NCBI GenBank assembly: GCA_013289795.1
Contig: JABCZH010000006.1
Location: 1 to 64,000, forward strand
DNA from: Acidobacteriota bacterium
GTDB lineage: Bacteria; Acidobacteriota; Terriglobia; Terriglobales; Acidobacteriaceae
Reading direction: 5' to 3'
DNA length: 64,000 bases
Numbering within the stretch: the stretch's first letter is position 1; every line of letters begins with the position of its first letter. The translations under genes were made by a program, and so were the position numbers. Below, one piece after another: positions 1 through 64,000 of this stretch. Under the pieces are notes generated by a model. The model was not told the origin of the DNA. It was given only the letters and a program-made list of their open reading frames with translations, and searched no databases.

Positions 1-138
1 CCCGAAGCCTCCGCCATGGAATCCACCGCCCCCACCATGGAATCCACCGCCTCCGCCGTGGAAGCCTCCACCACCGCCACCGTGGAATCCACCACCACCG
101 CCGCCATGGAAACCTCCGCCCCCGCCGCCATGGCCACC
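1..138 (-). repeat. In-frame tandem repeat coding GGGGGFHG units
   Basis: The DNA is a run of 18-24 base units of the type CCACCGCC..ATGGAA on the + strand. Each unit encodes five or six glycines followed by Phe-His-Gly on the minus strand. At least six units are visible and the array continues past the window edge. Confidence 0.8.
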
Positions 139-225
139 CGCAGCGAATGACGACACAGGCGTGCAGATCAGGACAAGCGATGCAACCAGAACACAAAGTA
201 CTCTCGACAACTCGGGTTTTTTCAT
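1..225 (-). CDS. Gly/His-rich secreted repeat protein, N-terminal part
   Basis: The gene runs off the left edge; only the first 75 codons are present. ATG at 225 is preceded by a clear AAGGAG at 231-236. Residues about 1-30 form a signal peptide (basic MKKPELSR, then a hydrophobic stretch ending around SSFAA). The rest is a tandem run of glycines punctuated by Phe-His-Gly (GGGGGFHG units). Such Gly/FHG-rich exported proteins are common in acidobacteria and usually annotated hypothetical. I do not know a function; the histidines could bind metal, but that is a guess. The true C-terminus lies outside the window. Confidence 0.75.
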   Translation of the reverse strand, partial: MKKPELSRVLCVLVASLVLICTPVSSFAAGGHGGGGGGFHGGGGGGFHGGGGGGFHGGGGGFHGGGGGFHGGGFG

Positions 226-466
226 AACAACTCCTTCGCGCCGCCCCACTCTACTTTGATGATACTCGGGTTTCGCCGGTAGCCTAGAAATTCAAGCGGT
301 CCGGTTCCTCGGCGGGTCTCGGCTAGGGCATCGCAACTGGAACGGAAGGTTGCTGGTGGAACCATGGCTCGTATGAATGTTTCTCGGATGCAGGCCAAGA
401 GCGGCACACAAGACACATCGCTCCCGTCGTTTGGCCAGAAGCGGAGCAGCGGGGCAAGCCCTCAGA

Positions 467-739
467 TCACTGCATTTGCGAGAGCTGTTGGTAGAGGGCC
501 ACACCGCCGATGATGAGCAGCAGGCCTCCCGAGGCAGCTCCCAGCCACTTCACGATGGGAGTGACCTTGTTCAGCTTCTGCATCACCTCGATGTGGTCCT
601 TTTGCATTTGCGATTCGGATTCGCTCAGGAACAGCTGTTCGTCCTCATGCATGGCCAGGGTGCTGCGATAGATCAGGAGGATGACGAGGACAGCGGTGAG
701 AGCTCCCCATAGAATTAGCGGCCACAGCAACATGCCCAT
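467..739 (-). CDS. Small two-helix membrane protein
   Basis: A 90-residue protein. ATG at 739 is chosen because it follows GAGGTGG at good spacing and opens straight into a transmembrane segment (MLLWPLILWGALTAVLVILL). A longer reading from 889 would add 50 low-complexity residues. A charged middle (EDEQLFLSESESQMQKDH) resembling a short coiled coil is followed by a second helix (WLGAASGGLLLIIGGVAL). The charged loop with helices at both ends suggests an inner-membrane hairpin. I do not recognise the family and see no operon partner. Confidence 0.7.
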   Translation of the reverse strand: MGMLLWPLILWGALTAVLVILLIYRSTLAMHEDEQLFLSESESQMQKDHIEVMQKLNKVTPIVKWLGAASGGLLLIIGGVALYQQLSQMQ

Positions 740-946
740 ATGCCACCTCGATGCGGATCGAGTCCGATCCCGATGTTCTACCGGTGCAAAAGGTTGCCAA
801 CACCGGCGAATCGGGGCAATTATATCCCCGAAAGGGCAATTGGTGCCGCTTTTGTTTTGCGGCCGCGACCGGGAGGGGGTAGGGGGCATCTAAAGGGTTG
901 AGGGCTTTGGGGTTTTTTGGGGCAGAATCCAGCCCTGGGTGTGCTA

Positions 947-952
947 TATAAT
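947..952 (+). promoter_or_regulatory. Candidate -10 element for erpA
   Basis: TATAAT inside GCTATATAAT, 30 bases before the erpA start codon. No convincing -35 hexamer is seen 16-18 bases upstream. The same GCTATAAT core recurs before other genes in this window (10784, 26241, 50052). Confidence 0.5.
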
Positions 953-981
953 TGAGGAAGCACTTTCAAGGAGATACGAGA

Positions 982-1371
982 ATGTCTACGACAATGACCC
1001 CGACTACACCGACTGCGGCGCCCGAAAAGACGACACCCAAGGCAGCGCCCATTACTTTGACTGCCAGTGCGGTCGCCAAGGTCAAAGAGATCATGGCGCA
1101 ACAGACCCCGGTGCCGGCAGGGCTGAGGGTGGGAGTGCAGGGCGGAGGCTGCTCTGGCTTCTCTTATGCGATGTCGTTTGAGAACTCGGCTGGGATGATG
1201 GACAAGACTTTTGATATGGACGGCCTGAAAGTGTACGTGGATGCCACATCGGTCATGTACCTGAATGGCTGCATCGTGGACTACGTGGAAACGCTGGAAG
1301 GCGCCGGGTTCAAGTTCGAGAATCCGAATGTGAAGAGCACCTGCGGCTGCGGGTCTTCGTTTAGCGTATAA
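982..1371 (+). CDS. erpA: Iron-sulfur cluster insertion protein (HesB/IscA/ErpA family)
   Basis: A 129-residue A-type carrier that hands Fe-S clusters to apo-proteins in the cytoplasm. The three family cysteines are visible: C57 in GGGCSGFSY and C121/C123 in the C-terminal CGCGSSF. ATG at 982 follows AAGGAG; an upstream in-frame start at 952 would precede the ribosome site. The first 25 residues are a Thr/Pro/Ala-rich extension before the HesB-like domain. The gene is monocistronic, with a -10 box upstream and a hairpin terminator downstream. The symbol erpA rather than iscA or sufA is a best guess, since there is no isc or suf neighbour. Confidence 0.88.
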   Translation: MSTTMTPTTPTAAPEKTTPKAAPITLTASAVAKVKEIMAQQTPVPAGLRVGVQGGGCSGFSYAMSFENSAGMMDKTFDMDGLKVYVDATSVMYLNGCIVDYVETLEGAGFKFENPNVKSTCGCGSSFSV

Positions 1372-1385
1372 GATTTCGTTTGAGA

Positions 1386-1419
1386 AGCCCCACTGCTGAG
1401 CGGTGGGGCTTTTTGTTTT
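1386..1419 (+). terminator. Rho-independent terminator of erpA
   Basis: An 8-bp stem, AGCCCCAC (1386-1393) with GTGGGGCT (1403-1410), is followed by TTTTTGTTTT. It lies 15 bases past the erpA stop and just before the convergent gene ending at 1438. Confidence 0.9.
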
Positions 1420-1437
1420 GTTGGATGTGAGTCCCGC

Positions 1438-2703
1438 TTATCGGCTGATCTTGAAAATGGCACCATCGTCGTAGGCGCCTCCGTTGCTGGTGGTTCCGTA
1501 GAGGTTTCCAGAAGAATCAAATGTCAAGGGTGCGACGGGGTCCCAGCCGTCGCCCTCTCCGGTGAAATTGTGCAGGACATAAAAATTTCCCGAGGGTGTC
1601 AAAGCGAAGACCGTTCCGCAGCCAAATCCTCCGGCGCACTTGGCTCCGAATTCGCCGCCGTGGGCGGTGGTTCCGTAGAGGTTGCCGGCTGCATCGCGGA
1701 CTAACGCGGTCAAAGGGTCGGCCCCGTTGGTTCCGCCAGTGAAGGTGTGCAACACAGTGAACTTGCCTGACGGGTCCAGCTTGAAGACAGTGCCATACTG
1801 ACCGGTTCCCCCTTGGCTGGTGCCGTAGAGGTTGCCTTTCTCGTCGCGTAGGAGACCTCCGTACGGCCACAGTCCGTCCGCCAGTCCGGTGAAATGGTAG
1901 AGGATGGTTTCTGTGCCGGTTTCGGTGATCTCGTAAATGACGCCACATCCAAATTCTCCGCCGCAGTTGGGATTGGTGCCGCCGCCGGCGAGGGTCATGC
2001 CATAGAAATTGCCGCTGGGATCGCGAACCAACCCGCTCCAGGTGTTGTCGCCATCGTCAGAGAATGGTTGGAAGAAGTGGATTATGGATTCTGCACCGCT
2101 CTTGTCAATGGCGAAGACGACGCCCGCTTCCACAATGCCACCGTTGTGGGTGGTGCTGTAAACTCTTCCGTCCGTGCCCAGGGTCAAGCCGGCGGTGGCA
2201 ACGGATCCGTCGCGCGTCCCTCCGGCGAAGTTGTAGACGACGTGCTCCTTGCCCGCAACGCTCAGCATCCAGACAGTTCCGCATCCGTAACCATAGCAAG
2301 CATTGCCTGAAGTTCCGCCACCCCAACTGGTGCCGTAAAGATTGCCTGCCGAGTCGCGCAATAGGGTTCCGTAGGGACCTGCCGCATCGTAAGTGACGCT
2401 GCCGAAGCGATGGAGGGTGGTTAGGTTTCCCTGGGGGTCAAGCTTGAATACAGTTCCGCAGCCGTCGGACTCGCATCCTCCAGTGACCTGGCCGCCGCCG
2501 TCGATGGTGGTGCCATAGAAGTTCCCGGCAGGATCCAGGATCAAAGCACCATAGCCAGGGTTGCCTCCGTCGAGGGCACCCTGAAAGGAGTGCACGGTGG
2601 TAAACGTCACGTTGGCGAAAGGGTTGTCAGTTTGACTGACCGCGGGGTTGGAGGATGCGGCTAAGGCTGCGCTCAGAAACAGGGCGTGCAGACAGCGGTT
2701 CAT
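1438..2703 (-). CDS. Secreted GloVer-type tandem-repeat protein
   Basis: A 421-residue protein. ATG at 2703 follows AGGAG and starts a signal peptide (MNRCLHALFLSAALAASSNPAVSQ). The mature part is about eight repeats of roughly 45 residues with the cores NLYGTT..GG and GTVFKLD, matching the Gloeobacter/Verrucomicrobium (TIGR03803) repeat that is expected to fold as a beta-propeller. It is predicted to be exported; substrate or partner is unknown. An autotransporter-like anchor is not visible. Convergent with erpA. Confidence 0.8.
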   Translation of the reverse strand: MNRCLHALFLSAALAASSNPAVSQTDNPFANVTFTTVHSFQGALDGGNPGYGALILDPAGNFYGTTIDGGGQVTGGCESDGCGTVFKLDPQGNLTTLHRFGSVTYDAAGPYGTLLRDSAGNLYGTSWGGGTSGNACYGYGCGTVWMLSVAGKEHVVYNFAGGTRDGSVATAGLTLGTDGRVYSTTHNGGIVEAGVVFAIDKSGAESIIHFFQPFSDDGDNTWSGLVRDPSGNFYGMTLAGGGTNPNCGGEFGCGVIYEITETGTETILYHFTGLADGLWPYGGLLRDEKGNLYGTSQGGTGQYGTVFKLDPSGKFTVLHTFTGGTNGADPLTALVRDAAGNLYGTTAHGGEFGAKCAGGFGCGTVFALTPSGNFYVLHNFTGEGDGWDPVAPLTFDSSGNLYGTTSNGGAYDDGAIFKISR

Positions 2704-2801
2704 GGTCGATCTCCTGACGAATATCAAACTCGAATCTGGGCGCGGGAATTGTAAGCAAACGTGGCGGCATGGAACAAGGGGCCAAAAGTCTCCGACGATG
2801 G

Positions 2802-3557
2802 TTAATCCTGTCCACTGCGGCCTGGCTTCTCTGTCTTGCGTTGCTTCCAAACGATTTGCCGCAGGATGCCGTGCCACACGATGGCGTCGCGAGCGGGGAG
2901 CTTGAGACGGCGGACCAGGCGGCGCATTCTTTCTTCTACGTCGGCGATGGGGCGGCGGGCGAGGTAATCGCTGCCACGCATGGCTTCGAGGAGCTTGAGC
3001 GTGATGCGTTCGAGTTCTTCGGCGGAGGCTTGGGCGGATCTTTCCTGAGTCTTTGCCGCTTTGGCGTCACGGACTAATTCGTACAGGCACACGGCGACCG
3101 CCTGCCCGAGGTTCATGGAAATATTCCTTTCGCCCGTGGGAATGCGCATGAGGAAGTGGGCGTGACTCATCTGATTCGCAGTCAACCCGATTTTCTCCGA
3201 GCCAAAGAGGAGTGCAGCCCGGCCGGAGCGTAGATGCTTACGAATGCGAGGAGCACCTTGCTCCAGGCGCTCGAGTGGATGCTCGACCTTACGATGTCCC
3301 ACAGCGCTGGTGGCGACTACGAGAGTGCAATCGGCGACGGCATCGGCGACGTTCTTATATTGTTCGGCGGTGGCGAGAATGTCAGCTGCGCCGACTGCAG
3401 AAACCGCATCGCGAAAGGCCGGGCCGTAGGGATTGACTACGCGCAGGTGAGTGAAGCCGAAGTTGCTCATGGCGCGGGCAGCTGCGCCGATGTTGAGGGG
3501 ATTGCGGGTGGAGACCAGGACTACGCGGAGGCGGTCGAGTTCGGCGGGGAGTGGCAA
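2802..3557 (-). CDS. trmJ: tRNA 2'-O-methyltransferase, SpoU/TrmJ type
   Basis: A 251-residue SPOUT-fold enzyme. The family motifs are in order: NPLNIGAAARAM near residue 20, LLFGSEKIGL near 117, and the SAM-knot motif NISMNLGQAVAV near 145. TrmJ methylates position 32 of tRNA with S-adenosylmethionine. The reading opens with TTG at 3557; no better start exists before the first motif. The C-terminal helical segment after residue 170 is Lys/Arg-rich, as in TrmJ. Downstream of rmuC on the same strand, separated by a repeat-bearing gap. TrmJ is preferred over TrmL because of this C-terminal extension. Confidence 0.82.
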   Translation of the reverse strand: MPLPAELDRLRVVLVSTRNPLNIGAAARAMSNFGFTHLRVVNPYGPAFRDAVSAVGAADILATAEQYKNVADAVADCTLVVATSAVGHRKVEHPLERLEQGAPRIRKHLRSGRAALLFGSEKIGLTANQMSHAHFLMRIPTGERNISMNLGQAVAVCLYELVRDAKAAKTQERSAQASAEELERITLKLLEAMRGSDYLARRPIADVEERMRRLVRRLKLPARDAIVWHGILRQIVWKQRKTEKPGRSGQD

Positions 3558-3635
3558 GGGAATATTTTAAGCTAGCAGTCCGGTTTGGGTGAGGTTCGCG
3601 ATCCATCCGCGGGCTTTTTGGCCAAACAACCTTTA

Positions 3636-3677
3636 ACCGCAAAGGCCGCAAAGTGGTTTCGCAACGATCGCAAAGAC
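3636..3677. repeat. Dispersed CGCAAAG decamer repeat (family A)
   Basis: Four degenerate copies of a CGCAAAG-like word spaced about 9-15 bases apart, in the gap between rmuC and trmJ. It belongs to a family seen at eight further gaps in the first 24 kb. Confidence 0.65.
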
Positions 3678-3795
3678 ACCCAAGTCTGAGTCAAAATCCC
3701 TTGGCGCACGCTGCATCGATTTCCCATTTCTCGCGCAAAGAACGCGCGAGAAATGAGGCACCCATCGTTTGTTGTGGGGCAAAGAAAACCTATCC

Positions 3796-5142
3796 TTATG
3801 CGCTGGCTTTGTCGATGAGGGGCAACGGTTCTTCGTCGGTCTTCGTTGCGGCTGCTGTGTCTAGTTCCAGTTGCTCCTGGCCACTTAGAACAGTCACGCG
3901 GCCGCGATAGGTCTTCAAGTGACGTTGCGCGGTCTCGAAAGCTTCCTGCGCTTTGTTCAGGCTCTTGCCTACGTTGTCGAACTGGCTTTGAAAGAAGTCG
4001 AACGACTTCTGGGCCTTTGCCAGTTCCACGCGGCTCTTTTCGAAACGGCCTGCCATCTCATACCACTTGTGCACCAGCGCGATGGTTTTGAGCGTCATCA
4101 GCAGGGTGTTGGGAGAAACCGGAAATACATGCTGATCGTTCAGCCAGTCGGCGAGATCGCGGTTGCGGATAGCTTCCATGTAGAGCGTTTCGCTCGGGAG
4201 ATACAACAGAGCAATGTCGGTGGTGCCGTTTTCAGGTTGAATGTAGGCCTTGACGCGTTTGGCCTCGGCCTTCATCACGCGCACAAATTCGTGGCGAGCT
4301 TCTTCGATCTCGGATTCGACTGTACTTTCAAACAGCGCCAGCACCTGTTCTCGGGGAAACTTGGCATCAATCGGTAGACGGCGGTCGGGGAAGTTGATGA
4401 CGGCGTCGGGACGTCCGCCGCCCTCGGGCAGGGATTTCTGGATCTCGAACATGTGGTCGGGAAGGAAATCGGCGAGCAGGCGCTCGAGGCTGGCTTCGCC
4501 GAACGTACCGCGAAGGTGCGGCAGTTTCAGGAGATTGTTCAGGTCATTGATAGAGTGGCCGAGGGCTCCGACTTCGCGAAGCTGTTCTTCGGCGGCCTTC
4601 AAGTGTTGCTGCACTTTTTCGAAGTGGGCAAAGCCTTCTTTAATGTTCTGATCGAGCTTCTGCTGCACCTGATCGGTGATCGCCATAAGTTTGGCATCGA
4701 CGCGGTCACGAATCGAGTCCAGACTCTGCGCGGTTTTTTGATTGAGATTGTCGAACTCGGTCTTGAGCTGGGAAGTGGTGAGCGCGAGCGACGAAGTCAG
4801 TTCGGTGCGGGCCTCGGTGAGCCGCTCGGCCTGTTCGCGTCTTCCCGCCAGCATCTGTTCTTCGACGGCATTGCGCATCAAGGTGAAGCCTTCGCCGAGT
4901 CGATCGGCTACTTGTTGACGCAGGTCGCCTTTGGTTTGCTCCAGCCGACCCGCCATGTCTCCAGTTGCGGTGGAAAATTGTCCAGAGAGGGCTTCGGTCT
5001 GCGATGTAAGACGTGTTAATGCTTCGAGTTGCGACGAACCCCCAAACCTGCGCTGGAAGAGTAGGGCGAGCAGGAGGAGGATCGCCAAGTCGAGGACGAT
5101 CAGAAGAACGATGGGTAAAGAGAAGGCCAAATCTTTCGTCAC
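3796..5142 (-). CDS. rmuC: DNA recombination protein RmuC
   Basis: A 448-residue RmuC homologue, a predicted membrane-anchored nuclease-fold protein that limits recombination at inverted repeats. Residues about 9-30 form a single N-terminal transmembrane anchor. Residues 40-190 are a long Gln/Glu/Leu-rich coiled coil, and the conserved RmuC domain follows, with GTFGE, RPDAVINFPDRRLPIDAKFP and a run near residues 300-340. Start is GTG at 5142, before the anchor. The length is typical. It lies between repeat-bearing gaps; no obvious operon partner. Confidence 0.9.
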   Translation of the reverse strand: MTKDLAFSLPIVLLIVLDLAILLLLALLFQRRFGGSSQLEALTRLTSQTEALSGQFSTATGDMAGRLEQTKGDLRQQVADRLGEGFTLMRNAVEEQMLAGRREQAERLTEARTELTSSLALTTSQLKTEFDNLNQKTAQSLDSIRDRVDAKLMAITDQVQQKLDQNIKEGFAHFEKVQQHLKAAEEQLREVGALGHSINDLNNLLKLPHLRGTFGEASLERLLADFLPDHMFEIQKSLPEGGGRPDAVINFPDRRLPIDAKFPREQVLALFESTVESEIEEARHEFVRVMKAEAKRVKAYIQPENGTTDIALLYLPSETLYMEAIRNRDLADWLNDQHVFPVSPNTLLMTLKTIALVHKWYEMAGRFEKSRVELAKAQKSFDFFQSQFDNVGKSLNKAQEAFETAQRHLKTYRGRVTVLSGQEQLELDTAAATKTDEEPLPLIDKASA

Positions 5143-5220
5143 TCCAGTGGAACGTGTCTAGGTGGATTTTAGTGGGTATCGGGGAAGAAACAAAGCGGCA
5201 AGTTGGATGCGGAGAAAAAC

Positions 5221-5257
5221 CTGGCCACGGATTTTCACGGATGAACACGGATCTCAG
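5221..5257. repeat. CACGGAT tandem repeat overlapping a stop codon (family A variant)
   Basis: CACGGATTTT, CACGGATGAA and CACGGATCTC follow each other at a 10-base period. The last copy carries the TGA stop (complement at 5254-5256) of the upstream PHP-domain gene. Confidence 0.65.
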
Positions 5258-6117
5258 ACGAACAAGACCAGAACGAAGAGTCCTGCGATCCCGCTGACCC
5301 TGCTCAGGGTCACGAGAATACTCGCGGGTGGTTCGTCTGATCGGAGCGCCTCGAATCGCGAGTCTTGTCCAGCCAGACGAATCAAATCGGGATCGCCGTA
5401 GCTTCGGCCGTCGCGATCGTAGACTACGGTGTGTCCGGCGCGCAGGGCGTCAACGATTGCCGAGGGCGAATTATCGCGAGCGAAGACATAGGTGCGGCAC
5501 ATGCCCAGAGGACCGAGTCCGTGATAGTCGGAGTCGCCGATGGCAGTCAGCCGCGCGCGGGCATAGAACTGCTGGAACTGGACGTAAGCCGCAGGGCGAA
5601 CGTAGGCGAGGGGATGCAAGACCTCGGCGCTGTCAAGTTTGCTCATGGCGTTGGCGTCGAACGCGGCCCAGTATTCGAACAAAGGATGAGGTGCGATGGC
5701 GACGCCTCCCTGGCGGTGAACTTCGTCGATGGCTGCGGCGGCTGGTTGCTTCCAGTCGACGGTGTGATCGATGCCGATAGCGAGCAGATGATAAGTCGGG
5801 GCTACGATTTCCTCGCCCACCAGGACCGTTGGACCTCCGATCTGGTGCGAGAACCAACTGCCTACTTTCGCCACCCAAACGTGGTTGTGGCCAGTGATGG
5901 CAATCGCGTCCAGGCAGTGCCGCTGCGCTTCGAGCACGGTGTCCCAGGGGGCGAGTGTCGCCCAGCTCAGGGGGAAACTGTGAACGTGAAAATCGGCTGA
6001 CAAAACGCGGTAGCCCCCCAACACTAGGGTCGGATTCCTGCGGACGCTGTCAGAGAAGGTTCCGGCGATCAACGACACTGCGATCAGACCGGCTGCAAGC
6101 CAACGGGTTGAGTTCAT
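5254..6117 (-). CDS. PHP-domain metallohydrolase, membrane-anchored
   Basis: A 287-residue protein. ATG at 6117 overlaps the stop of the upstream membrane-protein gene by four bases (ATGA), so translation is probably coupled. A signal anchor (residues 5-22) precedes a polymerase-and-histidinol-phosphatase (PHP) domain with metal ligands DFHVHSF (H44, H46), TGHNH, APHPLFE and GDSDYH. This resembles the CehA/McbA-type phosphoesterases. A second hydrophobic helix ends the protein (IAGLFVLVLFV), and its stop codon sits inside a dispersed repeat. The active site would face outside the cytoplasm. Substrate unknown. Confidence 0.8.
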   Translation of the reverse strand: MNSTRWLAAGLIAVSLIAGTFSDSVRRNPTLVLGGYRVLSADFHVHSFPLSWATLAPWDTVLEAQRHCLDAIAITGHNHVWVAKVGSWFSHQIGGPTVLVGEEIVAPTYHLLAIGIDHTVDWKQPAAAAIDEVHRQGGVAIAPHPLFEYWAAFDANAMSKLDSAEVLHPLAYVRPAAYVQFQQFYARARLTAIGDSDYHGLGPLGMCRTYVFARDNSPSAIVDALRAGHTVVYDRDGRSYGDPDLIRLAGQDSRFEALRSDEPPASILVTLSRVSGIAGLFVLVLFV

Positions 6118-6737
6118 ACGCCGAAGCTCCTGACGATCTCCGACCGGAGTGGGCCGCCACCGAAGATGATCACGGCCAGAGTCCAGGAAATCGCGCGCTG
6201 CATGAGAAGGCAACGAGCGGCTCTCTGGGGAGTCGTCTGAAAGACGTAGCGAAAAAAGCAGAAGTCGATATAGCCCGACCAGAGCGCGAGCGCACCGACG
6301 ACATACAAATCCCAACGCGGACCGGACCAGCGGAAGGCGTTGACCGGGGAGGCAAAACTCCAGATGGCGGCGAAGCTGAGCAGCCACAGCAGCCACGGGC
6401 CGAAGCCGGTAAAGAACAGGTCAACAGAGCGGGAAAACGATTGCGAAGTTGCTGTTGTCAAGGCCCTCGGGCGCACGGCCATCAAGGCCACGACTTCGAT
6501 GACCGATACCAGGGCCGCATAAATGGTCGCGGGAACCACCACCCGTAAAGTCAGACGGCCGGAGGCGGCGAATGAAACGGTACAGCCGAGGACGAAGGCG
6601 AACAGCAATGGCCGCCGCACCGCCAGCCATTTGCCGCGGACTGCCGGCAGCCGGGTCAGTTCCTGATAAGAGGCCGCGGGGCGCAGCATAACCCGCAGAC
6701 CGTGCAGCGACCGAGGCGTCAAGGTGGCGGAGGTCAT
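6114..6737 (-). CDS. Multi-pass membrane protein
   Basis: A 207-residue protein with about five hydrophobic segments (for example RPLLFAFVLGCTVSFAASG, VVVPATIYAALVSVIEVVAL and GPWLLWLLSFAAIWSFASP). It shares four-base overlaps with both neighbours: the oxidoreductase upstream and the PHP hydrolase downstream. The three are almost certainly one operon. The pattern recalls Yip1/DUF1282-type membrane proteins, but I cannot assign a family from motifs. Function unknown; the context suggests a shared envelope role with the PHP protein. Confidence 0.75.
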   Translation of the reverse strand: MTSATLTPRSLHGLRVMLRPAASYQELTRLPAVRGKWLAVRRPLLFAFVLGCTVSFAASGRLTLRVVVPATIYAALVSVIEVVALMAVRPRALTTATSQSFSRSVDLFFTGFGPWLLWLLSFAAIWSFASPVNAFRWSGPRWDLYVVGALALWSGYIDFCFFRYVFQTTPQRAARCLLMQRAISWTLAVIIFGGGPLRSEIVRSFGV

Positions 6738-7741
6738 GAGTTCATGGCGGAAACGCTTTCTGCCTTCCCGCTCTTAAGGCTGCGATATGCGGCATCCAGA
6801 ATCTGCTGATTGCGCCAGCCTTCTTCGCCGGGTACGGGAAATTTGGCCTTGCCTTCAACTGCGGCGGCGAAGGCCTCCACCTGTCGAGTGTAGGCAGCCT
6901 GGTTGGTCACGGTCTCACTTTCGGCGATTACACTGCCGCGCCGCAGTTCCAACTGAATCGGACGTTCCACGTTGAAGGCATTGTCGGCGCGGAGGACTCC
7001 GGTCTCGCCGACGAGTTCGAAGGGGGTACGGTACTCGGCTCGAAACGAGACGGCAACGGACGCCAGGGTACCGCGGCAAAAATCGAGAATCATGGCGGCT
7101 GCGGCTTCGACTTCACCGGACTGTGGGTCGGCGAATCCGCGGGCACTGACGCGGACTACTTCATCCTGCAGAACGAAGCGCAGGGCGTCGATGCAATGCA
7201 CGCCCACGTCGGCAATAGGACCACCGCCGGAAATAGCGAGGTCGCTGATCCAGCTGCGGGGATGGCCACTTCCGCGGGGAAAGGAGAACTCGGAGCGAGC
7301 AAAAACCAGTTTGCCGATTTGCCCCGCCGCCAGCCGGTCTCGAAGGCGTGCCGTACTTTCTTCGAAGCGGAAAACCTGGGCGACACCGAGCAGTATATTG
7401 GCCTTGGCGGCGGCTTCGACCATCTGGCGGCATTGGCCGGCATTGACCGCCATGGGTTTTTCGCAGAGCACTGGCTTGCCATGCCGGATGGCCAAAAGCA
7501 CATCCTGGAAATGACAGGCGTTTGGAGTGGCGACGAATACTGCGTCGACCTCGGGGGAGCGACACAGAGCTTCGGCGGAGTCAAACGCGAGGGGAATGTT
7601 GTACTGTCGGGCCGATTCTTGAGCCTTGGCGAGGGTGCGCCGCGAGAGGGCAGTGACACGGCAGTTGGCGGCGGACCGGAAGCCGGGCATCAGGCGCTTG
7701 ACCGCATGCAATCCGAAGCCGACGATTCCGAAGTTAACCAT
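6734..7741 (-). CDS. Gfo/Idh/MocA-family NAD(P)-dependent oxidoreductase
   Basis: A 335-residue enzyme. It opens with the Rossmann motif VNFGIVGFGLHAVKR. The EKPMAVNAGQC motif near residue 95 carries the catalytic-site lysine of the family, followed by a GGGPIADVGVHCID segment near 175 with the conserved Asp-x-x-x-His. ATG at 7741 places the Rossmann strand at the very N-terminus; a TTG at 7807 would add 22 residues unlike the family. First gene of the overlapping trio with the membrane protein and PHP hydrolase. Substrate, usually a sugar or inositol derivative, is not predictable here. Confidence 0.85.
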   Translation of the reverse strand: MVNFGIVGFGLHAVKRLMPGFRSAANCRVTALSRRTLAKAQESARQYNIPLAFDSAEALCRSPEVDAVFVATPNACHFQDVLLAIRHGKPVLCEKPMAVNAGQCRQMVEAAAKANILLGVAQVFRFEESTARLRDRLAAGQIGKLVFARSEFSFPRGSGHPRSWISDLAISGGGPIADVGVHCIDALRFVLQDEVVRVSARGFADPQSGEVEAAAAMILDFCRGTLASVAVSFRAEYRTPFELVGETGVLRADNAFNVERPIQLELRRGSVIAESETVTNQAAYTRQVEAFAAAVEGKAKFPVPGEEGWRNQQILDAAYRSLKSGKAESVSAMNS

Positions 7742-7813
7742 GAGGTTGGCGACCGGGACTTTCCAATGTAACCGCAGGCCGGAAAGCGGCAGCGATTCCT
7801 CCGCCAACAGGCG

Positions 7814-8911
7814 CTACTTGCCGACCGCGAACCCGACCGGAACTGTGATTAACGAGTTCGACTCGGGGCCGAGGGTGAGCACGCCGGTAGCGGAAGCGAG
7901 GGAGAATTCGTTGATGAAAACCGACCTCTGGGTCAGTACATAAACAAAATTGCCGTTGGGGTCGCTCAGCAGAAAAACCGGCGAATTGATGCTGAAAGGT
8001 GACCCCGTAATCACGGTCGGAAGCCCGGTGGTTGAATCGACGGAATACGCTGTGATGTCATTGGTACCCTGGTCGGCGATGTAAACGTACTGGCCGGAAG
8101 TGGAAACCGCGATGGAAACTTGGCTGGTGCCGGTCACCAACGGCGATCCGGAGACTTCGGCCAGCGCGCCGCTGCTGGAGTTGATGGAAAGAATTGATAG
8201 CGTGTCGGCCAGCGCGTTGGCGACGTAGAGGAATTTTTCGCCGGGATCGACGGCGATAGCGAAAGGTCCCGCGCCGACGGGAGTGGCAGCGCCCGCTTGC
8301 TGCAAGACTCCGGTTCCGGAGACGGTGTAAGCGAAGACCAGGGCCAGGTTGCTGTTCACTACGTAGAGAAACTTTCCCGAAGGCGTGAGCACAAAGGCAA
8401 CCGGGTTCGGAGCGGTCGGAAACGGCGATCCGGCGACTTGGGTGAGCGCGCCACTGCCGGAACTGACAGAATAGACCGAGATGCTGCCTGAGAGCTGATT
8501 GAGCACGAACAGCATGTTTCCGCTGCCGGTCATGGTCATGGCGATCGGGGTCACGGCGGTGGGCGTCCGGGGCAGAACTTCAGTTAGGGAACCCACAGTC
8601 TGATCGATATTAAATCGGGAAACCGTATCCTCGGTGCGATTAACCACATAAAGGAACTGATTGGAGGGATGAACCAGCATGGCCCCGGGAGAGTTTCCCG
8701 CCGGGAACGGAGATCCCACGACGCTGGCGAAGTTGCCGGAACCGTCGATTCGAAATCCCGCGATCAAGTTGCCCGAGGGAACGCTGGCATAGGCCAGATG
8801 GCTGGTGCCCGAGGGCGTACTGGGAGTGGAGGTGGAACTGGAGCCGCCGCAGCCGGCCAACCCGGCCAGCAGCAGGACCAGCAACCACAGCGAAGCTGCT
8901 CTACGCTGCAT
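7814..8911 (-). CDS. Lipoprotein beta-propeller (lactonase/YVTN family)
   Basis: A 365-residue protein. ATG at 8911 starts a lipoprotein signal peptide with lipobox LAGC (residues about 17-20) followed by GGSSSTSTPSTPSG, a flexible tether. The body has repeated FLYVVN, KFLYVAN and QYVYIAD blades typical of the 6-phosphogluconolactonase-fold and YVTN seven-bladed propellers. These surface proteins are abundant in acidobacteria and their enzymatic role is unproven. It lies 49 bases downstream of an outer-membrane barrel gene on the same strand and may be co-transcribed with it. Confidence 0.82.
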   Translation of the reverse strand: MQRRAASLWLLVLLLAGLAGCGGSSSTSTPSTPSGTSHLAYASVPSGNLIAGFRIDGSGNFASVVGSPFPAGNSPGAMLVHPSNQFLYVVNRTEDTVSRFNIDQTVGSLTEVLPRTPTAVTPIAMTMTGSGNMLFVLNQLSGSISVYSVSSGSGALTQVAGSPFPTAPNPVAFVLTPSGKFLYVVNSNLALVFAYTVSGTGVLQQAGAATPVGAGPFAIAVDPGEKFLYVANALADTLSILSINSSSGALAEVSGSPLVTGTSQVSIAVSTSGQYVYIADQGTNDITAYSVDSTTGLPTVITGSPFSINSPVFLLSDPNGNFVYVLTQRSVFINEFSLASATGVLTLGPESNSLITVPVGFAVGK

Positions 8912-8960
8912 CAATGAGGGCCTTCGAGAAAATGAATGTAGCAACCGGTTCGGTCTCCGT

Positions 8961-9539
8961 TCACAGCATGGGATGATGACCAATTTGTCCGAAGTGGAAG
9001 ACCACACCGGTGGAAACACGGATATTATTTTGCGACTTGCCGAAAGAATTGCCGTTTATGTAGTCCGCCTGTATAACCCGAAAAGTGAAGCGCGGACTCC
9101 AATCCCAGTCGTAGCCGCCGCCACCCGCAAAGGCGCGGCCAACACCTTGAAAGCCGCTCTTGGTTCCGACGGTGATCTCCACCCGGTCTTGTGCTTTCCC
9201 GATCAAACCATGCACGAAAAACTTTGACTTGTCGCGGCGCCAGGTGTACTGCGGGCCAATCATGTAATTGAAGGTCCGCAGTTGCGAGCCGTAATGGCCG
9301 CTGAGGTCAAGGGTCGCGCTCCATTTCAAGGTTATGTTAAAAGTGCCGGCGGCATTCCAGCCATTCAGGTTGGCGTTGTTGGCGAGGCCGAACGAGGTAC
9401 TGTCAAGCCGCAGGTAGGAATAGCCTCCAAAAACTTCCCAGCGGGGAGCCACGCCGTTCTGCGCGGCTGCGAACGCCGGCGCCAGGACAAGCAATAAGGA
9501 AAGGGCTGTTTTGCGGATCAATGGGAGTTCGATAGTCAT
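8961..9539 (-). CDS. Outer-membrane beta-barrel protein (OmpA-like fold)
   Basis: A 192-residue protein. ATG at 9539 is chosen because it starts a signal peptide (MTIELPLIRKTALSLLLVLAPAFAAAQ). The mature part alternates aromatic and polar residues in about eight strands (WEVFGGYSYLRL, ATLDLSGHYGS, NYMIGPQYTWR and so on) and ends in an amphipathic strand (IRVSTGVVFHFG). This matches eight-stranded OmpA/OmpW-like barrels. No peptidoglycan-binding domain is present. Followed on the same strand by the lipoprotein propeller gene. Confidence 0.75.
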   Translation of the reverse strand: MTIELPLIRKTALSLLLVLAPAFAAAQNGVAPRWEVFGGYSYLRLDSTSFGLANNANLNGWNAAGTFNITLKWSATLDLSGHYGSQLRTFNYMIGPQYTWRRDKSKFFVHGLIGKAQDRVEITVGTKSGFQGVGRAFAGGGGYDWDWSPRFTFRVIQADYINGNSFGKSQNNIRVSTGVVFHFGQIGHHPML

Positions 9540-9640
9540 TCGTATGAAAGTGTAGGTTCTGCTGGAATTCCCTTTGTTTGAGGACATGTAACTATAGCAG
9601 GTTGCCAAGGGGTCTGGCTTTATTGGGTCGACCAAGAGCT

Positions 9641-9690
9641 TGAAACGCAGAGGTCGAGGAGAACAGCCGAGGAGTGCGCGGAGAGAGGCA
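9641..9690. repeat. Dispersed CGCAGAGG/CGCGGAGA repeat (family A)
   Basis: Degenerate 9-10 base units (ACGCAGAGG, GCCGAGGAG, GCGCGGAGAG) in the gap between purQ and the barrel-protein gene. Confidence 0.6.
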
Positions 9691-9709
9691 ATCGCCTGGA
9701 CCGCAGCGG

Positions 9710-10405
9710 CTACTTCTCGGCCATGGCTCCGACCAGGGATTCGAAGATCTTGAAACCGTCGGTGCCGCCCAGTTCGGCTTCGCTGAAGCGTTCCGGATGC
9801 GGCATCATCCCGAGCACGTTGCGGCCAGGACTACAGATTCCGGCGATGTTATCAAGCGAGCCGTTGGGATTGGCCTCGGGCGTGATTTGGCCGTTGGGGT
9901 CTGTGTAACGAAAGATTACGCGGCGGTCGCGGCGCAGTTCGGCTAGGGTGGCATCGTCGCAGAAGTAGTTGCCCTCCATGTGGCCGATGGGAATGGTGAG
10001 CACTTCGCCTTCGCGGCAGGCGCTGGTAAAGGGCGTGGCGGCGGTTTCGACGCGGACGTGGACTGGCTTGCAGACATATTTAAGTCCCACGTTGCGGATC
10101 AGCGCACCGGGCAGCAATCCCGCCTCGCAAAGAATCTGGAAGCCATTGCAGATGCCGAGCACCAGGCCACCGCCGTCGGCGAACTTGCGCACTGATTCCA
10201 TGACGGGAGAAAACTTGGCAATTGCGCCGGTGCGGAGGTAATCGCCGTAGGCGAAGCCTCCGGGGACGATAATGACGTCGCAACCCTGCAAGTCGTGGGA
10301 GTCGTGCCACAGGAACGTGACCGGCTGGTGGGCGACGTGGCCGATGGTCCAATGAGCATCGTGATCGCAGTTCGACCCGGGGAAGATGATGACCCCAAAT
10401 TTCAT
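9710..10405 (-). CDS. purQ: Phosphoribosylformylglycinamidine synthase, glutaminase subunit
   Basis: A 231-residue class-I glutamine amidotransferase. It supplies ammonia to PurL for conversion of FGAR to FGAM in purine synthesis. Visible are [14 protein letters not shown] (residues 48-61), the nucleophile in GICNGFQ (C86) and the His-Glu pair in [10 protein letters not shown] near the C-terminus. ATG at 10405 follows GAGGAAAA. The length is normal for PurQ. purS and purL are not adjacent, so the complex must be assembled from a distant locus. The next gene upstream is divergent. Confidence 0.95.
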
Positions 10406-10509
10406 CTGGTTTTCCTCGCCGTGGGAATAGGTTGAGTTTAACATGAGGGGCGAGACCTGGTTCCCTCTGGGAAGCCTACGAGTAGCGGAGGGCGGAAGGA
10501 GCGGCGTGA

Positions 10510-10725
10510 ATGCTAAATCCAGACCCAAGGTCACCACTAAATCGCACTGTCTTCGCAGTTCTCGGCCTTATGTTTATCGGAGGCGGCTTGTCCACATTCA
10601 AGCAAGGCCATCTTCTGGTCTATCACAACTGGTGGGGAGGAACGGTATTTGGCCCATTTGCAATTCTGATTGGTATTTTGATTTTAGTATGGGCGATATT
10701 CAAGCCAGACGTTTTCAAAACCTAG
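10510..10725 (+). CDS. Small two-helix membrane protein
   Basis: A 71-residue protein. ATG at 10510 follows AAGGAG at eight bases. Two hydrophobic segments are seen ([17 protein letters not shown] and [18 protein letters not shown]), separated by a short aromatic loop (YHNWWGG). Divergent from purQ. I do not recognise a family; the strong ribosome site and clear helices make it likely to be real. Confidence 0.65.
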
Positions 10726-10783
10726 ATTCAAAGCAGCCCACTACCCTGAGTCCCGTCTGGAGGGGAATGAGCCGCCTCCATGC

Positions 10784-10789
10784 TATAAT
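10784..10789 (+). promoter_or_regulatory. Candidate -10 element for yebC
   Basis: TATAAT in a GCTATAAT context, 107 bases before the yebC start. No strong -35 hexamer is seen at standard spacing. Confidence 0.45.
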
Positions 10790-10895
10790 TTCAGTTCGCC
10801 TGCATAAGATTCGAGGCAATCCATGATCTATTCTACGGGCGAATCCAGCGCACTGATATCGGTCGCAATCAACGTCATTAGGATGAGGTAAAGCC

Positions 10896-11645
10896 ATGTC
10901 CGGCCATTCAAAATGGGCCACAATCAAGCATAAGAAGGGCGCGCTGGATGCCAAGCGCGGCAAGATTTTCACCCGTCTGATCAAGGAAATCGGAATTGCT
11001 GCCAAGAATGGCGGCGGCGATCCGGACACCAATCCGCGGCTGCGTACGGCGATCCTCGCGGCCAAGGCGGAGAACATGCCGGCCGACAATATCAAGCGCG
11101 CCATCCAGCGCGGCACCGGAGAATTGCCGGGTGCGGTTTACGAAGAGTTTTCGCTGGAAGGTTATGGGCCGGGCGGCGTGGCTATCCTGCTCGACATCAA
11201 TACCGACAATCGCAATCGCACGGTCAGCGAGATTCGTCATGCCTTCGGCAAGAACGGCGGCAACATGGCGGAGGCCGGGGCGGTTTCATGGATGTTCCAC
11301 AAGAAGGGCGACATTGTGATTCCGAAGACGGCGGCGAAAGAGGATGATCTGATGACGATTGTGCTGGATGCCGGCGCCGAAGACTTGAAGGACGAGGGCG
11401 AAAACTGGGAAGTGCTGTCCGAGCCGTCGGCGTATGAAGCGGTTCTGGAGGCGGTGAAGAAGGCGGGCATTCAGCCCACTTCTTCGAGCGTCACCATGGT
11501 TCCGCAGAATTACATCAAGCTGGAAGGCCAGGCTGCCGGGACTATGATTCGGCTGCTGGAAGCGCTGGAAGACAGTGACGATGTGCAGAACGTGCACGCC
11601 AATTTTGATATTGATCAGAAGCTGCTGGAGGAAGTGGCGGGATAG
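10896..11645 (+). CDS. yebC: YebC/PmpR (TACO1) family protein
   Basis: A 249-residue YebC homologue. The N-terminus [15 protein letters not shown] is diagnostic, followed by [31 protein letters not shown] and GPGGVAIL. Members were first described as DNA-binding regulators; more recent work on the family implicates them in relieving ribosome stalling at proline-rich stretches. The start at 10896 is fixed by the conserved N-terminus. Length is normal. A GC-rich hairpin with T residues follows the stop, so the transcript probably ends before tlyA. Confidence 0.93.
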
Positions 11646-11667
11646 GGGTCCTCTGGTTCAGAAAGAC

Positions 11668-11695
11668 AAGGCCGCCTGCGGGCGGCTTTCATTTT
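11668..11695 (+). terminator. Terminator after yebC
   Basis: GCCGCC (11671-11676) and GGCGGC (11681-11686) form a tight stem with a TGCG loop. It is extended by AAG/TTT and followed by TTTCATTTT. Confidence 0.75.
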
Positions 11696-11713
11696 GCTTA
11701 CGACCGAGTGACC

Positions 11714-12454
11714 ATGAAGACCAGACTCGACAAATTGATCTTTGAACGCGGGCTGGCGGCGTCCCGAGAACGGGCGCAGGCGATGATTCTTGCGGGGAAA
11801 GTCCTGGTGAATGGGCAGAAGATCGAAAAAGCCGGGGCGGCGGTGGAAGCCGACGCCGAGATTCGCCTGCTCGGAGAAGACTTGAAGTACGTCAGCCGAG
11901 GCGGGCTGAAGCTGGAACGGGCGCTGGAGCATTGGAAGATCGACGCAACAGGGAAGACCTGTCTCGACGTTGGCACTTCGACTGGCGGCTTTACGGATTG
12001 TTTACTGCAGCACGGGGCCGCGCGCGTGATTGCCGTGGATACCGGCCACGGTCAGATTGATTTTCGTTTGCGGCAGGATTCGCGGGTGCGTTTGTTGGAA
12101 AAGACCAACGCCCGTTATCTGGCCCGCGAGCAGTTGGGCGACGTGGTGGACTTCATCGCCATGGATGTGTCGTTCATCTCGGCGACCCTGGTGCTTCCGG
12201 CGGTGATTGCGGCTGCGTTCCCGGCGCCGCCGGTCGGGAAGCAAGTAGTCGTTCTGGTGAAGCCGCAATTTGAAGTGGGGCGTGAGTTGGTCGGGAAGGG
12301 CGGCATTGTGCGGGACGAAGCGGCGCAATTGGCGGCGGTGGAAAAAGTGCGACGGACGCTGGTAGCTTTGGGCTGTGCGCGGACTGAGATGATTGACTCG
12401 CCTATCCTTGGAGCGGAAGGGAATCGGGAGTTTCTGCTGTACGGGGCATTCTGA
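11714..12454 (+). CDS. tlyA: TlyA-family rRNA 2'-O-methyltransferase (S4 + FtsJ)
   Basis: A 246-residue protein. Residues 1-60 are an S4 RNA-binding domain (RLDKLIFERGLAASRERAQ and GKVLVNGQ). The rest is an FtsJ-like methyltransferase with the SAM motif LDVGTSTGGFTDCLL near residue 80 and VKPQFE in the catalytic region. TlyA methylates 2'-O of cytidines in ribosomal RNA; older annotations call it hemolysin A. ATG at 11714 is preferred over the GTG at 11708 just upstream. Followed by repeats and nadK, a pairing often seen in bacteria. Confidence 0.9.
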   Translation: MKTRLDKLIFERGLAASRERAQAMILAGKVLVNGQKIEKAGAAVEADAEIRLLGEDLKYVSRGGLKLERALEHWKIDATGKTCLDVGTSTGGFTDCLLQHGAARVIAVDTGHGQIDFRLRQDSRVRLLEKTNARYLAREQLGDVVDFIAMDVSFISATLVLPAVIAAAFPAPPVGKQVVVLVKPQFEVGRELVGKGGIVRDEAAQLAAVEKVRRTLVALGCARTEMIDSPILGAEGNREFLLYGAF

Positions 12455-12470
12455 AGCGCACAGAGCCAAG

Positions 12471-12520
12471 CCTTTAATCGCGGAGTTCGCAGAGGAAACT
12501 CGCAGAGAACGCGGAGAGGA
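12471..12520. repeat. Dispersed CGCAGAG/CGCGGAG repeat (family A)
   Basis: ATCGCGGAG, TTCGCAGAGG, CTCGCAGAG and AACGCGGAGAG at a 9-11 base period, filling the tlyA-nadK gap. Confidence 0.7.
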
Positions 12521-12530
12521 TATCGAACCA

Positions 12531-12566
12531 GTTCTCAGATCTCAGTTCCCAGTTCTCAGTTTTCGG
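12531..12566. repeat. TTCTCAG heptamer repeat (family B)
   Basis: Four to five consecutive copies of a 7-8 base unit (TTCTCAG, ATCTCAG, TTCCCAG, TTCTCAG) directly after a family-A repeat and 15 bases before the nadK start. Confidence 0.7.
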
Positions 12567-12580
12567 TACAATGCAGCTTC

Positions 12581-13459
12581 ATGGTCAGCAGCAATTCATC
12601 TTCAGCGAAAGCCGCGGCTATTGTCTCCAAGCCGGGGAAGCCGGAGTTGGCGACGGTTGTGCCGCAACTCCTGCGATGGTTCCGCGATCACAAATACCAG
12701 GTGGTCGTGGACGAGGAAACCAAGCCGCATGCGCCGGGAGTGGAAGTCGTCCGCCGGGAAGACTTGGGTTCGAGGCCGCTGGAGTTCGTGGTGGTGCTGG
12801 GCGGTGATGGCACGTTGCTCTCCGCAACGCGGGCCGTGGCCAAGGCCGGGATTCCGGTACTGGGCGTGAATCTAGGTTCGTTGGGATTCTTGACTGAAGT
12901 TCCGCTGGACCAGCTCTATCCGACACTACAGGGGATCGAGGACAGTTGCTGCAACGTCGAGACCCGGTGCATGGTGCACTGTGAGGCGGTCCGCAAAGAC
13001 AAGGTGGTCTCGAGCTACGAAGCCCTAAACGACATTGTGGTAGGCAAGGGGACGATTTCGCGTCTAAACAGTTGCGACGTGTACGTGGACGGTGAGTTCG
13101 TATCGGAGTACAAAGCCGACAGCCTGATTATTTCGACGCCGACGGGTTCAACCGCTTACTCGCTTTCCGCCGGCGGACCCATCGTGATGCCGACGGTCAA
13201 TGCGTTCGTGGTTACTCCGGTTGCGGCCCACTCGCTGACGCACCGGCCGTTGGTGGTGCCCGATACTTCCAGCATCGAGCTGGTGGTTAATACCGGTGAG
13301 GACGAGGCGTATCTCAGCGTGGACGGCCAGGTCGGTATGCCCATGTACGATGGCGACCGGGTGCGCTGCCGCAAGTCTGAGCATCATGTAAAGCTGCTGC
13401 GCGTGCAAGGGACGTTCTTCGATGTGCTGCGCACCAAACTGAAGTGGGGACAACGATAA
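12581..13459 (+). CDS. nadK: NAD kinase
   Basis: A 292-residue ATP-NAD kinase making NADP. The catalytic GGDGTLL motif is at residues 74-80, with the conserved GVNLGSLGFLTE next and the downstream block STPTGSTAYSLSAGGP. The usual Asn-Glu of the NAD-binding loop reads Asn-Asp here (EALNDIVV). ATG at 12581 gives a normal length. It lies downstream of tlyA and only five bases before the amidohydrolase start, so the two probably share a message. Confidence 0.92.
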   Translation: MVSSNSSSAKAAAIVSKPGKPELATVVPQLLRWFRDHKYQVVVDEETKPHAPGVEVVRREDLGSRPLEFVVVLGGDGTLLSATRAVAKAGIPVLGVNLGSLGFLTEVPLDQLYPTLQGIEDSCCNVETRCMVHCEAVRKDKVVSSYEALNDIVVGKGTISRLNSCDVYVDGEFVSEYKADSLIISTPTGSTAYSLSAGGPIVMPTVNAFVVTPVAAHSLTHRPLVVPDTSSIELVVNTGEDEAYLSVDGQVGMPMYDGDRVRCRKSEHHVKLLRVQGTFFDVLRTKLKWGQR

Positions 13460-13464
13460 CTCCG

Positions 13465-15183
13465 ATGTCCAAATCCATGAAAGGCATTCGAGCGTTGCTT
13501 GCGCTACTGGCTTGCGTTGCCTTGACGATTGTGGCTGCGGCACAGTCCAGGGCGGTTGCTGACTTGATCATTACTCACGCCAACATCTGGACCGGGGATG
13601 AAGCGCACCCGCGTGCCCAGGCGGTGGCAGTGTTTGGAGATCGAATTATCGCGGTGGGTTCGGATGCAGATGTCGAGGGGCTGCGTGGACCCAGTACTAA
13701 GGTGATGGACGCGGGTGGCAAGCTGCTGCTTCCGGGTTTCAACGACGCGCATACGCACTTCGCCAACGGAGGGGCGCAACTGGACAGCGTGCAGCTTAAC
13801 GATGCGACTACTACGGACGAATTTGTCCGGCGCATTGCCGAGCGGGCGAAGAACACTCCGAAAGGCGAATGGATACAGGGTGGGGATTGGGATGAGACCA
13901 AGTGGCCGGGTTCGCCTCTCCCTACGAAGGAATTGATCGATCCGGTTACGCCTGACAATCCGGTTTTCTTGAACCGTTACGACGGTCATTCTTCGCTGGC
14001 GAATTCGGCTGCCCTCAAACTGGCCGGGGTGACCACGCAGACGCCCGATCCGCCGGGGGGCACCATTGTGCGAGATGTACAGGGGAATCCTACGGGAGAC
14101 CTCAAAGACGCTGCCACCGACCTGGTGGAAAAAGTGATTCCACCACCTTCTCGTGAGCAGCGGATGCGCGCCGTGAGACGTGCACTGGAACATGCGGCTT
14201 CCGTAGGGGTGACCAGCGTCCAGAATATGGATCCCGACTACGCAGACATCGCTGCCTACGCGGAACTATTGCAGGCGGGCGAACTGACTACGCGCATCTA
14301 CGCTGCGCCTCTGATTACGCAGGTGGATGATCAAGTGAATCTTGGAATTCGCCACGCCTTTGGCGGGCCTTATCTGAGGATCGGAGCGGTCAAGGCGTTC
14401 GCGGACGGATCGTTGGGGTCGCGCACGGCTTACTTTTTCGAGCCGTTCTCAGACCAGCCCGACAATCACGGCCTGCTTTCGGATGAGATGCAGCCGCTTT
14501 CGCTGATGCGTGATCGAATGATGAAGGCGGATGCTGCCGGGATCCAGATCTGCACGCATGCCATTGGTGACCAGGCGATCTCGATGATCCTGGATTTGTA
14601 CACCGAGATGGTGAAGGCTCATGGTGCAGCAGACCGGCGTTTCCGCATCGAGCATGCGCAGCACATGGCCGCGAAGGACTTCGACCGCCTCGCGGAGTTG
14701 AATGTGATTGCTTCAGTGCAGCCCTATCATGCGATTGATGACGGACGCTGGGCGGAGGCGCGTATTGGGCACGACCGTGCCAGCCGGACTTATGCGTTCC
14801 GGACGCTCCTAAATCACGGTGTACGTCTAGCATTCGGGACGGATTGGGATGTAGCGCCACTCAATCCGATGCTGGGCTTGTATGCCGCGGTGACCCGCGC
14901 AACGCTCGATGGAAAGAATCCCAACGGCTGGTTTCCAGAGCAGAAGCTGACAGTGGAGGAATCGGTCCGCGCATACACCATGGGTTCGGCATTCGCGGAA
15001 TTTCAGGAGAACGAGAAAGGCTCGATCACGCGGGGGAAACTGGCGGATATGGTCATTTTCAGCGATGACATTTTTTCGATTGATCCGGTGAAGATTCGAG
15101 ATGTGAAAGTGCTGAAAACGATTGTGGGTGGGAGAGTAGTCTGGGATGCGGCGCGAAAGCCGGAGTACGTCGCCGGACCCTAG
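13465..15183 (+). CDS. Exported amidohydrolase, YtcJ-like
   Basis: A 572-residue metal-dependent amidohydrolase of the YtcJ (Amidohydro_3) type. The N-terminal 24 residues (KGIRALLALLACVALTIVAAAQS) look like a signal peptide. The hydrolase follows with the HxH motif DAHTHF near residue 95, a HAIGDQA histidine near 370, RIEHAQH and FGTDWDV near 460. Family members hydrolyse amide bonds or act on small N-acylated substrates; the substrate here is unknown. ATG at 13465 lies just after the nadK stop. The stop at 15183 is four bases from the convergent lysA stop. Confidence 0.85.
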   Translation: MSKSMKGIRALLALLACVALTIVAAAQSRAVADLIITHANIWTGDEAHPRAQAVAVFGDRIIAVGSDADVEGLRGPSTKVMDAGGKLLLPGFNDAHTHFANGGAQLDSVQLNDATTTDEFVRRIAERAKNTPKGEWIQGGDWDETKWPGSPLPTKELIDPVTPDNPVFLNRYDGHSSLANSAALKLAGVTTQTPDPPGGTIVRDVQGNPTGDLKDAATDLVEKVIPPPSREQRMRAVRRALEHAASVGVTSVQNMDPDYADIAAYAELLQAGELTTRIYAAPLITQVDDQVNLGIRHAFGGPYLRIGAVKAFADGSLGSRTAYFFEPFSDQPDNHGLLSDEMQPLSLMRDRMMKADAAGIQICTHAIGDQAISMILDLYTEMVKAHGAADRRFRIEHAQHMAAKDFDRLAELNVIASVQPYHAIDDGRWAEARIGHDRASRTYAFRTLLNHGVRLAFGTDWDVAPLNPMLGLYAAVTRATLDGKNPNGWFPEQKLTVEESVRAYTMGSAFAEFQENEKGSITRGKLADMVIFSDDIFSIDPVKIRDVKVLKTIVGGRVVWDAARKPEYVAGP

Positions 15184-15187
15184 GCCG

Positions 15188-16504
15188 CTATTTGGTCTTG
15201 CGTTCGAGACGAAGCAGATCGGCGATGGACTCACGCCGTCTGACGAGTTTGGCGGTTCTTCCGTCGATCAACACCTCCGCCGGGCGTGGGCGAGTGTTGT
15301 AGTTGGAAGCCAGTGACATTCCATAGGCGCCGGCGTCGAGCACGGCCAGCAGGCCGCCTTCTTGCATAGTCGGCAGTTCGCGGTCCCGCGCCAGGAAGTC
15401 TCCGGTTTCACATACTGGCCCGACGACGTCAACGGTTTCGCGAGAATTGCCGGCCGTTGCCTCGACGGGGATGATCTGATGGTATGCGCCGTACAGCGCC
15501 GGTCGGAGCAGGTCATTCATGGCGGCATCTGCGATCAGAAATGTCTTTCCGCGGTTCGTCTTCTTATAAAGCACCCTGGTCAGCAGGATGCCGGCGGGGC
15601 CGACGATCGAGCGACCAGGCTCGAGCAATAGATGGACATCCAATCCGCTGAGCGGCGCCGATAGGGCTTGGGCGTAGGCCGCCAGCCGTTCGGCGAAATC
15701 GGATGTCTGGTCGTCGTAATCGATGCCCAAGCCTCCGCCGGCGTCGACATACTTAATTGCATGGTTGCTCCGCAGCTCACGAACCAACTCGGCGACGCGC
15801 TCCATCGTCTGGCCAAAAGGTTTTACATCGAGAATCTGCGAGCCGATGTGAACGCTCACGCCGGCGATACTCAAGCGGGAACGCCGAGCAGCTTGCGCAT
15901 AGAGCCGTATCGCTTCGCTGATCGGAACTCCGAATTTGTGCTCGCGCAAGCCGGTGGAAATATAGGGATGAGTCTCAGCAGAGACGTCGGGATTTACGCG
16001 CAGGGCGATGCGGGCAGTTTTCTTGAGGCGTGCGGCGCATTCTGCCAGCGCGGATAGCTCCGACTCGCTCTCCACGTTAAACAATAAAATGTTGGCGGCG
16101 AGGGCGGCTTCCATCTCTGGCCGCGACTTGCCCACGCCGGAGAAAACCGTCTTCCGGGCTGCGGCGCGGCTGACTTGCAGCACGCGCTCCAGTTCGCCGC
16201 CAGAGACCACGTCGAAACCGCAGTTCAATCGTGCCAAGAGGCGCAGTATGCCGAGGTTCGAGTTTGCCTTTACCGAGTAACAGAGAGTGTGAGGAACTGC
16301 GTGGAAGGCTAGTTCGAAAGCTCCTACACGATCGCGAATGGCAGACGCAGAATAGACGTACAAGGGAGTGCCGAAGCGTTCTGCCAAATCAGCGAGCGGA
16401 ATTCGTTCGCAATGAAGAATGGAGGCCAGGGAGCGACCTGACTTCGTCTGGCGGTAGAAAAACTCCGGAAACCGTGCGGCAGCGGGTTGCTCGATGCGAC
16501 TCAC
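15188..16504 (-). CDS. lysA: Diaminopimelate decarboxylase
   Basis: A 438-residue fold-III PLP enzyme that converts meso-diaminopimelate to lysine. The PLP lysine is K79 in YSVKANSN. Further motifs are GFDVVSGGEL, VHIGSQI, GGGLGIDY, LEPGRSIVGPAG and VCETGDFLARDR with the substrate-contacting Cys-Glu. The start overlaps the stop of the upstream PP2C phosphatase gene by four bases, so the two are translationally coupled. That pairing of a stress phosphatase with a lysine gene has no obvious logic and may only reflect compact gene order. Confidence 0.95.
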   Translation of the reverse strand: MSRIEQPAAARFPEFFYRQTKSGRSLASILHCERIPLADLAERFGTPLYVYSASAIRDRVGAFELAFHAVPHTLCYSVKANSNLGILRLLARLNCGFDVVSGGELERVLQVSRAAARKTVFSGVGKSRPEMEAALAANILLFNVESESELSALAECAARLKKTARIALRVNPDVSAETHPYISTGLREHKFGVPISEAIRLYAQAARRSRLSIAGVSVHIGSQILDVKPFGQTMERVAELVRELRSNHAIKYVDAGGGLGIDYDDQTSDFAERLAAYAQALSAPLSGLDVHLLLEPGRSIVGPAGILLTRVLYKKTNRGKTFLIADAAMNDLLRPALYGAYHQIIPVEATAGNSRETVDVVGPVCETGDFLARDRELPTMQEGGLLAVLDAGAYGMSLASNYNTRPRPAEVLIDGRTAKLVRRRESIADLLRLERKTK

Positions 16505-18267
16505 TTGCGTTTTCCGGCAGGCCCTTTAACGCGGATCACCACCACCGTCTCATCGTCGAAGGCTTCTTCTCCCGCGGCATGTTCGGCCACGGCCTTGAAG
16601 ATAGCTTTCACAACGGCATCGGGAGGCGCAGCGATGTTCTGGCTTACGACCTGCTCCAGGCGTCCGCGTCCGAACATATCACCGGCGCGATTGCGGGCAT
16701 CGAGAATGCCATCGCTAAAAAAGATGAACATGTCGCCGGGCTTGGCGCGGAAACTAAGCTCGTCGTAGTCGGCGTCGTCGAACAATCCTGAGGGCAATCC
16801 GGCGATCTCGATGGGTTCGATCTTGCCGTCGTGGCAGTAGAGTGGCCGCGGCAAGCCAGAGTTGGCAATGCGCAGAGTGCGGTGTTGGTCGTCCCACAGG
16901 GCGTAGATCAGCGAGACAAACTGGGCTTCAATGCGGCGCTCTCCCAGTGAGAAGTTCAGTGCTGACAGCATTTCGGCGGGCGAAGGCTCGATGGGGGCAT
17001 GGGAACGGAGGATGCCGCTGACCAGCGCGGCATAGATGGCCGCGGGTGCACCTTTTCCGCTGACATCACCGACGATGATGGCGGTGCGGGAAAGGGAATA
17101 GCTGACAAAGTCGTAGAGGTCTCCGCCAATGGCGCGCGCCGGCATGGACTTGGCGGCGATGTCCAGGTACTCAGGTTTGGGCAAGGTGTGGGGCAGCAGA
17201 CGGAATTGCAACTCGCGGGCGAGGGCCAGGTCCCGCTCCAGGCGTTTTTCCTGGCGAGCGATTTGTTCGTAGAGGCGGGCATTCTCGAGCGCAATGGCAA
17301 CTTGCGCAGCCAGCGTGGTGACAGTGCGTTTGTGGTCTTCGGTAAAGAAGCCGCGCCGAGTGTGCTCCAGATCAAGCACGCCGATGACTTTGTCTTTGTA
17401 GATCAGAGGCACGGCCAGCTCGGAACGAGTCTCGGGATTGAGCTGGATGTAGCGTGGGTCTTTCGAGACGTCTGGCACCAGAACGGCTTCCTTGTGTTCT
17501 GCGGCGTAACCCACCAGACCGCGTCCCTGTGGGACTTCATGCTTGAGGTGAACGTTTTCCTGAAAGCGTTGCGAAAAGCGGTGTTGCAGCTTTTCTCCCG
17601 TCGCATCGAGCAGCAGAATGCTGAACATCTGATAGTCGATCAGGCGGCTGAGCAGTTCGGCGATGCGCTTTAGCAGTTCATCGACATTCAGAATCGAGGT
17701 TAGCTCGCGTGCAATCTCATTGAGCAAGACCAGCGTGCGTGCCTGGCGAGTGGTGCGGGTATAGAGACGCGCGTTTTCGATGCCGACAGCCATTCGCGAA
17801 GCGATCAGCGTCAGCAGCCGTTTGTGTTCTTCGGTGAAGTGGTTGGGCAGTGGAGACTCGATATCAATCACGCCGATCAAGCGGTTCTTGACGATGAGCG
17901 GGACGGCCAGTTCGGAACGCACGTTGGGGACCGCAGAAATGTAGCGCGGATCGAGGGAGACATCGTGCACCAGGATGGCCTCACGCCGCTGGGCGGCAAT
18001 GCCGGTCACGCCCTCACCCACCTTGATTTTCAGCCGCTCCGCGACCTCGCGTGAGTAACCCACCTGGAAGCGAAAGCGCAACTCCTGCGTCTTCTCGTTC
18101 AGCAGCAGGATGGCAAAGATCCTGTAATCAATGACTTTGCGCACCAATTCCGCGACCCGGCGCAGGGTCGTGTCCAGATCGAGCGTGGTGTTGACCACGT
18201 CTGCCACTTCGAGCAGCAGAGGCTCGACTTTGTTTTGAAGCTCGGTGTCTGCGACCACTGTTTCCAC
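16501..18267 (-). CDS. PP2C (SpoIIE/RsbU-type) phosphatase with two GAF domains
   Basis: A 588-residue soluble signalling protein. Residues about 20-165 and 185-335 are two GAF domains with near-identical DVSLDPRYIS/DVSKDPRYIQ and RSELAVPLI cores. A coiled linker (RQEKRLERDLALARELQ) leads to a PP2C domain with metal-binding motifs ARAIGGDLYDF, VGDVSGKGAPAA, FFSDGILDARN and a C-terminal FDDETVVV. Such proteins dephosphorylate anti-sigma-factor antagonists in partner-switching stress pathways. Start is GTG at 18267. No anti-sigma partner is adjacent. lysA overlaps its end. Confidence 0.92.
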   Translation of the reverse strand: METVVADTELQNKVEPLLLEVADVVNTTLDLDTTLRRVAELVRKVIDYRIFAILLLNEKTQELRFRFQVGYSREVAERLKIKVGEGVTGIAAQRREAILVHDVSLDPRYISAVPNVRSELAVPLIVKNRLIGVIDIESPLPNHFTEEHKRLLTLIASRMAVGIENARLYTRTTRQARTLVLLNEIARELTSILNVDELLKRIAELLSRLIDYQMFSILLLDATGEKLQHRFSQRFQENVHLKHEVPQGRGLVGYAAEHKEAVLVPDVSKDPRYIQLNPETRSELAVPLIYKDKVIGVLDLEHTRRGFFTEDHKRTVTTLAAQVAIALENARLYEQIARQEKRLERDLALARELQFRLLPHTLPKPEYLDIAAKSMPARAIGGDLYDFVSYSLSRTAIIVGDVSGKGAPAAIYAALVSGILRSHAPIEPSPAEMLSALNFSLGERRIEAQFVSLIYALWDDQHRTLRIANSGLPRPLYCHDGKIEPIEIAGLPSGLFDDADYDELSFRAKPGDMFIFFSDGILDARNRAGDMFGRGRLEQVVSQNIAAPPDAVVKAIFKAVAEHAAGEEAFDDETVVVIRVKGPAGKRK

Positions 18268-18330
18268 ATGTCTATGATATCAGTCAGTGCTGTGGTATCG
18301 CTCTCCAGCGATGTGTTTCGCGGGCAAAGC

Positions 18331-18377
18331 TCTTGACCGCAAAGAACGCAAAGGACATCGCAAAGCTAGCGAAGAAA
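18331..18377. repeat. Dispersed CGCAAAG repeat (family A)
   Basis: GACCGCAAAG, AACGCAAAGG, CATCGCAAAG and CTAGCGAAG at a roughly 10-base period between hpt and the phosphatase gene. Confidence 0.7.
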
Positions 18378-18412
18378 AACAAAGCTTGAATAGCCCTTGT
18401 CTTAGAGCTACG

Positions 18413-18967
18413 TCAGACTGGTCTGGGCACGACACAGATGTCGGGCAGGTTACGATATTGTTCGGCGTAATCGAGGCCGTACCCCACGACAAATTCGTCG
18501 GGAATAGCAAATCCCACGTAATCGGCCTGCATGGGTTGCTTTCTTCGGGAAGGCTTATCCAGCAGAGCGACGATGCGGAGGGATTTCGGCTGGTGTCCCA
18601 GCAGGACACGCTTGAGAAAGTTGAGGGTGAGGCCGGTGTCGAGAATGTCCTCGACTAGGATCACATTGCGATCTCGCATGGACTGATCGACGTCTTTGGT
18701 AAGGCGAACTTCACCGGTGGAATCCCACCCATGTTGCAGTTCCTGAGCGGGGCTCGGACGATTGCCGTAGCTGGAAACGCCGATGAAGTCGAAGCTGGCG
18801 TCGAGTTGCACCTGGCGGGCGAGATCGGCAAGGAAAATGGCTGCGCCTTTGAGCACCCCTACGAAAATCACTGGCTGGCCGGAGAGATCGCGAGTGATGT
18901 CAGCGCCTATCTCAGCTACGCGAGAGGCAATCTGGTCGCGCGAAATGAGAACCTTGAGCTCCGGCAT
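18413..18967 (-). CDS. hpt: Hypoxanthine phosphoribosyltransferase
   Basis: A 184-residue purine-salvage enzyme joining hypoxanthine or guanine to PRPP. The PRPP-binding motif is VILVEDILDTGLTL near residues 100-113, and GVLKGAAIFLADL near 38 forms the other half of the site. The C-terminal YGLDYAEQYRNLPDI is typical of bacterial Hpt. ATG at 18967 is the first possible start. In many bacteria hpt sits by tilS-ftsH; here it stands alone with repeats on both sides. Confidence 0.93.
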   Translation of the reverse strand: MPELKVLISRDQIASRVAEIGADITRDLSGQPVIFVGVLKGAAIFLADLARQVQLDASFDFIGVSSYGNRPSPAQELQHGWDSTGEVRLTKDVDQSMRDRNVILVEDILDTGLTLNFLKRVLLGHQPKSLRIVALLDKPSRRKQPMQADYVGFAIPDEFVVGYGLDYAEQYRNLPDICVVPRPV

Positions 18968-19000
18968 GGGGGTTCATATTAAACTAGCGTTTAACAAATA

Positions 19001-19085
19001 GCACTCAGCAGTCAGCACTCAGCATTCAGCCACCCCAAGGTTGAAGGGGAAGTGGCAAGGTCCTCAGTGGCTGAATGCTGAATGC
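19001..19085. repeat. Family B heptamer repeat with a 15-bp inverted repeat
   Basis: GCACTCAGC, AGTCAGC, ACTCAGC and ATTCAGCC follow one another from 19001. The element reappears inverted: 19019-19033 is the reverse complement of 19067-19081 (15 bp), with a 33-base loop. It lies between divergent hpt and the UPF0173 hydrolase and would form a hairpin on either transcript. Confidence 0.8.
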
Positions 19086-19124
19086 CTCACTTTCAGCCAG
19101 AGGCTAGGAGCTAGAAGCGCGCTC

Positions 19125-19826
19125 ATGAAACTCAACGGAATCAAAATCACCTGGTTAGGTCACGCTACGTTTCGGATTGAAACTCCTCAGGGCAAGACTT
19201 TGCTGATTGATCCCTGGGTCACGGGAAATCCCAAGTGTCCGGAACAAGAGAAGAATATTTCGAAGGTGGACGTCATACTCTGCACCCACGGACACGGCGA
19301 CCACATCGGCGATGCGGTTGAGATCGGCAAAAAGCACAACCCGGTGGTCGTGGGGATGCCGGAGCTTTGCGGCTGGCTGGAAGGCAAGGGCGTCAAGCGG
19401 GTGTCGGGCATGAACAAGGGCGGAACGCAAACCGTCGGGGATATAAAAGTTACCATGGTGCACGCCGAGCACTCCAGCGGAATCGAGGACGGTAGCCAGA
19501 TGATTTATGGCGGGCAGGCCGCTGGCTACGTGGTTGAGTTCTCGAACGGAGTGAAGATTTACCATGCCGGCGACACTTGTGTGTTTGGCGATATGGCGAT
19601 CATTTGCGACATCTACGCGCCGGAGATTTGTATGTTGCCGATTGGCGACCACTACACCATGGGCCCGCGCGAGGCCGCATACGCATGCAAGCTGTTGAAA
19701 CCGAAAACGGTCATCCCCATGCATTATGGGACTTTTCCTGTGCTGACCGGTAGGCCAGCGGATCTGCGGAAGCTGGTTCCCGATGTCGAAGTGCGGGAAA
19801 TGAAACCAGGCGAGACTATTAGCTGA
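19125..19826 (+). CDS. UPF0173 metal-dependent hydrolase (metallo-beta-lactamase fold)
   Basis: A 233-residue protein. N-terminal KITWLGHATFRIET, then the metal motif THGHGDHIGDA near residue 53, HAEHSSG, YHAGDTCVFGDM, IGDHYTMGP and a late MHYGTFP supply the two-metal site of the UPF0173 (YtkL-like) family. In vivo substrate unknown. ATG at 19125 matches the family start; upstream sequence is the family-B repeat. The last base of its TGA stop is the first base of an ATG, and the following methyltransferase is probably co-transcribed. Confidence 0.87.
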   Translation: MKLNGIKITWLGHATFRIETPQGKTLLIDPWVTGNPKCPEQEKNISKVDVILCTHGHGDHIGDAVEIGKKHNPVVVGMPELCGWLEGKGVKRVSGMNKGGTQTVGDIKVTMVHAEHSSGIEDGSQMIYGGQAAGYVVEFSNGVKIYHAGDTCVFGDMAIICDIYAPEICMLPIGDHYTMGPREAAYACKLLKPKTVIPMHYGTFPVLTGRPADLRKLVPDVEVREMKPGETIS

Positions 19827-19830
19827 TGGG

Positions 19831-19848
19831 GGAGGACGCCCGTCCTCC
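19831..19848. repeat. GGAGGACG/CGTCCTCC palindrome (family C)
   Basis: A perfect 8-bp inverted repeat with a two-base centre, directly after the UPF0173 stop and before the probable TTG start of the methyltransferase. Related GC-rich palindromes lie near 22471 and 56337. Confidence 0.6.
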
Positions 19849-19873
19849 ACCGTCAAGAATTCAGGAGCTAACT

Positions 19874-20542
19874 TTGGCGCAATCAAAACAAAAAACTCCG
19901 GGCTGGCGCATGGGTGGGATCACGGCCGGCCCGGTCGAAGATTATTTGTATTCCATGCTTCCACCGCGGGATGAAGTCTTGTCCGAGATCGAGAAGGAAG
20001 CAGCGAAGCGGGACATTCCTATTGTTGGGCCAGTCGTCGGTCAAATTCTGCAGCAGTTGGCGATGATGATCGGTGCCAAGACCGTGTTTGAGATGGGCTC
20101 GGCGGTGGGCTATTCGACCATATGGTGGGCGCGCGCCGTGGGCAAGGATGGACGCGTGTTCTATACCGACGGTGATCGCAAGAACGCTGCCGAGGCCCGC
20201 AAGTATTTTGAGCGGGCAGGAGTCGCGGATCGGATTACAGTGGGAGTCGGCGATGCCCTGGAGTTACTGTCGGAGCAGAAGCAGGAATTCGACATCATCT
20301 TCTGTGATGTGGACAAGGAGGACTATCCGCGAGTGATCCGGCTGGCGGTTCCACGCCTGCGCAAGGGCGGGCTGTTGGTGACGGACAACGTTCTTTGGAG
20401 CGGCAAGGTCGCTGACAAGAAGAATACCGAGCCTTCGACCAAAGCGATTCTGGAGTTCAACCGCCTGTTGTACGGCGCCACTGACCTGGTCACGACGATT
20501 TTGCCGGTGAGGGATGGAGTAGCGGTGGCGGTGAAGATATAG
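19874..20542 (+). CDS. SAM-dependent O-methyltransferase (CCoAOMT-like)
   Basis: A 222-residue class-I methyltransferase of the caffeoyl-CoA/catechol type. The SAM motif is VFEMGSAVGYSTIWWA. Then come the acidic YTDGDRKN, DIIFCDVDKEDYPR (metal-binding Asp) and LLVTDNVLWSGKV. I prefer the TTG at 19874, which has AGGAG six bases upstream. An ATG at 19826 would translate the family-C palindrome as 16 extra residues. Acceptor substrate unknown. Probably an operon with the UPF0173 hydrolase. Confidence 0.83.
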   Translation: MAQSKQKTPGWRMGGITAGPVEDYLYSMLPPRDEVLSEIEKEAAKRDIPIVGPVVGQILQQLAMMIGAKTVFEMGSAVGYSTIWWARAVGKDGRVFYTDGDRKNAAEARKYFERAGVADRITVGVGDALELLSEQKQEFDIIFCDVDKEDYPRVIRLAVPRLRKGGLLVTDNVLWSGKVADKKNTEPSTKAILEFNRLLYGATDLVTTILPVRDGVAVAVKI

Positions 20543-20550
20543 CCGCTGAT

Positions 20551-20582
20551 CCAAAGAGTTTCTTCGCAAAGTCCGCAAAGAT
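20551..20582. repeat. Dispersed CGCAAAG repeat (family A, short copy)
   Basis: CCAAAGAG, TTCGCAAAG and TCCGCAAAG between two convergent genes. Confidence 0.55.
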
Positions 20583-20600
20583 AATCATTCGCCGGCTGTT

Positions 20601-21377
20601 TCAGATTGACTTCACCGGAATCAGCGTCAAATCCTCGACCAGCCCGACTTCCTTTTGCAAGAACGGCTCAGCGTAAGTGACTCCGCCCAGCATTCCGTAG
20701 AAGCGCGCCATGGCTTCGATGCGGGAGCGAATTTCGGCCTGGGCAGGGAAGAGGTCTTTACCGGCTTCTTGATCGCTGAACTGGGTCTTGTAGGCCATCA
20801 GCGATTGGAAGCGGGCTTCAAACTGCTCGGTGATGTCCACGACGAAGGTGGGGCGAACGTCGTAGTAGAGCGTCGCATAGATGATTTTGAAGGGACGGTG
20901 CGGAGGAAGTTGCGTAACCCCGGCATTTGATTGGCTGAATGCTGAAGGCTGAGTGCTGCCGGCTTGACTCACATCCAGCTTTGACAGTCCACCAAGAAAG
21001 CAAGCTTCGTATCCCAGCACGCTCGCGGTGTAATGGTCGGGATGGCGTCCCAACCAGTAGGGAAGTATCACCACGCGCGGGCGCTGTTGACGGATGACTT
21101 GCGCGACCTTGAGACGATTCTCCCAGATGTTTTCCACTCGGCCATCGGGGATATCGAGCGCCAGCCGCCAGGACACTTTCAGGATACGAGCAGCTTCTTC
21201 CGCTTCTTGCCGCCGGTCTTCGGCGGTGCCGCGGGTTCCCATCTCGCCGCGGGTGAGGTCGAGAATGCCTGTGCGATGGCCATGCTGCGCCATCTTCAGC
21301 AGGGTGCCTCCGCAGGTTTGCTCAGCGTCGTCGCGATGGGCGGCAATGGCCAGAATGTCGAGTGGCAGTGAGGTCAT
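20601..21377 (-). CDS. bshB1: Bacillithiol deacetylase BshB1 (PIG-L/LmbE family) with a repeat-encoded insert
   Basis: A 258-residue zinc-dependent deacetylase of GlcNAc-malate in bacillithiol synthesis. ATG at 21377 gives LDILAIAAHRDDAE (the family AHPDDxE motif with Arg for Pro), LTRGEMGTRGTAEDR, DIPDG, and the second zinc motif in LGRHPDH near residue 115. Residues about 136-155 (AGSTQPSAFSQSNAG region) are encoded by a family-B dispersed repeat that keeps the frame. They make the protein about 20 residues longer than BshB1 proteins as I recall them. The insert lies in a loop just after the conserved FLGGLSKLD. bshA/bshC are not nearby. Confidence 0.85.
   Translation of the reverse strand: MTSLPLDILAIAAHRDDAEQTCGGTLLKMAQHGHRTGILDLTRGEMGTRGTAEDRRQEAEEAARILKVSWRLALDIPDGRVENIWENRLKVAQVIRQQRPRVVILPYWLGRHPDHYTASVLGYEACFLGGLSKLDVSQAGSTQPSAFSQSNAGVTQLPPHRPFKIIYATLYYDVRPTFVVDITEQFEARFQSLMAYKTQFSDQEAGKDLFPAQAEIRSRIEAMARFYGMLGGVTYAEPFLQKEVGLVEDLTLIPVKSI
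20931..20962. repeat. Family B repeat inside the bshB1 coding sequence
   Basis: The minus strand reads AGCACTCAGC, CTTCAGC, ATTCAGCC, matching the element at 19001-19033 almost word for word. It is in frame and has no stop codon in the bshB1 reading. Confidence 0.8.
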
Positions 21378-21456
21378 GTTAGTCGAGCAAGAATACAGAG
21401 AAGCGCGAAGGCATGGCAACCGATAGGGCCGGGACAATCTGCCTTCCAGTAAAAAC

Positions 21457-21490
21457 TTCACCACAGAGGGCACGGAGGATCACAGAAAGA
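21457..21490. repeat. CACAGAGG/CACGGAGG repeat (family A)
   Basis: ACCACAGAGGG, CACGGAGGAT and CACAGAAAG in the gap upstream of bshB1 and downstream of the DUF190 gene. Confidence 0.65.
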
Positions 21491-21560
21491 GCCAATGCAT
21501 TCGAGGCACGTATGGCAATGGCGGGGTAGATATTGCTAACCAACAAATCGCACGAACACG

Positions 21561-21890
21561 TCAGTCCAAATTCCCCTGCTCGAGCACCACATTCTCGCGC
21601 ACGATCAGCCGGTGCGCTGCCATTTCTTTCAGCGTCGGCAGGACGCGGCTGACGTGCTCATCGTTGTCCACGAAAATGATGATAACGGGCAGCTTTCCGC
21701 CGGCGTCTACGAGGTGCGAAGTTTCCACGCGATGCCGCCCTAGGAATCCGGCGACGGCGTGAAGGGCGGTAGCGGCGTAGACATTTTCCTTCCGCAGGAA
21801 GTTGAGGATCTCCATGTGCAGCGGCCGGTTGTGCCACTTGTCGGCTTCATTCAAATAGATGGTGACCTGCACAGCCATGGCGTCTGGCAT
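21561..21890 (-). CDS. DUF190 protein, partner of CrcB
   Basis: A 109-residue PII-like DUF190 protein. Typical family features are VTIYLNEADKWHNRPLHMEIL at the start and LPVIIIFVDNDEHVSRVLP in the second half. DUF190 genes often accompany crcB, as here: its ATG at 21890 lies one base past the crcB stop, so it is the second gene of a fluoride-responsive operon. A regulatory or nucleotide-sensing role next to the exporter is inferred from the PII-like fold. An alternative start is ATG 21878. Confidence 0.85.
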   Translation of the reverse strand: MPDAMAVQVTIYLNEADKWHNRPLHMEILNFLRKENVYAATALHAVAGFLGRHRVETSHLVDAGGKLPVIIIFVDNDEHVSRVLPTLKEMAAHRLIVRENVVLEQGNLD

Positions 21891-21891
21891 T

Positions 21892-22296
21892 TTACAGCAC
21901 CCGCGCCAGCGCCATCCCGGCGAGTGCTGCCACCAGGCACAAGAGGTTGTTGGTCAGGACATTGGAACAGAGCAGCAGCCATTGTCCTTGCTCGAAGTAC
22001 GCCATGGTTTCAAAAGCGTAGCTGGAGAAAGTGGTAAAGGCGCCGCAGAAGCCGACCACGATCAGCAAGCGCCAGCGGGGATCGATGAGCGCGCGCTCGG
22101 TGGCCCAGACCATGAAAAATCCCACGATCAGACTGCCGGTGACGTTGATGAAGAGCGTCCCGTAAGGAAACACCGGCCCCATGATTCTGGCGGCGAATCG
22201 CGAAATCAGGTAGCGGGCATTGGCGCCGACGATGGCACCCAGGGAAATGATGAAAAAGTCGTTCTTCAGGAAGTCAATCTTCAGCAGGCTCGGCAC
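21892..22296 (-). CDS. crcB: Fluoride exporter CrcB/Fluc
   Basis: A 134-residue inner-membrane protein with four transmembrane helices, forming dual-topology dimers that expel fluoride. Diagnostic motifs are GAIVGANARYLISR, FPYGTLFINVTGSLIVGF and VGFCGAFTTFSSYAFE, the last carrying the pore-lining Phe and Thr/Ser residues. Start is GTG at 22296, eight bases after GGGGAG. A fluoride riboswitch lies immediately upstream, and the DUF190 gene follows. Confidence 0.95.
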   Translation of the reverse strand: MPSLLKIDFLKNDFFIISLGAIVGANARYLISRFAARIMGPVFPYGTLFINVTGSLIVGFFMVWATERALIDPRWRLLIVVGFCGAFTTFSSYAFETMAYFEQGQWLLLCSNVLTNNLLCLVAALAGMALARVL

Positions 22297-22320
22297 GATG
22301 GAGTCTCCCCTACGTAGTTT

Positions 22321-22387
22321 GTAGGAGTTATCAGCCGGGGCCGTTTAGCAAGTCGATCCGGGCGGTTGTGGCGAACTCCATCGCCTG
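22321..22387 (-). promoter_or_regulatory. Fluoride riboswitch (crcB motif) controlling crcB
   Basis: On the minus strand the aptamer reads GGCGATGGAGTTCGCC at 22385-22370 and GGCTGATAACTCCTAC at 22336-22321. Both long-range pairings of the fluoride aptamer are intact: GGAGTT (22379-22374) with AACTCC (22329-22324), and the pseudoknot GGCG (22385-22382) with CGCC (22373-22370). The 3' end, CTCCTAC (22327-22321), can alternatively pair over seven bases with GTAGGGG (22313-22307), which overlaps the crcB Shine-Dalgarno GGGGAG. Fluoride binding would therefore free the ribosome site and switch translation on. Confidence 0.92.
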
Positions 22388-22394
22388 ATTATTT

Positions 22395-22435
22395 TTACCA
22401 CAGAGGGTACGGAGGCGCACAGAGGATTCTCAGAA
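22395..22435. repeat. CACAGAGG repeat (family A)
   Basis: ACCACAGAGGG, TACGGAGGC and GCACAGAGGA directly upstream of the fluoride riboswitch; the gap between aptamer and repeat is under ten bases. Confidence 0.65.
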
Positions 22436-22470
22436 TGATGCTGCCCGAAAGTAACGCCGCCTGTCAGCAG

Positions 22471-22507
22471 TGGACAGGACGCACGGGCGAGGATGCCCGC
22501 GCCTACA
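22471..22507. repeat. GC-rich palindrome (family C)
   Basis: GGACAGGACGCACGGGCG followed by GATGCCCGCGCC; CGGGC and GCCCG pair. Resembles the elements at 19831 and 56337. It lies just after the ispA stop on that gene's strand. Confidence 0.5.
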
Positions 22508-22512
22508 TCGGG

Positions 22513-23394
22513 CTACTTTTTTCTCTCTACCAAAAAGTGTGCCAGCGCCTTCAACGTATCAGCGCGTTTTCCGAAGCTGTCGAGTGAACCGAGCGCGGTG
22601 GCGACTAAGGCATCGGCTTTCTTGAGCGATTCGTCGATACCGAACAGAGCAGGATAAGTAGCTTTTTCGGCTGCGGTGTCTTTTCCCGCGGTTTTGCCCA
22701 GTTGTTCCGAGGTTTGGGTGACGTCGAGGACGTCGTCAACAATCTGGAAAGCCAGGCCGGTGGACTGGCCAAACTCGCGCAGTTTGCAGACATCGTCTTC
22801 GTCGGCTCCGGCATACAGGCCGCCGCTGACTACTGAAGCGGTGATCAACGCCGCAGTCTTCGAGCGGTGAATGTATTCGAGCGTTTCAAGGCTTGGTTTT
22901 CGATGCTCGGCTTCCAGATCGACGACCTGGCCGCCGATCATGCCGTCGATGGTGCCGGTGCCGTGAGCAATCTCTTCAATGATTCGCACCCGTGCCGTCG
23001 CCGGACACCGCAACCGGGCCAGCACTTCGTAAGCCTGAGTCTGTAGGGCGTCGCCCGTGAGAATCGCGATGGCCTCGCCGAAAACTTTGTGGCAAGTGGG
23101 GCGGCCGCGGCGCAGGTCGTCGTTGTCGAGGGCGGGCAGATCGTCGTGGATGAGTGAATAGGTGTGCAACATTTCCAGGGCTGCGCCCAATTCCTCGATG
23201 CCATCAGGCAGGGAACCGCTGAGCATGCGTCCGGCTTCTATGCATAGAATCGGGCGCAGGCGTTTGCCTCCGGCGAAAACGCTGTGGCGCATGGCGGAGT
23301 GGATGGAGGTCGGATGGCGGCTGGCGGCGGGCAGCAAGCGCTCGAGCGCGGCGTCTGTGAGGGTGCGCCCTGCCTCCAGAGTGTCATTGAGCAT
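22513..23394 (-). CDS. ispA: Short-chain polyprenyl diphosphate synthase
   Basis: A 293-residue all-helical prenyltransferase. The first aspartate-rich motif is DDLPALDNDDLRRG near residues 88-101 and the second is FQIVDDVLD near 225, followed by GKDTAAEKATYP. The residues before the first motif (MLHTYSLIHDD) fit farnesyl or geranylgeranyl diphosphate synthases. It makes the C15 or C20 precursor for undecaprenyl lipid, quinone and carotenoid pathways. ATG at 23394. xseB lies two genes upstream on the same strand, a common ispA neighbour. Confidence 0.92.
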   Translation of the reverse strand: MLNDTLEAGRTLTDAALERLLPAASRHPTSIHSAMRHSVFAGGKRLRPILCIEAGRMLSGSLPDGIEELGAALEMLHTYSLIHDDLPALDNDDLRRGRPTCHKVFGEAIAILTGDALQTQAYEVLARLRCPATARVRIIEEIAHGTGTIDGMIGGQVVDLEAEHRKPSLETLEYIHRSKTAALITASVVSGGLYAGADEDDVCKLREFGQSTGLAFQIVDDVLDVTQTSEQLGKTAGKDTAAEKATYPALFGIDESLKKADALVATALGSLDSFGKRADTLKALAHFLVERKK

Positions 23395-23440
23395 GACGGT
23401 GAGTATAGCAAGCGGGTGGGGATTCTTCGGAGCAAGACGA

Positions 23441-23490
23441 ACTCTTGATCGCAGAGGCCGCGGAGCGGAACGCGGAGTGCGGCGGAGAGC
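23441..23490. repeat. CGCAGAGG/CGCGGAG repeat (family A)
   Basis: ATCGCAGAGG, CCGCGGAGCG, AACGCGGAGT and GCGGCGGAGAG between ispA and the receiver-like gene. Confidence 0.65.
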
Positions 23491-23504
23491 CTCACCGAGG
23501 ATGA

Positions 23505-23876
23505 CTAAGCAGCAGCGGAATGTTGCCTGCCGGCGTTGCCCAGCGCGGCATGCACAATGCCTGCGATGTCATCCGAGGGGCACACGTCGGCGGCCCCCGC
23601 CTGCAAAGCTGCCGCCCACATTTCTTCGTCTGCCACACGGTGAGTGCAGACGATAAAGGCGCCGGGGAAGTCCTGCGACAGGTGCTGGATTTCCGAGAGC
23701 GGGGCGGCCTCAATGTCGAGGATGGCAACTTCGGCGCGGTTCTTGGCGATGCGATTTCGTAGCTCACCCAAAGATTGCACCTTTTGAACGGAAGAGAAAG
23801 TCTTGGACAACGCGGAAACCAGAGATTGGGCAACTCCTGCATCGCCCCCGAGGAGAACAACTGTAAGCGGCTGCAT
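23505..23876 (-). CDS. Stand-alone receiver-like (CheY-fold) protein, atypical
   Basis: A 123-residue protein. ATG at 23876 follows AGGAGG. It has the alternating strand-helix pattern of response-regulator receiver domains, with a possible phospho-acceptor D54 in VAILDIE and a Thr in FIVCTH on strand four. The usual acidic pair after strand one is reduced to a single Asp (LGGD), and the conserved Lys after strand five appears to be Ser (VCPSDD). Phosphorylation chemistry may be lost. No histidine kinase is adjacent. It sits between xseB and ispA; role unknown. Confidence 0.7.
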   Translation of the reverse strand: MQPLTVVLLGGDAGVAQSLVSALSKTFSSVQKVQSLGELRNRIAKNRAEVAILDIEAAPLSEIQHLSQDFPGAFIVCTHRVADEEMWAAALQAGAADVCPSDDIAGIVHAALGNAGRQHSAAA

Positions 23877-23923
23877 ACTTTCCTCCTGGCGTCGTTATCG
23901 TGCATCGGCCGGACCGGGGCGGG

Positions 23924-24169
23924 CTACTTGCGAACAGCCGGGGCCTCGGTCATGGTCATGGGTTCAAATGATTCTGCCTGGAGCTTGCCGTTTTGCTTCA
24001 GCAGAATCTCCACTTTACCTTCGGCTTGTTCCAACTCTTTGCGACAAGTGGTGGAGAGCTGCATCCCCTCTTCAAACAGGGTCAGAGATTTTTCCAGGGG
24101 AACTTCTCCCTTTTCCAGTTCCTGAACAATTTTCTCCAGGCGCAGGATGGATTCCTCAAACTTGGCCAC
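23924..24169 (-). CDS. xseB: Exodeoxyribonuclease VII small subunit
   Basis: An 81-residue helical protein with the XseB core SILRLEKIVQELEKGEVPLEKSLTLFEEGMQL. It binds XseA to form exonuclease VII, which degrades single-stranded DNA. Start is GTG at 24169, after GGAG. The C-terminal 20 residues (FEPMTMTEAPAVRK) are a less conserved tail. xseA is not in the window. Co-directional with ispA, as often seen. Confidence 0.92.
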   Translation of the reverse strand: MAKFEESILRLEKIVQELEKGEVPLEKSLTLFEEGMQLSTTCRKELEQAEGKVEILLKQNGKLQAESFEPMTMTEAPAVRK

Positions 24170-24253
24170 GGGATCGCTCCTAAGCCATATTCTAATCCTC
24201 TTTGAGGCAAACTGTGTCCAGAGAAAAATTGGACACCAAAGATGCGCCGAAAC

Positions 24254-26113
24254 CTAGACCGAAGCGGGACGTGACGTTCCGAGCGCCTCCAGTACATCCA
24301 CCGCGGAACCGTAGCGGCCCTGAGGCGCGCTGATCTGGGCCCCCTGGGTCATTTCACGAATCGCGATCACCATTTCACGGGCAATGGCAATGCCTTCTTC
24401 GCGTGCGGCTTCAGGCGTCGGAGCGCGCGACATGCGCTCCAGAATGGAATCCGGCACCGAAACCCTCAGCTCATTCTTCATGAACTCGGCGTTGCGCACA
24501 CTTACCAGCGGCCAGATGCCGGCCACTACTGGAATGCGGCAGTGCTCAATGCGGCGCAAGAAGTTTTCCAGCAGGCTTAGATCAAACACGGGCTGGGTCA
24601 CGGCGTATTCGGCGCCGGCCTCGACCTTGTATTCGAAACGCCGGATTTCCTCGTCCATATTCGGCAGTCCGGGATTGGCGCCGACTCCGATGACGAATGA
24701 CGTGCCCTGGCCGAGCGGGTTGTTGCCAATGTCTACACCGCGATTCAGGTTGTGAACAATGTTCACTAGCCCGATGGCATCCACATCGAACACTGCCGTG
24801 GCGTCAGGATAGTTGCCCATCTTTGGGGGATCGCCAGTAATGCAAATCAGGTTGCGAAGCCCGGTCGCGGCCGCGCCCAGCAGGTCGGATTGAATGCACA
24901 ACACATTGCGATCGCGGCAGGTGTAGTGCAGGATAGTCTCGATGCCGACCTCCTGCTGAATGAGCAACGAAAGCGCCTGATTGCTCATACGGGCCGAAGC
25001 GCGCGGGCTGTCGGGAATATTGATGGCATCCACGCCCACCGACTTCAGGAAACGCGCACCTTCGACTTCCTTGCGAATGTCGGTGCCCTTTGGCGGAACG
25101 ATCTCGACCATGGTGACGAAGTCGCCCCCAGCCAGCTTTGCGCCCAGCCGGGAACGCTCAGCAATGGGCACAGCCGGAGCGGCGGCTGGTCCCGCTGGGC
25201 TTTTTGCGGGGGAGGGATTAACCCTGGCTCGAGCTTCACCTACGCGCAGCGCCGACTTCATGACGCGAATGTGGTCAGGCGTTGTCCCGCAGCAACCTCC
25301 CACCAGGCGAACTCCCGCAGCGGCGAATTTGCGGGCATAGCTCGCCATGTATTCCGGGGAGCAAAGATAAATGTTGCGGCCTTCCACCGAACGCGGGATG
25401 CCGGCGTTGGGTTGCGCTGCCAAAGGCAGGGAAGTCAGCGCTCGAATGCGCTCGATGCTGTCGAGCATCGCCACCGGGCCCACGCTGCAGTTGCATCCGA
25501 TGACATCCGCCCCCCAATCCGCCAGCCGGGGAGTGAAAGTTTCGGGAGTCGAACCATCCAGGCAGTTGGCGTCTTCGTCAATTGTGACCTGCGCCACGAC
25601 TGGAATCTTTGGATTGACATCGCGGACCGCGAGCATGGCTTGGTGCAGCTCTTCCAGATAGCCGAAGGTCTCGAGGATCAGCAAGTCCACTCCGCCCTCT
25701 ACCAGGGCCGCGATCTGATCGCGAAAAGCCGTGCGTGCTTCTTCGAAGGACGTCTTTCCCAGAGGCTCGATGCGAATCCCCAGCGGGCCTACGGAACCAG
25801 CAACCCAGACGTCGAAACTCTTGGCAGCCTCCCGCGCGATATGTGCGCCGGCCAAGTTAATGTCGCGGACGCGGTCAGCCAGACTGTGCCGGCCCAAACG
25901 GAAGGCGTTTGCGCCAAAGGTGTTGGTCTCAATGATTTCTGCGCCTGCCTGCAAGTACTCGCGATGGACCCCGCGAATCAACTCGGGCTGGGTCAAGTTC
26001 AGTTCGTCGTAGCAGCGATTAATGAAGATACCCTTGGCGTAGAGCAAGGTTCCCATCGCCCCGTCGCACAGGACGGGGGACTGTTTCATTCTCGCCAAGA
26101 GATCAGCAGCCAT
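24254..26113 (-). CDS. Bifunctional homocysteine S-methyltransferase / methylenetetrahydrofolate reductase
   Basis: A 619-residue fusion. Residues 1-290 are a BHMT/MetH-N-type homocysteine methyltransferase: CDGAMGTLLYAKG, ETNTFGAN, GCNCSVGP and GGCCGTTPDH, the last two supplying the zinc cysteines. A Pro/Ala linker (about 300-320) leads to a MetF-type TIM barrel with MVEIVPPKGTD, CRDRN, ICITGDPPKMG and PVFDL. It would couple 5-methyl-THF formation to methionine synthesis. The same fusion is known as YitJ in Bacillus. ATG at 26113. I looked for a SAM riboswitch upstream and saw none. Confidence 0.92.
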   Translation of the reverse strand: MAADLLARMKQSPVLCDGAMGTLLYAKGIFINRCYDELNLTQPELIRGVHREYLQAGAEIIETNTFGANAFRLGRHSLADRVRDINLAGAHIAREAAKSFDVWVAGSVGPLGIRIEPLGKTSFEEARTAFRDQIAALVEGGVDLLILETFGYLEELHQAMLAVRDVNPKIPVVAQVTIDEDANCLDGSTPETFTPRLADWGADVIGCNCSVGPVAMLDSIERIRALTSLPLAAQPNAGIPRSVEGRNIYLCSPEYMASYARKFAAAGVRLVGGCCGTTPDHIRVMKSALRVGEARARVNPSPAKSPAGPAAAPAVPIAERSRLGAKLAGGDFVTMVEIVPPKGTDIRKEVEGARFLKSVGVDAINIPDSPRASARMSNQALSLLIQQEVGIETILHYTCRDRNVLCIQSDLLGAAATGLRNLICITGDPPKMGNYPDATAVFDVDAIGLVNIVHNLNRGVDIGNNPLGQGTSFVIGVGANPGLPNMDEEIRRFEYKVEAGAEYAVTQPVFDLSLLENFLRRIEHCRIPVVAGIWPLVSVRNAEFMKNELRVSVPDSILERMSRAPTPEAAREEGIAIAREMVIAIREMTQGAQISAPQGRYGSAVDVLEALGTSRPASV

Positions 26114-26240
26114 GAGGTTTCAAAGTCTGACTTGAGAATACAAGATGAGTTCCAGTTTTGCATCTTGGGGCGGTGCCGGGGGTGATTCGCCGGCCCGCGG
26201 CCGGGGTGGCCCTCCGCAATCTTCGCCATCAAGGCTCTGC

Positions 26241-26246
26241 TATAAT
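26241..26246 (+). promoter_or_regulatory. Candidate -10 element for the lipoprotein propeller gene
   Basis: TATAAT in GCTATAAT, placing a start of transcription near 26253 and a leader of about 45 bases before the TTG start at 26300. Confidence 0.5.
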
Positions 26247-26299
26247 CCCGTTTCTTGCATCTAAATCTTTGTCCTTCATATTTTCTTGGAGTTCCAGGT

Positions 26300-27619
26300 T
26301 TGAAGAAAACCTTGATTGGTCTGGTGGTTCTGGTAGCCGCCAGTGTGACCATCGTCGCCTGCAGCGGCTACAACAACCCCTCCAGCGGCCAGCACCAAAG
26401 CGGGCTCAAATTCCGGGCCTTCGTTTCTAATCCCTTGTCTGGCGGCGGTGCGGTAGGGCTTCCGGCGATCAACATTGTTGATGCCACGCAGGATCTGCTT
26501 TCTCCTGCGACCATCAGTTTGTTGGGGATAGTGGCCCAGCCGGGGCTGATGGTGGTTTCTCCCGACCTCCGGTTCACTCTGGTGTTCAGTCCGCCAGGAA
26601 ACATCCTGGTGATCGACAATGCCACTGAAGCTGCTGCCAACGGTGTGCCAACGATTAACCTGCCGGGGTCGACCGAGAGCATTGCGGTTGCCAATAGCAG
26701 CACGATCGCATACGCTGCCGTGCCCAGCGCTGCTGTTCCCGGACAGGCCCCCGGTGCGGTGCTCGCCATGGACTTGACCAGGGGAACGGTAACAGCAACC
26801 ATTCCTGTACCGGCGGCGCATTACCTCGTGCTCAGCCCGGATGGAAGCCGCCTGTTAGTGTTTAGCGACAACTCAAATAACGTCACCGTGATTGCTACTG
26901 GTCTGATCGGCACCACCAGCGATCCCCGGCAGCCGGCAGGGGGGATTTGTTGCTTTGATCGTCCGGTGTGGGGCATTTTCGCCGACAGCGCCACCGCGTA
27001 CATTTTTGATTGTGGAGCGGAATGCCCGGGAGGCGTAACCGCTGGGATCACAACGTTCGATGTAGGCAGTCCCGCGCCCGGGCCGACCATTGCCTTGAGC
27101 GGCGCGACTTACGGATTGCTGAGCGGCGGCACGCTTTATGTAGCCGGAACCCCGCCACACACAGCTTGTGGCGGAGGCACGGCGGCCGCGACCTGCGGCA
27201 CACTGAACATCGTTGATGTGAACGGGATGAAAGTAATGAACCCCAAACCGATCCTCATCACCGACGGCTATCACAACCGCATGGCAATGGGGTCAAATGG
27301 CCAGTTGTTCATCGGAGCGCGCAGTTGCACCAGTATTAACGAGATCGGTGGTGAAGTGCGGGGCTGCTTGTCGATTTATGACAGCAGCACCTCGAAAGTG
27401 ACCGTTCCACCGCAGATCGGAGATGCCACCGGTATTGAACCCATCGCTGGACGCCACGTCGTCTATGTTTGCGAGGGCGGGGTACTCCAGGTCTTCGATA
27501 CCACGACGGATCAACTGCTTGTCCAAGTACCCCGTGCCATCGACGTTGTCGGATTCTCCATCGATGTGAAAGTTGTGGATCCACCACCGTCAACTTGCTC
27601 CATGGATTGTTCGCCCTAG
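26300..27619 (+). CDS. Lipoprotein with beta-propeller repeats
   Basis: A 439-residue protein. I choose TTG at 26300, which has GGAG upstream and opens directly into a lipoprotein signal (KKTLIGLVVLVAASVTIVAC, lipobox IVAC). An in-frame TTG at 26255 falls at the probable transcription start. The body shows YVTN-like blade fragments (LVLSPDGSRLLVFSDNSNNVTVI, YVCEGGVLQVFDT) and many cysteines (ICCFD, CGAECPGG, CSMDCSP), suggesting disulfides outside the cytoplasm. Function unknown; similar in kind to the propeller lipoprotein at 7814-8911. Confidence 0.75.
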   Translation: MKKTLIGLVVLVAASVTIVACSGYNNPSSGQHQSGLKFRAFVSNPLSGGGAVGLPAINIVDATQDLLSPATISLLGIVAQPGLMVVSPDLRFTLVFSPPGNILVIDNATEAAANGVPTINLPGSTESIAVANSSTIAYAAVPSAAVPGQAPGAVLAMDLTRGTVTATIPVPAAHYLVLSPDGSRLLVFSDNSNNVTVIATGLIGTTSDPRQPAGGICCFDRPVWGIFADSATAYIFDCGAECPGGVTAGITTFDVGSPAPGPTIALSGATYGLLSGGTLYVAGTPPHTACGGGTAAATCGTLNIVDVNGMKVMNPKPILITDGYHNRMAMGSNGQLFIGARSCTSINEIGGEVRGCLSIYDSSTSKVTVPPQIGDATGIEPIAGRHVVYVCEGGVLQVFDTTTDQLLVQVPRAIDVVGFSIDVKVVDPPPSTCSMDCSP

Positions 27620-27650
27620 GCGCGGGGCGGCAGGGAGACCAGTGCCACTG

Positions 27651-30188
27651 TTACTTCGTCCCCTCCATCACCAACTGATGTGCGCTCGCCTTCTGCACCG
27701 CGGGCGGGGAGAACGGCCATGCGAGGGTCGAGTTCTGGTACCAGGCCTGCCATTGATCCAAGTAGTACGGACTGAGGAAGTTTCCAGCCTCGCCAGTCAC
27801 CAGGTTCAACGTGGAGTGATCGAGATCGGCCAAGTCCACGGTCATGCGCTCGGAGGGGCCGTGATTTCGCGAGACGGCTTTCACAGTGAGTCCGCTGCCT
27901 GATTGCTCGCGCAGTCCGGGGCCGGTCCAGCGCCGCAGAAGAGGAATCTTACCCAGGATGGGATGCTGAATCTCCGCAGGATTGAAGGTGCCCCACTTCC
28001 AGGAATTCAGGTCAGCGGGAACATCGGGCGCTGTGACGGCGCTCTCGACTGCGGCAGTTTGCAATTCGTCATAGTTGGAATAACTGTCGGGAAGCCAGCG
28101 TTTGGGCTGGTGTTGCACCACGTTCTCCAGCCAGACAGTTTCCATCATCCAGTGGTAGCTCTTCCAGCTAAACGTGGACTTCGCCTGCTTCGGATCCGCC
28201 GGTGCCGGGCCCAGTTTCGGCTCCAGCAGCAATCGCACCAACTCTCTACGCCCGCGGACGGCAATGGTCGGGGCCGCCGAATCGGCGGTCATACGGCCAT
28301 CCCATTGCCGGAGGATTTCAGCCGCGGCCTTGGTACGGGTGGAGGGTTTTTGGGCGTGATCGATTGCATAGACAAACTTCTCGGCAAAAATGCGATCGAG
28401 ATCGGAATAGATGTCTGTCTGTAGTGCCAGCATGTCGGCGGCGGAAAACTTCTTGCCCGATTCCAATACTTTGTAGATGCGGGCTGAACGCCACGGAGCT
28501 TCCCACTGCGAACTGATCGAATAGGGATATTTGTCGGGCGAGATCCGGCTGTTGGCAGTGGCAATGACCCCCGACGGCGGATTGAAGACGCTGGGCAACT
28601 TGTCGAACGGGATGTAGCCGGTCCACTCGTGGGCGTCGTCGCTGCCATTTTCGGGCAGGGAGCCGTCGCCGGATGCGCGGATGGGAATCTTTCCTGTGGC
28701 GTGGTATCCGATGTTGCCGTCCGCGTCGGCGTACACGACGTTCTGACCGGGAGCGTCGAACTCGGCAAAGCCTCGCACAAACTGGTCCCAGTTTTGCGCT
28801 GAGTTCACGGCGAAGAAGGGATTGCGAATGCCGTCGTACAGAGTCCAGCGCAAGGCCAATTTACGAGTCTCACCGGGAACCAGCTCGGTGATGATCGGCC
28901 CATGCCGAGTAACCGACACGTCCAGCGCCACGTCCGGCTGGCCCTTTACATGAATGAGTTCATGACGGCGCTCGGGCGACTTCCATCCCTCGGGCGTGAG
29001 GTATTGGCCGTTTTCGTTGAAGGTCTCAACGTACACGTCCTCGATGGTCGGGCCCACGTTGGTGAATCCCCAGGCGACGCGCTGGTTGTGGCCTACGATC
29101 ACGTAGGGATAGCCCGGCAAGGTGACTCCGGCCACATCGAGATTTCCGCAGGCAGGATTTCCGCAGCGAAGATGGGCCTCGAACCAGAGATTGGGCATCT
29201 GGTGCCCGAGGTGCATGTCATTCGACAAGAGCGGTCTGCCTGAAACCGTGTGCGCGCCGGAGACCACCCAATTGTTGGAACCCAGTACCATCCCCCGATC
29301 GTCGAAGAAGTGATCGTCGAAGAAGTCTCCGACTTGATAATGGAGCCAGTCTTGCGCGGCGCGGTTTTGGTCCAGCTCTGGGAAAATTCGACCAGCCCTG
29401 GGATCAGGAGGGTTTTCCAAAGCCAGTTTCGCCACGGAACTGTCCGCATCGGAATCGTCATCGGTATTTTGCTCGAGCGAGGGACGAGCCACCGTAGGAC
29501 GCCGGTCGCGCCATGAGGAATTCACATACAGGTCGGAGGTCAGGTCCGGGCCCAGCTTGGCCAGAACCTTTTCGCGCACGAGCGCTTGCCGCGGACTGGT
29601 GCTGAGCTCTTGCACCATGTAAGCGCCGATCAGCGCCGAGTCCTCCGGTGCCCACGGCTTCGGGGAGTAACGCAGAATGCGAAATTCAATTGGCAGCCGA
29701 GCGCGATGAGTTTCGATAAAAGCGTTCACCCCGCGGGCGTAGGCTGCAAGGTGCGAGCGATTGTCCACGGAAGCGGTCTCGATAGTCTTTCGGGCAGAGA
29801 TTCTCAATCCCAGAATTCTCTGCTGGCGATCGTGCTCAAGTTGGTCGGGACCAACCACCTCGGCCAGTTCTCCCGCCGCGTATCGCCGCATTCCGTCCAT
29901 CTGGAACAAGCGGTCCTGGGCGGTCACATAGCCTTGCGTAAAGAAAAGGTCGTCTAGACTAGCGGCGTCAATCGTGGGAATGCCGTGATCGTCGCGCAAA
30001 ACCGTTACCGAGGCCGTGAGTCCGGGGACTTGCAGTCGGCCATCCAACTGCGGCAAAGCGGAGCGGGCAACGGAATAAAGCCATCCGAGAATCGTCAACA
30101 CCAACAGCAATAGCGCCCCGACCACGTAGAGGATTACTTGGGAAAACCGGGTACGGGGATGGGGTTCAATCAAGACGGGCGTGGCCAT
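27651..30188 (-). CDS. Penicillin acylase family protein (Ntn hydrolase)
   Basis: An 845-residue precursor. Residues 18-40 form a signal anchor. The alpha-chain region runs to about 303, and the Ntn nucleophile is S304 in VLGSNNWVVSG, where autocleavage between G303 and S304 would release the active Ser. Further conserved parts are SNDMHLG, GHNQRVAWGFTN (oxyanion region) and the ADADGNIGYHATGKIPIR block. Family members cleave penicillins, cephalosporins or N-acyl-homoserine lactones; which one cannot be told. An Asp-rich insert lies at about 242-250. ATG at 30188. Convergent with the propeller lipoprotein. Confidence 0.9.
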   Translation of the reverse strand: MATPVLIEPHPRTRFSQVILYVVGALLLLVLTILGWLYSVARSALPQLDGRLQVPGLTASVTVLRDDHGIPTIDAASLDDLFFTQGYVTAQDRLFQMDGMRRYAAGELAEVVGPDQLEHDRQQRILGLRISARKTIETASVDNRSHLAAYARGVNAFIETHRARLPIEFRILRYSPKPWAPEDSALIGAYMVQELSTSPRQALVREKVLAKLGPDLTSDLYVNSSWRDRRPTVARPSLEQNTDDDSDADSSVAKLALENPPDPRAGRIFPELDQNRAAQDWLHYQVGDFFDDHFFDDRGMVLGSNNWVVSGAHTVSGRPLLSNDMHLGHQMPNLWFEAHLRCGNPACGNLDVAGVTLPGYPYVIVGHNQRVAWGFTNVGPTIEDVYVETFNENGQYLTPEGWKSPERRHELIHVKGQPDVALDVSVTRHGPIITELVPGETRKLALRWTLYDGIRNPFFAVNSAQNWDQFVRGFAEFDAPGQNVVYADADGNIGYHATGKIPIRASGDGSLPENGSDDAHEWTGYIPFDKLPSVFNPPSGVIATANSRISPDKYPYSISSQWEAPWRSARIYKVLESGKKFSAADMLALQTDIYSDLDRIFAEKFVYAIDHAQKPSTRTKAAAEILRQWDGRMTADSAAPTIAVRGRRELVRLLLEPKLGPAPADPKQAKSTFSWKSYHWMMETVWLENVVQHQPKRWLPDSYSNYDELQTAAVESAVTAPDVPADLNSWKWGTFNPAEIQHPILGKIPLLRRWTGPGLREQSGSGLTVKAVSRNHGPSERMTVDLADLDHSTLNLVTGEAGNFLSPYYLDQWQAWYQNSTLAWPFSPPAVQKASAHQLVMEGTK

Positions 30189-30249
30189 GAAGTCTAGATT
30201 CTAGGGCTTGGCAGCAAAGGAAGACAATCGAGCTTAGGCTTCCGGGAGA

Positions 30250-30651
30250 TCATTTTGTCGCAATGGCTAGAACTTTTGCGAGCGCGTTCCCGGAGACATC
30301 CAATAGGCCGGAGTTGCCGCAGTTATCGATCCGAAGTCTGCCGCCCTCACGGTAAACAAAAACCAAGTACCGTTTCTTCATATCCATGGGGAATCTTCCC
30401 GAGCTATTTTCGCTAAACACAGTGAATGTTTCAGGAGGGTATCCCTTCAATACATGCAAGCTGCGCAACTTGTAGTCTGTTCCGGAAAAATCCTGTCCGT
30501 CTTTGCTCTGAGGGACCTCGCTTGCGGCTGTGACGACGGCGGTGAGAACGTATTCGGCGTTCGAGAATTCGTCTTTTACGGATGGGTGGCCGTTAACGCA
30601 GACCCCGGCGGCTAGCGTGGAAAAGAGCAAGACCGAGATTAGACGTTTCAT
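30250..30651 (-). CDS. Secreted hypothetical protein, possibly NTR/TIMP-like
   Basis: A 133-residue protein. ATG at 30651 starts a signal peptide (MKRLISVLLFSTLAAGVCVNG). The mature part has beta-rich blocks (YVLTAVVTAASEV, YKLRSLHVLKGYP, FTVFSEN, RYLVFVYREGGRLRIDNCGNSG). These recall the netrin/TIMP-like pattern of small bacterial exported proteins with a YLVF-x-G-x-L-x-C ending. That comparison is from memory of the pattern and is weak. No operon partner; divergent from the Fur gene. Confidence 0.65.
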   Translation of the reverse strand: MKRLISVLLFSTLAAGVCVNGHPSVKDEFSNAEYVLTAVVTAASEVPQSKDGQDFSGTDYKLRSLHVLKGYPPETFTVFSENSSGRFPMDMKKRYLVFVYREGGRLRIDNCGNSGLLDVSGNALAKVLAIATK

Positions 30652-30794
30652 GCCACTTCTTGCCTCGCTTCATCTCTATAATCCCACTGATTCTCTCGCT
30701 CGTACAGCGAAACCAGTTGGCGGCATTTCCTAAAGCCCAGTATCATGAATTTGCCCATCACCCAAGGCTGAACTTTCGGGGCTCGGCGCAACCC

Positions 30795-31292
30795 ATGCTG
30801 CAAAAGCGCATTGACGACCAACCCAGCATCTCGCGTGAGATGGTCCGCGAGGCGCAGCAGATTCTGCATCAGCACCTAAAAAAGGTGGGCCTGAAACATA
30901 CCGCGCAGCGCGACACCATTTTGCAAACGTTTATCGAGACACGTGACCACCTTTCCACCAACGAATTGCACCGGCTGGTGCAGAAGAAGGACGCACGCAT
31001 CGGTTTTACAACGGTCTACCGCACGCTCAAGCTGCTGGCGGAATGCGGACTGGCCAGCGAAGTCGCCTTCCACGACGGCATTGCCCGCTTCGAACATCAG
31101 TACAACCGACGCAGCCACCATCACATGGTGTGCACGGAATGTGGGGGTTCGGTGGAGTTCTTCTCGCCTGAAGTGGACCACCTGGAGCAGGAGATCGGAC
31201 GCAAGCATCACTACGCCACCACCCGGCATACTTTTCAGATCTACGGAGTGTGCGAAGATTGCCGGATGAAGCAGCCGCGCCAGTTGGTCTGA
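30795..31292 (+). CDS. Fur-family metal-responsive repressor
   Basis: A 165-residue regulator. A winged helix (LKKVGLKHTAQRDTILQTF, ARIGFTTVYRTLKLLAECGLA) is followed by the metal/dimer domain with FEHQYNRRSHHHMVCTECGG, ending in YGVCEDC. The CxxC pairs (CTEC, CEDC) form the structural zinc site and HHHMV carries regulatory-metal ligands. Whether it is Fur, Zur or PerR cannot be decided. I start at ATG 30795; ATG 30840 is also possible, and an earlier reading at 30660 is unlikely. The zinc-ribbon gene follows five bases after the stop. Confidence 0.87.
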   Translation: MLQKRIDDQPSISREMVREAQQILHQHLKKVGLKHTAQRDTILQTFIETRDHLSTNELHRLVQKKDARIGFTTVYRTLKLLAECGLASEVAFHDGIARFEHQYNRRSHHHMVCTECGGSVEFFSPEVDHLEQEIGRKHHYATTRHTFQIYGVCEDCRMKQPRQLV

Positions 31293-31297
31293 GAATC

Positions 31298-31747
31298 ATG
31301 CCTATTTCCTGCGTCCAATGCAGCGCTGAAATGCCCGATGGGGCACCGTTTTGCCCGGGCTGCGGCCGGAGGATGATCGACGTCCCCGGTGCTGTGGCCG
31401 GCGTCGGTTTGCGGAAAGAGAACATCGCCGGGGCTCTGGCCTACTTCACTTTCGTTCCAGCGCTTCTTTTCCTGGGAATCACGCCCTTCAAGCGCAACCA
31501 CTTTGTGCGCTTCCATTCTTTCCAATCCATCTATCTGCTGATTGCGGGAGTGCTAATCGCCCTGGTCATGAGGTTGGTGTTCCCGGTGCTCACGCTGATT
31601 CCCTGGCTGGGATACCTGCTAGCCTGGCTGGTAGTCCTTCTGAGTCTGCTGGCATGGGTACTGCTCTGGATGGTCGCGGTGGTCAAGGCTTTCCAGGGCG
31701 AGTTGTTCAAGCTGCCGGTTATTGGCGGTCTGGCTGAGAAAGCCTAG
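31298..31747 (+). CDS. Zinc-ribbon membrane protein (paralogue 1)
   Basis: A 149-residue protein. Residues 1-30 hold a zinc ribbon with two CxxC knuckles (CVQC, CPGC). After a short linker, four hydrophobic helices resemble DUF4870/Tic20-like proteins, with the signature RNHFVRFHSFQSIYLL and the C-terminal FQGELFKLPVIGGLAEKA. It lies just after the Fur gene, suggesting co-transcription, and before a clear paralogue. Function unknown. Confidence 0.8.
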   Translation: MPISCVQCSAEMPDGAPFCPGCGRRMIDVPGAVAGVGLRKENIAGALAYFTFVPALLFLGITPFKRNHFVRFHSFQSIYLLIAGVLIALVMRLVFPVLTLIPWLGYLLAWLVVLLSLLAWVLLWMVAVVKAFQGELFKLPVIGGLAEKA

Positions 31748-31832
31748 GGTCGCCGGCACTTTACGGGGGGCACTTTCTGTTATCATGCGCACGTCGTAAG
31801 GACGTGCAGTCGTTGGCGTGCGGAGGGGGCCC

Positions 31833-32285
31833 ATGGCGTTTTGCATAGCGTGTGGCGGTCAAGTACCGGCCGGAGCGAATGCATGTCCGGCATGTGGACG
31901 CGCCGTTGCGGGAGCGTCTGCAGCAGCTAGTTCCGCTCCAGCAACCGTCGGCGGGCTCACCGACAATATGGCGGGCGCGCTTGCCTACGTGACCATTATT
32001 CCGGCGATCGTGTTTCTCGTGATGGAGCCCTACAACCGGAATCGCTTCATCCGCTTCCATTCCTTCCAATGCATTATTGCCGCCGTTGCCTGGACGGCCT
32101 TGTGGATTGCGCTGGGTATAGTGGTTCATATCCCCTTTTTCGGGTGGCTGACCTTCCTGGTGTGGCCACTGGTTAGCCTGGCGGGCTTTGTCGTCTGGCT
32201 GATTCTGGTGCTGAAGGCGTATCAAGGCCAGAAGTTCAAGCTGCCGGTGATCGGTGACATCGCGGAGAAGCAGGCGAACGCGTAG
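31833..32285 (+). CDS. Zinc-ribbon membrane protein (paralogue 2)
   Basis: A 150-residue protein. ATG at 31833 follows GGAGGGGG. It has the same architecture as its upstream neighbour: N-terminal zinc ribbon (CIAC, CPAC), an Ala/Ser-rich linker, then four helices including RNRFIRFHSFQCIIAAV and the ending YQGQKFKLPVIGDIAEKQ. Conserved RFHSFQ and FKLPVIGxIAEK in both point to a tandem duplication. The two could form a heteromer. Function unknown. Confidence 0.82.
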   Translation: MAFCIACGGQVPAGANACPACGRAVAGASAAASSAPATVGGLTDNMAGALAYVTIIPAIVFLVMEPYNRNRFIRFHSFQCIIAAVAWTALWIALGIVVHIPFFGWLTFLVWPLVSLAGFVVWLILVLKAYQGQKFKLPVIGDIAEKQANA

Positions 32286-32365
32286 GCGTCGGCGTCTGCG
32301 CGAACCGGGATAATACGAACACGCGGAAGAGGCCACCGCAAACCTTGAAAGAAGAGTAGGGTGGC

Positions 32366-32713
32366 ATGAACAGTTCTGACCGAACGCCATACGCGTATGT
32401 CACGATCCAAGTTTACCCAACTGAGATCAGTGGCAGAACGGGCCCCGTTTTTGCATCGAGTTTCCGGTCGTGGCTGTTCAACTTCGGCGGCGAGTGTTGG
32501 GGTTGTTTTCTTTTCTTGGATGACATAGGCCCTTTGTATCCGGGCCAATGGTCTCGCGGCGTGCCCTTCGACTTCCTCGTTCCAGACCGGGCACCAGAGC
32601 TGAATGTTGGGATGAAGTTTTACCTCACTGAGGGCGAGCACCGGGTAGCCGAAGGAGAAGTCGAGAGAATTCCAACCGCGCGGACGAATCGAAGTAGCCC
32701 GCTGCCGAACTAG
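32366..32713 (+). CDS. Hypothetical protein, EF-Tu domain-3-like fold possible
   Basis: A 115-residue protein beginning at ATG 32366. No signal peptide or membrane segment is seen. The sequence is beta-rich and aromatic, with GGECWGCFLFLD in the middle. The C-terminal part, NVGMKFYLTEGEHRVAEGEVERI, resembles the last strands of EF-Tu domain 3. The resemblance is short and I would not assign a function. Spacing and codon use fit the neighbouring genes. Confidence 0.6.
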   Translation: MNSSDRTPYAYVTIQVYPTEISGRTGPVFASSFRSWLFNFGGECWGCFLFLDDIGPLYPGQWSRGVPFDFLVPDRAPELNVGMKFYLTEGEHRVAEGEVERIPTARTNRSSPLPN

Positions 32714-32793
32714 CTAACCCCTCCCGTTTGAGTTTTCCATTCTTCCCGGTTTTCCGGTAGTCTGTTTCACTTGGCTAAAAGAGGGAGGCGGGT

Positions 32794-33768
32794 TTGAAAG
32801 TTCGGGTGTTTTATCATGACAAGTGCTTTGACGGTGCGTCCTCTGCGGCGATTTTCTCCCGCTTCTACCGCGAACGGATCCGCAACAGCGTGGACTTCGT
32901 CTTCTCGGGGCTCCTGCATCGTGCAGGATCTCTATTTAATGAGAAGGACTTTGATGGCGACGAAAATGCCATCGTGGACTTCAAGTACTCCAGTTCACCG
33001 AAGATCACGTGGTGGTTTGATCATCATCAAAGCGCATTCCTGACCCCCGCCGACGCCGCCCATTTCGAGCAGGACCAGAGCAATCGCAAGTTTTACGATC
33101 CCGATTTCAAGTCCTGTACCAGCTTCATTGCCACCATCGCCCAGCAGCGCTTCGGTTTCGATCCCACTCCCGTAGCTGATCTAGTCCACTGGACCGACGT
33201 GATTGACGGCGCGCTATATGCCGATGCCCGTACCGCGGTCGAGATGAAGGCCCCGGCGATGAAGCTGACGATGATTATCGAATCCAACCAGAAGTATGAT
33301 TTCTTGCCGCGCTTGATTCCGTTGCTGGCCAGCGAGCCTCTGGGAGAAATCCTGGAAGAGCCCTTCGTGGCCTCGCTGTTGCCGCCGCTGCTGGAACGCC
33401 ATCAAAGATCGATCGCCATTCTTAGGGAGCGCACAGAGTTGAAGGACGGCACCCTCTTCTTCGATGTCACCGACCTGGACCTTGAGGGCTACAATAAATT
33501 CGTCCCCTACTACCTGCAGCCGGAGTCGATTTATAGCGTGGGCTTAAGTAAAAGTAGTTTTCGAGTGAAGGTTTCGGTGGGATCGAATCCCTGGGCGCCT
33601 TCGCCCCCGGTGGTCAATCTTGCCAAGGTTTGCGAGCGCTATGGCGGCGGCGGACACGCGCGGGTGGGCGCAATCTCGTTCGACGTAACCCAACAGGAAG
33701 CCGCGCGCCGGGCCGCGCAGGAAATTGTGACAGAGCTGCGGGCCGCAGTGCGAGGGCCCGGCAGGTGA
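32794..33768 (+). CDS. DHH/DHHA1-family phosphoesterase
   Basis: A 324-residue protein. Start is TTG at 32794 after GAGGGAGG. N-terminal VRVFYHDKCFDGASSAAIF corresponds to the first metal motif of DHH proteins, with Cys where many relatives have Pro-Asp. The signature WWFDHHQSAF follows near residue 75. The C-terminal DHHA1 part ends in RYGGGGHARVGAISF. Related enzymes cleave nano-RNA, pAp or cyclic dinucleotides; the substrate here is undecided. The downstream DUF2127 gene starts within its stop codon. Confidence 0.8.
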   Translation: MKVRVFYHDKCFDGASSAAIFSRFYRERIRNSVDFVFSGLLHRAGSLFNEKDFDGDENAIVDFKYSSSPKITWWFDHHQSAFLTPADAAHFEQDQSNRKFYDPDFKSCTSFIATIAQQRFGFDPTPVADLVHWTDVIDGALYADARTAVEMKAPAMKLTMIIESNQKYDFLPRLIPLLASEPLGEILEEPFVASLLPPLLERHQRSIAILRERTELKDGTLFFDVTDLDLEGYNKFVPYYLQPESIYSVGLSKSSFRVKVSVGSNPWAPSPPVVNLAKVCERYGGGGHARVGAISFDVTQQEAARRAAQEIVTELRAAVRGPGR

Positions 33769-34286
33769 ACGCTGACGCCCAGTCCGCTCCCCATGGTCAC
33801 GACCACAGCCTGCAGGCGCTGCGGGCCATTGCCACATTCGAACTGGCCAAAGGTCTGATTGTTCTTTTCGCGGCTGTGGCCGTGGTGTTCATGGTGGGGC
33901 GCGATCCCTGGGACATCGCCGACGGCATACTTCGGCTTTTGCACATCAGTCCCGACCATCACTTTGCGCAGTTGTTCCTCGATTTTGCGGACACTCTGAC
34001 CGATGCCAAACTCTGGGCCGTGGCGGCGGTCGCCGTCACCTATGCGATCCTTCGGTTTGTGGAAGCTTACGGACTCTGGTACGCCAGAACCTGGGCGGAG
34101 TGGATCGCGCTGATTTCCGGCTCCATGTATGTGCCTTTTGAAATTTACAAATTGATTCACCGGCAAAGCTTGCTCCACATCTCGATATTTGCGACCAATG
34201 TGATCATTGTGTTGTACATGGCTTACCTGCTCAAGACTGGCAAGGGCCGCCAGTACCCTGGTCACCCGCGCCGGTTACCAACGTAA
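33765..34286 (+). CDS. DUF2127 membrane protein
   Basis: A 173-residue protein. GTG at 33765 overlaps the upstream TGA (GTGA) and follows GAGGG, so translation is coupled to the phosphoesterase gene. Four hydrophobic segments are visible (FELAKGLIVLFAAVAVVFMVG, LWAVAAVAVTYAILRFVEAYGLW, WIALISGSMYVPFEIYKL, IFATNVIIVLYMAYLL). The pattern RFVEAYGLWYARTWAEW is characteristic of DUF2127. Function unknown. Confidence 0.83.
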   Translation: MNADAQSAPHGHDHSLQALRAIATFELAKGLIVLFAAVAVVFMVGRDPWDIADGILRLLHISPDHHFAQLFLDFADTLTDAKLWAVAAVAVTYAILRFVEAYGLWYARTWAEWIALISGSMYVPFEIYKLIHRQSLLHISIFATNVIIVLYMAYLLKTGKGRQYPGHPRRLPT

Positions 34287-34442
34287 ACCGCTATCCTCTT
34301 TAAATGCGGGCCGGCATGACTTGCGTCATCCCTGGTTTGTTACAGCCGTAAGTGCAGCCCCACCAACGAGCTATTGCGAATTTCGCGGGGGCAGTGCAAT
34401 CTGCTTATATCCCCCGACAGAGATGGGTTTGGAGGCTCGATC

Positions 34443-34571
34443 ATGAGTGATTCTACACAGCACAATCGGCTACAGAGCGCTGTAGGATTGGTCGCTGAAT
34501 ACGTGGTGACAGGGATGATCATGCTCACGACGCTGGTCGCGACCCTGCGCGTGCTGGGGATTTTGTCCTAA
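34443..34571 (+). CDS. Small single-helix membrane protein
   Basis: A 42-residue protein. ATG at 34443 follows GGAGG at ideal spacing. A short polar head (MSDSTQHNRLQSA) precedes one hydrophobic helix (VTGMIMLTTLVATLRVLGIL). A strong hairpin lies 30 bases past the stop. Unknown family; the ribosome site and downstream structure are the evidence for a real gene. Confidence 0.6.
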   Translation: MSDSTQHNRLQSAVGLVAEYVVTGMIMLTTLVATLRVLGILS

Positions 34572-34601
34572 AAGTTAACACTCCGGAGTGGGGTGCCTGA
34601 G

Positions 34602-34643
34602 AAGAGGCCCGGTGCAGGCGAGTCGTCCTGAGCCGGGCCTCTT
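34602..34643. terminator. Long hairpin between convergent genes
   Basis: AAGAGGCCCGG (34602-34612) pairs perfectly with CCGGGCCTCTT (34633-34643). An inner CAGG/CCTG stem encloses an eight-base loop. No T tract follows on either strand, so it may be a processing or transcript-end structure rather than a classic terminator. Confidence 0.55.
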
Positions 34644-34704
34644 GGCGTTCCGGGGGGCCGTTAAGTCCAGATCTCCGCCGACAGGAAGCCCAGCGAGGAA
34701 CTTG

Positions 34705-35421
34705 CTACTGCACCAGCGTCCCCATTAGCCCGAACGAAAGCCGACCACAGCCCTGTACGGGGAACGCTGTACAGAGTTCTTCCCATACATATGGATAGTG
34801 ATCTGAATTGATGACGGCCAGGCCAGCTTGCTGCAAATACGCGCGGACGCCATTGGTTTGCTGCGTCGTATCGGATAAGAAGTACTGAATTGTGGCGCAC
34901 AGCGGGTCTCGGCTGTTGGTGCATACCGGGGTGACGTTGAACCAATACACCGTTCCGGGATATGTGCGGCCCCCGGCGATCTGCACTGGAGGGTTGAGGT
35001 TGATAGAAATCGTATACTCTAAATCACCATCGCGTTGGCGCCCCGTCGGCTCCATTGCCACCGGGCCGCCTCCCGACGCCACTAGGGTTCCGCCGTTTCC
35101 GACAGGGTTAGTACGAATCTCCCATCCAGCTCCTTTGGGATCCAGCTTATTACCCCCCTGGACCATGGTTTGAAAGAGAATCCCACTGATACTTAAGATG
35201 CGTCCTTTAGGCACCAAGACCGCGCCGTAAGTGCTCGTCAGCCCGACGCCATTGGTGTACTCGTTATAAAATACCGTGGAGATCGGGTCAGTCGGGTCGT
35301 AGTCACCACCATAAAACAGGCATGGCTTGCACAGAGCGGGCGGGCCCTGCGCCTGCGAGTAGGAAGACCAAGAAGGGATGGACAACAAGCCTATTGCCAT
35401 CACCATAGAGGCAGTTTTCAT
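34705..35421 (-). CDS. Secreted hypothetical protein
   Basis: A 238-residue protein. ATG at 35421 follows GAGGGGG and starts a signal peptide (MKTASMVMAIGLLSIPSWSSYSQAQG). The mature part is rich in Gly, Thr and Tyr with a CKPC pair near the N-terminus and later cysteines (CTNSRDPLC, CTAFPVQGCG) that could form disulfides. Repeated beta-type stretches suggest a beta-sandwich. Not a family I recognise. Co-directional with the lipase-like gene upstream, 72 bases away. Confidence 0.7.
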   Translation of the reverse strand: MKTASMVMAIGLLSIPSWSSYSQAQGPPALCKPCLFYGGDYDPTDPISTVFYNEYTNGVGLTSTYGAVLVPKGRILSISGILFQTMVQGGNKLDPKGAGWEIRTNPVGNGGTLVASGGGPVAMEPTGRQRDGDLEYTISINLNPPVQIAGGRTYPGTVYWFNVTPVCTNSRDPLCATIQYFLSDTTQQTNGVRAYLQQAGLAVINSDHYPYVWEELCTAFPVQGCGRLSFGLMGTLVQ

Positions 35422-35493
35422 AATACCCCCTCAATACCAACTCACGAAGGTAGCACAAGAGCTCGGATTTCGATCTGCTCGATCTTCTTCGCC

Positions 35494-37032
35494 CTACTGC
35501 GGCAACCCCACAAAGAGCGCATTCGTAACGGGCGTGTTCAACAAGTTCGTAACCGTGGCCGGGATGTCGCCCGCCGCATCCAATTCCGCCGGAGGGCCGA
35601 AGCCCAGAAGTTCCGCGCTTGATGAGTGAATCACGCCATTCACCTGCGTAAAATCGGTCAGCCCGGCTACTTCACTCAGTGCAGGCACAATCGAATCGCT
35701 GTCCTGGTTGAAGATTTTCGGCCATCCGGTTGAGGTCAGGTGCTGAGCAAGATAATCGCTAAAGCAAAGCAGCCGGATGGCTTTCGCCACACCGGAAGTA
35801 TCCAACCCATCCAACTGACTTTGCGACTCCAATCCCTGAATGAGGGCGGTCGGCAGCGGATGAGGAATAGGATTTTGCAGCGCTTGCAGCGCCGAACTCA
35901 AGCCGCCGCCAAATCCGTCGCCTTCAAGGTCGGCCACGCCGCCAGTTGTGGTCATGCCGTTCTTGAAAGTCACGGTTGTGAAACTCGGACTTCCCGAGGT
36001 CGCCAGGACCCCGCGCACGCACTCATCGTTATTGTCGAGAAGGCGAGGCGCCAGCGGCGAACCCCAGTGCGGCGTTCCAATGGTGATCATTTTATGAACG
36101 CCACCCAGCGCGAAAGTAGTGTTGCCATAGAAACCCTTCACCGCTGGGAAGGTGCGGGTAATGTCGCCGCCCATGCTGTGGGCCACGATATCAGCCTGGA
36201 CGGCGGCCACCGGAATTCCGTCGGGATTCGCGCCGGTCTTGAATTGATTCACGAAGGCTGCCAGTTGCTTCAGCACCACGGGCGCGTTGTAGGCGAAGCC
36301 CAGCGAACTGGCCGGCGCACTCTTGATACTCGATTGCGCCCATGAAGGATATGCAGGCTTGTAAGACTTGATCTGTCCGCCAATGACCTGCGAATAGTTG
36401 GCGCGCGCGATGGCGAAGCGCGGGTCAGTGATCAAGGGAGTGAAACCGTCCCAGTCAGCGGGACTACCCCAGAGGCCATGAATCAATCCCAACGGCGGCC
36501 GCAGCAGCGTGACCAGGGTATTCGAGGAAAGGCCGGTATCGACGGCCAATACGTTGAGCGTAATGAAACGGTGGGTCGCATTCGTGTCCTGTCCTTCAGG
36601 ACGGGGAAAGTCCACCGGAGCGCCGTAAATGGCAAACGCCATCGGCCCTTGTGAAGTGCTCACCGCGGCAGCCGTAAGCTGGCTCAGAGTAAAGCTGGCG
36701 GAGCCGATTGCGGCCAGACCGCCGTCCTCGGCGGCGGAAGTACTCTGCCAGCCCTGGTCGTTAATGACGGTGAAAGTAAATTGCTCGCCCACAGCGTTCG
36801 CGGGCACGCGCAGAACCATCTCGCTAGCGCCATCGGCCGAGCTACCTTGCACCGCGCGCCCTTTGGTTGCCAAAGTGTTGACGTTCGTCGTCACGATGGG
36901 GCCGCTGAGCAACGCGGGCACGGGATCGAGCAATGTCAACTGCGGCGGGTTCTGCGCTGCGAGAAGAGCAGGGAACAACAGCGCTACCGTACCTGCCAAG
37001 AAGAGCAGCAAAGCTAGAAACACAGGCCGCAT
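35494..37032 (-). CDS. Secreted lipase-like alpha/beta hydrolase
   Basis: A 512-residue protein. ATG at 37032 follows GAGGTGG and begins a signal peptide (MRPVFLALLLFLAGTVALLFPALLAAQ). A beta-rich domain fills residues 30-190. The hydrolase domain has the oxyanion region LIHGLWGSPADWDGF, the nucleophile elbow VAHSMGG and ITIGTPHWGSPLA, as in triacylglycerol lipases and PGAP1-like hydrolases. A late Asp (DSDSIVPALSE) and a His in GVIHSS fit the triad. The substrate is probably an ester outside the cytoplasm, but this is unproven. Confidence 0.8.
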   Translation of the reverse strand: MRPVFLALLLFLAGTVALLFPALLAAQNPPQLTLLDPVPALLSGPIVTTNVNTLATKGRAVQGSSADGASEMVLRVPANAVGEQFTFTVINDQGWQSTSAAEDGGLAAIGSASFTLSQLTAAAVSTSQGPMAFAIYGAPVDFPRPEGQDTNATHRFITLNVLAVDTGLSSNTLVTLLRPPLGLIHGLWGSPADWDGFTPLITDPRFAIARANYSQVIGGQIKSYKPAYPSWAQSSIKSAPASSLGFAYNAPVVLKQLAAFVNQFKTGANPDGIPVAAVQADIVAHSMGGDITRTFPAVKGFYGNTTFALGGVHKMITIGTPHWGSPLAPRLLDNNDECVRGVLATSGSPSFTTVTFKNGMTTTGGVADLEGDGFGGGLSSALQALQNPIPHPLPTALIQGLESQSQLDGLDTSGVAKAIRLLCFSDYLAQHLTSTGWPKIFNQDSDSIVPALSEVAGLTDFTQVNGVIHSSSAELLGFGPPAELDAAGDIPATVTNLLNTPVTNALFVGLPQ

Positions 37033-37221
37033 AGGACACCACCTCGGTTTGGAGGATCGGGACCGTGTGGTCCTCAAAGATCGGCTCGGGTCATGCACGC
37101 GCGGGAGTGGGCCGCAAGATTCCGAGGCAGCCATTGTGCTCTGGGTACGCGGGCGGGGTCAAGCGGAAAGACCGAGCACCAAGGGCATGCTGTATTGGGC
37201 GACGGCTACTGCACCATCGGA

Positions 37222-37799
37222 AGGTCCGAGGAGAAATCTGGACAATGGGTGCCGGGTCCGGGTGCCGGCTTCTTTGACGCTGTGGGCAAAGAGCTGGGGG
37301 GCTACCCTTTATTGTCGAAGGTCTGGGCGTCATTACTCCGGACGTGCATGCATTGCGTGACCAGTTTCAACTTCCTGGGACACGGGTCTTGCAGTTCGCC
37401 TTCGACGGTCATAGCGACAACCCGTATCTCCCGCACAACTTTGTTCCGAACACGGTCGTTTATACCGGCACGCATGACAATGCTCCGACCCGGGAATGGT
37501 ACGAGGAATTGCCCGACTACCAGCGGCAGAACTTGTGGAATTACCTCAACCGCGCGCCGGGCGGGAGCGCAGAGGCAGCTCCGGGACTGATCCATCTGGC
37601 ATGGTCATCAAAGGCGGCGCTGGCGATTGCACCGTTGCAGGACCTTCTCAGCTTCGGCGCCGAAAGCCGGATGAATGTGCCCGGCCGCGCCGATGGAAAC
37701 TGGCGTTGGCGCTGTCCGGAAGACATGCTTTCGCTGCCGGCGTTTGAATGGTTGCGGGAGCTGACGGAGACTTCCAGGCGCTTGGGTCCAGGTGCGTAA
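37222..37799 (+). pseudogene. malQ: 4-alpha-glucanotransferase (malQ) remnant, C-terminal, frameshifted
   Basis: Only the last third or so of a GH77 amylomaltase remains. QWVPGPGAGFFDA is in one frame up to about 37300. The match then shifts by one base at TACCCTTTATT (one C short of the expected Tyr-Pro-Phe-Ile reading) to GLGVITPDVHALRDQF, VLQFAFDG, NPYLPHNF, YTGTHDN. A stop at 37797-37799 is the natural end. No MalQ sequence is seen 5' of about 37222. This is the left margin of an eroded sugar-metabolism region. Confidence 0.82.
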
Positions 37800-38075
37800 G
37801 ACATAAGGAAGGTCTGGACTTCCGGGGCGGAGATTGGTGTCCGTCATCTGTCAATCATCTGCCAAACCCGCGACCGTCACCTTGGCGGTTTCTTATGAGT
37901 CGATCCGCGTACTGTTCCACTGCCAAGCGCGCTAAATGCCTCTCTGGACGAGGCTGAACCATCCCGGCGTCACGGCGGGGGAGTGGCAGCGCACGTGCTT
38001 TTACGAGAATGCCTAGCTACCACACGCGCCTCTCGCAAAATGGAGACACACGCGGCGGGCGGGAGCAGAGGAATC

Positions 38076-38840
38076 ATGATTGCCCGGTCACGCGTACATT
38101 GGAGTCGTCCACTTACGTGGTTCGCCGGTTGTATCGTCCTAACTCTCTTCGGAGCCGTGACCGCTACAGGTCAGCAAACCGGCCAATTAGAGGAGCAATT
38201 GCAGCAACTGAAACAGCAATACGACGCGACCACTCACGATCTCGAGCAGCGCATCGCGGCCCTGGAGCAGCAGATTAAAGAAGAAAAAGACGCCAAAGGA
38301 AAACAAGGCACGGTTTCTGCAGTAGAACTCGCCGCGCGTGAGACGGAAAAATCGATGGTTGGACAGTCAAATCAGGTCGGTGCGAACTTCCAGGGCCAGC
38401 TGTCTTCAGAGCCGACCTATGACCTGCTGAGAGAGGCAGACGTAAAGATCTCGAAGCTGCAGGAGCAGTTGGGAACCTTTGAATTCCACGGATATTTTCG
38501 CTCCGGTTACGGTCTCAACAGCGTCGGTGGGGAACAGGTTGCCTTTCAATCCCCCGGAGCAGACGCCAAGTATCGTTTGGGCAACGAAGCAGAGACCTAC
38601 GCCCGAATTGATTTTTGTGAACAACTGGGTGAACCCGGACCACGATTCCGATAAGACATGGATCAGGTCGGAATTCATGATAGAGGCCAACACCACCAAC
38701 TCTGCCAATTATGCAAATTTCGCCAACGGGACGGGTGACGATCAATTCCGATTCCGTGAAGCTTTTGTCCAGATCGGTAACGTGCTTGAGAGCCAGCCGG
38801 GCGCCAAGTTCTGGGCTGGCGAGAGATACTATCGCCGCAG
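38076..38840 (+). pseudogene. lamB: Maltoporin-like outer-membrane porin (lamB) remnant, N-terminal, frameshifted
   Basis: ATG at 38076 after a GAGG site begins a signal sequence ([19 protein letters not shown]). A coiled coil ([12 protein letters not shown] onwards) is followed by the barrel start [20 protein letters not shown] and [11 protein letters not shown]. Near 38600 the frame changes: the match continues as [40 protein letters not shown] and stops at about 38840. More than half of the barrel is missing. The next bases belong to a glucokinase. Family members take up maltodextrins, which fits the neighbouring malQ remnant. Confidence 0.8.
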
Positions 38841-38845
38841 TTCGA

Positions 38846-39296
38846 TCACGTTAGCTTCGAGCACGTGTGTTCGGGAATCGGGATTCCGCATATCTATGGA
38901 TACCTGCGTGACGTCGAGGGAATTCCAGAAACGTCCGAAGTCGCCACGCTCGTCGCTTCGGCAGGAGATCCTTCGGTCGTGATTATCAATCAGGGTGTCG
39001 ACCCCGCCAAGCCGAGCAAGTTGTGCGCGACCACCATTGAGCTATTTGTTTCGATTTTGGCTGCAGAAGCCGGCAATCTTGCGGTAAAGTTTCTGGCGAC
39101 GGGCGGCGTCTATCTGGCGGGGGGCGTCGCGGTTCACACTCTGCAGATTGTCAAGCAGCCCGCCTTCATGGAGCGTTTCAAACGCGAAGGACGTTTTGCA
39201 GACCTCCTGGGACGCATCCCAGTGCACGTCGTGGTCACACGGGCGGGCTTAGCGGGAGCAGCTGCGTTTGGGTTGGAGAACTCCGAACTAAACTAG
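38846..39296 (+). pseudogene. glk: Glucokinase (glk) remnant, C-terminal half
   Basis: The reading VSFEHVCSGIGIPHIYGYL starts with no start codon of its own, directly at the end of the lamB remnant. It continues through LAAEAGNLAVKFLATGGVYLAGGV, FKREGRFADLLGRIPVHVV and a normal stop. This matches the C-terminal half of hexokinase-type bacterial glucokinases. The N-terminal ATP-binding half is missing. A GTG at 38865 could allow translation of a 143-residue fragment, but it could not be active alone. An intact polyphosphate-glucokinase gene follows. Confidence 0.82.
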
Positions 39297-39350
39297 GTGA
39301 GCTGTTCCATTGCGTTACGCCTAGGAGTTGGTCGGGATTAAGGAGTTTGC

Positions 39351-40112
39351 ATGAATGTACTGGTAGTTGATGTCGGAGGTACCCACGTCAAGGTTTTAGT
39401 CACCGGCGAGCGTGAGCCCCGGAAGTTTCCTTCCGGGCCAACCCTGACGGCCAAACAAATGGTCGAGGGCGTGAAAAAGGTTACCGGGGACTGGAAATAC
39501 GACGCAGTTTCAATCGGCTTCCCCGGGCCGGTTCTGCGAAATCGGCCAGTTGCAGAGCCACACAATCTGGGAAGCGGTTGGGTTGGCTTTGACTTCAGGT
39601 CGGCGTTCGCCTCTCACGTAAAGCTCGTAAACGATGCCGCCATGCAGGGGTTGGGCAGCTATCGACGAGGGAAGATGCTTTTCCTGGGATTGGGAACCGG
39701 TCTCGGCTCGTGCTTGATTGTCGACGGCATCGTGGAGCCCATGGAGTTGGGTCACCTTCCGTATAAGAAGGGGACCTACGAAAGCTATGTGGGCAACCAG
39801 GCAATGGAAGAGCAAGGCAAGAAGAAGTGGCGGCAACATGTCGCGGACGTGGTTACCCAGCTCATTGCGGCTATCGAGCCCGACGAAGTGGTTCTGGGAG
39901 GCGGCAACGCGAAGGAGCTAGAAGAGTTGCTTCCAAAATGCAGGCTCGGGGACAACCAGAACGCATTTCTGGGAGGCTTTCGCTTGTGGGACGAGGTGAG
40001 TAAGCCGAACGTTTCGAGCCCGACAGGATCGGTTTCAGGCATGCAGAGTACACGAAAGGACAACGAATATGGCAGCACGCGTGGAATCAATAACCCGGCG
40101 ACCAGCAGTTAA
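39351..40112 (+). CDS. ppgK: Polyphosphate glucokinase-like ROK kinase with C-terminal extension
   Basis: A 253-residue ROK kinase that phosphorylates glucose using polyphosphate and/or ATP. ATG at 39351 follows AAGGAG. Motifs are [32 protein letters not shown] (catalytic Asp), [15 protein letters not shown] and [10 protein letters not shown]. The ROK zinc-binding cysteines are absent, as in PpgK. The family core appears to end at [10 protein letters not shown]. About 38 further residues (VSKPNVSSP onwards) run into and overlap the pgi start by 44 bases, perhaps because the original stop was lost. Confidence 0.85.
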
Positions 40113-41727
40113 GCCCCAGGCGTGGAGGGAACTCGGATCCCACTATAAGGAGATCCGGGAAGTACACCTGCGACAGCTCTTTGCGGACGATCCTAAGCGG
40201 GGGACGCGTCTGACTGTGGAAGCGTTGGGGCTTTATCTCGATTACTCGAAGAATCGCATCACGGACGAGACACTCAAGCTGCTGATCAAACTCGCCGAGG
40301 AATCTCAACTGCGGGAACGAATCGACGCCATGTTTCGCGGGGAGAAGATCAACGTCACCGAGAAACGGGCGGTTTTGCACATCGCCCTGCGGGCGCCGCG
40401 AGAGGCATCCATCGTTGTGGATGGCGAAAACGTAGTTCCCAAAGTGCATGCCGTACTTGACCGGATGGCGGATTTCGCAAACCGGCTGCGAAACGGCGAA
40501 TGGAAGGGGCACACCGGCAAGCGTATTCGTAACGTAATCAATATCGGAATCGGCGGGTCCGATCTGGGCCCAGTGATGGCCTACGAGGCGCTGAAGTACT
40601 ACACGGATCGAAGCGTGACATTTCGTTTTGTATCGAATGTCGACGGCACCGACTTCGCGGAGGCCGTTCGAGACCTCGATCCATCGGAAACACTCTTCAT
40701 CATCTCTTCGAAAACCTTCACCACGCTGGAGACGATGACCAACGCCCAAACGGCCCGGGCCTGGTCGCTCGCCGGACTCGGAGGCGACGAACAGTCGGTC
40801 GCCAAGCACTTTGTCGCGGTCTCGACCAATGCCTCTGAAGTGCGGAAGTTCGGTATCGATACTGCCAACATGTTCGAGTTCTGGGACTGGGTGGGTGGAC
40901 GCTACTCGATGAGTTCGGCCATTGGCCTCTCGACCATGGTCGCCATCGGACCGGACAATTTTCGTGCGCTACTCAGTGGTCTCCACCAGATGGACGAACA
41001 CTTCCGCACCGCTCCCTTCGAGCGCAACCTGCCAGTGCTGATGGGTCTTCTGGGCGTCTGGTACAGCGATTTTTTCGGAGCGCAGACAGTGGCTGTGCTG
41101 CCCTACGAGCAATACCTGAAACGGTTTCCAGCTTATCTCCAGCAACTGACGATGGAGAGCAACGGCAAGCACGTTACGCTCGCCGGTAAGAAGGTGGCTC
41201 ACCAGACCGGCCCTGTTTACTGGGGCGAACCCGGAACCAACGGTCAGCACTCGTTCTATCAACTGATTCACCAGGGAACCAGGCTCATCCCGTGCGACTT
41301 CATCGCCTTTTCCAAGCCTCTGCACCGGCTTGGAAGGCACCACGATCTGCTGATTTCCAACGTCTTCGCGCAGACTGAAGCGCTGGCATTCGGCAAAACT
41401 CCCAAACAGGTGGAAGCCGAAGGCACGCCCGAGTGGCTCGTTCCCCACCGCGTCTTCGAGGGCAATCGTCCGTCGAATACGATCTTCGTAGAGCGGTTGA
41501 CACCGGAAGCTTTGGGCAAGTTAGTGGCGCTTTACGAGCACTCCGTTTTCACTCAGGGCGCAATTTGGGACATCGACTCGTTCGATCAATGGGGCGTCGA
41601 ACTGGGGAAGGTCCTGGCGCAACGCATCATCCCCGAACTTGAGAGCAAGGAAGAACCAAAGCTCGATCACGACAGTTCCACCAACAACCTGATCGCGTAC
41701 TACAGGAGATCCAAGGAGACCGCATGA
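40069..41727 (+). CDS. pgi: Glucose-6-phosphate isomerase
   Basis: A 552-residue intact enzyme interconverting glucose-6-P and fructose-6-P. Family motifs are [38 protein letters not shown], the catalytic-region [21 protein letters not shown] and [17 protein letters not shown]; the C-terminal Lys region is also present. ATG at 40069 follows AAAGGACAAC and lies inside the end of ppgK, so the two are probably coupled. The gene is free of frameshifts, unlike the remnants around it. Its 3' end carries a Shine-Dalgarno (AAGGAG) for the truncated ORF that overlaps its stop. Confidence 0.95.
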
Positions 41728-41807
41728 CCACTCTCGGCTTTGATAAACCACTTTATGTTCTGCCCTTTGACCATCGGGGATCGTTCCAGAAGAGGTCGAA
41801 CGAATGA
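41724..41807 (+). pseudogene. DUF2090 (IolC C-domain-like aldolase) remnant, first 27 codons
   Basis: ATG at 41724 overlaps the pgi stop (ATGA) and has AAGGAG upstream. The reading LGFDKPLYVLPFDHRGSFQK matches the start of stand-alone DUF2090 proteins, which have a class-I aldolase fold. Homology ends after about 22 residues at the joint with rpe, and a stop follows at 41805-41807. Most of the gene (roughly 300 codons by my recollection) is missing. Confidence 0.7.
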
Positions 41808-41992
41808 GACTCCGCTGCGAGGTAGAAGTGGACGGGGGCGTGGACTCGGAGACTGCGCCCTTGGCCGCGGCAGCGGGAGCAAATGTCTTTGTGGCCGGGT
41901 CGTCGATATTTGGCGACAAAGAGGGAGTGACCACGGCCATGGACAGCCTGCGCGCCAAAATTGTCGGTCACCAGGGAGTCGTGCGCGCTTAA
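41786..41992 (+). pseudogene. rpe: Ribulose-phosphate 3-epimerase (rpe) remnant, C-terminal
   Basis: Reading CEVEVDGGVDSETAPLAAAAGANVFVAGSSIFG gives the phosphate-binding end of the Rpe barrel, ending at a natural stop. Only about 69 of some 220 codons remain, and the metal-binding His/Asp residues of the first half are gone. An ATG at 41804 overlaps the TGA of the DUF2090 remnant, so a 62-residue peptide could still be made. Another rpe copy elsewhere in the genome would be expected for a working pentose-phosphate pathway. Confidence 0.8.
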
Positions 41993-42020
41993 ACAATTTC
42001 TATTCATAAGGAGAAAATCA

Positions 42021-43052
42021 ATGCAACTTGGAATGATCGGTCTGGGAAGAATGGGCGCCAACATGGTGCGGCGGCTCATCAACAAAGGGCACAACTGCGT
42101 TGTGTTCGACAGGTCGCCACAAGCAGTAGGCGAGTTGGTCAAAGACAAGGCGACCGGAGCAGTGTCGCTGGAGGACCTCGTGAAAAAACTCGCGAAGCCA
42201 CGAGCGATTTGGCTGATGGTGCCGGCCGCCGTGGTAGACGAGACGATCGCGGACCTCTTGCCTCACCTCGATGCAGGGGACATCCTGATCGATGGTGGCA
42301 ACTCTTATTACATCGACGATATACGGCGGGCGAAGGAACTCGGTCCGAGAATCCACTATGTGGATGTGGGCACCAGTGGTGGGGTGTGGGGTTTGGAGCG
42401 CGGTTACTGCATGATGATTGGTGGCGAAAACGATGTCGTCAAGCGTCTCGACCCAATCTTCGCCGCGCTCGCTCCGGGCATGGGCGACATTCCACGCACA
42501 CCCGGCCGGGAGAGGGCTGACGGCACCTCCGAGCAGGGTTATCTGCACTGCGGGCAAAACGGCGCCGGCCATTTCGTCAAGATGGTGCACAACGGAATCG
42601 AATACGGCATTATGGCCGCCTATGCAGAAGGGCTGGGTATCTTGCGCTCTGCCAACGTCGGAAAGCAGACAGGCAGCGCCGTCGATGCTGAAACTACGCC
42701 CTTGCGCAATCCCGAAGAGTACCAGTACGACCTGAACCTGCGCGATATCACTGAGGTTTGGCGCCGAGGAAGCGTGATCGCCTCTTGGTTGTTGGATCTG
42801 ACAGCTGGCGCGCTGTTACAGGATCCAAATCTCTCGAAGTTTGCCGGCCGCGTCTCCGACTCGGGTGAAGGTCGCTGGACGATTAAAGCGGCGATCGACG
42901 AAGCGGTGCCGGTTCCGGTTCTGACCAGCGCACTTTACGAGCGATTCAGTTCGCGGGGTGAAGCTGACTACGCCAACAAGCTGTTGTCCGCGATGAGGTT
43001 TCAGTTTGGCGGACACCTGGAAAAATCCGACGACAAGACAAAGGTGGCTTAA
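42021..43052 (+). CDS. gnd: 6-phosphogluconate dehydrogenase, decarboxylating (short GntZ/YqeC type)
   Basis: A 343-residue enzyme oxidising 6-phosphogluconate to ribulose-5-P with release of CO2. ATG at 42021 follows AAGGAG. The N-terminal GxGxxG is in [48 protein letters not shown] and [20 protein letters not shown] (catalytic Lys and substrate Asn) are intact. The protein is about 130 residues shorter than the classic Gnd and fits the short group, which often uses NAD. Its stop is only four bases before the zwf start. Confidence 0.93.
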
Positions 43053-43056
43053 GAAG

Positions 43057-44463
43057 ATGACTGTGAACAATTCTCATTCCGATGCGTTGGTCTTTTTCGG
43101 TGCGACCGGGGATCTTGCCTATAAGAAAATATTCCCCGCGTTGCAGGCAATGTTGAAGCGCGGTCACCTCAACGTGCCGGTAATCGGTGTTGCCAAGGCC
43201 GGTTGGAACCTGGAGCAACTGAAGGCGCGGGCGTACGACAGCCTGGAGAAGCACGGCGGCGTGGACCAGGCCGCGTTCGAGAAACTCTCCAGCTTGCTCC
43301 GCTACGTGGATGGAGACTACCAGGACGCGGAAACTTTCAAAGCGCTGGGCAGGGAACTGAAAACGGCGCAGCGGCCGGCCCACTATCTTGCCATCCCGCC
43401 CACCATGTTCGAAGCGGTGCTCGAACAATTAACCCAGTGCGGTTGCACGACCGACGCCCGCGTCATCGTTGAAAAATCTTTTGGTCACGATCTGGAGTCC
43501 GCGCGACATCTGAATCAGGTTCTCCTTCGGAAGTTCGATGAATCCTCAATTTTCCGAATCGATCATTACCTGGGGAAGCGGCCGGTACACAACATGGTCG
43601 TTTTCCGATTTACCAACGCCTTCATGGAGGCGTTCTGGAACCGCAACTACATCGAGAGCGTCCAAATCACCATGGCGGAGGATTTCGGCGTCCAGGGCCG
43701 CGGCGGCTTCTACGACCAGACCGGAACCATCCGCGACGTCGTCCAGAACCATTTGTTTCAGGTTCTATGCAATCTGGCGATGGAAGCTCCGGTGAGAATG
43801 GACAGCGAGTCCATCCGCGACGAGAAAGTGAAGGTCCTTAAGGCGATTCCGGCGCTGGAAGAAAAGAATATTGTGCGCGGCCAGTTTCGCGGGTACCTCG
43901 ACGAGAAAGGCGTGGCTCCAAACTCGAAGGTGGAGACCTTCGCCGCACTCCGGCTGGACGTCAATTCCTGGCGCTGGCAGGGAGTTCCGTTCTACATCCG
44001 GGCGGGGAAATCTCTGCCGGTAACCTCCACGGAAATCCTCTGCCGGCTGCGAAAGCCTCCCACCGTAATCCCCGCGGATGCGCTGCAATCGAATTATCTA
44101 CGGTTCCGGATCAGCCCGGATGTGGGAATCGCCATGGGCATGATGGTCATGGCTCCAGGCGAGAAATTGGTCGGCCAGTCAGCGGAGATGATCGCAAGCC
44201 AGCATCCCGACGCGGAGGAAATGGATGCCTACGAACGCGTATTGGGAGATGCCATGGCTGGGGGCGCCACTCTGTTCGCACGGGAAGACTACGTAGAAGA
44301 AGCGTGGCGAATCGTGGATCTGGTGCTGAAGAAAGGAACTCCCGTCTATCCCTACGAGCCCAAGAGCTGGGGGCCGAAAGAAGTCGAGAGGGTGGCGCCG
44401 CCGGGCGGATGGCACGACCCTGTTGTTCGACACGAGCCTTCAGTCGCCACCAAAGCCGCCTGA
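43057..44463 (+). CDS. zwf: Glucose-6-phosphate 1-dehydrogenase
   Basis: A 468-residue enzyme catalysing the first oxidative step of the pentose-phosphate pathway. The coenzyme fingerprint is VFFGATGDLAYKKIFPAL, and the active-site motif RIDHYLGKRPVHN is near residue 170. ATG at 43057 lies four bases after the gnd stop; the pgl start follows within 10 bases. These three genes are intact, closely spaced and in the same direction, so they form the functional core of the region. Confidence 0.95.
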   Translation: MTVNNSHSDALVFFGATGDLAYKKIFPALQAMLKRGHLNVPVIGVAKAGWNLEQLKARAYDSLEKHGGVDQAAFEKLSSLLRYVDGDYQDAETFKALGRELKTAQRPAHYLAIPPTMFEAVLEQLTQCGCTTDARVIVEKSFGHDLESARHLNQVLLRKFDESSIFRIDHYLGKRPVHNMVVFRFTNAFMEAFWNRNYIESVQITMAEDFGVQGRGGFYDQTGTIRDVVQNHLFQVLCNLAMEAPVRMDSESIRDEKVKVLKAIPALEEKNIVRGQFRGYLDEKGVAPNSKVETFAALRLDVNSWRWQGVPFYIRAGKSLPVTSTEILCRLRKPPTVIPADALQSNYLRFRISPDVGIAMGMMVMAPGEKLVGQSAEMIASQHPDAEEMDAYERVLGDAMAGGATLFAREDYVEEAWRIVDLVLKKGTPVYPYEPKSWGPKEVERVAPPGGWHDPVVRHEPSVATKAA

Positions 44464-44472
44464 GGAGAAGCC

Positions 44473-45165
44473 ATGAAGATCGAAGTCTATTCCGATGACG
44501 AATCCACCGCTCGAGCGGCTGCAAAGTATATTGCCGCGGAGGCCAGAGCCGCCGTCGCTGCGCGTGGTCGTTTCGTGATGGCGGTTAGTGGGGGTCGCAC
44601 TCCATGGATCATGCTTCGCGCACTCGCCACGGAACTTCTCCCCTGGGAGCACATTCATGTGGTGCAGGTGGACGAACGCGTTGCGCCGGCGGGGGATTCC
44701 GATCGAAACCTCACGCATCTTCTGGAATCACTCGCTCACTCTCCGATTCGTCCCGAGCAGATCCACACCATGCCGGTGGAATCGCCCGACCTGGAAGCGG
44801 GAGTCGCGCAGTATGCCGCAACCTTGCGTGATATCGCCGGATCTCCGCCGGTCCTGGACCTGATCCACCTGGGTCTGGGGCCGGACGGGCACACCGCTTC
44901 GTTGGTACCTGGAGATCCGGTTCTCAACGTCATCGATACCGACGTAGCTCTGACGGGTGAGTACCAGCACAGGCGGCGGATGACACTGACGTATCCCTTG
45001 ATCAATCGCGCCCGCCAGATCTTGTGGTTGGCCACGGGCAGTGAGAAAGCCAGCATGCTCAGCCGCCTGCGCCAGGGTGATCTGTCGATCCCGGCCGGGA
45101 AGATTAGCCAGGAACGGGCGGTGATCTTCGCCGATCAAGCGGCAACCGAAGGCATGGCAGCCTAG
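44473..45165 (+). CDS. pgl: 6-phosphogluconolactonase (DevB type)
   Basis: A 230-residue lactonase linking the G6PD and 6PGDH reactions. Motifs are the phosphate-binding VSGGRTPWIMLRAL, HVVQVDERVAP with DSDRN, and LGLGPDGHTASLVPG. ATG at 44473 follows GAGGAGAAGCC. Length and motifs are typical. It closes the gnd-zwf-pgl operon; the next gene, budA, is convergent and starts its 3' end 15 bases away. Confidence 0.93.
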   Translation: MKIEVYSDDESTARAAAKYIAAEARAAVAARGRFVMAVSGGRTPWIMLRALATELLPWEHIHVVQVDERVAPAGDSDRNLTHLLESLAHSPIRPEQIHTMPVESPDLEAGVAQYAATLRDIAGSPPVLDLIHLGLGPDGHTASLVPGDPVLNVIDTDVALTGEYQHRRRMTLTYPLINRARQILWLATGSEKASMLSRLRQGDLSIPAGKISQERAVIFADQAATEGMAA

Positions 45166-45179
45166 TTAGGCAAAACAGG

Positions 45180-45962
45180 TTATCCCTCCGCCGCCTTGAT
45201 TTTCTGGTTCAGCGCCTGATCCTCGAAATTCGTCTTCAGGAATTCTGTCGAGGTAGGTAATTCCACCCGAAGGTTATGGACTGTGCAAACCTGCACTTTA
45301 CCGGCACGAAGTCGGTAGTCTAGCGCGTGTCCTCCGGCCTGTTTATCCTGGCGCAGAAAATGCAGATGAAACCCCGCTACACCGATACCTTGGGCATAAG
45401 CCGGAGAACGAAAGCCCGCCAAGGTCCCCTCCACATTGGTGAAGACTTTCTCCGCTTGATGTTTCGTAGCCTCCGTGAGCGGAGGAAACGGCCTGGCCTG
45501 GCGCTGCACGGTTCGCGTGCGGACTTCATCGAAGATGCCGTCGACTCTTACGGCGTTGAAGAGGTTGGCATCCGTCGCCTTCTCAATCATCGCCAATAGC
45601 TCGCTCTTCGTCATCTGGTTCGCCACTTCCAACTCCTGCTCGGGTTGGAAAAATGTAACCACTGCGAACGGCGTCTTTTGGTCGCCGGTGACGGGACGAG
45701 CGGACCCGTCCCAGCGAAGCTGGTAGAACGCCCCGTCAAAGCCGACCATCTCACCATCGAGGTCATTGAACGTGCCAAGTCCGAAGTCGCCATATTTCCG
45801 AATCTGCCCGTATGTCGCCTCACCGTCGTAAATCCCGGCCATCAAAGCGGACATCAAGGAGGTTTGATACAGCTCTCCCGCGCGACGATCATTGCTGCCT
45901 GACACGTGGTGCCATGTTGGCTGGATCATTGCGAGTGAGCCGAATGCGGGTGAATTCTCCAT
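45180..45962 (-). CDS. budA: Alpha-acetolactate decarboxylase
   Basis: A 260-residue intact gene for the zinc enzyme turning acetolactate into acetoin. Recognisable are YQTSLMSALMAGIYDGEATYGQIRKYGDFGLGTF, LDGEMVGFDGAFYQL, and the zinc site in GIGVAGFHLHFLRQDKQAGGH. ATG at 45962 lies nine bases downstream of the alsS remnant's stop, the usual alsS-alsD order. Its partner synthase is broken, so this enzyme may be orphaned unless another acetolactate source exists. Confidence 0.9.
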   Translation of the reverse strand: MENSPAFGSLAMIQPTWHHVSGSNDRRAGELYQTSLMSALMAGIYDGEATYGQIRKYGDFGLGTFNDLDGEMVGFDGAFYQLRWDGSARPVTGDQKTPFAVVTFFQPEQELEVANQMTKSELLAMIEKATDANLFNAVRVDGIFDEVRTRTVQRQARPFPPLTEATKHQAEKVFTNVEGTLAGFRSPAYAQGIGVAGFHLHFLRQDKQAGGHALDYRLRAGKVQVCTVHNLRVELPTSTEFLKTNFEDQALNQKIKAAEG

Positions 45963-45971
45963 GCCATCCTC

Positions 45972-46853
45972 TCAATTCCACGCTTCGGGAATCACGTGTT
46001 GGCCAATCTCCACGTTCCTGCTGTAGTCCGTCGGAATGTCTACTACTACCACTCCGGGAGTTTCGAGCGCTTTTCGTAAAACCGCTTGCAGCTCATCCGG
46101 CCGGTTGACCCTCAAACCCACGCACCCGAGGCTCTCCGCGTACTTCACGAGATCCGGGTTTCCGAAATCAGTGCCTGAAGTGCGCCCGTAGATAAGCTGC
46201 TGCTGAAACGCCACCATGTTGTACCCGCCATCGCGAAAGACAAGGACGGTAATGTTGAGCTTCGACCGAACCGCCGTTTCCAGTTCCATTGACGAATAGA
46301 GAAAGCCCCCATCGCCCACGACCGCCACCACCTTCTTAGTGGGGTAAGTTAGACTCGCCGCCATGGCCCACGGAATACCGACTCCCAGAGTTTGCTGCCC
46401 GTTGCTGAACAAAAGTTTGCGTGGTTCAAACTCGAAGAAGTGACGCGCCATCCAAATGTGATGCGACCCCATATCGCACGCGATAATCGTGTCATCATCG
46501 ACCAGGCTGCGCAGAGTCAGCACTGTGCTGGAGGGGATGAACCGATCCATTTGATTTCGGAGCAGGTGGGTTTTGCAGGGCTTTCCACTCCGCCTGAATC
46601 GCCTGCAGCTCAGGCCCGGCCGAGAATGAATGCTCCTCCAAAGCGGAGGCCAGCGCACACACGGTCTGTGGAATTGCTCCGCGAAGCTCAAGTTCCGGTT
46701 GGTAGCGGTTATCGATGTCGCAAGGCAAACTATCGACATGAATGATAGTGCGCGCGTTGCCAACATTCCAGAAACTCGGGTCGTACTCGACCGGATCGTA
46801 CCCGACGGTTAGTACCAGGTCCGTCCAGTTTTTTCTGGACAGGGGACCGATCG
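45972..46853 (-). pseudogene. alsS: Acetolactate synthase (alsS) remnant, C-terminal half, frameshifted
   Basis: The N-terminal pyrimidine-binding domain is missing. The remnant begins near 46853 with [22 protein letters not shown], runs through [16 protein letters not shown], and changes frame once near 46530. It continues as [31 protein letters not shown] and the TPP-binding [21 protein letters not shown] equivalent, ending normally. Catabolic rather than anabolic type is inferred from the adjacent budA. The missing 5' end abuts the missing 5' end of glgX on the other strand, so the divergent promoter region has been removed. Confidence 0.85.
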
Positions 46854-47988
46854 CTGCATCACGAGTCGGACGCAATCATTTACGAACTTCACGTGAAGGG
46901 TTTTACGAGGAACCCCAACTCGGGCGTCGATCCTTTACGGGCTGGAACCTATGCGGGTCTGGTAGAGAAGATCCCGTATCTGAAAGATCTCGGAATCACG
47001 GTTGTTGAGTTGATGCCGATTTTCCAGCGTGACCCACAGGAAGGGGATTACTGGGGCTACGTGCCGTTGAATTTCTTCGCGCCTCACGCTCAGTACGCGA
47101 GTACTCGCGACGATGACGAGCAACATCTTGAATTCAGAAATATGGTGAAAGCGTTTTATCAGGCGGGAATTGGTGTCGTGCTTGACGTTGTGTACAACCA
47201 CACCTGCGAAGGAGATCACCGGGGGCCCATCTAGCTATAAAGGCTTCGACAGCGCCGGCTATTACATGATCTCCTCTGACCCCGCAAGCCCGTACGCGAA
47301 TTACTCCGGTACCGGCAACACCTTGAATTTTGGCCAGGCCCACGTTCGCCAATTGGTGATGGACAGCCTGCGGTATTGGAAAAAGGAAATGCATGTCGAT
47401 GGCTTCCGCTTCGATCTGGCGTCCGTGTTCAGCCGCAATGAGGACGGATCTCTGAACTGGGGACATGCTCCCATCTTCAGCGAGATCGCGGCCGATCCGG
47501 AGTTGGGCAAGTTACGGTTGATCGCGGAACCATGGGACACCGGCGCTTATCAACTCGGCCGCGGATTCCCCGGCATAACCTGGCTCCAGTGGAACGGACG
47601 ATTCCGGGACGACCTCCGCCGCTTTGTCAAAGGCGGATGCCGGAACGGTCCCTGACCTCATGCGACGCATTTACGGTAGCGACGATTTCTTCCCTGACAG
47701 CCGTGCCGACGCCTATCACGCCTACCAGAGCGTCAACTACGTGACATCTCATGACGGCTTTACCCTCTACGATTTGGTCGCTTATAACCAGAAGCGCAAC
47801 TGGGCGAATGGTGACAACAACCAGGATGGAACTAACGACAAGTACAGCTGGAATTGCGGCCACGAGGGCGACGAAGCCGCGCCCGGCGAAGTCCTTGCTC
47901 TGCGCCGCCGGCAGGCGAAGAATTTCTTCTGCCTGCTGATGCTGTCGAACGGAACTCCGATGTTCCGGGCCGGGGATGAATTCCTTGC
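46848..47988 (+). pseudogene. glgX: Glycogen debranching enzyme (glgX) remnant with two frameshifts
   Basis: The reading starts mid-gene with SDAIIYELHVKGFTRNP and follows the GH13 barrel of GlgX: GTYAGLVEKIPYLKDLGI, WGYVPLNFFAPHAQYAS, LDVVYNHTCEGDH. A two-base loss near 47230 shifts the frame to SYKGFDSAGYY, VDGFRFDLASVF, LIAEPWDTGAYQLG. A one-base gain near 47632 shifts it again to ADAGTVPDLMRRIYGSDD, YVTSHDGFTLYDLV and NGTPMFRAGDEFL, where homology stops. Both the N-terminal domain and the C-terminal part are lost. Confidence 0.85.
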
Positions 47989-48272
47989 GGGGCGTCTTGG
48001 GCCACCAGAAAAATACCCGCGTGTTGCTCGGCGATGTCCAGGATATCGACCCGGTGTCGAAGCGCGTGCTGCTGGCTGATGGAGCGAGTTTCGAATACGA
48101 CTCTCTGATTGTCGCATCCGGCTCAAGCAGTTTTTTACTACGGCCACGATCAGTGGCAGAAATGGGCCCCGGGCCTGAAGAGCCTGGAGGAAGCCACCAC
48201 CATAAGGCACAAAATTCTCTATGCGTTTGAAGTCGCGGAACGCCTCTCCGATCCTGTTCAGCGAAGAGCCGA
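47989..48272 (+). pseudogene. ndh: NADH dehydrogenase (type II, ndh) remnant, internal
   Basis: Directly after the glgX remnant, a new frame reads VLGHQKNTRVLLGDVQDIDP and [12 protein letters not shown]. Within the run of T's near 48130 the frame changes, and [34 protein letters not shown] follow up to about 48272. This is an internal slice of a flavin-dependent Ndh; the FAD-binding N-terminus and the NADH-binding GGGPTGVE region are both missing. The next gene begins at once. Confidence 0.78.
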
Positions 48273-49628
48273 GTGTGCGTGAACGCTTGCGACATGGCTG
48301 AGGAGACCATGCTTGCCAAGGAGGCAGTCGACACATTGGGCGAGATGTTTGGTGCTCGCGTTTTCTCGACCGGCAAGCCCTGGATTGGGAACTCTGAAGA
48401 ATTCGAGCAAGTGGATGAGGCAGGGGATCCGGAACGCGCGGTAGTGGGCTTCAGAAACAGCTGTGTCGTTCCGCTTGCGGGCCGCGACCGCATGCTGGGG
48501 ATTCTTGCTCTCGGCAAGCATGAAGACACTCCTTACACCCGGGATGAAATCGACTTCATGGTGCAGGTGTCGAGCCAGGTAGCCGTTGCGGTTGAGAATA
48601 CACTGGTTTACGGCGAACTGCGAAAGCTGAAAGACAATTTTACCGAGGAGCGGGTCTACCTCGAGGATGAAATCCGCAGCGAGCTGAACTTTGAGGAGAT
48701 CGTGGGCAGAAGTGCAGCACTGCAGCGCGTGCTCCGGCAGGTCGAAGTCGTGGCGCCCACCGATTCGGGCGTATTGATCCAGGGAGAGACGGGTACGGGC
48801 AAAGAATTGATCGCCAGAGCGATCCACAACCTGAGCGATCGACGGGATCGGCCGTTTGTCAAGCTGAACTGTGCCGCCATCCCCTCCGGCTTATTGGAAA
48901 GCGAACTCTTCGGGCACGAAAAGGGTGCGTTCACTGGCGCCATCATGCGCAAGGCCGGCCGGTTCGAGGTTGCAGACAAAGGGACGCTGTTTCTCGACGA
49001 GGTGGGCGACATTCCCCTGGAATTGCAGCCGAAACTGTTGCGGGTCTTGCAGGAGCACGAATTTGAAAGGTTGGGCAGCACGCGCACGCAGCAGGTGGAT
49101 GTGCGCGTGATCGCTGCCACACATCGCGACCTGAGGCAGATGGGGGAAGAAGGGAAGTTCAGAACCGATTTGTTTTACCGATTGCACGTTTTCCCGCTGT
49201 CGGTGCCACCATTGCGCGACCGTCGCGAGGATATACCGATCCTGGTACGCCATTACGTGGACAAGTACGCGAGGCGAATGAACCGGCGCATCGAGACCAT
49301 TCCTTCCCACGCCATGGAGGTCTTTGCAAATTATTCCTGGCCGGGAAACGTTCGCGAATTGCAGAACTTTATTGAACGGGCGGTGATCCTGTCACCGGGG
49401 AGTGTTCTGCGGCCACCGTTAACGGAACTGAAACAGTCATCCCTGCCGAGCGCGAGGTCGAATCTTAGCACCACCGAAGAGGCCGAACGCGATCGGGTCC
49501 TGCAAGCGATTCGGGCGTCCAACTGGGTCATCGGTGGGCCCAACGGCGCCGCGGCACGACTGGGAATGAAACGGACGACCCTGGCGTATCGAATCCGCAA
49601 GCTGAACATCTCCGTTCGTCCGCAGTGA
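48273..49628 (+). CDS. Sigma-54-dependent activator (FhlA-like) with shortened GAF region
   Basis: A 451-residue regulator read from GTG 48273; ATG at 48294 or 48309 is also possible. Residues about 45-115 are the C-terminal part of a GAF domain ([20 protein letters not shown]). The linker [19 protein letters not shown] leads to an AAA+ domain with Walker A GETGTGKE near residue 171, the sigma-54 contact loop GAFTGA, Walker [10 protein letters not shown] and the arginine-finger region. A Fis-type HTH ends the protein ([20 protein letters not shown]). Related activators carry longer sensory domains. Here the 5' end abuts the ndh remnant, so truncation and altered control are likely. Confidence 0.85.
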
Positions 49629-49860
49629 TGGGCGGGTCATCTTAAGGGTCAGGTCGCACGCGGCGTTCGAGCGCCGCACCGGGCCCCCATCTTCTCGGAG
49701 GCTTGTGGCTGCAACTGGGACAACTGGTGTTCGCTTGGGTTGAATGGCCGGTATTGTTCTTAGTTGCCTTTCGACCTGACCGGCAACTTGCCGCAATAGT
49801 TTGTCCTTTGGCGGCGACAACCTGGCAGCGTTCCCATCCCTCCGAGTACAATCGAGCCAC
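49629..49860. other. Intergenic, no gene recognised
   Basis: Between the sigma-54 activator and tRNA-Arg. A GCGGCG/CGCCGC hairpin (49660-49677) without T tract and a TACAAT -10-like box at 49847-49852, nine bases before the tRNA, are the only features seen. Confidence 0.5.
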
Positions 49861-49937
49861 GGCCCCGTAGCTCAGTTGGATAGAGCAGCAGTTTCCTAAA
49901 CTGTTGGTCGGCGGTTCGACTCCGCCCGGGGCCTCCA
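49861..49937 (+). tRNA. tRNA-Arg (anticodon CCT)
   Basis: A complete cloverleaf: acceptor GGCCCCG/CGGGGCC, D stem GCTC/GAGC, anticodon stem GCAGT/ACTGT with loop TTCCTAA (anticodon CCT, reading AGG), and T arm GGCGG-TTCGACT-CCGCC. The CCA end is encoded (49935-49937). No integrase gene or duplicated 3' end is seen nearby. Confidence 0.95.
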
Positions 49938-50206
49938 TGTATGCAACAACTTGCGGGATACGATGGACGCAGCTTACCGCCGCCCCCAGCATACCTCTAA
50001 CGGACTGTAGGCCACCTATATTATTCTGGCTACGGTTCTTGACATCCGCGCTATAATCCTTGACCGACGAGCGGTTTGGGCAGGTTACTGTTTTCGGAGG
50101 CGATAAATCCGATCTCCTCCTCTTCGTCGCCCACCGCTCCCTCTGGCCTGTTCGACGCTACAATCTGAAATCTAAATTGGTCAGAGTGGCGTGTCCAGGA
50201 GGTCGT
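49938..50206 (+). promoter_or_regulatory. Leader region of the propeller-cytochrome gene
   Basis: No gene is seen. TATAAT at 50052-50057 in GCTATAAT is a possible -10 box, giving a leader of about 145 bases; TTGACA at 50039-50044 is too close to serve as its -35. AGGAGG directly precedes the ATG at 50207. Confidence 0.4.
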
Positions 50207-52585
50207 ATGTCGCGCAGCAGACGAGTCCCAGCGATTGTCACCTGTCTCTTAGTGTCGGCCATGCTGTTAGTCCTTGTCCCTGCCACAACCGCCGACGGCC
50301 CGCCGCAAGGCTTTGCGAATTTCGAGCCGGCACAAGTCAACCCCATCCGCCTTTCCGCCGACGGAAACACGCTGTTTGCGGCGAACACGCCGAACAATAC
50401 ATTGTCGGTGTTCGATGTTAGCCGGCCCGACAACCCCAATCTACAGGATGAAATCCCGGTAGGAGTGGGCCCGGTCTCGGTGAATCCGCGGACTCAGGAC
50501 GAAATCTGGGTGGTCAACCAGGTTTCCAATAGCGTGAGTGTAGTCTCAGTGTCGCAGGGCATCGTCACCGACACCATCGCGACCGGGGCCGGCACTGAAC
50601 CTGCGGACGTGGTGTTTGCAGGCAATAATCAGGCCTATGTCAGTTGCTCCCGCAGCAATACCATCGCGGTCTACGATACCAACACGCATGCTCTGATCAG
50701 CAGCCTGCCAGTGTTCGGGGACAGCCCGCGCGCCCTGGCCGTCAGCGCCGATGGCAGCACGGTCTATTCGGCCTTTGCCCTCTCCGGGAACGCCACGACT
50801 ATTATTCCAGCCAGCATTGCGCCACCGCAGCCTCCGCCCACCAATAAGAAGTTGCCTCCGCCGCCACAGGTCGCACTGATCGTCGCAGCCACTGATCCGA
50901 AGTGGACGCAGTACGTCACCTTCCAGATGCCGGATAATGACGTAGTCACCATCCAAACCGGACCGTCTCCTACCGTGGGTGGATATTATTCCGGTGTGGG
51001 TACGATCAACCTGGGTCTGGCGGTAAACCCGGCAACCGGCGACCTGTTCGTAGCCAACACGGATGCCCTGAACCTCACGTTTTTCCTGCCCAATCTGCGC
51101 GGGCACTGGATCAATAGCCGCATGACTCGTATTCAAACCGGGTCCGGCCAGGTGACGCCTTTCGATCTGAATCCGAATATCAACTACAGCATTCTCCCTA
51201 ATCCGGCGGCGCTGAGCACGGCGCTGTCGCAACCCACCAACGTGGTCTTCGATCCCAGCGGCCAATTCATGTACGTGGCAGCCTTCGGAACGGACCGTGT
51301 AGCCCAGGTGGACACCAACGGAAATGTGTTGTCCTTTGTAGAGGTCTCGCTGCCCAGCGGTTCTGGTCCGAACGCAGATCCCAAGAACAAGCGTGGCCCG
51401 AGAGGACTGGCCCTCAACGCAGACGCCCAAATACTGTATTCCCTGAATCGGCTCTCCAACACCATTTCGATTATCGATACCTCGCGGATGAGTGAGTCGG
51501 GCGAGGTCGCAGTGGGGACAGACCCGACGCCGCCAACCGTCGTACAGGGTCGCGGATTCTTGTACGATGCCAAGCTCTCGGGAAACGGCACCGGCGCCTG
51601 CGCATCCTGCCACGTCGACGGAGACATGGACCACCTGGCGTGGAACCTGGGCGATCCCGGCGGCAACATGACCCAGTACATTCAGAACGGCAAGGTATTC
51701 AAGTTCCACCCCATGAAGGGACCCATGACCACGCAAACCCTGCGTGGATTGGAAAACCTGGCCCCGTATCACTGGAGGGGTGATCAACTCAACTTTGCGG
51801 CTTTCAATCCCACTTTCGATAACTTGATGGGCGGTTCCCAGCTTTCCAGTTCGGATATGACGACGTACACCACCTTCGTCAACAGCATTCTGTTCCTGTC
51901 GAACCCGAATCAGAACCTGGATCGCAGCCTTCCCACGTCCTTGGCCGGTGGGAATCCGGTCAAGGGACAAAACGATTTTCTTACCATCCCGGACACCGGC
52001 CCGGGATCCACTTGCAACAATTGCCATACATCGAACCCCGGCCCGGGCAGCGATCGGCTGGTGATCTCCCAGATACCACCGCAGGTGCTGAAGGTCCCGC
52101 ATCTCAGGAATATTTACCAGAAGCAGCTGTACACCCGGCACAATCCCACAAGCATTGACGGTTTCGGATTTGACCATGACGGCACGGTTTCCACCCTAGC
52201 CGACTTTCTATCGCAATCGTTTTTCCAGCACTACAGCAGCCAACAAAAGACCGATATGTCTGCCTACACGCTTTGCTTCGATACCGGCACGGCCCCGGCC
52301 GTGGGTTTCACCATTACCCTGACAGCCGCCAACGTCAACGATCCCACGGAACAAAACTATTGGGCCACGCTCCAGTCGCAGGCGTCGGGCAATATCGATC
52401 TGATCATGCGGGGGACAATCCAGGGGCAGGTTACCGGCTTGTTATACGACCCCAACGACAATACTTACAAAGACGGCCAGCGCCACCATGGGAACCAGTA
52501 TAGTCAGGACGATTTGCAAAATTTCATTCAAAACGGTGACACCATGAGTTTCATGGGCGTGTACCCGGGAACTGGAGCCCCCTAG
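50207..52585 (+). CDS. Secreted YVTN beta-propeller fused to a dihaem cytochrome c domain
   Basis: A 792-residue exported protein. ATG at 50207 follows AGGAGG. A signal peptide (VPAIVTCLLVSAMLLVLVPATTA) leads to a propeller of about 430 residues with YVTN-like blades (RLSADGNTLFAANTPNNTLSVFDV, FMYVAAFGTDRVAQVD). A Pro-rich insert (PPQPPPTNKKLPPPP) interrupts it near residues 206-222. Two haem-c motifs, ACASCH near 465 and CNNCH near 603, resemble MauG/cytochrome c peroxidase-type proteins. It may transfer electrons in the periplasm; the substrate is unknown. The Vgb-like gene follows 99 bases later. Confidence 0.82.
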   Translation: MSRSRRVPAIVTCLLVSAMLLVLVPATTADGPPQGFANFEPAQVNPIRLSADGNTLFAANTPNNTLSVFDVSRPDNPNLQDEIPVGVGPVSVNPRTQDEIWVVNQVSNSVSVVSVSQGIVTDTIATGAGTEPADVVFAGNNQAYVSCSRSNTIAVYDTNTHALISSLPVFGDSPRALAVSADGSTVYSAFALSGNATTIIPASIAPPQPPPTNKKLPPPPQVALIVAATDPKWTQYVTFQMPDNDVVTIQTGPSPTVGGYYSGVGTINLGLAVNPATGDLFVANTDALNLTFFLPNLRGHWINSRMTRIQTGSGQVTPFDLNPNINYSILPNPAALSTALSQPTNVVFDPSGQFMYVAAFGTDRVAQVDTNGNVLSFVEVSLPSGSGPNADPKNKRGPRGLALNADAQILYSLNRLSNTISIIDTSRMSESGEVAVGTDPTPPTVVQGRGFLYDAKLSGNGTGACASCHVDGDMDHLAWNLGDPGGNMTQYIQNGKVFKFHPMKGPMTTQTLRGLENLAPYHWRGDQLNFAAFNPTFDNLMGGSQLSSSDMTTYTTFVNSILFLSNPNQNLDRSLPTSLAGGNPVKGQNDFLTIPDTGPGSTCNNCHTSNPGPGSDRLVISQIPPQVLKVPHLRNIYQKQLYTRHNPTSIDGFGFDHDGTVSTLADFLSQSFFQHYSSQQKTDMSAYTLCFDTGTAPAVGFTITLTAANVNDPTEQNYWATLQSQASGNIDLIMRGTIQGQVTGLLYDPNDNTYKDGQRHHGNQYSQDDLQNFIQNGDTMSFMGVYPGTGAP

Positions 52586-52684
52586 GTTCCTTGTAAGAAG
52601 AGTGGGAGCGGGGAACAGTCAGGAATGCGGGCCGGTTTCGAGGTCAAGTAGGAAATCTCGATAAAATAAGGGGGGAGTTCCGCC

Positions 52685-54841
52685 ATGACTCACCGCCTGC
52701 GTGGGATCATTTTCGGACTGGTGCTTTGCGGATTGACCAGTCTGGTTGCGCCAGTATTCGCCACCACTGATTTCGTTGCGCCTCCGGGGCGCTCCGCGAG
52801 CCCGTATAACATCATCGTCGGTCCCGACAAGAATTTATGGTTCACCGAATACGGCGGTGAAAAGATTGGCCGCTTGACCACTGCGGGTGTCATCACCGAA
52901 TTCCCAATTCCCGGCGCTCTCCAGTTAGTCGGCATTGCCGCCGGAGCGGACGGCAACATTTGGTTTACGGATCAACTGACTGGAAAGATCGGACATATCA
53001 GCACCTCCGGAACCAACCTTAAACAAATAGCTTTGCCCACGGGCAGCTTTCCCCAAGGCATCACAACGGGACGGGACAAAAACCTTTGGTTCGTTGACCA
53101 GAAGCAGAACGGCTATTACGCCGTTGGAAAAATCACCGTTACGGGAAAGTTGACTGAATATCTCACTAACGTTAATGCGGGTGTGTTTCAGTCGGGAAGT
53201 TTCGTGTTTGCGGAAATCGCTGCTGGACCGGATGGAAATCTCTGGTTCACTAATCCGCAAGCCAACACCAGCCGCCAGATTGGAAAGATCACGACTTCAG
53301 GGATAATCAGTTTCTACCCTACCCAGGATCTGCCTTTGGGGGTCGCTGCCGGGCCGGATGGCAATGTGTGGACCATTGACTTGTCGCATGCCGCCAGCGT
53401 TACTCCTGCAGGGATTGAAACTGAATACCCCATAAGCAACGGCGGCTCTACGGGCATCGTTACTGGCCCTGACGGCAACGTATGGTTTACCGAGGCCAAT
53501 TCCTCGTTCGGCAAGGTCACTCCGGCAGGCGTGGTGACGGAATATCCGGCAGTGTCTCCAACGTTCAGCTCGCTGTCCTCTCTGTGCTCTGGTCCCGACC
53601 GTGCCCTGTGGTTTCTGGGGTTCTTGAGCGGCAATGTTGGGCAGCTTACGACAGGCGGGCAAGTGACTAACACCTACCCCCTCAATGCCGGTTCCACTCC
53701 GGACTTTGGCGCGCTTGGAGCGGACGGAAACGTATGGTTTTCGGAAATTGTGGCCAGCCGCATAGGGAAGATCACTCCGAGCGGTGTCGTCACAAGTTAT
53801 CCGACGCTATCACCGAACGCAACGCCGTGGGCGATGGCCGCGGGAGGGGATGGCAACATCTGGTTTATGGAAGTGGCCTATGGCCAAGTGGCGAGCATTA
53901 CTCCCTCGGGAGCCGTCACAGAATATCCCTTAGCGGGGACCTTTGCCTTTCAGGGCGTTACCGGCGGCCCCGATGGGAACGTCTGGTACACCGTACCCTT
54001 CTCCGCTCAGGGCCCGAGCATCGCTCGCATTACGCCGGCAGGAGTTATTACCTTGTTCTCTTTGCCCAACCCCAGTTCCGTCCCGCAATACATCACTGCG
54101 GGGCCGGATGGCAATCTCTGGTTCGTTGATAGTGCCACTAATCAAGTGGGAAAAATGGATACGGCGGGAAACACGCTCGCCGAGTATCCGATCCCAACGC
54201 CAAACTCTAACCCGAGCGTGATTATCGCCGGCCCCGATGGCAATCTCTGGTTTCTGCAGAACACGTCCTTCGGAGCAGTCGCCAAGATCACAACTTCGGG
54301 GCAGGTGACCGAATATCCGGTGCAAATCCAAGCCTACCAAAACGGAATCGCAGCCGGCTCCGAGGGTGCAATCTGGTTTGCACAGTACTACCCAAATAGC
54401 GTTGCCCGGGTTACGACCGACGGCGTGGTCAGCACTGTCCCCCTAAGTACGCCGAACGCCGGAGCGAGTGCGGTTACGCTCGGTGCGGACAAGAAGTTGT
54501 GGGTGGCAGATGGGTTCAGTGGCACGTTGAGCCGCCTGAGCGCGATCGGGGGAACGGGCAAGAATTTCGCCGCGACTCACGGCGCGTCATTCCGAGGATA
54601 CGTTGCCAGCTTCGTGGACGGCACACCAACGGCAACCAAGGCAGATTTCACCACAACCATCAACTGGGGAGACGGATCGACTTCCCCTGGAGAAGTTTTC
54701 GGGAACACGGGCGGTCCCTTCAAGGTCGGTGGGATGCACACCTACACCACGGCGGGCACTTATACTGTACAAGTGCAACTTAACGACACCGTGGATAAAT
54801 CAAGCTACCTCGCGAGTCCGTCGAGCGCGGTTGTGAAGTAG
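52685..54841 (+). CDS. Secreted Vgb/streptogramin-lyase-like propeller with PKD-like tail
   Basis: A 718-residue protein. ATG at 52685 begins a signal peptide ending near PVFA. Some 13 blades of about 45 residues repeat GPDGNLWFT, KIGKITTSG and ITEYPIP, the signature of virginiamycin B lyase (Vgb)-like proteins. Vgb itself has seven blades, so this may form two propellers. The C-terminal 80 residues (TINWGDGSTSPGE, HTYTTAGTYTVQVQLND) form a PKD-like immunoglobulin domain. Antibiotic lysis is not implied; the Vgb catalytic residues cannot be checked by eye. Adjacent to the propeller-cytochrome gene. Confidence 0.82.
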   Translation: MTHRLRGIIFGLVLCGLTSLVAPVFATTDFVAPPGRSASPYNIIVGPDKNLWFTEYGGEKIGRLTTAGVITEFPIPGALQLVGIAAGADGNIWFTDQLTGKIGHISTSGTNLKQIALPTGSFPQGITTGRDKNLWFVDQKQNGYYAVGKITVTGKLTEYLTNVNAGVFQSGSFVFAEIAAGPDGNLWFTNPQANTSRQIGKITTSGIISFYPTQDLPLGVAAGPDGNVWTIDLSHAASVTPAGIETEYPISNGGSTGIVTGPDGNVWFTEANSSFGKVTPAGVVTEYPAVSPTFSSLSSLCSGPDRALWFLGFLSGNVGQLTTGGQVTNTYPLNAGSTPDFGALGADGNVWFSEIVASRIGKITPSGVVTSYPTLSPNATPWAMAAGGDGNIWFMEVAYGQVASITPSGAVTEYPLAGTFAFQGVTGGPDGNVWYTVPFSAQGPSIARITPAGVITLFSLPNPSSVPQYITAGPDGNLWFVDSATNQVGKMDTAGNTLAEYPIPTPNSNPSVIIAGPDGNLWFLQNTSFGAVAKITTSGQVTEYPVQIQAYQNGIAAGSEGAIWFAQYYPNSVARVTTDGVVSTVPLSTPNAGASAVTLGADKKLWVADGFSGTLSRLSAIGGTGKNFAATHGASFRGYVASFVDGTPTATKADFTTTINWGDGSTSPGEVFGNTGGPFKVGGMHTYTTAGTYTVQVQLNDTVDKSSYLASPSSAVVK

Positions 54842-55131
54842 CTCGATGCGGTGCTCAAAGGCATAGGGCCGGCCAGGGAAGGCGGCGGCACCGCACTGGT
54901 TACCACCGTAACCAGCCCCGACCCATATCTCTGCTATACTGTTGTTGACGCTTTTGCTCGGTTTGCTCGTCAATGCGGTGGTCCTTCAGTTGGATCAGAT
55001 ACATCTCCGCTTTTTCCTGCCCGCCGTTCAGTTCAGCGCCAAATCTAAAAATGAATGTGAGTGGCGTGGATAACTACAGACGCGTGTCTGAGTGTGTGAC
55101 AACAAGCCCCTCCAGAAAGAAACAACTTTAA
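54842..55131 (+). other. Long 5' leader of the RNA helicase gene
   Basis: No gene is seen in these 290 bases. GCTATACT (TATACT at 54935-54940) is a possible -10 box giving a leader of roughly 185 bases. Long leaders are common for cold-shock helicases and may be regulatory, but I see no defined structure. Confidence 0.4.
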
Positions 55132-56328
55132 ATGACCACTTTTTCAGAACTGCCCCTATCTGCTGCTTTGCAGCAGAAGCTGGCGGCAGCTCAATTCGTA
55201 ACTCCAACCCCTGTCCAGGCGCAGGCGCTTCCGCCGGCTCTCGAAGGGAAAGATGTACTGGCAACCGCCCAGACCGGTACCGGAAAGACGCTCGCGTTCC
55301 TGATTCCGATTATCGAAATGTTGATGCGCGAGCCTGCTCGTCAAGTGAACGCATTGGTGCTTCTGCCGACTCGCGAACTAGCGATGCAAGTTCACGAACA
55401 ATACGAGGCGCTACGCAGCAAGACTACGCCCAAGGCGTCGCTGGTAATCGGTGGCGTAAACGAGAAAGGCCAAATCCAGGGTATTCGCGTAGGCGCAGGA
55501 CTGATCATCGCCACCCCGGGACGGTTGCAGGACTTCATCAGCCGGAACTTGGTTGACTTGCGGCAGATCAAAATACTGGTACTTGACGAAGCCGACCGCA
55601 TGCTCGATATGGGTTTTCTGCCCGCCATCCAACGCATTGTCGGGATCTTGCCGAGGCGCCGTCAGACCATGTGTTTCTCGGCTACGCTCGAGCAGTCGGT
55701 TGCCCGGCTGGTAAATGACTACATGCGCCAACCGGTGCGTGTGGAGTTGGGTTCCGTCCTAAAGCCCGCGGAGAGCGTGGAACTGAAGGCTTACGAGGTT
55801 CGTCCCGGAGAGAAGATGGACGTGCTGCGCCATCTGCTCTATGCCGAGAAGGGGCAGACCCTGATCTTCACCCGCACCAAGCGTGGCGCACAACGGTTGG
55901 CCAGGGAACTGGCGCGAGAGGGATTCAATGCCGCGATGATTCACGGCGACCGCTCACAATCGCAGCGTAATGACGCTTTGAGCGGATTTCAGGAGGGCCG
56001 CTTCCAGGTGCTGGTGGCGACCGACATCGCTTCCCGTGGCTTGCACGTGGACGATGTGGCTCATGTGATCAACTACGACCTGCCGAAAATGGCTGAGGAC
56101 TTCATCCATCGCGTGGGACGCACGGGCCGCGCCGGCAATCAGGGCCGGGCTTCTTCCATCGTTACCGGCGTCGAAGTCATCGAGCTTCGCAACATCGAAC
56201 GTACTCTCAAGTTGCGGATGGAGCGCATGCAGGTGGATGCATCCGCTTCGGATCAGCCGAGGCGCGTGATCCAAAATACGCTGGCTTCACGGACGCTGAC
56301 CAAGTTGCCGGGCGAAGTGTTCGTGTAA
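55132..56328 (+). CDS. rhlE: DEAD-box ATP-dependent RNA helicase, RhlE-like
   Basis: A 398-residue helicase. All core motifs are present: Q motif with TPTPVQ, AQTGTGKT (Walker A), PTRELA, TPGRLQDF, LDEADRMLDMGF (DEAD), SAT, IFTRTKRGAQRLA, ATDIASRGLHV and HRVGRTGRAG. The short C-terminal tail is basic but lacks a separate RNA-binding domain, as in RhlE rather than DbpA or CsdA. ATG at 55132 matches the family start. The role is inferred as ribosome assembly or RNA turnover, possibly in the cold. Confidence 0.9.
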   Translation: MTTFSELPLSAALQQKLAAAQFVTPTPVQAQALPPALEGKDVLATAQTGTGKTLAFLIPIIEMLMREPARQVNALVLLPTRELAMQVHEQYEALRSKTTPKASLVIGGVNEKGQIQGIRVGAGLIIATPGRLQDFISRNLVDLRQIKILVLDEADRMLDMGFLPAIQRIVGILPRRRQTMCFSATLEQSVARLVNDYMRQPVRVELGSVLKPAESVELKAYEVRPGEKMDVLRHLLYAEKGQTLIFTRTKRGAQRLARELAREGFNAAMIHGDRSQSQRNDALSGFQEGRFQVLVATDIASRGLHVDDVAHVINYDLPKMAEDFIHRVGRTGRAGNQGRASSIVTGVEVIELRNIERTLKLRMERMQVDASASDQPRRVIQNTLASRTLTKLPGEVFV

Positions 56329-56336
56329 AGGATTGT

Positions 56337-56364
56337 AGGGCGCGGGCATTCTTGTCCGCGCCTT
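56337..56364. repeat. GC-rich palindrome after the helicase (family C), possible terminator
   Basis: GGCGCGG (56339-56345) pairs with CCGCGCC (56356-56362), extended by AG/TT, with a ten-base loop. It lies between two convergent genes, so it could end both transcripts, but no T tract is present. Confidence 0.6.
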
Positions 56365-56373
56365 ACCCGGTCA

Positions 56374-56790
56374 TCAGCGCAGGGCGGGCTTATAGACCAG
56401 GCCGAGGGTGACGCCAACAATGATCCATGCGAAGAGCCTGCCCGCCGCCATGACCAGCGCAAGTTTGCCGCCGATATTCAGCGTCACGTATTCGTCACCG
56501 ACGACTGCTCCGACCACGAAGAGTCCAACCAGCAAGCCGAAGCGGAGACCCTCCATCAATCCCGATCCGTCTTCATAGCCCTTCGCGTACATCAACGCGA
56601 GTACCAGCATCGCGAGCAGCATGCCCACGATTCCGATAGGGAAGTAGCTCATGACCGCATCTTTCGATCGGTAGACGGCGGTGTAGGGACGATAGTAGTC
56701 GGCCGTCAGTATGCCGGACACCAGACCCCCGACGACGAAATACACAATCCATGCGGCGAAGCCGGCCAGCGCGACACGTGTGTAGTTCAT
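56374..56790 (-). CDS. Four-helix membrane protein
   Basis: A 138-residue protein. ATG at 56790 follows AAGGAG at eight bases; a TTG two codons upstream is less likely. Four hydrophobic helices are seen (LAGFAAWIVYFVVGGLVSGIL, IGIVGMLLAMLVLALMYA, GLLVGLFVVGAVVGD, MAAGRLFAWIIVGVTLGLVY). It lies downstream of the ArsR-SRPBCC pair on the same strand and may belong to that operon. Family not recognised. Confidence 0.72.
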   Translation of the reverse strand: MNYTRVALAGFAAWIVYFVVGGLVSGILTADYYRPYTAVYRSKDAVMSYFPIGIVGMLLAMLVLALMYAKGYEDGSGLMEGLRFGLLVGLFVVGAVVGDEYVTLNIGGKLALVMAAGRLFAWIIVGVTLGLVYKPALR

Positions 56791-56848
56791 GCGCAATTCT
56801 CCTTGTGAAGTAGAAACGATACTTCTACAGCCATCAAGTCAAAACGAC

Positions 56849-57295
56849 TCACGCCACTTGCGCAAGTAACATCTCGTCCAACTTGTCCAACGCTTCCGCA
56901 GTGCCTTGCGAAACCATCTTGCACAGGTTCTGATCCGGAAATCCCTCCTGCGTGAGAACCAGTTTGGTCTGGCTGCCTTGGGCGATGAACTGCACCGTCA
57001 CCCACGTAGTGGCCGGGCCCAGGTCAACGTGGTAGGCGATCTTTTCCGGTACGATGATTTCGTCATATACGCCGGTGATGGTGTATTCGCCGACCCCCTT
57101 GATGTTCATCCTCTGAGTGAAGCCGCCGCCCACGCGAAAATCCATGGTGCACTCCATCTTGGTCGTATCCTTGCAGCCCGACCAGCGCTGCAGGGCATCG
57201 GCCTGGCTCCATGCCGCGAACACTCGCTCACGGGGCGCGTCAAAAATCCGCGTCATGGTCATGCGATTGTCGCCAATGGTCACTTCGGATTTCAT
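56849..57295 (-). CDS. SRPBCC/AHSA1-family protein
   Basis: A 148-residue START-like ligand-binding protein. The N-terminal MTMTRIFDAPRERVFAAWSQADALQRWSG and the GGGFTQRM, GEYTITGVYDEIIVPEKIAY and WVTVQFI blocks are typical of AHSA1/Aha1-C-like proteins. Its start overlaps the ArsR stop by four bases. The ArsR-SRPBCC arrangement is common in soil bacteria; a hydrophobic-ligand or detoxification role is inferred only. Confidence 0.9.
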   Translation of the reverse strand: MKSEVTIGDNRMTMTRIFDAPRERVFAAWSQADALQRWSGCKDTTKMECTMDFRVGGGFTQRMNIKGVGEYTITGVYDEIIVPEKIAYHVDLGPATTWVTVQFIAQGSQTKLVLTQEGFPDQNLCKMVSQGTAEALDKLDEMLLAQVA

Positions 57296-57639
57296 AGTTT
57301 CCTCTCCTTTCGTTGTTCGCTCTTGAGCAACTCGTCGAGCGCGTCAAAGCCCGACTCCCAGGCCGCGGCACACTGAGTGATCCACTTCCGCGCCTCTTGC
57401 AGTCCGGCTGTATCGGTACGCATAAGGTGAACCCGGCCGTGGCGCTGGCGTTTGACCAGGCGAGCATTTTCCAGCACCCGCAAGTGCCTGGAAATGGCGG
57501 GCAGCGACATGCGAAACGGCTTGGCCAGAGCAGTGACCCGGCTTACCCCCTGCCCGGAGAGATGCTCCAAAATGCGGCGCCGCGTGGGATCCGCCAGTGC
57601 CGAAAAGACCGCTGTCACCCGTGCCTGTTTGTTAACCAC
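57292..57639 (-). CDS. ArsR-family repressor
   Basis: A 115-residue winged-helix repressor: VFSALADPTRRRILEHL, then LSGQGVSRVTALAKPFRMSLPAISRHLRVLENARLVKRQRHGRVHLMR. No Cys metal site is present, so it is not an arsenic sensor; it belongs to the group paired with SRPBCC proteins. Start is GTG at 57639 with no Shine-Dalgarno. The promoter upstream places the transcript start within a base or two of this codon, suggesting a leaderless mRNA. It overlaps the SRPBCC gene. Confidence 0.88.
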   Translation of the reverse strand: MVNKQARVTAVFSALADPTRRRILEHLSGQGVSRVTALAKPFRMSLPAISRHLRVLENARLVKRQRHGRVHLMRTDTAGLQEARKWITQCAAAWESGFDALDELLKSEQRKERKL

Positions 57640-57710
57640 GGTGTTAAATATATCAACGCTGGTTCAGGAGTCAACCAAAATAGTTAACGGTGGGGTTAAA
57701 TATTAACGAT
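57640..57710 (-). promoter_or_regulatory. Promoter and probable operator of the arsR-SRPBCC operon
   Basis: On the minus strand, TTGACT (57674-57669), a 16-base spacer and TATATT (57652-57647) make a good sigma-70 promoter. The + strand word GTTAAATAT occurs twice, at about 57643-57651 and 57695-57703. The second copy lies in GTTAAATATTAAC, an imperfect palindrome. The two sites flank the -35 box and could bind the ArsR dimer. Confidence 0.65.
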
Positions 57711-57762
57711 GGGGAGTTTTTACGGGGGTTCGGTGCCAACTACGCCTGGTTCGATCCCGGAC

Positions 57763-59907
57763 TCAGGCTTTCGCCGGCTCGGGGGTGTCCAGCATTTGCC
57801 GGATGCGGCTGGCCAAAGTATTCAGTGGGTACGGCTTTTGTAAGATCGCCGCTGCTTGGTCGGCACCCTTGTCGATCGATGCCGCGTGCTGGGGATATCC
57901 CGAGGTGAACAATATCTTGATGCGTGGCCGCATCCCTTTGATCTGCTGCGCCAGTTCGTGGCCTCCGACCTGCGGCATCACGATGTCGGTCAACAAGAGG
58001 TGGATCGAGCCCTTGTACCGTTGTGCGACCTGCAATGCATCGCTCCCGTTATTGGCCGCGACCACGTTGTAGCCCTTGCGTTCCAGATATTCTCTGACCA
58101 TGTCACGGATTTCGTCTTCATCTTCCACCACCAAAATGGTTTCCGTGGCTTTGGTCTGGAGAGCTGCCGCGGGTTGGGCAGTGGTGGATGCCGGCTCTGC
58201 GCCCGCCTCGGGCAGGTAGATGCTGAAGCTGCTCCCGTGTCCTACTTGACTGCGAAATGAAACCCAGCCGCCGCTCTGCTGGACCACCCCATAGACGCTG
58301 GCCAGGCCCAGACCGGTGCCCTTGCCCAATTCCTTGGTGCTGAAAAAAGGTTCGAAGACGTGGTTTTGGGTTTCTGCGTCCATGCCGACTCCAGTATCAC
58401 TTACCGTTAGCACCACGTACTTGCCGGGCCGTGCCGGCCCAGGACTTGCGCCATCGGTTTCATGATTCTGGGCAGTATCGACTTGGCCGTCGTTGATTCG
58501 GCAAGCATTGATTTCACGGTTGCAAGTGGCGAGGGTCAACTTGCCCCCGTGCGGCATTGCGTCCCGCGAGTTGAGAGCGAGGTTCAAGATGGCTTGCTCC
58601 ATCTGGCGCTCATCCACCTTGACCCGCCACAAATCCGGGGCGAGTTCCAGGCAGAGCTCAATGTTTTCCCCGATCACTGGCTCCAGCATCTTGCTCACTT
58701 CGCCGGCCACGGCATTCATGCTGAGCACATCCGGCTGCAACACCTGTTTGCGGCTGAAGGCCAGCAAGCGGTGAGTCAGAGAGGCGGCACGGCTCACCGC
58801 TTCCTTGATCCCAAAGGCGTCGGAGAACAGGAGATCGTCGGGATTGAGATGCCGCAGCAGGCGTTCATCATGACCCTGGATGATCATCAGCAGGTTGTTA
58901 AAGTCGTGGGCCACCCCGCCCGCCAGCTTGCCAATTGCCTCCATCTTCTGGGACTGGCGGAGCTGATCTTCCAGATGCTTATGCTCAGTAATGTCGTAGA
59001 GGACGCCTTGCATCAATGGAGTGTTCCCCGCCGCGTCCTCCAGCACTACGGCCTCGTCTCGAAACCACAAAATTCTACCTTCACGGCTCAGCATGCGGTA
59101 TTCGGTGCGCATGCTGCCCCCGTTGGCAACGAACTTGGCATCGAACGTCAGGACCTGCTCACGGTCTTCGGGATGAATGTGGTTTACCCAATTTGCAGAA
59201 TCCTGTTTCCACTCGGCTGGTGAAAAACCCAGAATCGATTGAATCTGCGGGCTGACGTAGTGCCAGGGCCCCAGGACCCCGACTTCAGCGATGTAGGTGA
59301 TGGCTGGAAGACGCTCCACCAGAGTGCGGTACCTGGTTTCGGCGGCGCGCAACTCGGCATCTCCACGCTCGCGTTCGATGGCGATCCCCACCAGATGCGT
59401 AGCACATTCCACCATCTGCCGGTGCCGGGGGTCGGGCTCGCGAACGTCCCGATAGTAAACTGCAAATGTTCCCAGGACCTTGCCGGCGCGGGAAAAGATT
59501 GGAGTTGACCAGCACGCTTTCAAAGCGTGGGGCAGCGCCAGTTGGCGGAAGTCTTTCCACAGAATGTCGCTGGCGATGTCGCTAACTACCACGGCCTTCC
59601 CGCGATGCGCCGCCGTGCCACACGATCCCACGCTCGGGCCGATAACGCATCCGTCAATGGCCCGGCAGTATTCGTATGGGAGGCTGGGAGCGGCGCCGTG
59701 GCGTAAGGTGGTGCCGTCGGAATCCAGCAGCAGTACCGAACACAGCATTCCGGGGAATTGCCGCTCCATGAACCTGCACAGGCACTCCAACACCTGTGGG
59801 AGTGACGCCTGCGACGAGATCATCTCCAAAACGGTCTTGTAGAGCCGGGCTAGCGCCCCGGACTGCTTGTCGTCCTCACTTCTTGCCTGTCGGACTCCGG
59901 TGGACAT
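57763..59907 (-). CDS. Hybrid histidine kinase (GAF-PAS-HisKA-HATPase-REC)
   Basis: A 714-residue cytoplasmic kinase. Residues 20-190 are a GAF domain ([23 protein letters not shown]). A PAS/PAC domain spans about 200-325 ([31 protein letters not shown]). The HisKA H-box [14 protein letters not shown] is near 350. HATPase_c motifs are [47 protein letters not shown]-terminal receiver carries the phospho-acceptor in LLLTDIVMP near 645 and LFTSGYP, LQKPYPL. No transmembrane segment is seen. No cognate regulator is adjacent. Confidence 0.92.
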
Positions 59908-60052
59908 GGGTAGGTTGCGTCGTCTCTTCGGTCGTCCGGGGGATGACGACGTGTGAGGTATGGACGGATCCTCACGAACTCACGCCATTATCGATGAGAT
60001 GCCTCGTTGCCGACACATTACTGGGGTAACAGGTGGGAGTTCGATTGCGGGA

Positions 60053-60640
60053 CTAGGAAAGCGCTCCGCTGAAGAATATTTCGGTAAACTGCGCTGCGAT
60101 TTGCTGGCTATTCAGGGCGCCTTCGGGTTTGTACCACTGGTAAATCCAGTTGATCATCCCCAGTAAGGCGAATGCGGCGGCGCGGGAACTCACGTTTCGT
60201 CTGGACGGCCGCGATTGTTGGACTTCGGACACCAGCTTTTCCACAAAGTGAACGTATTCCTTTTTCCTGGCGTTGATGCGTTTGCGCCGCGACGGAGGCA
60301 GTGGATGGTTCTCATGCAGCAGAACCGTGATCTCGCGATCACGCACACTCAGGATGACCTCAACATGCAAACGGATGAGCAGGCGCAGCCGCTCCTCAGG
60401 GTCAGCGATGCCGCGCACCCGGTCAACCACCCGCTCCTGGGTGATGTCCAGGGCGTGGTTCATCAATTCGAACAGAATCTCATCTTTGCTTTGGAAGTGA
60501 TGGTACAAGCCGGCCTTGCTGACCTTGAGGGATGTGGCCACGTCATTCATCGAGGTGGCGTCGTAGCCCTGCTGCTGGAACAACCGGGCAGCCATTCGCA
60601 GAATCTCCTGGCGGGAATCAAGCAGGGCTTCGCGAGTCAT
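60053..60640 (-). CDS. TetR-family regulator
   Basis: A 195-residue repressor. The N-terminal helix-turn-helix is ILRMAARLFQQQGYDATSMNDVATSLKVSKAGLYHHFQSKDEIL. The C-terminal ligand domain (VEVILSVRDREITVLLHENHPLPPSRR, FALLGMINWIYQWYKPEGAL) resembles KstR2/FadR-like members that sense acyl-CoA compounds. ATG at 60640 fits the family N-terminus. Divergent from the TPR-protein gene; the 164-base gap may hold its operator, though I could not define one. Confidence 0.88.
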   Translation of the reverse strand: MTREALLDSRQEILRMAARLFQQQGYDATSMNDVATSLKVSKAGLYHHFQSKDEILFELMNHALDITQERVVDRVRGIADPEERLRLLIRLHVEVILSVRDREITVLLHENHPLPPSRRKRINARKKEYVHFVEKLVSEVQQSRPSRRNVSSRAAAFALLGMINWIYQWYKPEGALNSQQIAAQFTEIFFSGALS

Positions 60641-60804
60641 TGCAGAACAGGATAATACAGCGCAACGCCGAAATGCCAAGTGTGCCGGGCGGGCTTCGCT
60701 GAGCCATTGCATAATTGCCGGGTTTTTGGCTAAGCTACTGGGGTCCATAGGTCGCCCCTCGTTCGACCGTTTTTCCTGTTGATAATTATTGAGGAGGTCC
60801 GTCT

Positions 60805-62454
60805 ATGCGTTGCCAGATTTCCATCCTACTCGCCTTGTTTTTGTGTCTTCCTGCGTTAGCTCAGGACAACCACACCACGCACACCGCTGCCAGACCCGTC
60901 ACTCTGGTCTCAGGCCTGGGGAACGGTCATCATCCGGTTTCCACCAAGAATCCTGAAGCGCAACAATTCTTCGATCAGGGATTGCGCTTCATATACGCCT
61001 TTAACCATGACGAGGCGGCACGCTCGTTCCAAAAGGCGACGGACCTGGATCCCAAACTAGCGATCGCGTACTGGGGAATTGCCGAGGCCGTTGGGCCGAA
61101 CTATAACGATCCGGCCAGCGACGACCGCTTCAAACACGCTCATGAAGAGATCCAGAAGGCCGTGGATCTCTCAGCGGGAGCGTCACCTAGCGAGCAAGCC
61201 TACATTGAAGCCATGGCTAAACGCTTTCCGGCTGATCCCAAGGCTGATCGCCGCAAAGCTGCGGAGGAATATCACGAAGCCATGCGCGAGGTCATGAAGA
61301 AGTATCCCGACGACCTCGACGCGGCTACTCTTTTTGCCGAGTCAGGCATGAATTTACATCCCTGGGGCTTGTGGCATGTGGACGGCACCCCGGAAGCAGG
61401 CACAGAGGAAATTGTCGCAACCCTCGAATCCGTGATCCGCCGCGATCCCAACCATCTGGGCGCGATCCACTATTACATCCATGCCGTCGAGGCTTCGCCC
61501 AACCCTGAGCGCGCTCTCGCGGGAGCAAACAAACTGGCGTCGCTGGCACCGAACGCCGGGCACATTGTGCACATGCCGGCGCACGTGTACATCCGCACCG
61601 GAGACTACGATGCGGCCGTGCGGACCAACGAAGAAGCCGCTGCCGTCGACCGCGCCTACATCAAGGCCAGTGGCGCGCAGGGCATTTACCCGATGATGTA
61701 TTACAGCCACAACCTGCACTTCATCGCCATGTGCTCGGCGATGGATGGCAACTACCTTGAAGCCAAGAAGAATGCCGATCTGCTGGCCGAACACGTTGGG
61801 CCTGCCGTCAAAATGATGCCGCCGCTCGAAGGTTTCATGACCATTCCCATGGCGGTGGAACTCCGTTTCCATCGCTGGGATGAAATTCTGGCCATGAAGC
61901 AGCCTGATCCTGACATGAAAGTAGCAACCGTTTTCTGGCATTTCGCGCGCGGCATGGCGCTGGCAGGAAAGGGAAGAGTCGAGGAGGCCGAGGCCGAGTA
62001 TAAGATTGTTTCCGCTGCTGAAGCGGCTACGTCTCCCGATGCCGTCTTTGCGATGCCGATCTACAACAAGACCAAAGACATACTGAAGATTGCGGAAGAT
62101 GTTCTGGGCGCCAAGATTGCGTTGGCCAAGAAAGACAGTGCGCAGGCAATTTCGCTGCTGACCGCTGCGGTCGGAATTCAGGACACACTCAAGTATGGCG
62201 AGCCGCCGGACTGGTTCTTCCCGGTACGCGAGTCGCTGGGTGGTGTGCTCCTGATGAACGGCGACGCGGCTGGCGCCGAAAAGGTATTCCGCGCCGACCT
62301 CGACCGCAATCTCCGCAATCCGCGTTCGCTTTTCGGACTGCAGCAAGCGTTGAAGGCCCAGGACCGCAACTACGATGCCGGCTTTGTCGAAACCCAGTTC
62401 AAAGCCTCATGGAAGGGCGGGGTGACGGCGCTGAAGGTGGAGGATCTGGTTTAG
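60805..62454 (+). CDS. Secreted TPR-repeat protein
   Basis: A 549-residue exported protein. ATG at 60805 follows GAGGAGG and starts a signal peptide (MRCQISILLALFLCLPALAQ). At least five tetratricopeptide-like helix pairs are visible, for example AQQFFDQGLRFIYAFNHDEAARSFQKATDLDPKLA and later VFWHFARGMALAGKGRVEEAEAEY. A His-rich middle (GAIHYYIHAVEASPNPERAL, HMPAHVYIRTGDYDAAVR, YYSHNLHF) is characteristic of a group of large secreted TPR proteins. Function unknown. Divergent from TetR. Confidence 0.85.
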   Translation: MRCQISILLALFLCLPALAQDNHTTHTAARPVTLVSGLGNGHHPVSTKNPEAQQFFDQGLRFIYAFNHDEAARSFQKATDLDPKLAIAYWGIAEAVGPNYNDPASDDRFKHAHEEIQKAVDLSAGASPSEQAYIEAMAKRFPADPKADRRKAAEEYHEAMREVMKKYPDDLDAATLFAESGMNLHPWGLWHVDGTPEAGTEEIVATLESVIRRDPNHLGAIHYYIHAVEASPNPERALAGANKLASLAPNAGHIVHMPAHVYIRTGDYDAAVRTNEEAAAVDRAYIKASGAQGIYPMMYYSHNLHFIAMCSAMDGNYLEAKKNADLLAEHVGPAVKMMPPLEGFMTIPMAVELRFHRWDEILAMKQPDPDMKVATVFWHFARGMALAGKGRVEEAEAEYKIVSAAEAATSPDAVFAMPIYNKTKDILKIAEDVLGAKIALAKKDSAQAISLLTAAVGIQDTLKYGEPPDWFFPVRESLGGVLLMNGDAAGAEKVFRADLDRNLRNPRSLFGLQQALKAQDRNYDAGFVETQFKASWKGGVTALKVEDLV

Positions 62455-62467
62455 GGCTGGCAGTGCG

Positions 62468-62959
62468 CTACTTCTGTCGCTGACGTGTCGCATCGCTCGG
62501 CAGGATGCAAGCTTGCGTGGCATCCTTCAATGCTGTGTCGAGAGCCGCACCCAGGGTCTCTAGCTCCTCCGCGCTCATGAGCTTCTGCATGCCTTCGAAG
62601 AGCTGGCGCTCTTCGTTGCGGATATGTTGAACGAGTGCAGTTGCAAAAGAAGCCAGTGCCTGTTGGTCGAGGCTTCTTGACCGTGCGCGGTTGAACAGGT
62701 CGCGCAGCAGGGCGTGCTCTGCGACAAGCTCCTGCACCAACGGCCGCAGTTCTGGAAACTTCGCGGCAGGGGGGAACAATTCTTCCTCCTCGGCGGAGAA
62801 GTGGACCGCGATCTCCTGCTCGAAAATCTGGACGATCTCCGCCTGCCAAGGTTCGGGGTCAATTGGGCCGTTCTGAATGGCCCGATCCAGGCGCACACAC
62901 AGTGCCAACGCGTGCTGATGTTGGCGTGAAAGCGGGATCAGACTCTTGTCGCGAAGCAT
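62468..62959 (-). CDS. Hemerythrin-like HHE-domain protein
   Basis: A 163-residue four-helix protein. Di-iron ligands fit the hemerythrin pattern: RQHQHAL near residue 16, VHFSAEEEELFP near 52, AEHALLRDL near 82 and HIRNEERQLFEGM near 112. Such proteins bind oxygen or nitric oxide, or protect against iron and oxidative stress. ATG at 62959. It is co-directional with the agmatine deiminase gene, 22 bases downstream of its stop, and convergent with the TPR gene. Confidence 0.87.
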   Translation of the reverse strand: MLRDKSLIPLSRQHQHALALCVRLDRAIQNGPIDPEPWQAEIVQIFEQEIAVHFSAEEEELFPPAAKFPELRPLVQELVAEHALLRDLFNRARSRSLDQQALASFATALVQHIRNEERQLFEGMQKLMSAEELETLGAALDTALKDATQACILPSDATRQRQK

Positions 62960-62981
62960 CTGTTGGCATTCTATCGGTTCT

Positions 62982-64000
62982 TCACACCCCGGGCTGCTGC
63001 TGGGTCATGCAGTGCATCGCGCCAAAGCCCCAGATCAGATCACCCGAATAGATTCCCACGACTTCGCGGTCTGGAAACAAGTCGGCGAGAATGTGGAGCG
63101 CGACGCGGTCATTGGGATCGTTGAAGACAGGCACGAGCACCAGCCCATTCGCGATGTAGAAATTTCCATAGCTGGCGGGAAGCCGGCGGCCTTCAAACAC
63201 GACTGGGGCGGGCATGGGAAGCTCGACGATCGAGAGCGATCGGTCGTCTTGATTCGTGGCCTCGCGCAGACGGCGGATATTCTCGCGCAACGGCTCGTAA
63301 TTCGGGTCAGCAGGATCGGACTCAACGGCTGTCACCACGGTATCCGGGGAGACGAAGCGCGTGATGTCGTCAACGTGGCCGTGGGTATCGTCGCCGGCGA
63401 TGCCCGAACCCAGCCAGATCACTTTCCTGATTCCCAAATGATCGGCGAACAGTCTCTCGTAGTCTTTGCGCCTCATGGCCGGGTTGCGTTGTTGCACCTT
63501 GCTAAGCAGGCATTCCTCCGTGGTCAACAGCGTGCCATGGCCGTTGACGTCAATCGATCCGCCTTCGAGGACGACTCTTTGTTTTCCGAACATGGGGCGG
63601 AGTTCGGAGGCCTTGGCGGCTTTCGCAATAAGACTGCCGATCTTTTCGTCGTGCTTCCAATTCGGATACTTCGCCCAGGCGTTGAAGCGCCACTTAATGG
63701 CAGAGAGCTTTCCTGCGTCCGTCACAAAGGTGCAGCCAGAGTCGCGGGTCCAGACGCGGTCGGTGGGCCAGCGATGAAAGTGAATGTTGTCACTGAGTGC
63801 GTTGGCCAGGGTTAGAGTCTTGCGAGCGCGCTTTTCGGAGGCCGCATCATTAACGATCAGTTCCACCCGCTCATGACGCGCGAGGTGACGGATGATTTCC
63901 GCGTACACCCAGGGAATCGGCTCGAACTTACCCGGCCAGTCGTCTTTGTAATGCGGCCAAGCCAGCCATGTGGCGTCGTGAGGCTCCCATTCGGCGGGCA
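62982..64000 (-). CDS. aguA: Agmatine deiminase (peptidyl-arginine deiminase family), 5' partial
   Basis: The gene runs off the right edge; about 339 codons are present. The reading continues upstream of the GTG at 63908 to the window end, where PAEWEPHDATWLAWPHYKDDWPG matches the family N-terminus, so few residues are missing. Motifs are RVWTRDSGCTF, VLEGGSIDVNG, GIAGDDTHGHVDDITRFV, NFYIANG and the catalytic Cys in FGAMHCMTQQQP. The enzyme converts agmatine to N-carbamoylputrescine in polyamine synthesis. The carbamoylputrescine amidase (aguB) is not in the window. Confidence 0.92.
   Translation of the reverse strand, partial: PAEWEPHDATWLAWPHYKDDWPGKFEPIPWVYAEIIRHLARHERVELIVNDAASEKRARKTLTLANALSDNIHFHRWPTDRVWTRDSGCTFVTDAGKLSAIKWRFNAWAKYPNWKHDEKIGSLIAKAAKASELRPMFGKQRVVLEGGSIDVNGHGTLLTTEECLLSKVQQRNPAMRRKDYERLFADHLGIRKVIWLGSGIAGDDTHGHVDDITRFVSPDTVVTAVESDPADPNYEPLRENIRRLREATNQDDRSLSIVELPMPAPVVFEGRRLPASYGNFYIANGLVLVPVFNDPNDRVALHILADLFPDREVVGIYSGDLIWGFGAMHCMTQQQPGV

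Follow-up and report, generated by a model that had tools for sequence, protein, structure and literature searches.

A fluoride riboswitch aptamer that lies ahead of a crcB gene raises the question of how ligand binding at the aptamer could be conveyed to the start of the gene. The locus lies in a 64,000-nucleotide stretch of Acidobacteriota DNA that was analysed as a whole (the window). An earlier note on the same DNA had read it as a simple on-switch, where the downstream CTCCTAC pairs either within the aptamer or with a segment that covers the Shine-Dalgarno (SD) sequence of crcB. The assignment to the fluoride riboswitch class was borne out by the Infernal search that the note had suggested: cmscan found Rfam model RF01734 (Fluoride) at the locus with a score well above the gathering score of 34 (Table 1), aligned over the full model length (1-64 of 64). 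The E-value places the aptamer beyond chance, and the locus is the one RF01734 match at E <= 0.001 in its own 4.67 Mb genome. P1, P3 and the pseudoknot were all located in the sequence, in agreement with the claim that the aptamer pairings are intact, and the 5' pseudoknot strand lies in the loop of P1. At the level of sequence, the observation made in the note is confirmed. The locus resembles RF01734 in P1, P3, the pseudoknot, the downstream crcB and the ON logic to be expected; it differs in the P3 region, which has 24 letters in the window and 7 positions in the model. The family definition excludes the expression platform.

Table 1. Features of the riboswitch locus, in window coordinates.
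Feature	Position	Strand	Evidence
DUF190 (COG1993) gene	21561..21890	-	PF02641 91.0 bits
crcB, fluoride efflux transporter, GUG start	21892..22296	-	TIGR00494 108.3 bits, PF02537 97.2 bits
Anti-P1 element GACUCCAUCG (family consensus AACUCCAUCG)	22296..22305	-	Predicted; mean pair probability 0.956
SD hairpin, CUCCUAC (22327-22321) with GUAGGGG (22313-22307)	22307..22327	-	Minimum-energy fold; mean pair probability 0.935
Fluoride riboswitch aptamer RF01734	22315..22394	-	cmscan 51.6 bits, E 2.1e-11
3' pseudoknot strand ACUCC	22324..22328	-	Rfam alignment
P3, GCC (22363-22361) with GGC (22336-22334)		-	Rfam alignment
P1 hairpin GGCG-AUGGAGUU-CGCC, strands GGCG (22385-22382) and CGCC (22373-22370)	22370..22385	-	Rfam alignment
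Aptamer arm of anti-P1 helix, CGAUGGAGUU	22374..22383	-	Minimum-energy fold, pair probabilities
5' pseudoknot strand GGAGU	22375..22379	-	Rfam alignment

The aptamer, the hairpins, crcB and the DUF190 gene all lie on the minus strand. The gene downstream of the aptamer passes the TIGR00494 equivalog cut-off of 80.45 bits, which supports the note's designation of crcB as the target. The crcB stop codon TAA is separated by one base from the ATG of the DUF190 gene, and this gap makes translational coupling of the two genes plausible. Among the relatives described below, 108 crcB-linked rows, window included, extend over 750 nt or more of sequence, and 75 of these have a DUF190-like frame no further than 1450 nt from the aptamer. 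A terminator scan of the minus strand gave no candidate site in the stretch from the aptamer to crcB, in support of the translation switch of the note as against control by termination, and the window sequence lacks a U-run after either of the two helices discussed below. A search of 21400-22600 for sigma-70-like promoters gave none, and the one 16S-tail pattern that was tried had no match in the assembly. Two copies of a repeat of the ACCACAGAGG...CACAGAGG type occur at the locus in the same orientation, one just upstream of the aptamer (22397-22425, plus strand) and the other, which departs from the pattern at 2 positions, beyond the DUF190 gene (21460-21488, plus strand). When 66 bases around the former were used as a query, nine other partial matches appeared in the same genome.

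The pairing of CTCCTAC with GTAGGGG that the earlier note described, seven bases with a seven-base loop, is present as 7 pairs, one of them U-G, and is part of the minimum-energy fold of the 125-nt leader. ACUCC overlaps the 5' arm of this SD hairpin, so that pseudoknot and hairpin are mutually exclusive, which supports the proposed ON logic. What did not stand is the word "simple". The SD hairpin is real, but it is only half of the predicted OFF state, which has a second helix at the start region.

This second, anti-P1 helix shares the unconstrained minimum-energy fold with the SD hairpin. Its aptamer arm, CGAUGGAGUU, comprises the end of the P1 5' strand and the loop with the 5' pseudoknot strand, and the element predicted to pair with it, GACUCCAUCG, fills the spacer between the SD and the start codon and ends on the first base of GUG. 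The predicted ligand-free fold contains 9-11 pairs of this helix. The mean pair probabilities of the two helices in Table 1 refer to the unconstrained fold, where that of P1 is 0.005; when the anti-P1 helix is disfavoured by a soft penalty, the fold loses 3.1 kcal/mol of stability and P1 returns to 0.95. When the growing transcript was folded in 5-nt steps, P1 fell from 0.99 at 95 nt to 0.0 at 100 nt, and this loss coincides with the emergence of the element. None of 1000 dinucleotide shuffles matched the score of the 11-pair helix of the window. The fold energy of the 125-nt leader as a whole is unexceptional (z -1.36; 16 of 200 shuffles fold as well), and all of these leader folds leave out the energies of the pseudoknot, magnesium and fluoride. 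In the modelled ON state, a constrained fold without pseudoknot energy, the unpaired fraction of the window's GGGGAG rises from 0.19 to 0.29, a weak release. As far as predictions go, the ligand-free leader has its SD paired and no terminator, the combination expected of translational control by SD sequestration.

These results make it probable that the locus is a translational fluoride ON-switch of the crcB-DUF190 operon, where both strands of the pseudoknot are captured in the OFF state. The OFF state is a folding prediction, and we infer the fluoride response and the events in the cell. Without fluoride, the 3' pseudoknot strand, as part of CUCCUAC, would pair with the SD region, while the 5' pseudoknot strand and part of P1 (CGAUGGAGUU) would pair with a ten-base stretch whose last base is the G of GUG; the ribosome site would then be clamped from both sides, with P1 open. 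Bound fluoride would fix P1 and the pseudoknot, neither clamp would form, and the start would be freed. The anti-P1 strand is transcribed last, and the choice between the two states could therefore wait until the start codon has been made.

Conservation of the element was assessed in relatives of the window. A first RF01734 search covered 61 genomes (the window's own and relatives), 45 of which had a match, and a second covered 300 genomes of the window's family, 259 of which had a match. From the matches listed, a sample that leans to high-scoring aptamers was drawn, leaving out five of those listed in the second search: 183 hits from 161 genomes, of which 18 hits come from outside the family but within its order or class. 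A CrcB-like frame accompanied 119 of the 183 hits; 8 were dropped because the CrcB match started more than 130 nt away, leaving 111 crcB-linked rows, 102 from the window's family and 9 from other families. For folding, 6 further rows were skipped, giving 105 (49 with the element and 56 without), and a CrcB tree was built on 104 rows, including 48 of the 49 with the element. Some genomes of the window's family have many fluoride aptamers. At E <= 0.001, G233, G303 and G290 have at least 16 matches each and G192 and G137 at least 14 each; five of the matches listed for G233 fall within about 52 kb (C1:1434895-1486394). At L034, two aptamers lie back to back, about 100 bases apart (G043:C12:251250-251314 on the minus strand and 251411-251477 on the plus strand).

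A row was counted as having the element if it carried AACUCCAUCG, allowing up to 3 mismatches, and if the last base of this match was also the first base of an in-frame start codon. By this definition, the element is present in 49 of the 111 crcB-linked rows and 28 of 53 genera (window included), in 20 rows without a mismatch, and it is missing at the tested register in the other 62. All of the element rows lie inside the window's family, and none of the nine crcB-linked rows from other families has the element. In the alignment of the 49 rows, window included, P1 pairs in every row and the pseudoknot pairs are standard in every row; aptamer and element are conserved, and the P3 loop and the linker vary in length and sequence. 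Pairing of the anti-P1 helix is found in 97.6% of 490 cells, compared with 32.4-54.6% when the partner is slid by 1-3 columns. Of 27 element transitions inferred on the CrcB tree, 25 preserve pairing, against 70% of sites by chance (p 0.005). Both the pairing and the tree figures are flattered by the preselection of these rows for likeness to the element and for start-codon position. The element is clustered on the tree, with 17 changes against a shuffled mean of 34.6 (0 of 500 shuffles as low), and all 48 element rows placed there fall within one group of 87. No helix pair in the 49 rows changes on both sides, so strict covariation is absent, because the aptamer arm is nearly invariant. Outside the counted alignment, L126 has GGGG for GGAG in the aptamer and UCCC for CUCC in the element, which may be a double change from A-U to G-C. 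Of 56 analysed rows that lack the element, a shifted or different helix attains p<0.05 in 14, and no helix does so in the remaining 42. Four rows of genus g70 (L081, L084, L095 and L094) show another register, with complementarity between the aptamer loop and GAACUUCAUG at the start codon (p 0.006-0.039).

Complementarity between aptamer and start region was also scored in every hit against dinucleotide shuffles of the downstream stretch, irrespective of the element. At p<0.05 there were 66 of the 119 crcB-linked hits, with 6.0 expected, and 3 of the 64 hits without a CrcB-like frame, with 3.2 expected; the sampled crcB-less switches therefore show no enrichment. Of the element rows, 42 of 49 reach p<0.01. 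An exact gapped pattern containing the element, with element variants left out, found 15 stretches in a contig collection, whose titles name Acidobacteria, Acidobacteriales, Acidobacteriaceae or Sulfotelmatobacter. The proposal that the anti-P1 helix compensates for a weak SD hairpin was dropped, as the relation is weak across rows (rho -0.27, p 0.005) and disappears across genera (rho -0.05, p 0.75). Modelled exposure on switching was similar in both groups of rows: exposure of the SD rises in 40 of 49 rows with the element and 39 of 56 without, and exposure of the start region in 43 of 49 and 46 of 56, respectively. As this rise is also partly built into the constraint, exposure does not single the element out.

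The role assigned here to the anti-P1 helix has to be weighed against other readings of the same data. If the switch worked as the earlier note proposed, only the SD hairpin would matter, and it would be incidental or secondary that the start region is complementary to the 5' side of the aptamer. Such a switch is consistent with the SD hairpin keeping a probability of 0.936 when the anti-P1 helix is penalised, and with genus g7 (L013, L115, L152, L120 and L125), where SD hairpins are long and anti-P1 pairing is almost absent. However, the element recurs in 28 of 53 genera though linker and P3 loop vary, no shuffle matched the window's helix, and complementarity is enriched at crcB-linked hits only. 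As for the SD hairpin itself, a register-free count shows that 5 of the 49 rows with the element, window included, have a hairpin of at least 7 pairs starting at the aptamer CUCC, and 29 of 49 have one with 5 pairs. This count replaces, for ranking the helices, a fixed-register count (75.1% of cells), which was set aside because the hairpin of the window sits one column off that register. Moreover, a CUCCU:AGGAG core is to some degree expected in any case, given the CUCC of the aptamer and how common AGGAG is among SDs. An SD hairpin acting by itself is, on balance, unlikely.

Another reading holds that the element is conserved for a different reason: for example, it might compete as a decoy or second pseudoknot partner for GGAGU while P1 stays folded, or be a feature of the crcB translation start. 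The AACUCC within the element does repeat the 3' pseudoknot strand, and the confinement of the enrichment to crcB-linked hits would suit either version. Both are quite improbable: the pairing continues through AUCG into the P1 strand, an 8-nt loop would presumably be unable to form the whole duplex with P1 closed, and the 12-mer searched for in the window's own genome is no start motif elsewhere, as its two other occurrences lie inside long open frames, away from their starts. Finally, untranslated mRNA is open to termination by Rho, and this general property favours transcriptional control by a Rho-dependent or an intrinsic terminator, with translation secondary. Terminator platforms are, in addition, the type analysed in the accessible text of a 2026 survey (PMC13273304). 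The negative minus-strand terminator scan of the aptamer-crcB interval, and the absence of a U-run after either helix, make transcriptional control highly improbable here. A translational switch with both pseudoknot strands captured is the reading that we retain.

Comparison with known fluoride switches places the window apart in its platform. The crcB motif was described, in the accessible parts of Weinberg et al. 2010 (PMC2864571), with overlapping terminators. The 2026 survey, as far as its text was accessible, derived its full-length covariation models from fluoride switches of the terminator type, and describes the exchange of a pseudoknot strand into the terminator, through P3 in some variants. 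In the Bacillus cereus and Thermotoga petrophila type, as presented in those parts of PMC13273304, the 3' pseudoknot strand of the ligand-free RNA moves to a downstream hairpin, as is predicted for the window. In those switches the downstream hairpin acts as a terminator, and what changes partner is the pseudoknot strand at the terminator base; in the window, the corresponding hairpin spans the SD, and capture is predicted to include the 5' pseudoknot strand and part of P1 as well. The same parts of the survey name switches of Pseudomonas syringae and Burkholderia pseudomallei as translational controls, and these share with the window the aptamer class and the presumed level of control. In a literature search that covers subscription journals thinly, the accessible text of PMC2864571, PMC13273304, PMC8814607 and PMC9495176 gave no account of a fluoride platform in which the 5' side of the aptamer is captured.

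A broader proposal is that the window represents a family-wide, perhaps convergent, type of platform, where the translation start carries the complement of the 5' half of the aptamer, ribosome site and aptamer compete directly for shared strands, and both pseudoknot strands are exchanged; the case for and against this generalization is evenly balanced. Elsewhere in the phylum, 40 loci were taken among the matches listed, mostly top-ranked and with near-duplicates left out, and 7 of the 40 reach p<0.05, with 2.0 expected. Three loci with other P1 or loop letters have complements to match, at or after a start codon (p values uncorrected for the 40 loci). L235 pairs aptamer GAUGGAGUCC with GGACUUCAUC before AUG (10 pairs, p 0.010), L223 pairs aptamer AUGGAGUCC with GGACUCCAU (9 pairs, p 0.037), and L238 pairs aptamer GGGAUGAAGUC with GACUUCAUCCC after AUG (11 pairs, p 0.003). 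If functional, these complements would be compensatory, and the platform may have arisen again, with matching changes, beyond the window's family. A further complementarity, at L227 (10 pairs, p 0.007), was discounted, as it was judged by eye to lie in codons of a conserved stretch of CrcB.

Translational fluoride platforms are less described than the terminator type in the literature surveyed, to judge from the accessible text of PMC13273304. The window points to a conserved and directly testable platform in nearly half of the sampled crcB switches of its family (49 of 102 rows), which, if the proposed mechanism is true, would reveal the way in which a single aptamer is linked to translation initiation.
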